DNA from: a virus
DNA length: 25,864 bases
Reading direction: 5' to 3' (one strand)
Virus record (IMG/VR): IMGVR_UViG_3300042326_000483
Span: 1 to 25,864 of that record
Shown here: positions 1-25,864 of the stretch, piece by piece
Layout of the letters: each line of letters opens with the position of its first letter
Numbering within the stretch: the first letter of the stretch is position 1
Program-made: the position numbers and the translations under genes
Notes under the pieces: model-generated
What the model was told of the DNA's origin: nothing
The model's input: the letters and a program-made list of their open reading frames with translations, nothing else
Database searches by the model: none

Positions 1-2
1 AC

Positions 3-146
3 ACAGTGGCCAAGAAACTCAAGCAGGGCGACGGCGTCTACTGCATCAGCAAGCAGCAGGCCGGCGCGATCTACAAGGCGGCCCGGGACTACAAGGTCGA
101 TGACGTCAGCTACTGGCGGCGCAAGCGGGGAAAGGCCGGCAAGTGA
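3..146 (+). CDS. Partial small basic protein (C-terminal end only)
   Basis: The reading frame is open from the left edge and stops at TGA 144-146, leaving the last 47 residues. They are rich in Lys and Arg, with a strongly basic tail (WRRKRGKAGK), and include KQQAGAIYKAARDYKVDD, which looks helical. A basic tail suits a nucleic-acid-binding role, but no family is recognised. The stop overlaps the GTG start of the next gene (GTGA), so the two are probably translationally coupled in the early operon leading to the SSB-like gene. The start lies outside the window. The coding call rests on the tight junction and codon pattern. Confidence 0.6.
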   Translation, partial: TVAKKLKQGDGVYCISKQQAGAIYKAARDYKVDDVSYWRRKRGKAGK

Positions 147-334
147 ACGATCGCATGGTCATCGAGACGATGATGGAGTACGGCGGCTCGTTTGTGCGCA
201 AACTGGGTGCCGCAGCCCTGGTGGCCGACCCAGAGAACCTGCGCAAGATTAAGAACGCATGGCCCGACTACTGGGCGCAGTACCAGCGCATGGCAAAACA
301 ACTTTCGGAGGTTGAAAAACAGGCCTCCAAGTAG
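143..334 (+). CDS. Small phage protein, 63 aa, unknown function
   Basis: GTG start at 143 overlaps the preceding stop. The product is a soluble, mostly helical 63-residue protein with no signal peptide or membrane segment. Its middle (DPENLRKIKNAWPDYWAQYQRMAKQL) looks like an amphipathic helix. ATG codons a few residues in (155, 170) are alternative starts, but the GTGA junction favours GTG. I do not recognise the family. It sits upstream of the SSB-like protein in a gene group devoted to DNA metabolism, so a small replication-associated role is possible but not shown. Confidence 0.65.
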   Translation: MNDRMVIETMMEYGGSFVRKLGAAALVADPENLRKIKNAWPDYWAQYQRMAKQLSEVEKQASK

Positions 335-363
335 ACAACAACAACACAAACACGAAGCAACAT
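335..363 (+). promoter_or_regulatory. A/C-rich 5' leader without Shine-Dalgarno
   Basis: The 29 bases between the 63-aa gene and the SSB-like gene consist almost only of A and C with CAA repeats (ACAACAACAACACAAACACG), followed by AAGCAACAT before the ATG. No GGAGG-like motif is present. Such an unstructured leader would allow Shine-Dalgarno-independent initiation. Similar leaders occur before the genes at 23568 and 23886. Confidence 0.45.
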
Positions 364-1104
364 ATGGGAATCACAGTATCAACGAAACCAAGCGGCGGCA
401 CATTCACACCGTGCCCCGAGTACACAGGCCGAGCGGTCTGTGTCGACATCACTCCGCTTAAAGCCTACGAGACGGAGTACGGCACCAAGCAGAAGTTCAA
501 GATCGCATTCGAGCTGGATCTGATCGACCAGTCACGCAACCCGGTGCAGCCCTGGGTGGTTATGACGGCGCCAATGACCGCCAGCCTGCACGAGAAGGCC
601 GGCCTGACCAAGTTCCTCAAGGACTGGCACGGCCGAGCACTGACCCCCGAGGAGACCGTCAGCCTCAACCTCGACGGCCTGATCGGCAAGCCGGCCACCG
701 TGGTGATCGTTCACGAGCAGTCTCGGGACGGCACCAAGACGTTCAGCAACATCAAGCTGATCATGCCCCACAAGAGTGGGGAGGCCTTGAAGCCATCGGG
801 CCTGTGGGTACGCCTGGAGGATAGGCCTCCCCGGGACGACGACAAAACCAAGATCGTGACGCCAGCCACTGCGGCGCCGGTTAAGATTGCAGACATCAAG
901 GTCCACGTCGGCAAGTTCAGGGGAGTCCCGCTTTCCGAGCTAACGCCTGACGCTGTGCGCGGCCTGGCCGAGCACTGGCTGCCCAAGGCTAAGGTCTCCA
1001 GCGGAAAGACGCCTGACGACATCGCGCTTATTGCCGCGGTTACCAAGCGCCTTGAGGAGCTGGCTAAGGCCGACGAGCCCGATTTTGACGACGTGCCTTT
1101 CTAA
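364..1104 (+). CDS. SSB-like single-stranded DNA-binding protein with ExoX-C-like C-terminal segment
   Basis: This 246-aa protein is probably the phage single-stranded DNA-binding protein protecting replication and recombination intermediates. Residues about 10-135 alternate beta-strand-like stretches (TGRAVCVDITPLKAYE, KFKIAFELDLID, KPATVVIVHEQS, FSNIKLIMP), compatible with an OB fold. The last residues, DEPDFDDVPF, closely resemble the acidic tip of bacterial SSB (DDDIPF), which recruits partner proteins. Residues about 181-206 (VGKFRGVPLSELTPDAVRGLAEHWL) resemble the small segment found at the C-terminus of exonuclease X-like proteins. The ATG at 364 follows an A/C-rich leader. It is close to the regulator (3-base gap) and the exonuclease, consistent with a DNA-replication operon. 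The SSB role is inferred from the tail and context rather than a diagnostic OB motif. Confidence 0.7.
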   Translation: MGITVSTKPSGGTFTPCPEYTGRAVCVDITPLKAYETEYGTKQKFKIAFELDLIDQSRNPVQPWVVMTAPMTASLHEKAGLTKFLKDWHGRALTPEETVSLNLDGLIGKPATVVIVHEQSRDGTKTFSNIKLIMPHKSGEALKPSGLWVRLEDRPPRDDDKTKIVTPATAAPVKIADIKVHVGKFRGVPLSELTPDAVRGLAEHWLPKAKVSSGKTPDDIALIAAVTKRLEELAKADEPDFDDVPF

Positions 1105-1107
1105 GCC

Positions 1108-1503
1108 ATGAAGACACGCAAACCCACGATGAAGCTGATCCATATGGTGCCCGAGGTGGTCCGACTACGGTCGGAGGGCTGCACCCTGGAGGAGATCGGC
1201 AAACGGTTTAACCTCAGCCGCCAGCGGATCAACCAGATTGAACAGGCAGCACAGAAGCACGAGGAGATCCTGCGGGTGTGGGGATTCCCGTTCTCGACCA
1301 GGACGTTCAACATCCTCGAAAGCCTAGCCATCAAGAGCCGCCAGGAGGCTCTCGACCTCTACAACCTAGGGCACCTGCAGCCTAGGTCGGTGCGTGGGTT
1401 TGGGTGGGTATCCTACCGTGAAATCTGCGAATGGCTGGGCGTGCCCACCGTAAGACAGCCATTGACCAAGACCGTCTGCCCTCATTGCGGCAAACACATC
1501 TGA
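1108..1503 (+). CDS. Transcription-factor-like protein: sigma region 4-like HTH plus RNAP alpha-CTD-like domain
   Basis: The 131-aa product has two recognisable parts. Residues about 14-50 contain LEEIGKRFNLSRQRINQIEQ, matching the region 4.2 helix-turn-helix of sigma-70 factors, which reads the -35 element. Residues about 62-113 (FSTRTFNILESLAIKSRQEA, then GFGWVSYREICEWLGVP) follow the helix-hairpin-helix pattern of the RNA polymerase alpha C-terminal domain (L-S-x-R-x-x-N-x-L ... S-x-x-E-I). The tail has CPHCGKHI, half a zinc-binding knuckle. There is no region 2, so it cannot be a full sigma factor. A DNA-binding regulator contacting host RNA polymerase or UP-element-like DNA is a reasonable inference. 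The start ATG lies 3 bases after the SSB-like stop. Confidence 0.75.
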   Translation: MKTRKPTMKLIHMVPEVVRLRSEGCTLEEIGKRFNLSRQRINQIEQAAQKHEEILRVWGFPFSTRTFNILESLAIKSRQEALDLYNLGHLQPRSVRGFGWVSYREICEWLGVPTVRQPLTKTVCPHCGKHI

Positions 1504-1602
1504 CACTTTCCGGCAGCCTGTTGCTGCTGGGACTCGTGGGTAACCGGGGGCGCGCATCGGGACAAACGCGCATCAACTACTAACTGAAAGCAATTTAGCA
1601 AT
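1504..1602. other. Short intergenic gap, leader of the exonuclease gene
   Basis: This 99-base gap holds a weak stem (GCAGC 1513-1517 with GCTGC 1523-1527, extendable by two pairs) and a direct repeat CGCGCATC at 1551-1558 and 1567-1574. The last 20 bases are AT-richer (GAAAGCAATTTAGCAAT) and precede the ATG without a Shine-Dalgarno motif. I see no convincing promoter or strong terminator. Confidence 0.3.
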
Positions 1603-2262
1603 ATGCCAGCCAATCCAACAATCATCTTCGACATCGAGACCGGGCCACTACCACTGTCGGAACTCAACATCCCTCCGTTCAACCCGGCCGACGTGAAGCT
1701 GGGCAACGTTAAGAACCCTGACCTCATCGCCGAGCGCATTCAGAAGGCCGAGGAGAACCACACCGCGGACTTCATCAAGAACGCAGCCTTGGACGCTCTC
1801 TCGGGGCAGATCCTGTGCATCGGATACCGCATCGAGCACCAGGTGACCGCGGTGCTGAAGAACGACGGCAACGAGGCCGCCATGCTCCGGGAATGGTGGG
1901 AGTTGGTAAAATACTACGAGCGGCAGCCTAAACTCGTCGGATTCAACATTAAGGCCTTCGATCTACCATTCCTCATCAAGCGCTCCTGGAAGCACCGCAT
2001 CCTTCCTCCCTACTGGCTGCGCCAGGGACGATACTGGAACGATCTGGTGATCGACCTGCGCGAGGTGTGGCAGCTTGGAGACAGCCGGGCGCACGGAAGC
2101 CTCGGTGCAATCAGCCGGCACTTGGGCCTAGGTGACAAGAGTGGCAGCGGCGCCGACTTCAGTCTGCTGTGGAATACCGACCGCCAGGCAGCCATCGACT
2201 ACTGCATCCAGGATGTTAAGCTAACCCAGGCGGTGGCGGATATTCTGATTCCGGCCTACTGA
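1603..2262 (+). CDS. DnaQ-like (PolB-type) DEDDy 3'-5' exonuclease
   Basis: The 219-aa protein carries the three exonuclease motifs of the DEDD superfamily. Exo I is IIFDIETG (D10, E12), Exo II is LVGFNIKAFDLPFL (N115, D120), and Exo III is DYCIQDVKLT, where Y200 and D204 give the Y-x3-D spacing of the DEDDy subgroup. The layout resembles the stand-alone exonucleases related to the proofreading domain of family B polymerases, which remove nucleotides from 3' ends using two metal ions. No polymerase domain is attached and none is found in the window, so the enzyme probably acts in replication or recombination end processing. The first ATG after an AT-rich leader is used. Confidence 0.85.
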   Translation: MPANPTIIFDIETGPLPLSELNIPPFNPADVKLGNVKNPDLIAERIQKAEENHTADFIKNAALDALSGQILCIGYRIEHQVTAVLKNDGNEAAMLREWWELVKYYERQPKLVGFNIKAFDLPFLIKRSWKHRILPPYWLRQGRYWNDLVIDLREVWQLGDSRAHGSLGAISRHLGLGDKSGSGADFSLLWNTDRQAAIDYCIQDVKLTQAVADILIPAY

Positions 2263-2446
2263 GGGCTGGACAACGACCAGAACAGCAGATAGGGAGCAGC
2301 CCGTCGACGTGAGCCGTGAGAAGCAAACGCCGACACCACAACTACAAGCCATGTTCAACCCACTTTTCCCCACCCTTTCCGTGTCACGTCCCGTTGCTTG
2401 TACGGGAGTTCTCACCGCGGACTGGGTGGGGTTTTCTGTTTGAATC
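2263..2446. other. Intergenic region upstream of the initiator gene
   Basis: This 184-base non-coding stretch separates the exonuclease from the replication initiator and is the longest gap in the window. It contains the nested inverted repeat described separately and ends in a T-rich segment (GTTTTCTGTTTGAATC) directly before the start codon, with no Shine-Dalgarno motif. A promoter for the replication genes would be expected here, but I cannot point to convincing -35 and -10 boxes. Confidence 0.4.
2368..2431 (+). terminator. Nested inverted repeat before the initiator gene, terminator-like
   Basis: A perfect 8-bp inverted repeat, CCCCACCC (2368-2375) and GGGTGGGG (2424-2431), encloses a second perfect 6-bp stem, TCCCGT (2389-2394) with ACGGGA (2402-2407) around a 7-base loop. 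The outer right arm is followed at once by TTTTCTGTTT. A stem then a T-rich run fits an intrinsic terminator closing the early operon. The large 48-base interior is atypical, so an origin-proximal or regulatory structure is also possible. Confidence 0.4.
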
Positions 2447-3196
2447 ATGATCGTAGAAACCGACTTCTTGGATCACTGGAAAACCAGATTGATCGTCCGA
2501 TTATTGGGCACTGAAAGCGCACCACTCCACATCATTCGACTCTGGTCTCATTGCCAGACCAGAAAGACGAACCGATTCCCTGACTGGAATCCGGAAATCC
2601 TATCTGCTGTCTGCAAGTGGGGAGGTGATGCCAACGCGTTTTGGTCTGCCATCCTTCAAACCTTCGGAAGGATTGAAGACGGGTGTTTTGTCGCTCATCA
2701 ATGGGATGAAGTTAATTCAAGCCTGATTGCTTCTTGGTCAAATGGAGGCAAAGGTGGGCGACCGAAGAAACCCACAGATAACCCACGGGTTAACCCAGAA
2801 CTGAATCAGGTTAACCCACAGGTAACCCATGGGGTAACCGATAGAGAAGACAGAGAAGAGAAGACAGAAAAGACAATGGCTCCGAAGTCGCCTTGGGAAG
2901 TTAAGTTCGGCCTGATCCTACCTGAAAAGCTCCAAACTAACGAATGCCTTACCGCTGTACAAACATGGTTGGCCTACAAAGCAGAACGAAAACAGGGCTA
3001 CAAGCGAATCGGGCTGTCCGCAGCCTTGCAGGCATGGTCTAACGAATACACCGCTGAAACGTTCCCGGCTGCGGTAAACCACTCCATTGCAAGCAACTAC
3101 CAAGGCATCTTTCCTCCTAGGGGCTCACTTGCATCTGGGGCCAACACATCCCGTGCCGGCGGCACCTTCTCACCCAACATCGCCGACTACCAATGA
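2447..3196 (+). CDS. Replication initiator / helicase-loader-like protein
   Basis: This 249-aa protein lies directly before DnaB and has the three-part layout of phage initiator or loader proteins. The N-terminal domain (about 1-95) begins DFLDHWKTRLIVRLLG and HIIRLWSHC, typical of winged-helix initiators. A low-complexity linker (about 100-145; GGRPKKPTDNPRVNP, then an Arg/Glu/Lys-rich run) follows. The C-terminal domain (about 147-222) contains WLAYKAERKQGYKRIG and NHSIASNYQGIFPP, a pattern common in phage replication proteins. It probably binds the origin and delivers DnaB. The linker DNA carries an iteron-like array, as in lambda O. The gene is AT-richer than its flanks, suggesting a different origin. 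Its stop overlaps the dnaB start (ATGA). Confidence 0.75.
   Translation: MIVETDFLDHWKTRLIVRLLGTESAPLHIIRLWSHCQTRKTNRFPDWNPEILSAVCKWGGDANAFWSAILQTFGRIEDGCFVAHQWDEVNSSLIASWSNGGKGGRPKKPTDNPRVNPELNQVNPQVTHGVTDREDREEKTEKTMAPKSPWEVKFGLILPEKLQTNECLTAVQTWLAYKAERKQGYKRIGLSAALQAWSNEYTAETFPAAVNHSIASNYQGIFPPRGSLASGANTSRAGGTFSPNIADYQ
2769..2840 (+). repeat. Iteron-like AACCCA repeats inside the initiator gene (candidate origin)
   Basis: AACCCA occurs five times, at 2769-2774, 2780-2785, 2792-2797, 2813-2818 and 2824-2829, with a degenerate sixth copy AACCG at 2836-2840. The spacings are 11, 12, 21, 11 and 12 bases, close to one or two helical turns. Two copies lie in palindromes, GGGTTAACCC (2787-2796) and GGTTAACC (2809-2816). 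A purine-rich, A-rich tract follows to about 2876. Iterons plus an adjacent easily melted tract inside the initiator gene is the arrangement of the lambda origin. Origin function is inferred. Confidence 0.55.
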
Positions 3197-4488
3197 GCGA
3201 CCCCTACTATGCCCAGGACGACGAGTTTGGCCTGATCGGCGCCTGCCTGTCCGGTGGATCGGATGTCTGCCATGAGGTATTCGCCAAGATCCCCACCGAT
3301 GCTTTCCAGGACAGCGATCTGTACCATGTGTTCGAGATTGCCAAAGGCCTCGTTGCCAAGAGCGATCCGGTCAACATGGCCACCGTGGTCAAGGAGTGGA
3401 AGCGCTCCATGGGCCAGACTCCGGTGCCTTTCGAGGCTCTGAACAAGTGCGACGAGATGTGTCCGAGCCCAGCGAACTACCCGGCATTCGCTCAGGCCGT
3501 CTTAGAGGCCCACCACAGACGCCATCTCAGAACCGCTGGAGACCGTCTGATTCGTGAGTCCGCTGTCTCCACCCTCTCCGTCGATCAAATCGTCTCTAAT
3601 GCCGAAGCAGGGCTCACCGTTGAGGCATCCAAGGAGGAAGTCCAATCGTCCAAGTCGGTCGTCAGCCGGTTCATTGACTCGACCCAGGAACGATTCTCAA
3701 GGCAGGGCCAGCTTTCTGGTATCACCTCTGGCTTCCACAGGCTCGACCAGATGACCGACGGCTTCCAGTTCGGTGAGCTGGCCATCATTGCGGCCAGGCC
3801 AAGCATCGGAAAGACAGCCATTGCCATTGCCATTGCCAAGGCAGCCAGCATTGACTCAAGGATCCCGACCCTGTTCATCAGCCTGGAGATGTCCGACGAG
3901 TCTATCGTGCGCCGGATGGTCTCATCTGTTGGCAGCATACCCATGCAGGACATCAAGACCGGCCAGCTCGACCAGGGAGGCATGAAGGCCATGTCGACAG
4001 CATCGGCCAAGATCGCAGGCAGCCCGATTCATTTCATCTCAGGATCCGGTGTGTCCAACATTGCCACCATCACCGCGGTAATCCGCAGGGCTGTACGCAA
4101 ATGGGGCGTGAAGCTGGTCCTGGTGGATTACCTCCAGAAGATCCATGGATCCAAAGCCGCAGAGAAAAAGACGTACGAGATCGCAGAAGTATCTGGCAGG
4201 CTCAAGGGCGTGGCCTCCGATACGAAGACAGCCGTGGTCGCATTGGCACAGCTCAATCGAGAGAACGAGAAAGACAAAGGCCGGGTACCTCGCCTGACTG
4301 ACCTAGCGGACTCTGGGCAGATTGAGAGGGACGCTGATCTAGTCCTATTGCTCAACAGGGAGCGCAACCAGCCCCAGGGCGAAGCTGTGATTGCTATCGC
4401 CAAACAACGAGACGGTGAGTGCGGCCTGGTGCCCCTTTGGTACGAAGGCCAGTACTGCCGCTTCTCCGACCCATCTCCCAGTTTCTAA
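3193..4488 (+). CDS. dnaB: Replicative DNA helicase, DnaB family
   Basis: This 431-aa protein is the ring-shaped hexameric helicase that unwinds DNA 5'-3' at the fork. Residues about 1-115 form the DnaB N-terminal domain, starting with the usual DDEFGLIGACL. The RecA-like motor has Walker A ARPSIGKTA (201-209), LFISLEMS (227-234), Walker B KLVLVDYLQ (307-315), the LAQLNRE motif (351-357), DLADSGQIERDADLVLLLNR near 370-389 and AKQRDG (403-408). Length is close to that of bacterial DnaB. It overlaps the loader-like gene by 4 bases, the usual helicase/loader pair. No primase domain is fused, so priming needs a separate enzyme. Confidence 0.95.
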   Translation: MSDPYYAQDDEFGLIGACLSGGSDVCHEVFAKIPTDAFQDSDLYHVFEIAKGLVAKSDPVNMATVVKEWKRSMGQTPVPFEALNKCDEMCPSPANYPAFAQAVLEAHHRRHLRTAGDRLIRESAVSTLSVDQIVSNAEAGLTVEASKEEVQSSKSVVSRFIDSTQERFSRQGQLSGITSGFHRLDQMTDGFQFGELAIIAARPSIGKTAIAIAIAKAASIDSRIPTLFISLEMSDESIVRRMVSSVGSIPMQDIKTGQLDQGGMKAMSTASAKIAGSPIHFISGSGVSNIATITAVIRRAVRKWGVKLVLVDYLQKIHGSKAAEKKTYEIAEVSGRLKGVASDTKTAVVALAQLNRENEKDKGRVPRLTDLADSGQIERDADLVLLLNRERNQPQGEAVIAIAKQRDGECGLVPLWYEGQYCRFSDPSPSF

Positions 4489-4494
4489 ATACCA

Positions 4495-4842
4495 ATGACC
4501 ACCCAATACAGCATCAGCCAGAACCAAGTGCTCCGTGAAGCGAAACACCTTGTGCGGTTCGCGATCAAACGAGGCTGGATGTCCTACCCAAACGGCACCC
4601 TGATGGACGCCGAGGGCGACCCTATCCCAAACATCGAGCCCGAGGACGAGACAAGCAGCCCAATCACACCGGAGTTGTGCAACAAAGCATTTGTTCTAAG
4701 AGACCGTGGTATTACATTGGATAATATTGCAGCTATTTGTGGTGTTCCTCGTGGATCTATTGCTTACATAATATCACGAGGGCATGAGGATTACCTCTTA
4801 AGGTTAAGAGTAGATCCCAATAGCACTAAGGAATCTCTTTGA
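4495..4842 (+). CDS. Small HTH-containing protein, mosaic gene
   Basis: The 115-aa product has an N-terminal half of unknown fold (MTTQYSISQNQVLREAKHLV) and a C-terminal half that looks like a helix-turn-helix: ITLDNIAAICGVPRGSIAYI (about residues 73-92), followed by ISRGHEDYLLRL. The second half suggests DNA binding. Base composition changes sharply inside the gene near 4680: the first half is GC-rich like its neighbours, while 4683-4842 is about 38% GC by hand count with AT-ending codons. This points to a recent fusion or replacement of the C-terminal segment. The function is unknown. The start ATG lies 6 bases after dnaB. Confidence 0.65.
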   Translation: MTTQYSISQNQVLREAKHLVRFAIKRGWMSYPNGTLMDAEGDPIPNIEPEDETSSPITPELCNKAFVLRDRGITLDNIAAICGVPRGSIAYIISRGHEDYLLRLRVDPNSTKESL

Positions 4843-4911
4843 TAATACCCAGAAACAGGTGAACGCGAGACCCCTATCGTTGTGTGTGATCAAGCACTAA
4901 AAACAATATCT

Positions 4912-5139
4912 ATGCAAAACAATCACATCCAATTTCTTGTGGATCAATACGGCCTAGCAAACGTGGCCTGGTTCATCCGGCTCATGAAACGCGGAACTCC
5001 GCCCGAGCAATTGGCCGGCTATTGCGTGCCCAACCCACAAGACAGCAGGCGCGACGGTGTTTTCCGGGCTCTGCAGTACGCCGGCACCGTGCCCGACTCG
5101 ATGCTGCCTCCTGACATCCAAAAGGCTTTGAAGCCATGA
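4912..5139 (+). CDS. Small phage protein, 75 aa, unknown function
   Basis: The product begins MQNNHIQFLVDQYGLANVAW and looks helical, soluble and free of signal peptide. I chose the ATG at 4912 over an in-frame GTG at 4882, because the ten extra residues come from AT-rich spacer DNA and the ATG follows an A-rich leader (AAAACAATATCT). The stop overlaps the small terminase start (ATGA), so it is coupled to packaging genes. No family is recognised. The C-terminus (SRRDGVFRALQYAGTVPDSM) gives no clear motif. Confidence 0.6.
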   Translation: MQNNHIQFLVDQYGLANVAWFIRLMKRGTPPEQLAGYCVPNPQDSRRDGVFRALQYAGTVPDSMLPPDIQKALKP

Positions 5140-5768
5140 CCCAACGAGAATACGCCAAGCATGCCGGTGTTTCGCATGGCTACGTCACCCAACTGGCTGC
5201 GAAGGGGATGCCGATGCATAGTCCTGAGGCCGCCGATGCCTGGCGAAAGAAAAACATCCGGGCCAAGTCGACGACCCAACACATACAATCGCCACCAATA
5301 CCAGAAGCCCCCGCAATCGAACAGGAAGGCCCATACAGGCCTATTGAAGCAGAGACCCCTCTCAACACCGCAACAGCCGCTACCGACTCGCCAGAAGGCG
5401 CTTACGAGAGGCAACGGCAAATCGAGCGTGCAGCCTATGACCTGGCGGTCGATGCCCTCCGCGGTGGTCGAGCCGACGCTGGCCGGCTGGTGGCCATTCA
5501 TGCCGCGGCAGCCAAGAACCTTACAAGCGCCCGTGACGAGGTGATCGCCCAGGCCGAGAAGGAACGGCGCCTGGTCTCCGGCGACTGGGTGCGCCGGGTG
5601 ATGCAGGAGCACGACGGCGCCGTAGCCTCGCTGATCAAAGCCATGCCCAAGCAGCTTTCCGGCCGGATAGCACCGCACGACCCCGAGCACGCCGAGCGTG
5701 AATTGACCAGGTGGGTCCAGGAGGTCTGCCTGAAGACACTACACAACACCGACCCATGGAAAACCTGA
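5136..5768 (+). CDS. Terminase small subunit-like DNA-recognition protein
   Basis: This 210-aa protein precedes the GpA-type large terminase, where the DNA-recognition subunit is expected. Residues about 1-40 form a helix-turn-helix (REYAKHAGVSHGYVTQLAAKGMPM) of the Nu1/MerR-like winged type that ends with PEAADAWRKK. A Pro- and Thr-rich linker (about 45-85) follows, then a helical part with AAYDLAVDALRGGRADAGRL and RVMQEHDGAVASLIKAMP, probably for oligomerisation and contact with the large subunit. The HTH would bind cos or pac. It overlaps the upstream gene by 4 bases and the large terminase by 13 bases. Assignment rests on fold pattern and position. Confidence 0.75.
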   Translation: MTQREYAKHAGVSHGYVTQLAAKGMPMHSPEAADAWRKKNIRAKSTTQHIQSPPIPEAPAIEQEGPYRPIEAETPLNTATAATDSPEGAYERQRQIERAAYDLAVDALRGGRADAGRLVAIHAAAAKNLTSARDEVIAQAEKERRLVSGDWVRRVMQEHDGAVASLIKAMPKQLSGRIAPHDPEHAERELTRWVQEVCLKTLHNTDPWKT

Positions 5769-7606
5769 CCGACCTCCAGCGCAACCTGCTCGATTATCGC
5801 CGCAACCTCTACAAGCCGACCCCGCAGCAGACCGTGGTCGAATGGTCCGAGGCATCACTTCGCCTAACCCAACGGCAGACCGAGCACCCCGGGCCCTTCT
5901 CGACGTCGGTACGGCCCTATACCCGCGAGCCTATGGAGGCCTGGAAAGATCCATCGGTCTCCGAGGTGACGCTGTGCTGGGGATCCCAGACCTCGAAGAC
6001 CACCACCCTAATGGCCGGTTTGGCCTGGCTAATCGCAAACGAGCCCAGCCCGGCCTTGTGGTTGATGCCTTCCGAGAATCTTGCCCGATCCTTCTCGAAG
6101 TCCCGCTGGCTCCCCATGCTGGAGGACAGCCCGACCATGTTGGAATGCTTCCCGGCCGAGGCCGACAAGATCACCAACCTGGAGCAAAACTTTACCCGGT
6201 CGACCCTGACATTCGTCGGATCCAACAGCCCGGCCAACCTAGCCAGCCGCCCCGTCCGGGTGCTGATTGCAGACGAGGTGGACAAATTCGCCGAGGCTAC
6301 CAGCAAAGAAGCCGACGCCCTCGACCTAGCTGAACAGCGTCTGAAGTCGTTCTCCAGCTCCAAAGCCTTCATGACCTCGACGCCCACCGTGGTCGAAGGC
6401 CGGATCTGGCAGCGCTTCCTCCGCGGGGACCAGCGCCGCTATTACCTACCGTGCCCCCACTGCCGGGAGCTGATCAAACTGGAATGGCGCCAAGTGACAT
6501 GGGACGACGCTAAGACCGATGACGGTAAACACGACCTCGCCAAAGTCCGGGCCTCCGCCCACTACGTCTGCCAGCTCTGCCTCGGCCATATCACCGACGC
6601 CCACAAGGTGGCAGCCCTCCGCCATGGCCAGTGGCGCCCAGAGAATCCAAATGCCATGCCCGGCGTGCGATCCTACCATCTGAGCAGCCTCTACAGCCCA
6701 GATCGAAAGTGCACCTGGGGACACCTCGCCGTAGCCTTCCTCGAAGCTAAATCCTCGATGGCCGGCCTTCAGGGCTTCATCAATGGCAATCTGGCCGAGC
6801 CCTGGGAGCAGCAGGACGTGCAGCAGGAGCGCCCCGAGGCATCGGCTGCTGTCTCTATCACCGGAGGCCGGCGTTACCTGACCGCAGACGTCCAGGCCGT
6901 GGCACCGTTCCTGTGGTGGGTCTGCCGCGAATGGAAGGACGGCAATAGCACACTGGTGGCTGCCGGCCATGCCGATGACTTCGCAGCCCTACGCCGGGTG
7001 CAGGTGGCCTTGGAGGTGCACGACATGGATGTAGGCATCGACTCGGGCTTCAACACGCAGACGGTCTACGATGCCTGCGGCAGTTATTCCTCGATCACAT
7101 CCAACCCTATCAGCTACCCGTGCGGCCTAAGGTTCCCAACGGAAGGCGGCCTCCGAAAGCCTGCCTTGGTCGGATGGCTGCCTCTCAAAGGCCGAGAGAC
7201 TGGTGCCCGATTTACGACAAACTCTGGCGCCGTGCACCCTTTCGGCCTGTCGACATCCTCTTCGATGCGCACCGACGTCGTGCAGCCCCTCCTGGTGTTC
7301 GACACCGAGCACCTGCGGGATATGCTGTCCAGACTTCGAAAGGGAGACATCGACCGGGAATGGGGCGTTCACCAGGAGCCGCCTAGTGTGCAGGCCGAAG
7401 GCGCCTATGTGGCTGATCCGGACCTCTACTGGCGACACCTGGACTCGCACCTATTGCGGCCCCAAGCCAATCGAGCCGGCCGCATCAAGCACGTCTGGGT
7501 GAAGCGCAACCAAAAGTGGCCCGACCATCTGCATGACTGCGAGATCATGCAACTGGCTATGGTCATGCTCTGGAATGATCTTACGTCAAGCGATGTCCAG
7601 TCTTAG
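5756..7606 (+). CDS. Terminase large subunit, GpA family
   Basis: The 616-aa product is the packaging motor and nuclease of the lambda GpA family. The N-terminal ATPase has a divergent Walker A CWGSQTSKTTT (74-84), Walker B RVLIADEVDKF (168-178) and coupling motif KAFMTSTPT (203-211). Two cysteine pairs, CPHC (233-236) and CQLC (272-275), fit the zinc-binding insert common in this family. The nuclease domain has YLTADVQ (D378), MDVGIDSGFNTQ (D429) and HLHDCEIMQLA near the C-terminus as candidate metal ligands. I start at ATG 5756, overlapping the small subunit, rather than an in-frame GTG at 5711. GpA enzymes usually cut at cos sites; no cos site was identified here. Confidence 0.93.
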   Translation: MENLTDLQRNLLDYRRNLYKPTPQQTVVEWSEASLRLTQRQTEHPGPFSTSVRPYTREPMEAWKDPSVSEVTLCWGSQTSKTTTLMAGLAWLIANEPSPALWLMPSENLARSFSKSRWLPMLEDSPTMLECFPAEADKITNLEQNFTRSTLTFVGSNSPANLASRPVRVLIADEVDKFAEATSKEADALDLAEQRLKSFSSSKAFMTSTPTVVEGRIWQRFLRGDQRRYYLPCPHCRELIKLEWRQVTWDDAKTDDGKHDLAKVRASAHYVCQLCLGHITDAHKVAALRHGQWRPENPNAMPGVRSYHLSSLYSPDRKCTWGHLAVAFLEAKSSMAGLQGFINGNLAEPWEQQDVQQERPEASAAVSITGGRRYLTADVQAVAPFLWWVCREWKDGNSTLVAAGHADDFAALRRVQVALEVHDMDVGIDSGFNTQTVYDACGSYSSITSNPISYPCGLRFPTEGGLRKPALVGWLPLKGRETGARFTTNSGAVHPFGLSTSSSMRTDVVQPLLVFDTEHLRDMLSRLRKGDIDREWGVHQEPPSVQAEGAYVADPDLYWRHLDSHLLRPQANRAGRIKHVWVKRNQKWPDHLHDCEIMQLAMVMLWNDLTSSDVQS

Positions 7607-7652
7607 CTAAGCCATTGAACAGGTGAAATAATGTGGGAGCCTCCAGCCCGAG

Positions 7653-8060
7653 GTGTTCACTTTCACGGTCGCAATCAAGCGTGCCTATCTTCGCAGTGTC
7701 TACAGCGCCCTCGGTGGCGCGACACTGCTGGCCGCCCTGACCTCAAAGGTCATTGCCGCGGCCTCGGTGATTGAATCCGGCCAGGTTGTTCGGTCGACAT
7801 CTTCCTCGGATGTCTCAGTCGAATTCGCAGAGCCCGGCAAAGGCGCCCCCACCCCGTCCGAGATGGTCGAGATGTGGGAAAGCCTGATCGCCGACTACGA
7901 GCTGGCGGTCTATCTACTCGGCCAGGACGGCATCGCCGCTCCTACCGACACTCAGGTTTTCAACAAAATGATGGCTGTCGTCCTGGTCGCTGTGACCAGT
8001 TACGGCGGTGACTTCTCGAACTTCCGTCGAGAGGGCGCCATCAGAACGGGGATGACCTAA
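7653..8060 (+). CDS. Connector-position protein, 135 aa, unknown
   Basis: This gene lies between large terminase and portal, where lambda-like phages keep a small head-tail joining protein (gpW). The product (FTFTVAIKRAYLRSVYSALGGATLLAALTSKV, in part) has a hydrophobic N-terminal half but does not show a clear gpW signature. Its length of 135 aa exceeds gpW. The second half (PTPSEMVEMWESLIADYELA) looks helical. The only start in this frame is GTG 7653, because an in-frame TAA lies at 7629-7631; a Shine-Dalgarno-like AGGTGA (7621) points instead to an out-of-frame ATG at 7631. The stop overlaps the portal start (TAATG). Confidence 0.6.
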   Translation: MFTFTVAIKRAYLRSVYSALGGATLLAALTSKVIAAASVIESGQVVRSTSSSDVSVEFAEPGKGAPTPSEMVEMWESLIADYELAVYLLGQDGIAAPTDTQVFNKMMAVVLVAVTSYGGDFSNFRREGAIRTGMT

Positions 8061-9595
8061 TGGGATTCCTCGACAACATCCTGGCTAAGTTCCGGTCGGC
8101 CCCTGTCGACCGATACGAGGGCGCGTCCAACTCGATCCGCCGTTCCTTCCTGGACACCAGCTACACCTCGGTGCGGTTCGACGTCACTGCCTCGACCCGG
8201 CAGCAGATCGTCCGAAAGAGCCGATTCTTCGAGCAGAACAACGCGGTGATGAATCGCCTCGGTGACCTGTTCGAGAACTACACGGTCGGCAGCAACTTCT
8301 CGGTGCAGCCGGCTTCCTCGAATCCCGACTGGAATCTCCGAGCGAAGAAATGGTGGGATACCTGGAGCCGCTACCCTGACATCGGATCCCGGCAGTCTTT
8401 CGGAACTCTGATGAGCCTGGCCGCCCGTGGATGGTTCTACGATGGCGAATCTTTCCTTCTGCTGACCAAGGGAGACTCGGGCCGCCCCCGTCTTCAGCTC
8501 ATCGAACCTCAACAGGTGGCCACACCCACCGGCCAGGATCAATCTCCGGATATCTTCGATGGAGTCCGGTTTGATACCAAAACAGGCCGCGCTCTTTCCT
8601 ACTTTATTGGGCAGGAAACGAACCAAGGCCAACTCACCGAGATCCGGTCAATATCTTCCGACTCCATCGTCCACATCTACGAGGCCCAGCGTGCCGGCCA
8701 GCTCCGCGGCCTGCCATTCGTGGCGTGCGTCATTAACGACCTGCACGACCTGGACGACCTTCAGAAGCTGGAAATGGAATCCTGCAAACTCGCCTCCAGC
8801 GTGGCTCAGGTGATCAAGACCAGTTCCGGTGAGGTGCAGGCCAGCAGCCTCCGTTCTGGTGTGGTTGGAAGTCAGGGCACCGCCCAGACCTACTACGAGA
8901 ACGTATTCGGCAGCACGGTCAAGGTGCTGAAGTCCGGGGACGAGTTCGAGCAGTTCCAAGCCGACCGCCCCAACGTCAACATGCGCGAATACTGGCGCAG
9001 CCTGACCGAGAAGGTGTGCGCCGGCGTCGGCATCCCCTACGTCCTGGTGTTCCCGGAAGGAATGCAGGGCACGGTCTACCGTGGCGCCCTGGATATGTCG
9101 TCAGTGTGGTTCCGCAGCCGTCACCAGGTGATGGCCTCGGCCGCCCGTAGGATCTGGGAATATGTGATGGAATACGCCATCCGTACCGATCCCACCCTGC
9201 GAGACTCACCTGACGACTGGTACGAGATCGCCATCCAGGCCCCCAGGGCTCCGAATGTCGACGTCGGCCGCAACTCATCGGCTCAGCTCGCTGAGCTGAC
9301 CGCTGGCGTCACAACCTACGACGAGATCTACGGCGCCCGAGGCATCGACTGGCGATCAGCGCTGGAGGCCAAGGCGCAGCAGGCCCGCTACATTCAAGAC
9401 CTGGCTGCTAAGTACGGCCTCGATGTCTCGGAGATCTCGACCGCCCAGAAGCAACCAATCGCCCCGGAGTCTGCCGAGATGGCAGCCGAGGTGGAGCCCT
9501 CCGGGACAATGCCCGAGGAGATCCCAGCCCAACCCATCCAGGAGGTGGTCGCTGTGGTCAAGAAACGGAAAACCAGATCCAAGAAAACAGAATGA
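8060..9595 (+). CDS. Portal protein, lambda gpB-like
   Basis: This 511-aa protein forms the ring through which DNA enters and leaves the head. It shows typical lambda-type portal features: an early RSFLDTSYTSVRFDVTASTR region, QQIVRKSRFFEQNNAVMNRL, a middle MSLAARGWFYDGESFLLLTK, LQLIEPQQVATP, and a C-terminal segment with GIPYVLVFPEGMQGTVYRGA, close to the conserved clip/stem pattern of this family. The tail is basic (KKRKTRSKK) and preceded by a Pro/Glu-rich stretch. It overlaps the previous gene by one base and the protease-capsid gene by 4. Length is close to that of lambda gpB (533). Confidence 0.92.
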   Translation: MGFLDNILAKFRSAPVDRYEGASNSIRRSFLDTSYTSVRFDVTASTRQQIVRKSRFFEQNNAVMNRLGDLFENYTVGSNFSVQPASSNPDWNLRAKKWWDTWSRYPDIGSRQSFGTLMSLAARGWFYDGESFLLLTKGDSGRPRLQLIEPQQVATPTGQDQSPDIFDGVRFDTKTGRALSYFIGQETNQGQLTEIRSISSDSIVHIYEAQRAGQLRGLPFVACVINDLHDLDDLQKLEMESCKLASSVAQVIKTSSGEVQASSLRSGVVGSQGTAQTYYENVFGSTVKVLKSGDEFEQFQADRPNVNMREYWRSLTEKVCAGVGIPYVLVFPEGMQGTVYRGALDMSSVWFRSRHQVMASAARRIWEYVMEYAIRTDPTLRDSPDDWYEIAIQAPRAPNVDVGRNSSAQLAELTAGVTTYDEIYGARGIDWRSALEAKAQQARYIQDLAAKYGLDVSEISTAQKQPIAPESAEMAAEVEPSGTMPEEIPAQPIQEVVAVVKKRKTRSKKTE

Positions 9596-11748
9596 CCAAG
9601 ATCAACAACTGGCTTTCCTATCAACCCCGGGCCTCGGCCTCGGAGCCGGCCACCCTTCAGATCTTCGATCAGATCGGTGAAGACTGGTTTGGTGGATCCG
9701 GAATCTCGGCCAAGGCTTTCAGCCAGGCCCTGCAGGACGTCGGCCAAGGCCCTCTGGTGATCGAGATCAACAGCCCCGGCGGCAACGTCTGGGATGGCCT
9801 GGCCATCTACAATATGCTGCGAGGCCGGCAGGCACCCGTCACCACCCGGGTGGTCGGCATCGCTGCCTCGATTGCCTCAATCATTGCCCTGGCCGGTGAC
9901 ACTGTTGAGATCGCCGATGCGGCCTTGTTTATGATTCACGACCCCTCCGGAATGGTGGCAGGCACCTCGGAGGAAATGCGGAAGATGGCCGATGCCTTGG
10001 ATCAACACGCTGAGGTGCTGGCTGGTATCTATTCGAAGGTTACCGGCCGCCCGACCTCTCAGATCCGGGCTGCCATGAAAGAGGAGACCTGGTTCACCGC
10101 CCAGGAGGCCATCCAGTTCGGCCTGGCCGACAAGATGACCGAGGAGCAGATGGCTATCGCCGCCTGCTGGCACCCCCGGGCTGTCACCAAGACCGCCCCC
10201 GAGACTGTCCGAAGCAACCTTCGCCGCGGCCTGGAGCAGTACGCCGAAGGCCTCGCCGGTGATGGCCTTGAGAAGCAGACCGTCCTGGACGCCGAGGCCC
10301 TGGTGGCCGGTGAGGCGCCCACCGAGGACAAGATCCGCACAGCCAACGCCTGGTGGGGACGCAACGAGCGCTTCCTCGAAGCCGAGCCCAACACACCGGC
10401 CGACGTGGCAGCCAACCTTTGGGGAGGCGCCGCAGGCCGTGATTGGTTCAAAGCGCTTTATGCCCAGCTCGAAATCGAGGAGGGCGAGACCCCGGATGAA
10501 TCTCCGGAGGACAAACTTTCGACCGGCAGCACCGACGCTGCCGCCGATGGCGCGACAACCGCGCCGACATCACAGCAGACACCACACAACATGACTGAAT
10601 CAAACACCGTGGTGGCGGCCGCTCCTAGTGCGCCGTCCGCCCTCGACATCGACGCCATCGTGGCCAAGGCCGTTGCCGCCGCCATCAGCGCCAAGGCTAT
10701 CACCGCCGCCCCTGCCCCCGAGCCTCTCCGGCCGGTGATCCAGAACCTTGGCAACCCCCTCCTGGAGAAGCACAAGAGCCTCCGCGCCGGTGCCGAGCGC
10801 CAGCGCTTCCTGATCGAGAACCACAGCGAACTGCTCCGCCAGTCGGCGCTGATCGCTCCCCAGGCCGCAAACACCTTCGCCTCCGGCTTGGTTGTCGACT
10901 ATCTCGCCGACGCCGTGATCACCGTGATCAGCGCCAAGCTGGCCATGATCAGCAGCTTTACCCGCAACGTCGGCCTGGATAACCTCCGCCCCCGTGCGAC
11001 GGTGCAGGTCAAGAAGTTCACCACCGGCGACGCCGCGGTCGACAACGCCACCAACTTCGAGGATGGCGCCGCTAACCAGTCCACTCTGGCCGCCACCTCG
11101 GTGACGGTGAACCAGATCACCAAGACCTTCACGGTCACCCAGCAGGAGCTGAACCAGGGCTTCGCCCTCTCCGACCTGTCCCAGGGCTCCGCTGAGATCT
11201 TCGCCTTGGCCATCTCTAAGAAGGTGACCGCTGTCATGACCTCCGGCAACTACGGCGCCGGAACCACCATCGGAACGGCCGCCAACTTCGACAGCTCCGA
11301 CCTCCCGGCGATCCTGGCCCTGGCCAAGAACTACCGCCAGAAGCTGCTGTTGCTCGACGGTGGCCACCTGGCTCGCCTGATGTTCTCCGGTCAGTTCACC
11401 GCTGCCGCCGGCACCAACCCGTTCCCTGACAGCCGATATGGCCCGTTGAACAACGGTTTCTTTGGCTTCAACAACATCCTGGAGCAGAACGACTGGACCG
11501 GCGCCATCGCCAACACCGCCGGCTTCGTTTGCGGTCAGGACGCCATCGCGGTGGCCTCAGGCCTCCCGGTCGGAATGATCGCCGGCGAGTTCCTGGAGCA
11601 GCGCACGGTCGAGCTGTCCAACGGCCTCTCGGTCCTGCTGTCTGTCTGGTACAGCCGCGCCTCCCGCGCTCACATGGCGTCCTACGACATCATGTTCGGC
11701 GCCGCGGCCGCGGACACCACGCAGGCCGAGGTTCTCATCACCGCCTAA
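9592..11748 (+). CDS. Prohead protease - major capsid protein fusion
   Basis: A single 718-aa frame joins two usually separate head proteins. Residues about 20-195 are a ClpP-like serine protease: EINSPGGNVWDGLAIYNML, GIAASIASIIALAGD with likely nucleophile S93, and MIHDPSG with H116. Residues about 240-290 hold a small domain (KIRTANAWWGRNERF, LWGGAAGRDWF). A low-complexity Ala/Thr/Pro linker (about 300-370) probably acts as scaffold. Residues about 385-718 are the capsid protein (NFEDGAANQSTLAATSVTV, TFTVTQQELNQGFALSDL, LLLLDGGHLARLMF). Separate production is possible through an internal ATG at 10591 (M334) or by self-cleavage. The gene overlaps the portal gene by 4 bases. No frameshift or stop separates the parts. 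Confidence 0.88.
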   Translation: MTKINNWLSYQPRASASEPATLQIFDQIGEDWFGGSGISAKAFSQALQDVGQGPLVIEINSPGGNVWDGLAIYNMLRGRQAPVTTRVVGIAASIASIIALAGDTVEIADAALFMIHDPSGMVAGTSEEMRKMADALDQHAEVLAGIYSKVTGRPTSQIRAAMKEETWFTAQEAIQFGLADKMTEEQMAIAACWHPRAVTKTAPETVRSNLRRGLEQYAEGLAGDGLEKQTVLDAEALVAGEAPTEDKIRTANAWWGRNERFLEAEPNTPADVAANLWGGAAGRDWFKALYAQLEIEEGETPDESPEDKLSTGSTDAAADGATTAPTSQQTPHNMTESNTVVAAAPSAPSALDIDAIVAKAVAAAISAKAITAAPAPEPLRPVIQNLGNPLLEKHKSLRAGAERQRFLIENHSELLRQSALIAPQAANTFASGLVVDYLADAVITVISAKLAMISSFTRNVGLDNLRPRATVQVKKFTTGDAAVDNATNFEDGAANQSTLAATSVTVNQITKTFTVTQQELNQGFALSDLSQGSAEIFALAISKKVTAVMTSGNYGAGTTIGTAANFDSSDLPAILALAKNYRQKLLLLDGGHLARLMFSGQFTAAAGTNPFPDSRYGPLNNGFFGFNNILEQNDWTGAIANTAGFVCGQDAIAVASGLPVGMIAGEFLEQRTVELSNGLSVLLSVWYSRASRAHMASYDIMFGAAAADTTQAEVLITA
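10571..10593 (+). promoter_or_regulatory. Candidate internal translation start for the capsid part
   Basis: Inside the protease-capsid gene, the DNA before in-frame ATG 10591 is CACAGCAGACACCACACAAC, an A/C-rich, G-poor leader like those before genes at 364, 23568 and 23886 and unlike the GC-rich coding DNA around it. Initiation here would give a 385-aa scaffold-plus-capsid protein, comparable to the nested starts known in lambda (C/Nu3). This is inferred from leader resemblance only. Confidence 0.4.
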
Positions 11749-11759
11749 TCGGCTGACCC

Positions 11760-11936
11760 ATGAGAATCGCAACTACCATCTCGGTGGACAAGAACGGCAA
11801 AACCAAGCTCGTTTCTGGTCCCGAAGTCGACGCGACACTCCAGCGCGAAGGCTTCAACACCGCGACCGTTCCCGAAGGAGGCAAGCTCATCCTGTGGATA
11901 CAGGGAGCCCTGGCACCGAAAGTCCGAAAAGGTTAA
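11760..11936 (+). CDS. Small protein, 58 aa, unknown, downstream of capsid
   Basis: A compact frame starts at ATG 11760, 11 bases after the capsid stop, and ends at TAA 11934-11936. It encodes MRIATTISVDKNGKTKLVSG and, later, FNTATVPEGGKLILWIQGAL, mostly beta-strand-like with a basic end (KVRKG). It is followed within about a dozen bases by a strong perfect hairpin, so it is the last gene of the capsid transcript. Small proteins next to capsid genes are often head decoration or accessory proteins, but no family signature supports that here. The coding pattern and tight spacing support a real gene. Confidence 0.6.
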   Translation: MRIATTISVDKNGKTKLVSGPEVDATLQREGFNTATVPEGGKLILWIQGALAPKVRKG

Positions 11937-11948
11937 CAAACCGAAATT

Positions 11949-11981
11949 GGGGAGGCTGTTGGATACGCTAACAGCCTCCCC
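11949..11981 (+). terminator. Perfect 12-bp hairpin after the capsid transcript unit
   Basis: GGGGAGGCTGTT (11949-11960) and AACAGCCTCCCC (11970-11981) form a perfect 12-bp stem around a 9-base loop, GGATACGCT. This is the strongest inverted repeat found in the window. The 3' side reads TCTAACCGAAAAACC, without a T-run, so it is either an intrinsic terminator of the L-shaped type lacking a U-tract, an mRNA 3'-end stabiliser that sets high capsid expression, or a processing site. Confidence 0.65.
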
Positions 11982-11998
11982 TCTAACCGAAAAACCAA

Positions 11999-12262
11999 AT
12001 GGCCGTTCAAGCAGACATCTCGATGGAATACAGCATGGGGCGCCAGGGATTCTTCCCGGTGACCACCACGGCTGCCCAGACTGGCAACTTCTCGGCCGTG
12101 ATTCCGGCTGAGCCGACCGTCTTCACCTCGATCACAGGCACCGGCATCTCTGGGACTTGGACCGGCATCACCCTGCCGGCCGGCTTCCCGCTGGTCGGTA
12201 ACATCACCGAATTTCAACTAGCCTCTGGCAAGGCCGTGGCATTCCTGGCTCGCACCGCCTAA
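11999..12262 (+). CDS. Small beta-rich structural protein, 87 aa
   Basis: The product (beginning MAVQADISMEYSMGRQGFFP) is rich in Gly, Thr and Ala with alternating hydrophobic residues, for example TSITGTGISGTWTGITLPAG and ITEFQLASGKAVAFLA, consistent with a small beta-sandwich. It has no signal peptide or membrane segment. It is the first gene after the strong hairpin behind the capsid and starts after an A-rich leader (CTAACCGAAAAACCAA). A capsid decoration or tail accessory role would fit the location and fold, but I do not recognise the family. The upstream position close to the capsid makes it a candidate minor head protein. Confidence 0.6.
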   Translation: MAVQADISMEYSMGRQGFFPVTTTAAQTGNFSAVIPAEPTVFTSITGTGISGTWTGITLPAGFPLVGNITEFQLASGKAVAFLARTA

Positions 12263-12265
12263 CGC

Positions 12266-12502
12266 ATGAGACTTGGCATCGGCATCGGAACCAATCGAGC
12301 GCCCTCCGGCGATGCCGGTGGCTTCGATCTACCGATCCTGCGGCGCGATATGCTCCAGGAGGACGAGTTCTTCGTCCTGCAGGAAGATGCCTCCGGTAAG
12401 ATCGTTTTCTCGTTCGGCACCTACGACCGAATTGCTTTGGAAGACGGCACCGACCTTTTACTAACCGAAAACTCCGACAAGTTCATCCTTACCGTTTACT
12501 GA
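12266..12502 (+). CDS. Small protein with repeated acidic LLQED-type motifs, 78 aa
   Basis: The 78-aa product starts [20 protein letters not shown]. From residue about 25 it consists of short related beta units: [40 protein letters not shown], and the ending ILTVY. The pattern, hydrophobic strand then Glu-Asp/Asn turn, recurs in the head-tail joining gene at 15062 (LLKEDGYYLLQENTDRIALT). Such units occur in phage virion proteins, but their role is not known to me. The gene starts 3 bases after the preceding stop and ends one base before the fibre-like gene. Confidence 0.6.
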
Positions 12503-12503
12503 T

Positions 12504-13322
12504 ATGGCAGACTCCAAAATTACGGCCTTAACGGCCATCTCAACAGTTGATCCAACGGCCGACCCGTTGGTTATCGTCGACGTCTCTGATACGTCAATGG
12601 CCGCCAGCGGCACGACTAAGAAGTCGACGATCAATCAACTCCTCGGAGCAGGCGGCACCGCCACCCTCGCCTCCGCCACCATCACCGGCGCGGCTACGGT
12701 GGGGACGACGCTGGGTGTGACAGGTGTTTCGACGTTTGCTGCTGGCACAGCACTGCTTCCCTCTCTCACAACGACCGGAGACGTAAACACTGGCATCTAC
12801 TATCCTGCGGCAGATACGTTTGCTGTCACTACAGGAGGCACTGAGCGTTATCGTGTAGACTCCGCTGGCAACGTCGGCGTGGGGGTTACGCCGAGTGCGT
12901 GGAATCTGTTGACTGGAAAAACAATTCAACTGCAAGCAAACGCCTCCATATCAGGGGGTTTAACTCATAGCACTTATTTGGGTCAGAACTGGTTTTATGA
13001 CGGTACAAATAGCAATTATATTGTAACGGGACGCGCTCTCCTTTACGAGCAGAATAAAAGCAGCGGGAACCATGCGTGGTACACTGCTGTATCTGGAACA
13101 GGTGGCACTACGGCTACAATGGTACAAGCAATGACCCTCGATGCCCTCGGCAACTTGCTCGTCGGTCTTACCACTGCCGGAACCACCGCTGCAAATACCA
13201 TTCAGATTGCCAACGGAACCGCTCCTACGGCCAACGTGACTGGCGGCCAACTCTACGTCGAAGCCGGTGCGCTGAAATACCGTGGTTCTTCCGGCACCGT
13301 CACCACAATCGCTAACGCCTAA
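12504..13322 (+). CDS. Tail-fibre-like virion protein, 272 aa
   Basis: The N-terminus ([20 protein letters not shown], then [20 protein letters not shown]) and the repeats [40 protein letters not shown] and [20 protein letters not shown] are typical of trimeric beta-helical phage fibres and appendages. The end ([20 protein letters not shown]) is also common in such proteins. It may contribute to host binding. Base composition drops in the middle (about 12690-13140) relative to the GC-rich ends, which suits exchange of the receptor-binding segment. No C-terminal chaperone domain is visible. It sits far from the distal tail genes, in the island between capsid and neck genes. Confidence 0.75.
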
Positions 13323-13333
13323 TCCATACCACC

Positions 13334-13756
13334 ATGATTACCATCCTCTGGATCATCGAACGCCTGTTGGTCAAACCGACCGAAGGCACTCTCACCGATG
13401 TCGTCATCACCGCCGACTGGAGGTGCAACGGCTCGCAGGATCAATACAGCGGCACCTGCTACGGCAGCGCGTCGTTCGCTCCGCCCACTGATTCGTTCAC
13501 GCCTTACGAGGATCTGACCGAGCAGCAGGTTCTCGGATGGTGCTACACCAATGGAGTCGATAAGACCGCTATCGAAGCGAACGTCACTGCGCAGATCGAG
13601 AATCAGATCAACCCGCCGGTCATCGCTCCGCCGCTGCCGTGGCTTCCTCCTGTTCCTCCGCCCCAACCCGAGATGATCGTGCCTCCGATGCTGCCGCAGG
13701 TTGAGCCGGTTTTGGTTGCGGAGCCGGCCACCGTTGTCGAAGCTCCTGCCGCATGA
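13334..13756 (+). CDS. Conserved-type phage protein with Pro-rich tail, 140 aa
   Basis: The N-terminal part (MITILWIIERLLVKPTEGTL, DVVITADWRCNGSQDQYSGT, YGSASFAPPTDSFTPYEDLT, EQQVLGWCY) matches a pattern I associate with small phage proteins of unknown function next to virion and lysis genes. Residues about 93-140 are Pro- and Val-rich (PPVIAPPLPWLPPVPPPQPE) and probably disordered, perhaps an adhesive tail. There is no signal peptide. It lies 11 bases after the fibre-like gene and overlaps the next small gene (ATGA). A virion accessory function is inferred from context only. Confidence 0.65.
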   Translation: MITILWIIERLLVKPTEGTLTDVVITADWRCNGSQDQYSGTCYGSASFAPPTDSFTPYEDLTEQQVLGWCYTNGVDKTAIEANVTAQIENQINPPVIAPPLPWLPPVPPPQPEMIVPPMLPQVEPVLVAEPATVVEAPAA

Positions 13757-13911
13757 TTAAGATCGAACTTACACCGCAGCAGTTCAACCAACTCTATGAG
13801 CTGCTTGTCATTGGAATGAAGGCCGGCAACGTGACCAACATGAAGGTCGGCCTTCCTCTGGTGGAACTCCTTGAAGCAGCGGCCGCATATTCACAATCCA
13901 AACCCGAGTAA
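13753..13911 (+). CDS. Small helical protein, 52 aa, unknown
   Basis: ATG 13753 overlaps the previous stop (ATGA) and the frame ends at TAA 13909-13911, one base before the next ATG. The product MIKIELTPQQFNQLYELLVI continues with GMKAGNVTNMKVGLPLVELL and a helical end. It resembles small phage proteins in which a helix pair carries hydrophobic positions, but it has no charged-flanked membrane span of usual length. Location directly before two holin-like genes suggests membership of the lysis group; no function can be assigned. Confidence 0.6.
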   Translation: MIKIELTPQQFNQLYELLVIGMKAGNVTNMKVGLPLVELLEAAAAYSQSKPE

Positions 13912-13912
13912 C

Positions 13913-14089
13913 ATGGACGCAACCAACCACGGCGGCGGAACAAACGGCCTAGCGGTCTCACTGGCCACATCGGCTGCTGCTACGGGAGCCTCGATGCTCC
14001 CCCAGCTCACTGACCAGATTCGTTTCGCGTCCGCCGTGGTTGGCCTCCTGGCCGCCTGCGTTGCCCTGTACAAAGCCCTGAAGAAATGA
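13913..14089 (+). CDS. Small membrane protein, holin-like, 58 aa
   Basis: I start at ATG 13913, which follows the preceding stop closely. The product (MDATNHGGGTNGLAVSLATS...) has a weakly hydrophobic Ala/Ser/Gly N-terminal helix and a clear membrane segment FASAVVGLLAACVALYKALK near the C-terminus, ending in three lysines within five residues. Size, one or two spans and a basic C-terminus fit small holins, which permeabilise the inner membrane to release or activate the endolysin. It overlaps the next, similar-sized membrane protein by 4 bases, as holin or holin/antiholin pairs do. Confidence 0.6.
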   Translation: MDATNHGGGTNGLAVSLATSAAATGASMLPQLTDQIRFASAVVGLLAACVALYKALKK

Positions 14090-14268
14090 AAAACACCAAG
14101 ACCACACTGGCCGGCATCGGTGCCATCCTGGTCGCTGTTGGCGGCGCTCTCAAGGCCCTGTTCGACGGTGACCCGACCACCCATCTGGACATCACCACGA
14201 CCATCGCCGCGGTGACCGCTGGCATCGGCCTCATCTGGGCCAAAGACGCCGAGAAGAAATCCGAGTGA
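14086..14268 (+). CDS. Holin-like small membrane protein, 60 aa
   Basis: The 60-aa product has two hydrophobic spans: TLAGIGAILVAVGGALKALF (about 7-26) and TTIAAVTAGIGLIWAKD (about 38-54), separated by a short polar turn (DGDPTTHLD), with a charged end (EKKSE). This two-span hairpin with a lysine-rich start matches class II-type holins by topology, and similar proteins are frequent in phage lysis regions. ATGA overlap with the upstream membrane protein and GTGA overlap with the next gene place it in a compact lysis cassette. The endolysin is about 10 kb away at 24146. Confidence 0.65.
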   Translation: MKNTKTTLAGIGAILVAVGGALKALFDGDPTTHLDITTTIAAVTAGIGLIWAKDAEKKSE

Positions 14269-14438
14269 ACTGGATCTACCAGATCCTAAAGGCCCTGCTC
14301 GACTGGTTCCGAGAAACACCACCCACCGATGTGCAACATGGTAAAGCTCCCGAGGCCCTCAAAAGCGATCTGGCTGATCGGATTGCTGACCTGCCTGGGC
14401 TGCCAGGTGACGAAGGTGGTCCTGGTCCCTTCCGGTGA
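14265..14438 (+). CDS. Small amphipathic lysis-cassette protein, 57 aa
   Basis: GTG 14265 overlaps the holin-like stop and the frame ends at TGA 14436-14438. The product begins MNWIYQILKALLDWFRETPP, an amphipathic or membrane-associating helix, followed by an acidic helix (ALKSDLADRIADL) and a Gly/Pro-rich end (PGLPGDEGGPGPF). It could be an inner-membrane spanin-like partner of the lipoprotein encoded in another frame from 14329, but it is too short for a typical Rz coiled coil. The tight overlaps support a real gene; the function is tentative. Confidence 0.5.
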   Translation: MNWIYQILKALLDWFRETPPTDVQHGKAPEALKSDLADRIADLPGLPGDEGGPGPFR

Positions 14439-14559
14439 TCCGGTGATGCTGGCCAAGCCGGTGAAGGCCAGCGTGTACGGATTCGACAAAGACAAGAAGC
14501 TGGTGGGGCCGTCCACGGTGACGCTGCCTGCCGGCTGGTACGTCCTGCCCAAAAACTGA
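14329..14559 (+). CDS. Small lipoprotein-like protein overlapping the upstream gene
   Basis: The 76-aa product has a basic start (MVKLPRPSK), a hydrophobic core (AIWLIGLLTCLG) and cysteines at 22 and 25, a lipoprotein-type signal although neither cysteine has a fully canonical lipobox. The rest (VVLVPSGDPVMLAKPVKASV, STVTLPAGWYVLP) matches small phage lipoproteins near lysis genes. It overlaps the 57-aa gene by 110 bases in a different frame, reminiscent of Rz/Rz1 spanins, in which an outer-membrane lipoprotein is nested in the gene of an inner-membrane partner. ATG 14338 is an alternative start. A spanin role is inferred. Confidence 0.6.
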   Translation: MCNMVKLPRPSKAIWLIGLLTCLGCQVTKVVLVPSGDPVMLAKPVKASVYGFDKDKKLVGPSTVTLPAGWYVLPKN

Positions 14560-14560
14560 T

Positions 14561-15061
14561 ATGGCCCAGCAAATCATCAACATCGGAGCAATCGCCAACG
14601 ACAACACCGGGGACACGCTCCGGGGCGCCGGCCAGAAGCTAAACGACAACTTCAACGAGATCTACGCCGCCCTGCCTCTGACCGCCCCGTCGACCTGGGT
14701 GCCGACGCTGACAGACTCAGGTGGTGGCCGCACTTTTGCGATCACAGTCAACATGGCGCGACACACGGCCATTGGATTCATCGAGACCTTTACGGTCGAC
14801 CTGACCATTAACTCGGTGAGCGGCGCTGCCACCGGCGATCTTCGACTGAGCCTGCCGGATCCAGTCACCTACGACGCCGCACTGGCCATCTGGCTCGACA
14901 ACGCCACAAACCAGGCCAAGACCGCGGTGATCGGTAAAGCTGTCGGTGGCACGTCCTACGCCACTCTGTACCACTACGACAACGGGGACTCGACCAGCCT
15001 GGCCGGGCACCTACAGGCAACCAGCCGCATCGTAATCTCCGGCACCTACTTCACCGCCTAA
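14561..15061 (+). CDS. Virion appendage protein with fibre-type N-terminus, 166 aa
   Basis: The N-terminal segment IINIGAIANDNTGDTLRGAG followed by QKLNDNFNEIYAAL is a widely seen start of phage tail-fibre and baseplate appendage proteins, thought to form a trimeric attachment stalk. The remainder (TWVPTLTDSGGGRTFAITVN, IETFTVDLTINSVSGAATGD, LQATSRIVISGTYFTA) is beta-rich, like a small head or lectin-type domain. It probably attaches to the virion and helps in host contact. It starts one base after the lipoprotein stop and abuts the head-tail joining gene (TAAATG), so fibre, lysis and neck genes share one transcript. Confidence 0.75.
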   Translation: MAQQIINIGAIANDNTGDTLRGAGQKLNDNFNEIYAALPLTAPSTWVPTLTDSGGGRTFAITVNMARHTAIGFIETFTVDLTINSVSGAATGDLRLSLPDPVTYDAALAIWLDNATNQAKTAVIGKAVGGTSYATLYHYDNGDSTSLAGHLQATSRIVISGTYFTA

Positions 15062-15517
15062 ATGACCATCATCGGCTCCAGTCTCCAGCAGGGCATGACG
15101 GTGCTCCAGCAGATGCTGGGGGCGCCGATGTTCATCTGGGAAGGCTCGTCGATCCGGTGCATCCCGGCCATGGTCACCGATGCCAACACGCCGGTGCCCG
15201 GTGGATTCCAGGACAACGTAGCATCCCGGATTCTGGTCAAGTTCTCCGACTGGAAGACCTGGGACAGCACCCTGGTCACGATGGACACCACGCTGTACAC
15301 CCTCGACCAAGGCACCGAGTTCTCCCGGCTGCTTAAGGAGGACGGCTACTACCTACTGCAGGAGAACACCGACCGCATCGCCCTGACCTTCTGCAAGCCC
15401 CGCCCGGTGGTCGGGCGCACGCTGGTGTACCAAGGCCGGACCCTCCGGATCCTGTCCTGCCGGGTGGATGCCTCCGGCGCCTACTACAGCCTCGAACTAG
15501 GAGCGAAAACCCGGTGA
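15062..15517 (+). CDS. Head-tail joining (stopper-like) protein, 151 aa
   Basis: This is the first of a neck/tail series. The C-terminal part (GRTLVYQGRTLRILSCRVDA, YYSLELGAK) fits the small beta-barrel head-tail joining proteins such as lambda gpFII, whose role is to close the portal and dock the tail. A middle segment (LLKEDGYYLLQENTDRIALT) shares the LLQED-type unit with the gene at 12266. The N-terminal half includes GAPMFIWEGSSIRCIPAMVT. Its stop overlaps the GTG start of the gp10-like gene. The assignment relies on position and general pattern. Confidence 0.65.
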   Translation: MTIIGSSLQQGMTVLQQMLGAPMFIWEGSSIRCIPAMVTDANTPVPGGFQDNVASRILVKFSDWKTWDSTLVTMDTTLYTLDQGTEFSRLLKEDGYYLLQENTDRIALTFCKPRPVVGRTLVYQGRTLRILSCRVDASGAYYSLELGAKTR

Positions 15518-16329
15518 GACCTGTCGTCAACATGACGGTCGACTCCAGCAAGTTCGACGCTGCCATGAAGGCATACCTTCTGCAGACGAGCCGTGACCTT
15601 CACAAGGCGGTCAACAGCCGATTCTTTTACCTGATGGTCCGGCTGTTTGTCCTGGTGCCGCCTAAGAGCCCGGGCCAGGAGCGCCGGAGGATTGCTGACT
15701 ATTTAGGGGCACCTGCCGGAAACATAAACAGAAAATCCAAGAAGACTGGCAAGCGCATCGGAACCTCAAGGATTCTTAGGAGAGTCCACCTTATCGTTCA
15801 AGCAAAAGCCGCTAAAAACCCAACAGCAAACCTAAACGGAGGCCACGGTCTTTACGGGAAAAGAATGAAAGCAGCAGCCTCGGCGCTGATGAAGAAATCT
15901 ATCGCATCAGTTGGATATCTCCGGTCCGCCGTGGTAAAATCCATAAGAATCTACAACAGAGGATTCACTCAATTTCAAAGCCCTAAATGGAAACCGCTTT
16001 CTAAACCTGCCGGATACAGAGCGCCAAAGAAAACAAACAGCGCTTTAGTTGCAATGGCCAATCAATATGGTCTTCCTGAAGAGAATGTGGGGGTCCACAA
16101 AGGAACCGTTGCACACGGTGTGCAGGCTGTCCCAGGATTCAATCCCACCGCTTTTGTTTCAATGCGTACAGGTATTGCGGACAATCAATACAACCGAGTA
16201 TCTCAAATCTACAACACCGCCATGCAGAAGGCCATGGACGACGAGACAACAGAGATGGTCAACCACATGACCGAGGCCCTCCTAGCTAACGGCAAGGTTT
16301 TAGAAGACAACGGAATCTCCATCAAATGA
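15514..16329 (+). CDS. HK97 gp10-like / minor tail neck protein, 271 aa
   Basis: The protein begins MRPVVNMTVDSSKFDAAMKA, close to the pattern of gp10-like and minor tail proteins (V-D-x-S-x-F...A). It is basic in the middle (KSKKTGKRIGTSRILRRVHL, RAPKKTNSAL), and its C-terminal helix (YNTAMQKAMDDETTEMVNHM) is helical and acidic. At this position such proteins join the tail completion complex. GTG 15514 overlaps the preceding stop; the end overlaps the next ATG. The central part (about 15700-16200) is AT-richer than its flanks and longer than typical gp10 family members, suggesting an insertion or exchange. Confidence 0.65.
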   Translation: MRPVVNMTVDSSKFDAAMKAYLLQTSRDLHKAVNSRFFYLMVRLFVLVPPKSPGQERRRIADYLGAPAGNINRKSKKTGKRIGTSRILRRVHLIVQAKAAKNPTANLNGGHGLYGKRMKAAASALMKKSIASVGYLRSAVVKSIRIYNRGFTQFQSPKWKPLSKPAGYRAPKKTNSALVAMANQYGLPEENVGVHKGTVAHGVQAVPGFNPTAFVSMRTGIADNQYNRVSQIYNTAMQKAMDDETTEMVNHMTEALLANGKVLEDNGISIK

Positions 16330-16808
16330 ACGCCGTCGCACTCAGAGCAGAGAAGGCTGTGGCCGACTACCTGGCGGCCGCCGACTGGTCGGCCTCCGGC
16401 GCCGGTACACCCACCTGCCTGACATCCTACAGCCGCGGCCTATACGACGACCCCGACGAGCAGGACGTCATGCCCAACTTCCCACGCCTGGTAGTCTCGA
16501 CCAATTCAGCCAGGCCAATGCAGCGCACCGATCTGACCTGTGAGATCGAGATCGCCGTCGAGCTACAGTTATCTGCCGACGACACCGACGAGGCTGCTGT
16601 GCTGACCACCGTCCAGGTGCTCGACAATCGGATCCTGCCGCTCTTTGACGAGTCCGGCGCCTCTGCCCTGGACGCGCCATCAAACGACGCCAGCGGCCCG
16701 TTTACGGCCCAGTTCGCCGCCCCTCTGGACTTTGGGGCATCCTCAATCTCTAATCGGTCCAGGACGTTCACCAGGACCTTCACCCTTTACTGCAGCGCAA
16801 CCATCTAA
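16326..16808 (+). CDS. Tail terminator-like protein, 160 aa
   Basis: Lying between the gp10-like and tube-like genes, this 160-aa acidic protein fits the tail terminator slot (lambda gpU position), which caps the tail tube. The sequence alternates helix (ALRAEKAVADYLAAADW) and strands (FPRLVVSTNSARPM, CEIEIAVELQLSADD, RTFTRTFTLYCSATI). The strand ending in FTLYC-like residues is common in such proteins. The start overlaps the upstream stop. No catalytic or membrane features are seen. The call is mainly from synteny and fold pattern. Confidence 0.6.
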   Translation: MNAVALRAEKAVADYLAAADWSASGAGTPTCLTSYSRGLYDDPDEQDVMPNFPRLVVSTNSARPMQRTDLTCEIEIAVELQLSADDTDEAAVLTTVQVLDNRILPLFDESGASALDAPSNDASGPFTAQFAAPLDFGASSISNRSRTFTRTFTLYCSATI

Positions 16809-16820
16809 CCTCAGACACCT

Positions 16821-17312
16821 ATGGCTAACGTACACGGAAATAAATATCTCTTTGGATCACCGGCGACCTTGGCAATGTACGACGCCGCCGGCGCCCTCAT
16901 TGTCACCGGCTACATCTCGCCCGAGATCGAAAGCTACGACATCACCGGCGAATGCGACACCGAGGAGGTGCGAAATAACAACGGCGAGGTGGTCGGCCAC
17001 ATCACCTACAACAACCGGCTGACCCTGACCGTCAATTTCGTTCCTGTTGGAACGAATGCCACGGCAGCCACTGCACTTAACGAGCGTCTGTACGGCTGCT
17101 CGTTGCCTCAAGGCAACGGGACTGTTGCGATCACCAACGCTCCAGTGATCAATGTCGCCGGTTACGCCGACGCCATCAACACCGGCAGCGGTGGTCGATG
17201 GATCTATGCCGGCGGTGGTTCAATCAAGACCACCCAGACCGGCAAAGCCACCGGGACGATCACTCTCAAGCGCTTTCCCGCCATCAGCGCTGGCGCGGCC
17301 ACCAACCTGTGA
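16821..17312 (+). CDS. Major tail tube protein-like, 163 aa
   Basis: This beta-rich protein lies in the tube position before the chaperone and tape-measure genes. Strand-like repeats include GALIVTGYISPEIESYDITG, EVVGHITYNNRLTLTVNFVP and GKATGTITLKRFPAIS, and the protein has short Gly/Asn turns. It probably polymerises as rings around the tape measure to form the tube through which DNA exits. The ATG follows a CAGACACCT leader without a Shine-Dalgarno motif. Its last codon region overlaps the GTG of the next gene (GTGA). Confidence 0.65.
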   Translation: MANVHGNKYLFGSPATLAMYDAAGALIVTGYISPEIESYDITGECDTEEVRNNNGEVVGHITYNNRLTLTVNFVPVGTNATAATALNERLYGCSLPQGNGTVAITNAPVINVAGYADAINTGSGGRWIYAGGGSIKTTQTGKATGTITLKRFPAISAGAATNL

Positions 17313-17875
17313 CCGCCCTGGCCGACATCCTGAACGCTACAGCCGAGCCCTGTCCTGTCGTGATGGGGCTCCGGCTGGTGCCGTTCAGCGTCGGCCATGC
17401 TTTGCTGCTGCATCGGATGGGCTCACCATTCGTCTGTGGTGGCAACCCGTCGGCCCAGGATCTTGTCGAGGTGGCTGTGGTTTGCAGCCAGCCGATTTAT
17501 GAATCGGTCAAGACGATGCGCTCCTGGCTGCGGTGGTTGCCGCTGCGGATCATGCGCCAGAAGGTTAAGAAGGCTGATCTTATCAAACAGTGCCAATCGG
17601 TTCAGGAATGGATAACCAAGCAGTCAGACTGCCCGGAGGTGTTGCGCCGTCCTGGATCTGGCCAGCGTTCGGCAACCATGCCTTGGCCGGAACGGATCCT
17701 GGTCGGCCTGGTCAACATTGGATTCAGTGAACAGACCGTTCTCAATATGCCGGTAACCGATGCCGAAAGGTTCTTCCTGACCAATGCCGAGCTGCACGGC
17801 CAGGTCGAGCTCTGGAGCAATGAGCAGGATGCCCTCTGGCGCTACGCTCAGGAACAAAGCACAATCAGGAACTGA
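17309..17875 (+). CDS. Tail assembly chaperone-position protein, 188 aa
   Basis: GTG 17309 overlaps the tube stop; an upstream in-frame ATG at 17198 lies inside the tube gene and is less likely. The product (TALADILNATAEPCPVVMGL..., RLVPFSVGHALLLHRMGSPF, VEVAVVCSQPIYESVKTMRS) follows a pattern I have seen in phage proteins encoded before the tape measure, where lambda-like phages place tail assembly chaperones. It is helical with several Cys residues. It ends one base before the ATG of the tape-measure gene. I found no convincing slippery site and no second frameshifted product. Confidence 0.6.
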   Translation: MTALADILNATAEPCPVVMGLRLVPFSVGHALLLHRMGSPFVCGGNPSAQDLVEVAVVCSQPIYESVKTMRSWLRWLPLRIMRQKVKKADLIKQCQSVQEWITKQSDCPEVLRRPGSGQRSATMPWPERILVGLVNIGFSEQTVLNMPVTDAERFFLTNAELHGQVELWSNEQDALWRYAQEQSTIRN

Positions 17876-17876
17876 A

Positions 17877-18860
17877 ATGGCCATCTTCTCACTCATTGCA
17901 AAGCTGGGCCTGGACGGCAGCTCATTCGAGGGCGGCCTCAAACGAGCCACCAGCATGACCGACAAATTCAGGTCAAGTGTCGGCGCTCAACTCGGTGGCG
18001 CCCTATCGGTGGCAGCCATCGGATCCTTTGCATCAAAGGTGATCGAGACAGCCGACGCCATCGGCGACCTTTCAGAGCAACTCAACATCAGCACCGACGA
18101 CGTTCAGCGCCTACAAGTGCTCGCAGGCCAAACAGGCGTCTCGTTTGAGGCTATGGCCAAGTCGATCACAAAAGTCAGCCAGGAGCGCCTAAAGGCTATT
18201 GAGGAAGGTGGGAAGGCCCGGGAATACTTCAGAACACTTGGCTTTTCAGTCACTGAACTAAACGAGAAGAGCCTCTCGAACATCGACTTAATTTCAAGGA
18301 TGGGCCAAGCGCACAAGGACGCAGGAAGCAGCGCCCAGACACAGGCAGCAATGATGGCCATCTTGGGCGAGGAAGCCTTCAAGGCAGCAGGTGCTATCTC
18401 AAAACTGTCAGAGCAAGGTCCAATTAAGCTGATAAACGAAGAGGAAATCGAAAACATCGGAAGGCTTGCAGATAGGCTTGATGAGTTAAAAAGGCAGTCA
18501 ATAGTTGCAGCAGCTCCAGAAGTGGCTTTCCTTGAAACTTACACTCAAAACCTGACCGCATTGCTTAGCGCAATGGAAAGAGGTGGGGGTCTCCCTGACT
18601 ACATAAGAGATTTACAAGCGGCAGCAATTCCCGCTTTGTATATGAACACAGTAGGTGACAAAAAGTTTGAAGCCTTGCCGTTGATAAACAATGGAAGACT
18701 TGGAACTGTTGACTCTAAAGTGAAACGCGAAATTTCAATGTTTACTGAGCCCGCCGCCCCAGGCTGGGTAAACACCATGGTCGGCCAGATTAAGATTCAA
18801 ACCAACGAGACCCGAGCAGTTCGCGTGAACACCGGAAGAACAGCTCAGGCTGTCGAATAA
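17877..18860 (+). CDS. Short tape-measure-like protein, 327 aa
   Basis: The protein starts MAIFSLIAKLGLDGSSFEGG and continues with LKRATSMTDKFRSSVGAQLG, the usual opening of tape-measure proteins, followed by a hydrophobic Gly/Ala segment (GALSVAAIGSFASKVIETAD), a helical region with ISTDDVQRLQVLAGQTGVSF, and long helices (AAAPEVAFLETYTQNLTALL). These fit a protein that sets tail length and sits inside the tube. At 327 residues it is short for the family and would predict a tail of roughly 50 nm by the usual length rule. ATG 17877 is used rather than an upstream extension into the chaperone gene. A stretch around 18230-18760 is AT-richer. Confidence 0.75.
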   Translation: MAIFSLIAKLGLDGSSFEGGLKRATSMTDKFRSSVGAQLGGALSVAAIGSFASKVIETADAIGDLSEQLNISTDDVQRLQVLAGQTGVSFEAMAKSITKVSQERLKAIEEGGKAREYFRTLGFSVTELNEKSLSNIDLISRMGQAHKDAGSSAQTQAAMMAILGEEAFKAAGAISKLSEQGPIKLINEEEIENIGRLADRLDELKRQSIVAAAPEVAFLETYTQNLTALLSAMERGGGLPDYIRDLQAAAIPALYMNTVGDKKFEALPLINNGRLGTVDSKVKREISMFTEPAAPGWVNTMVGQIKIQTNETRAVRVNTGRTAQAVE

Positions 18861-18861
18861 C

Positions 18862-19713
18862 ATGGCAACGATTCAGGGTAACTTAATCGCTCCGACACCG
18901 CCTCCGAGCAACACGCCGCTGACCTATGTAGAAGTCAGCCGTGGATACGACAACGTCGGCAATGGGCGGGTTGTCACACTGACATTCAAAGGCCCCAAGG
19001 ATGCCTTGCGGATCGCATCAGCCCAATGGGTAGCCCTGGGCGCCAAGTACAACATCCGTGAGGACGGCCCCTATTCAGAAGCCACCGTCACAATCGGCGG
19101 CAACTCCTACGACCCAGGCCTTCCGATTGAAGACCAGAGCATCCCGCAGGTGGGTGAACTGGCCGACATCCGCTACGAGTTCAGGACAGATTACCTCGAC
19201 GTGTCAGTGTTCGCTTTGCCTGCTGTCGACAAGGAGGCAAACTCGACAGGCAACCCGGCGCTTTACCGATTTATCATTGAGACAGCCATCAAGAACGGCG
19301 AAAGGCTACCAGGTATTCAGGAAAGCAACATCTCGACTCTGCCGTTAGCCCAGAAGGTCTGGCAGATGCTCTACCGAGGCCAGGACACCTTCCCGACGGC
19401 CCGAGTCAGTCTGACCAGGATCGCAACCTTCAGCGGCAACCTCGGGCTGCCTCAAGTTCCCAACGGCATACCTCCGGTCTACACTAGGGAGTCATTCGCT
19501 TTTAATTGGAACCTTCCGTTCTCAGTGGTCCAAATGCTTCCAAATACCCCAATCGACCCAAACACAGGACAAATTCAGGCGCCAGTTGGCACTGCTTGGG
19601 GCTGGAAGCAAACTAACTATTCGACAAGCCTGATCACCAAGACCAACCAGGTCGAACAGGTTATTGCTTGGACCTTTGCCCCTTACGACACTCTCGTTTA
19701 CCCCTTCATCTAA
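18862..19713 (+). CDS. Distal tail or virion structural protein, 283 aa, unknown family
   Basis: The gene follows the tape-measure gene after one base, in the position of distal-tail or baseplate hub proteins. The product is beta-rich and soluble: TYVEVSRGYDNVGNGRVVTL, FKGPKDALRIASAQWVALGA, SEATVTIGGNSYDPG and YEFRTDYLDVSVFALPAV are strand-turn patterns; LPLAQKVWQMLYRGQDTFPT looks helical. No cysteine motif, protease or glycosidase site is seen. It probably forms part of the tail tip. I do not recognise a named family. Confidence 0.6.
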   Translation: MATIQGNLIAPTPPPSNTPLTYVEVSRGYDNVGNGRVVTLTFKGPKDALRIASAQWVALGAKYNIREDGPYSEATVTIGGNSYDPGLPIEDQSIPQVGELADIRYEFRTDYLDVSVFALPAVDKEANSTGNPALYRFIIETAIKNGERLPGIQESNISTLPLAQKVWQMLYRGQDTFPTARVSLTRIATFSGNLGLPQVPNGIPPVYTRESFAFNWNLPFSVVQMLPNTPIDPNTGQIQAPVGTAWGWKQTNYSTSLITKTNQVEQVIAWTFAPYDTLVYPFI

Positions 19714-19731
19714 CAACCGACACTTACCTCT

Positions 19732-20091
19732 ATGGCAGACGAAATTCAAATGACCGCCCGGCTGTACGCTTCCAAGAACGGAGCCTACTTGCCCTCAGTA
19801 ACCTACACCAAGAGCGCCACCATGGTCGGCACCGACATGGGCTCTCAAACTCAGATTATCGGCCTGACCGTCGAGGCTCTCGACGTGCCGGTCGACGTAA
19901 GCAGCCCCTACAAACTGCTGATCAGCAACCTGGACAACACCAACTATGTCGAACTCGGTTTCGTCAGCGGCACCTACACGATGCGGATCCCGGCCGGTGA
20001 GACCCTGCTGATCCCCTACGTCAGCGCCACCCTCTACCTGCTGGCCAACACCTCCGCGGTGACCGTGCAGGCCACCTTCTGCGAGATCTAA
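19732..20091 (+). CDS. Small virion protein, duplicated copy 1, 119 aa
   Basis: The product (MADEIQMTARLYASKNGAYL...) is a beta-rich domain; segments include SPYKLLISNLDNTNYVELGF and RIPAGETLLIPYVSATLYLL, which resemble small jelly-roll or Ig-like virion proteins. About half the residues match the next gene at 20104, and both end in FCEI. The two genes are therefore a tandem duplication. The leader is CAACCGACACTTACCTCT, without a Shine-Dalgarno motif. A virion surface or tail-tip role is inferred from position and fold. Confidence 0.7.
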   Translation: MADEIQMTARLYASKNGAYLPSVTYTKSATMVGTDMGSQTQIIGLTVEALDVPVDVSSPYKLLISNLDNTNYVELGFVSGTYTMRIPAGETLLIPYVSATLYLLANTSAVTVQATFCEI

Positions 20092-20103
20092 CCGACCAAC
20101 CCT

Positions 20104-20460
20104 ATGGCAAACGAAGTCGAGATGAGCGCCCGGCTGTACGCCAGCAAGGGCGGCGCCGTGATCAATTCGCAGTCCTACAGCACGGTGGCCAACATGACCG
20201 GCACCGACATGGGGCAACAGACGCAGGTGGTCGGAACGACCGACGAGGCCCTAGACCTCACCGCTGACCTGGGTACGCCCTACCGGCTCCTGGTAGTCAA
20301 CCTGGATCTAGTCAACCCGGTCTCCATCGGGCCTTCCTCGCCGTACTCGTTTCAAATCCCGGCCGGTCAGTTCATCCTGATCCCCTGGGTCGATGCGACG
20401 ATGTACGTCAAAGCCTCCAACAGCCCCGTCAAGATCTTCGCCCAGTTCTGCGAGATTTAA
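20104..20460 (+). CDS. Small virion protein, duplicated copy 2, 118 aa
   Basis: This is the paralogue of the preceding gene: MANEVEMSARLYASKGGAVI, GTDMGQQTQVVGTTDEALDL, YRLLVVNLDLVNPVSIG, QIPAGQFILIPWVDATMYV and the ending FCEI align along the full length with one gap. The two genes also share 15 identical bases (CGCCCGGCTGTACGC) in the same codons. The duplicates differ mainly in loops, suggesting they form different rings or positions in the virion, or a heteromeric complex. The start follows the preceding stop by 12 bases with an A/C-rich leader (CGACCAACCCT). Confidence 0.7.
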   Translation: MANEVEMSARLYASKGGAVINSQSYSTVANMTGTDMGQQTQVVGTTDEALDLTADLGTPYRLLVVNLDLVNPVSIGPSSPYSFQIPAGQFILIPWVDATMYVKASNSPVKIFAQFCEI

Positions 20461-20463
20461 GCC

Positions 20464-20673
20464 ATGCCCCTGCAACTGCCATCCAAGCTATCGGAGCGCG
20501 GCCTAAAGGCAGACCATGCCCGGGCCATCAATCAATTGATCGAGGCCGTGCGCCGGGTCCAGCTTGTCGCTGGGCCTGGCCAGCGGGTCGAGCAGAATGC
20601 CAACGGCACGACGCTCAAGACTGCGGTCGGCTCAAGTACAGTGCAGACCGCCGAGGAATCCTGGTTCTACTGA
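20464..20673 (+). CDS. Small helical virion-region protein, 69 aa
   Basis: The product starts MPLQLPSKLSERGLKADHAR and has an amphipathic helix (AINQLIEAVRRVQLVAG), then a low-complexity strand end (NGTTLKTAVGSSTVQ). The short N-terminal helix and Gly/Thr-rich strand resemble linkers found at fibre or tail-tip assembly points, but no family is recognised. It is 3 bases downstream of the duplicated pair and 3 bases upstream of the 916-aa gene, so it is co-expressed with them and may be an assembly or attachment partner of the large protein. Confidence 0.6.
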   Translation: MPLQLPSKLSERGLKADHARAINQLIEAVRRVQLVAGPGQRVEQNANGTTLKTAVGSSTVQTAEESWFY

Positions 20674-20676
20674 CCC

Positions 20677-23427
20677 ATGCCATTTGCCACAGACCGCCGG
20701 GAGAAGATGTTCACGGCGGCCAACCTGAACAGCCTCTACAACCGATTTGACCAGAAGGTCTACAGGACGCTGAATGGCGTCAGCCCTCTGATGTCGAACT
20801 CGACATCGGGTGTGTGGCAGGGGCTTTATCCTTACGGCGTCTGGTACGTTTACCGTACAGATCCAGACACCTGCAAACGCCTTAAGGACAACGGCGATGT
20901 GCCGAGTCCAAGCATTCCAGGCATCGGAATTTACTGGAGAAACGAGCACAGCCAGCAGGCAGCCAGAATCGAGTTGTCGAAGCTGGAGAACAAATACTTG
21001 GACGTCACCGGCGGCCAGGTCTATGTCGACCGATACGTCACCGGCGGCGATCCGTTTACCTGTGATGTCGGCAAGATTCACTATTCCTTCGAGGTGCTGA
21101 CCAGGACGGTCAATGACATCGAATACAACGTGCACCTTGGCTACGACTCAACGTCACCAGGGCTTGTTTCCTACGTCCGCGGCAGCCTCGGGCCATCGAC
21201 CCCAACCCTGCCTCCTGGTCGGATCCACAAACACCGACTGGCTGTTGCAGAGATCGCTCTTGAAGGGCCAACCGAGTTCAGGATTCTCAACACTTACCAG
21301 CGTTACGACTGCTGGCGGGTCCACAACTGCGGCACCAGCACGGTGACCGTGTTCCTCCAGAATCCAGATGGCGGATCGGACAGACACTCAGTGCCACCTG
21401 CCCAATGCCGATCTTTCAGACGCAAACCAGATGGCACCTGGCCGGCGCCGATGTTCTATTTCTTTCCGTATTTCACCGGGGACATCCCCTTCCTGGCTGA
21501 AGGCCCACCATCCTGGGCGGTTGCCAACACTTCTGAATTTCTGGCTTTAGAGCGGTCGGCCCAGGCCAACAACGTGGCCAACCCGTTTGTCATGTTTGAG
21601 TGGCGCCGGGTAATGTTTGCGGTGCACGACCCGCATCTGCCCTACGATATCCGGCAGATTTACACCGGTTACTATGCCGACCCCAGCAATGCAAACACCA
21701 CCATCGGTGACGCTGTGTTCAACTGGGGGCGAGCCCGGATCACCTACTCGAACGCCAACAACGATGTTTTCGACGATCAGATCCGGATTTTCTCCAGCAC
21801 CCAAAGCCTCCCGGAGCGCCTTAGAGCCATTGGCCTGACCGTTGTCGAGAACGCTAACAATCTGACCCTGACCAGTCAGCGCGGTGTGATCCGGATCTAC
21901 CCCATCGACGCCAACATCTTCACCACGCCGTCGGCCCCATATTGGGAAATCGGCAGCAGCCCGGTCAGCATCTCGACTTACTACCCGGTGCAGTACACCA
22001 CCGAGAACGGAACCGTCACCTGGCAGGCTGGAAACACGCCGACCATCTTCGAGACAATGCGGACCCTACGGCGCCGGGTGGCCGTAGAGGCCGGATTCCT
22101 AAACAACTACGACGATGCGGTCGACATCATCGAGGAAAAGGTCAGCCAGGTGACGCTGACCCCAATGGGCCTGATGTGCCAGGCAGCCACCAATAGCATC
22201 ATCGTCGGCAGCCTGTTTGAAAACTTCCACTCCACCGCAACACCGACAACGCTCTGGACTGATCGGCGGCCGGTCAATTTCGGGGCAGGCGCTGACTTCA
22301 ACTGGGCCTACACATCAGGAACCAAAGTTTTCTATCTCTCAGTGCCTGGGGCCGCCGTGACGCTGCAATGGGCCAACGTGATGCCGGCGCGTAATCTGGC
22401 TGCACCGACTACCGTCGAGGCTGTAAACCGCGCCTTCGTGCCTCCTGGAGGCCCTTGGGGCTTCTCAAGTTCAGTCTACGACTTCGAGCTGGTACGCTGT
22501 TTTGAGATTGACCTAGCCAACGGCGTGGACGACCGGCCTTGGGGCGCAGACTTCTGGGAAAACAAGTGGGGCGGCCCCGGAGGCGTGGATGCCTCTGTCA
22601 GGATCCCAGGCAGCCCTAACAAGACGTCCCAGTTCGCTTACATACCGACCGCGGCAAACTCATCGTTTGTCGACCTGGTACCCGCCGGCACCGATGACAT
22701 CTTCAAAGATCGGCGAGGCGCCAGCTTTGCCCACAGCGTGCCGTTCCTATCAGCCAGCTTCAGCCCTCAGCAACAGGATGGACTGACAGACATCCGATGG
22801 ACTGGAGGCGTCGAGCAGGTCGGATTCGATGTGCCTTACACCGAGGTGGGCAACCCCTACCTCCCTGGCGGTGGCCCATTCTTTCACAAGATCCCCAAGT
22901 CAGTATGGCTTTGGAGCCTGCTGGAATGGTCTGTCAGATCCTGGACGAGATCAGTGCCTCTCGGCCTGGCTCAAGACTGCACGCCAGTCAGGGACGCCTT
23001 CAATGGCGCCGCAGCCAACAACGGCCTTGTGATCAGCTCGCTGCTGCTGGGCACCACCGGCTACGAGCCCGACTTTGATCTGGACGTCTACTACCTCAAC
23101 GAGGCGAGCCATGACATTCTGGTGGCCAATGGCTGCCCTTGTTTCAATAGTCAGGACTCAGGTGGGAATGACTATTGGTTCGTGCCGGCCCAGAACCTTC
23201 AGACTTACTGCCGAGAACAAGGTTTTGTGGCCAACGACTTCAGCACTGAGAACGGCCAACCCACCGAGAGCCCACCGGTTGCAGCCACAGCCATCAGGCC
23301 GTATCGCACCTACAGCCAGGGCGAGCAGGTCGAGGCCGCCAGTTACTTCGATGTCGGTGCAGGTTACGAGCGTTACGAATGGCTGCGGTATGTCGACCTG
23401 CGGCTGCCTAATGAGCTGAGCGCTTAG
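20677..23427 (+). CDS. Large virion protein, 916 aa, unknown; likely tail tip or receptor-binding
   Basis: This is the largest gene in the window. The N-terminus (FATDRREKMFTAANLNSLYN...) is followed by aromatic- and Pro/Gly-rich beta segments, for example GVWQGLYPYGVWYVYRTDP, PMFYFFPYFTGDIPFLAEGP and WGADFWENKWGGPGG. Around residue 475-490 there is a helical stretch (LNNYDDAVDIIEEKVSQVTL). No signal, protease, lyase or carbohydrate-cleaving motif stands out. Its place at the end of the tail operon and its size suggest a tail-tip or host-contact protein. The stop TAG is followed by a non-coding gap with inverted repeats. Confidence 0.65.
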   Translation: MPFATDRREKMFTAANLNSLYNRFDQKVYRTLNGVSPLMSNSTSGVWQGLYPYGVWYVYRTDPDTCKRLKDNGDVPSPSIPGIGIYWRNEHSQQAARIELSKLENKYLDVTGGQVYVDRYVTGGDPFTCDVGKIHYSFEVLTRTVNDIEYNVHLGYDSTSPGLVSYVRGSLGPSTPTLPPGRIHKHRLAVAEIALEGPTEFRILNTYQRYDCWRVHNCGTSTVTVFLQNPDGGSDRHSVPPAQCRSFRRKPDGTWPAPMFYFFPYFTGDIPFLAEGPPSWAVANTSEFLALERSAQANNVANPFVMFEWRRVMFAVHDPHLPYDIRQIYTGYYADPSNANTTIGDAVFNWGRARITYSNANNDVFDDQIRIFSSTQSLPERLRAIGLTVVENANNLTLTSQRGVIRIYPIDANIFTTPSAPYWEIGSSPVSISTYYPVQYTTENGTVTWQAGNTPTIFETMRTLRRRVAVEAGFLNNYDDAVDIIEEKVSQVTLTPMGLMCQAATNSIIVGSLFENFHSTATPTTLWTDRRPVNFGAGADFNWAYTSGTKVFYLSVPGAAVTLQWANVMPARNLAAPTTVEAVNRAFVPPGGPWGFSSSVYDFELVRCFEIDLANGVDDRPWGADFWENKWGGPGGVDASVRIPGSPNKTSQFAYIPTAANSSFVDLVPAGTDDIFKDRRGASFAHSVPFLSASFSPQQQDGLTDIRWTGGVEQVGFDVPYTEVGNPYLPGGGPFFHKIPKSVWLWSLLEWSVRSWTRSVPLGLAQDCTPVRDAFNGAAANNGLVISSLLLGTTGYEPDFDLDVYYLNEASHDILVANGCPCFNSQDSGGNDYWFVPAQNLQTYCREQGFVANDFSTENGQPTESPPVAATAIRPYRTYSQGEQVEAASYFDVGAGYERYEWLRYVDLRLPNELSA

Positions 23428-23567
23428 GTTTCTGACCCCTGTTTGACCCCTGCAAACATTGGGTTTTCTCTCAAATCTACAGAAAAACAGTTTTTTGTGT
23501 AGACCGTCAGCGTGGTCTGGGCCATCTTGATCACGTCGAAAGCAACAACAGCAAATCAAAGCAAAAC
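23428..23567. other. Intergenic gap between virion genes and right-hand accessory genes
   Basis: The 140 bases contain a direct repeat GACCCCTG (23434-23441 and 23445-23452, 11 bases apart), then a T-rich stretch, the imperfect stem described separately, a small AGACC/GGTCT stem (23501-23505 with 23514-23518), and an A/C-rich leader with CAACAGCAA and CAAAGCAAA before ATG 23568. This is the logical end of the late operon and probably contains both a terminator and the start signals of the next transcript; I see no consensus promoter. Confidence 0.45.
23476..23503 (+). terminator. Imperfect 12-bp hairpin, terminator or operator candidate
   Basis: TCTACAGAAAAA (23476-23487) pairs with TTTTTGTGTAGA (23492-23503) in 11 of 12 positions around a 4-base loop CAGT. 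It follows the last virion gene by about 50 bases. The A- and T-rich arms could work as a terminator in either direction or as a dyad operator. The lack of a T-run after the stem keeps confidence moderate. Confidence 0.45.
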
Positions 23568-23780
23568 ATGAGAAACACCACCACCAACGTTCAGTTCAAC
23601 GCAGTCTGGGATGAGGCCGCCTGCGTCATTGAAGGAGCCTACGTCATTGAGGAGAACGGCTGGTGGAGTTGCGATGGCAAGAGCTGGTACTGCGGCGACG
23701 ATGACAGCGACTTCCAGCATACGACGATCACCTTGGTCGGCGGTCCTGCTGACGGTCAGATCATCAACGATCAGATCTGA
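23568..23780 (+). CDS. Small acidic protein, 70 aa, unknown
   Basis: The product (MRNTTTNVQFNAVWDEAACV...) is acidic and Trp-rich in the middle (NGWWSCDGKSWYCGDDDSDF) with strands ITLVGGPADGQIIND at the end. Two cysteines in CDGKSWYC form a close pair that might coordinate a metal or a disulphide. I do not recognise it. It is the first gene of the right-hand accessory group and has an A/C-rich leader containing AAAGCAAAAC before the ATG, without a Shine-Dalgarno motif. Confidence 0.55.
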   Translation: MRNTTTNVQFNAVWDEAACVIEGAYVIEENGWWSCDGKSWYCGDDDSDFQHTTITLVGGPADGQIINDQI

Positions 23781-23803
23781 AATTCGAACAACACTTTAGG
23801 CCC

Positions 23804-23823
23804 GGGTGGGGCCAATACCACCC
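23804..23823 (+). terminator. Weak hairpin between small genes
   Basis: GGGTGG (23804-23809) pairs with CCACCC (23818-23823) around an 8-base loop in the 105-base gap between the genes at 23568 and 23886. An overlapping alternative stem is GGCCC/GGGCC (23799-23813). There is no T-run. The rest of the gap is an A/C-rich leader. It is only a weak terminator or attenuator candidate. Confidence 0.3.
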
Positions 23824-23885
23824 AACCAGGGGCGCGACTGGCCAACGCGCAAACAAGCACCACCAAAGCAAACAACAGCAACACT

Positions 23886-24149
23886 ATGAGCAACATCCTC
23901 TTCCAACCCACCACCTGCATCCACTGCCAAGGCCCCCTGCCCGAAGACCGGGAGATGGGCAACTTCTGCTCGATGCCCTGCTTCGAGGCATTCGATCATT
24001 CCAACGGCGACTTGTGCGACTACAAGTCGGGAATGTACATCCGGCCAGCCACAGCCATCGAGGCCGAGGCCAGCGCTGTGGCAGCTATAATCGACAGCGG
24101 CCACGGCATCATCGTGGTCGATGGAATCTCCTGCTACGTCCAGCCATGA
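23886..24149 (+). CDS. Small Cys-rich, zinc-ribbon-like protein, 87 aa
   Basis: The N-terminal part contains C11-x2-C14 and C28-x3-C32 (TTCIHCQGPLPEDREMGNFC, SMPCFEAF), the spacing of a small zinc ribbon resembling the FCS/MYND-type treble-clef pattern, with one more cysteine at 44. The C-terminal part (ATAIEAEASAVAAIIDSGHG, IIVVDGISCYV) is helical then strand. Zinc binding and a protein- or nucleic-acid-binding role are inferred. The leader shares CAAAGCAAA and CAACAGCAA with the gene at 23568. The stop overlaps the endolysin ATG (ATGA). Confidence 0.6.
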   Translation: MSNILFQPTTCIHCQGPLPEDREMGNFCSMPCFEAFDHSNGDLCDYKSGMYIRPATAIEAEASAVAAIIDSGHGIIVVDGISCYVQP

Positions 24150-24481
24150 ACCTGACCAACCTCATCACCGCCCTGATCGCGGTGGAGTCCTCCGGCAACG
24201 ATCAGGCCATCGGCGACAACGGACGCGCCCTGGGCCCCCTGCAGATCCACCGCGCAGTTGTCCTGGACGTGAACCGGATCACCGGCAGTAACTACCGGCA
24301 CCAGGACATGACCAACCGGGTGGCGGCCCGGGCTGTGTGCGAGGCTTACCTAAAGCACTACGGCAAAGGCGCCACCACCGAGCAGCTCGCTCGTAAGTGG
24401 AACGGAGGCGGACCCAGCGGTGACAAGAAAAAGGCCACCGAGGCGTACTGGCTCCGCGTAAAGAAACACCTTCCGAAATGA
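24146..24481 (+). CDS. Lysozyme-like transglycosylase, probable endolysin, 111 aa
   Basis: The protein matches the soluble lytic transglycosylase/lysozyme-like fold that cleaves peptidoglycan glycan strands. TALIAVESSGNDQAIGDNGR has the catalytic Glu (E14) in the usual E-S-S-x-N context, ALGPLQIH is the G-x-x-Q-I motif, and ARKWNGGGPSG near residues 82-92 with AYWLRVKKHL gives the W-N-G-G...Y pattern. No signal peptide or wall-binding domain is seen; at 111 aa it is a minimal catalytic domain. I use ATG 24146, which overlaps the upstream stop. It is far from the holin-like genes at 14 kb. A virion-bound hydrolase is the alternative. Confidence 0.85.
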   Translation: MNLTNLITALIAVESSGNDQAIGDNGRALGPLQIHRAVVLDVNRITGSNYRHQDMTNRVAARAVCEAYLKHYGKGATTEQLARKWNGGGPSGDKKKATEAYWLRVKKHLPK

Positions 24482-24615
24482 CCAAACCGAAAACCATCAA
24501 CGTGACACCCACCACCCACAAGGCCCTTCGAGAGTACTGCCTCGCCGCCGGCCTCAAACTGCAGGCCGTGGCCGACAAGGCGATTCAGGCCTGGCTGAGA
24601 AAGGCATCGAAGTGA
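24478..24615 (+). CDS. Small ribbon-helix-helix-like protein, copy 1, 45 aa
   Basis: ATG 24478 overlaps the endolysin stop and the frame ends at TGA 24613-24615, inside the GTGA of the next gene. The product MTKPKTINVTPTTHKALREY, then CLAAGLKLQAVADKAIQAWL, has a short strand followed by two helices, like ribbon-helix-helix (Arc/CopG) DNA-binding proteins. The related protein at 25064 shares the pattern T-H-x-x-L-x-E-Y...G-x-K-L-Q-x-V-A-D-x-A. It is probably a transcriptional regulator acting as a dimer. It was identified from its overlaps and paralogue. Confidence 0.65.
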   Translation: MTKPKTINVTPTTHKALREYCLAAGLKLQAVADKAIQAWLRKASK

Positions 24616-25067
24616 AACGGATCTTAGCCATTGACCCGGGCCTGTCCGGCGGCCTGGCCTACCTCGGGCCCTCGGGGGTCATCCTCAACAGTATGCCAAC
24701 CACCGACCAGGACATCAGTATCCTGGTGAGCGACAGGCTGGCGATCAGCGACGTGGTGTACATTGAGAAGGTCGGCGGTTACGTCGGCGGCAAGGGCGCC
24801 CCGGGCAGCTCGATGTTCAATTTCGGCTACAACGTTGGGTTCCTGCACGGACTGATAGCAGCATCCAAGACCCGGGTGATCGAGGTGCCCCCACAACGCT
24901 GGCAGAAGACAATTGGGGTCGGCAGCAAAGCCACACACGGCGCCAAGTGGAAGAGCCACCTTAAGGGTATTGCTCAGCAGCGCCAACCCCGACAGGTGAT
25001 TACCCTCAAGACCGCGGACGCCGTGTTACTCCTGGAGCACGCCATGATTGCGGAGGGGCTGAAGTGA
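24612..25067 (+). CDS. RuvC-like Holliday junction resolvase, 151 aa
   Basis: The product is an RNase H-like nuclease of the RuvC type that cuts four-way junctions formed in recombination or branched DNA before packaging. Motifs are ILAIDPGLSGGLAYLG with D8, VVYIEKVGGY with E52, and KTADAVLLLEHA with D136. EVPPQRWQKTIGVGSK is the substrate-binding pattern common in phage and poxvirus relatives. GTG 24612 overlaps the preceding stop. It lies between two paralogous ribbon-helix-helix-like genes. The fourth usual acidic position is not obvious. Confidence 0.85.
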   Translation: MKRILAIDPGLSGGLAYLGPSGVILNSMPTTDQDISILVSDRLAISDVVYIEKVGGYVGGKGAPGSSMFNFGYNVGFLHGLIAASKTRVIEVPPQRWQKTIGVGSKATHGAKWKSHLKGIAQQRQPRQVITLKTADAVLLLEHAMIAEGLK

Positions 25068-25231
25068 GTGCGCCAAAACCCAAACCCAAACGTCCCGTTG
25101 CCAAGATGTTTGTCGTGTCAGACGACACGCATCGGAGATTGAAGGAATACGCAAAGCGCAAAGGCTATAAGCTGCAGTACGTTGCAGATGAGGCGGTCAG
25201 TGAATATCTAAAGAGACAGGAGGCGAAATGA
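25064..25231 (+). CDS. Small ribbon-helix-helix-like protein, copy 2, 55 aa
   Basis: GTG 25064 overlaps the resolvase stop. The product has a Pro/Lys-rich start (MSAPKPKPKRPVAK), a strand (MFVVSD) and helices (DTHRRLKEYAKRKGYKLQYV, ADEAVSEYLKRQ). It aligns with the 45-aa protein at 24478 over most of its length, so the two are paralogues. It likely binds DNA as a dimer. The C-terminal codons contain AGGAGG, a Shine-Dalgarno sequence for the overlapping gene at 25228, which contrasts with the Shine-Dalgarno-free leaders elsewhere. Codon use is AT-richer than in the resolvase. Confidence 0.65.
   Translation: MSAPKPKPKRPVAKMFVVSDDTHRRLKEYAKRKGYKLQYVADEAVSEYLKRQEAK
25217..25230 (+). promoter_or_regulatory. 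Strong Shine-Dalgarno for the gene at 25228
   Basis: ACAGGAGGCGAAATG places AGGAGG (25217-25222) five bases before the ATG at 25228, within the last codons of the ribbon-helix-helix-like gene. Similar GGAGG motifs precede ATG 25422 and ATG 25763, at the same spacing inside the C-terminal codons of the upstream gene. These decide the starts and indicate coupled translation. Confidence 0.7.
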
Positions 25232-25425
25232 GCGAACAAAACAAATCAGAGACGGTACGACTAACATTCAAAGGACTGCTGTCCATTTACCTGCCGGACG
25301 AGAAGGCGGTGGAAGTTTACAACGCCACCGAACTGTCCTGCCGTCGCAACGGATGGGGAATCGCAATCGACGAGAGCAACCGGCTTGACTTCGTTCCAAT
25401 GGTGAAGGTGGAGGAATCGAAATGA
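25228..25425 (+). CDS. Small phage protein, 65 aa, unknown
   Basis: The product (MSEQNKSETVRLTFKGLLSI...) is a small alpha/beta domain with strand LTFKGLLSIYLPDEKAVEVY and RNGWGIAIDESNRLDFVPMV. It ends VKVEESK, encoded by DNA that contains the GGAGG ribosome-binding site of the next gene. No catalytic motif is seen. Similar small proteins are common in phage early regions, with unknown roles. A clear Shine-Dalgarno sequence fixes the start. It overlaps both neighbours by 4 bases. Confidence 0.6.
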   Translation: MSEQNKSETVRLTFKGLLSIYLPDEKAVEVYNATELSCRRNGWGIAIDESNRLDFVPMVKVEESK

Positions 25426-25766
25426 ACATCGAACAAACCAAAGAAGCCATCAAAGTAATGCAGGCATTTGTGGATGGGAAGGAAGTGCAGTCCATGTATG
25501 ACGGAAAGTGGTCATTAGTACATGTACCTAGGTGGAACTGGGACGACACACAGTACCGCATCAAACCCACCCCTGTCCTCCGCCCGTGGACTGCGGATGA
25601 GGTGCCGCTGGGTTCAATAATGAGGACCAAAGGATTGGAAGGACGATGCATTATCATAGACACAGAAACTTCAGACGATAGATCCTATTGGTTGAACGCC
25701 AGAGAACATAGCACCGACGGCGGTAAAACATGGCACCCGTGCGGGGTGATGGAGGAATCAAAATGA
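25422..25766 (+). CDS. Small phage accessory protein, 114 aa
   Basis: The product contains EAIKVMQAFVDGKEVQSMYD, a W-rich stretch (HVPRWNWDDTQYRIKPTPVL) and RPWTADEVPLGS, a pattern that I recognise from widespread small phage proteins of unknown function. The end repeats the EESK tail of the upstream gene and carries GGAGG before the next ATG. No enzymatic motif is seen. The start overlaps the previous stop (ATGA) behind GGAGGAATCGAA. The role is unknown; early accessory function is likely from location. Confidence 0.65.
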   Translation: MNIEQTKEAIKVMQAFVDGKEVQSMYDGKWSLVHVPRWNWDDTQYRIKPTPVLRPWTADEVPLGSIMRTKGLEGRCIIIDTETSDDRSYWLNAREHSTDGGKTWHPCGVMEESK

Positions 25767-25864
25767 GCGCACCAATCAACGACGGAGGACCGGCGTTTCC
25801 AACTGCTGCAACCGCGACAACGCATGGATTCTATCAAGACGGTCAACCTTGCATGACCCATTAC
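25763..25864 (+). CDS. Partial small phage protein with GGPAFP motif
   Basis: ATG 25763 overlaps the preceding stop and the frame is open to the right edge (34 codons). The visible part, MSAPINDGGPAFPTAATATT, then HGFYQDGQPCMTHY, matches the N-terminus of small phage proteins that begin with N-D-G-G-P-A-F-P and continue to a G-M-(S/T)-L-R-D-like segment. Their function is not known to me. GGAGGAATCAAA upstream gives a good ribosome-binding site. The end is outside the window. Confidence 0.65.
   Translation, partial: MSAPINDGGPAFPTAATATTHGFYQDGQPCMTHY

Follow-up and report, generated by a model that had tools for sequence, protein, structure and literature searches.

A tandem pair of small, predicted jelly-roll genes in a group of uncultivated phages: one old duplication with a slowly and a faster evolving copy

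The window analysed here is a 25,864-nucleotide stretch of viral DNA (IMG/VR record IMGVR_UViG_3300042326_000483, positions 1 to 25,864). It contains two small adjacent genes, A and B, which come after the tape measure gene and a 283-aa protein and are followed by a 69-aa ORF and a 916-aa protein (Table 1). Both ORFs are intact and end in stop codons, and they form a real tandem pair, as the initial annotation had stated. Their products had been described as about half identical, and BLASTP aligns them with 63 of 119 positions identical, 87 of 119 similar and one gap (E 7e-45, for a single comparison). The pair scores 319 in local alignment, where the highest score among 2000 shuffles of B was 63. 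Over the aligned codons the DNA is 62% identical (219/354). The previously noticed 15-base identical stretch (at 19755 and 20127) is the longest DNA word common to the two genes, and the FCEI ending is indeed found in both products. Among distinct alleles the ending is FCE in 48 of 48 for A and [FY]CE in 43 of 43 for B. The sole cysteine of A, at residue 117, lies within this ending; that of B is at 116. The motif NLDxTN[YF]VE[LIVM]G is present in A (NLDNTNYVELG) and missing from B (NLDLVNPVSIG).

Table 1. Genes and spacer around the tandem pair in the window.
Feature	Position	Strand	Description
Tape measure protein, 358 aa	17784..18860	+	PHROG tail length tape measure matches, best E 6.7e-12
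283-aa protein (g283) between tape measure and A	18862..19713	+	No PHROG or Pfam match
Gene A	19732..20091	+	119 aa; predicted N-terminal beta hairpin and jelly-roll barrel; slowly evolving copy
Spacer between A and B	20092..20103	+	12 bases
Gene B	20104..20460	+	118 aa; tandem paralogue of A; faster evolving copy
69-aa ORF (g69) behind B	20464..20673	+	
916-aa protein (g916)	20677..23427	+	No PHROG match; weak DUF7077 match below curated cut-off

The spacer between A and B measures 10-12 bases in all 138 loci compared (some contigs counted twice). A fusion of A and B by stop-codon read-through is rejected as the normal product, since the two genes are out of frame in 38 of these 138 loci. Folding of the joined product gave a pTM of 0.45 and a pLDDT below 50 for residues 121-157, from a shallow alignment of the B half and with a method not intended for complexes. 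The leader regions (19712-19731 and 20084-20103 in the window, and those of relatives) are rich in adenine and cytosine. Shine-Dalgarno-like words occur in the 20 bases before the start in 0 of 152 loci for A and 5 of 141 for B (some contigs counted twice), and given this scarcity the host of these phages might initiate translation by another mode.

A structural model of A, built from 72 aligned sequences (pLDDT 91.2, pTM 0.80), has N-terminal strands at residues 4-15 and 18-30, then seven strands of at least 3 residues, with a barrel at approximately 31-119. As a prediction, the fold class of a jelly-roll behind a long N-terminal hairpin is fairly safe; it leaves the function of A unspecified. 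The best solved structures among the matches listed are jelly-rolls and cupins, with Ena1B at Z 9.2, the PM2 spike P1 at Z 8.9 and many cupins at Z near 7-8. These scores are middling and the matches generic, and a Foldseek search of the A model against the PDB returned no match below E 0.001. Ena1B, an endospore appendage pilin (7a02), is a jelly-roll with an N-terminal extension that aligns with A over 83 residues, but at only 16% identity. In Ena pilins, N-terminal cysteines link the subunits by disulfides, whereas A and B, with their single C-terminal cysteine, have no cysteine of this type. The PM2 spike P1 (2vve, 80 residues aligned) and the HFTV1 turret (8qpg, Foldseek rank 32, E 1.6e-2) are jelly-rolls that resemble A at the level of fold, again with middling scores. 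Predicted viral structures gave 61 matches below E 0.001, the best 50 of which are uncharacterised or unnamed; three are proteins from one virus, NIOZ-UU157. When the strands of the A model are laid over the alignment, the proposal that A and B have diverged mainly in loops does not hold: 38 of 70 strand positions are identical versus 25 of 49 elsewhere, and the most diverged long segment is itself a strand, the second of the N-terminal hairpin (residues 18-30, 4 of 13 identical).

Both copies have been retained in relatives. When IMG/VR was scanned with A, 230 stretches proved to encode a relative. Of the best 80 of these, each from a distinct contig, 79 have the second copy, which the contig end truncates in a few; the sole exception, L025, ends about 40 bases past A. 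A second scan, with an A+B profile, added the best 80 of 234 stretches, partly from the same contigs. With a profile of the wider family, every one of the group's 29 long records (25.9-32.5 kb, window included) was found to have exactly two copies. Among contigs outside the group 31 of 32 contain a single copy, and one (G038, from L204) contains four in tandem; expressed as distinct loci, many of which are pieces of contigs, the figures are one copy in 93 of 94 and four in L204. The four members in L204 (3848-5297, minus strand; two strong, two weak) lie directly upstream of genes for terminase and a portal-like protein. In a tree of 77 rows, where columns are few and many forks unresolved, A and B together form a clade with a support of 99.9, and B forms one with 98.7 and A one with only 74. 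The three groups on this tree need 2 changes, the minimum possible, as a single duplication would give. No sign of gene conversion between A and B was seen, the copies falling apart in the tree. Sequence, copy counts and tree thus support a single old duplication in the ancestor of the phage group, followed by evolution at asymmetric rates.

The wider family, as collected here, comprises proteins of about 120 aa from uncultivated phages, often with the motif given above. A motif scan listed at least 52 ORFs outside the A/B group (one of them, L237, is a cut copy of A), and the motif is not required for membership, outsiders such as L276 also being without it. A later scan with the family profile confirmed 392 stretches, of which the best 80 were kept. 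Outsiders are homologous to A over the full length at 23-45% identity and have a common start of the MANE/MADE type; of those listed, only L313 has an A-like ending (ICEA). Profile A2, which contains both window proteins, matches them at full length (A, E 6.7e-50; B, E 4.1e-46). Single window-protein queries matched the outsiders G031 (3e-19), G033 (1e-18), G056 (1e-22) and G044 (2e-10), and the four G038 members at E 4e-12 to 9e-4.

Library searches were largely negative. At E <= 0.001 neither PHROG nor Pfam gave a match to A, and B reached only phrog_14754 at 0.053; ten outsider members had nothing below E 0.013 in PHROG or below 0.048 in Pfam. A tblastn search of 50,697 annotated phage records with A, B and five outsiders found nothing at limits of E 0.01 or 1. 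With B as query, 0 of 76 stretches of bacterial genome contigs were confirmed. A narrower family profile on such contigs confirmed 5 of 10 stretches as distant relatives, on metagenome-assembled contigs from Dehalococcoidia, Lentisphaerae, Planctomycetota (two) and an unassigned bacterium. Fusion of the domain to longer proteins was not found among 2771 ORFs of at least 190 aa in the collected loci (E 0.1).

Conservation was compared with 41 gene queries in eight genomes, picked from the 28 of 30 with a match to the major capsid protein (MCP). Gene A has the highest mean identity of all 41, at 90%. In the five divergent genomes A is 91-92% identical and ranks first in four; in the fifth, G014, the 58-aa g58 reaches 97%. 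Here terminase is at 71-75%, portal at 71-72%, the MCP part at 69-83%, B at 60-65%, g69 at 58-64%, g283 at 42-46%, g916 at 36-47% and g163 at 36-39%. In the three closer genomes (G007, G012 and G023) A is not first: B is at 97, 92 and 94% versus 92, 91 and 80% for A, and in G023 many genes exceed A. Six divergent loci whose A allele is short (see below) gave pN values of 0.085-0.123 in A and 0.236-0.265 in B. Fourfold differences in A amount to 37/56 to 42/57 in these loci, near saturation, and pS is 0.74-0.81 for A against 0.79-0.87 for g283. Divergence at the fourfold sites of A thus almost reaches that in adjacent genes, so that recent transfer is rejected as the cause of its constancy, and with it constraint at the nucleotide level. 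Selection on the protein, and not recent exchange, holds A constant; these substitution patterns establish that A is kept almost fixed at the protein level and that B evolves faster.

The 48 distinct A alleles fall into two classes, 42 short (119 aa) and 6 long (124 aa). Identity is 85-99% within the short class, 89-98% within the long class and 76-86% between classes. Fixed differences are confined to residues 45-47, 75-82 and 97-104, with none in residues 1-44. Each class is represented in both subclades of the phage group. Of 60 distinct A/B pairs, 5 combine the long A with a 118-aa B and 1 combines it with a 121-aa B. Pairwise comparisons show how A is distributed. L134 and L102, from different subclades, have long A proteins that are 94% identical, while fourfold sites differ at 42 of 60, B is at 65% and g283 at 43%. 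G023 (long A) and G009 (short A) are 99% identical in portal and MCP, 97% in g916 and 96% in both B and g69, but only 78% in A; other loci that differ between the two are g272 (40%), g140 (41%), the SLT gene (66%), the tape measure (76%) and g163 (84%). Conversely, A is 100% identical between G009 and G008 despite 55% in g163, 31% in the tape measure and 59% in g283. In its type, A thus follows neither the capsid nor the tail tube candidate, the tape measure, B or the 916-aa protein. One reading is an ancient two-type polymorphism of a virion surface protein, in which near-frozen loop classes are swapped by recombination between nearly identical phages and maintained in both subclades as a trans-lineage balanced dimorphism by two conserved host targets or recognition systems, while B diverges; we consider this possible but rather doubtful.

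The location of the family gene in other phages was surveyed at 94 distinct outsider loci, where same-strand genes up to 2.5 kb away were marked if their products resembled reference proteins. This scripted marking is incomplete; L242, for example, was entered without its portal although one is present. On the head side, the gene lies between portal and protease/MCP in 29 loci, next to portal in 4 and before protease/MCP in 6. On the tail side, it follows the tape measure in 14 and the 270-350-aa follower of the tape measure in 8. It precedes terminase or portal in 3 loci, has another location in 5 and is unassigned in 25. PHROG matches gave portal, protease and MCP around L218 and L230, portal and protease around L203, and tape measure families upstream of the gene in L311, L313, L214 and L306; PHROG confirmed no tape measure before L288 and gave no match around L303 or for single neighbours of L222 and L313. 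The sister phages G031 and G056 are collinear (portal 82%, connectors 57-88%, a 233-aa protein 73%, tape measure 39%, next protein 52%), and each has one family copy, these being 58% identical to each other. In G031 the copy lies between portal and protease, with none in the tail cluster; in G056 portal and protease are adjacent and the copy is in the tail cluster. BLAST found no counterpart in G056 for the protease and MCP of G031, so that a head cassette may have carried the gene along when it moved.

The initial annotation had called A and B duplicates of a small virion gene. The duplication is borne out by sequence and copy counts; a virion location is plausible, judging from operon and gene position and the predicted fold class. 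The annotation had also suggested, tentatively, a two-component ring or surface layer next to the 916-aa protein. Two findings speak against a fixed role there: g916 is far less conserved than A in the divergent genomes, and family members in many other phages are located in the head cluster. The shifting gene position, together with the independence of A in type, argues against a part fitted to the capsid, the tail tube candidate, the tape measure or the 916-aa protein.

We tentatively favour, with confidence a little short of even, the view that A and B are exposed accessory virion proteins, the decisive contact being with the protein itself or with a conserved host molecule. A small jelly-roll protein, carried singly by most other phages with the family, would have been duplicated in the ancestor of the group, after which A was held nearly fixed in protein sequence and B changed faster. 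Hairpin and barrel would dock the protein on the virion, probably as oligomers, and the loops of the barrel would contact a ligand. The decisive contact of A is probably itself or a conserved host surface molecule and not a fast-evolving phage protein, since its loop classes follow none of the protein types named above; B may have taken over, or added, a second contact. The near-constancy of A suggests contact with something that itself hardly changes, and self-contact alone could explain it too. Host-binding proteins are usually more variable than A, which counts against this view, as do the small share of long alleles, the exceptions in the conservation ranking and the generic, middling fold matches.

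The main rival, which we regard as rather unlikely, is that the pair serves as capsid cement or decoration, comparable to the jelly-roll cement protein of phage BPP-1, with A and B stabilising the head at two types of lattice site. Gene position speaks for it, the family gene separating portal from protease/MCP in 29 of the 94 outsider loci and lying next to portal or ahead of protease/MCP in 10 more, among PHROG-confirmed head families in the cases named above, and one outsider having its four tandem copies directly before terminase. There is also precedent for a jelly-roll cement on a head of the HK97 type: according to PMC3863775, Bbp16 of BPP-1 is a 140-aa jelly-roll protein of a tailed phage, auxiliary to such a capsid; A and B are likewise small, and a jelly-roll is predicted for A. 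However, no sequence match to Bbp16 emerged, and in the window the pair is not beside the MCP gene but some 8 kb away from it, past the tape measure. Conservation of A exceeds that of the MCP part in each of the five divergent genomes, and between G023 and G009 the loop class of A changes at 99% identity of the MCP. The family profile found no significant match among the sequences of solved chains in the PDB, the best (E 0.28) not being a phage cement protein. Bbp16 is not among the 50 structure matches listed for A, which excludes neither it nor any other fold family missing from that list. A literature search found nothing that pairs a tandem duplication with a phage head decoration protein.

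Another rival places the ring of the initial annotation at the tail: A and B would build a hetero-oligomeric ring or collar on the tail tip, flanked by the 283-aa and 916-aa proteins. This would suit the gene order of the window and the 22 of 94 outsider loci with the tape measure or its follower within 2.5 kb upstream, including the four with confirmed tape measure families. It is improbable in view of the divergence of g283 and g916 beside a nearly constant A, the identity of A between G009 and G008 across different g283 and tape measure proteins, and the sister phage G031, which has the gene in the head cluster and not in the tail cluster; the low pTM of the read-through fold lends it no support, though the B alignment was shallow and the method is weak for complexes. 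That A and B act outside the particle, as assembly factors or as late-infection proteins acting on the host, is a very remote prospect: it is structural-cluster position alone that ties them to the virion, but all-beta jelly-rolls and tandem copies, here predicted for A and found fourfold in one phage, are more typical of structural proteins.

If A, as in the favoured reading, binds a conserved host molecule, it would point to a receptor that is stable and to a switch between two host-range types, recognisable from sequence. Should A be a head protein, the location of the gene at the head in one sister phage and at the tail in the other would mean that gene order does not fix the place of the product. 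Either way, A and B show cleanly, and in many natural replicates, how two copies can evolve asymmetrically once duplicated, and a phage protein conserved beyond capsid, portal and terminase is unusual, all the more one without name or function in the libraries searched.

Several further observations concern the neighbouring genes. Homology of g283 to the proteins in the same place in other phages was sought and none was demonstrated. The tail cluster g163/tape measure/g283 (16821-19713), which differs strongly between G009 and G008 while the two phages share 98-100% identity in portal, MCP, A, B and g916, appears from these sequences to have been exchanged as a block. Tail assembly chaperone genes often overlap the start of the tape measure gene in another frame, and in the window a 225-aa ORF (17198-17875) overlaps the tape measure start in this way. 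Behind the head genes, g272 and g140 (12504-13756) are likely a fibre or host-range locus, in view of their low identity between G023 and G009 at 99% in portal and MCP. Finally, a ClpP-type head protease and the MCP are apparently fused in one 718-aa ORF (9592-11748), the matches of which in G028 and G029 are split in two pieces, 1-191 and 307-718.
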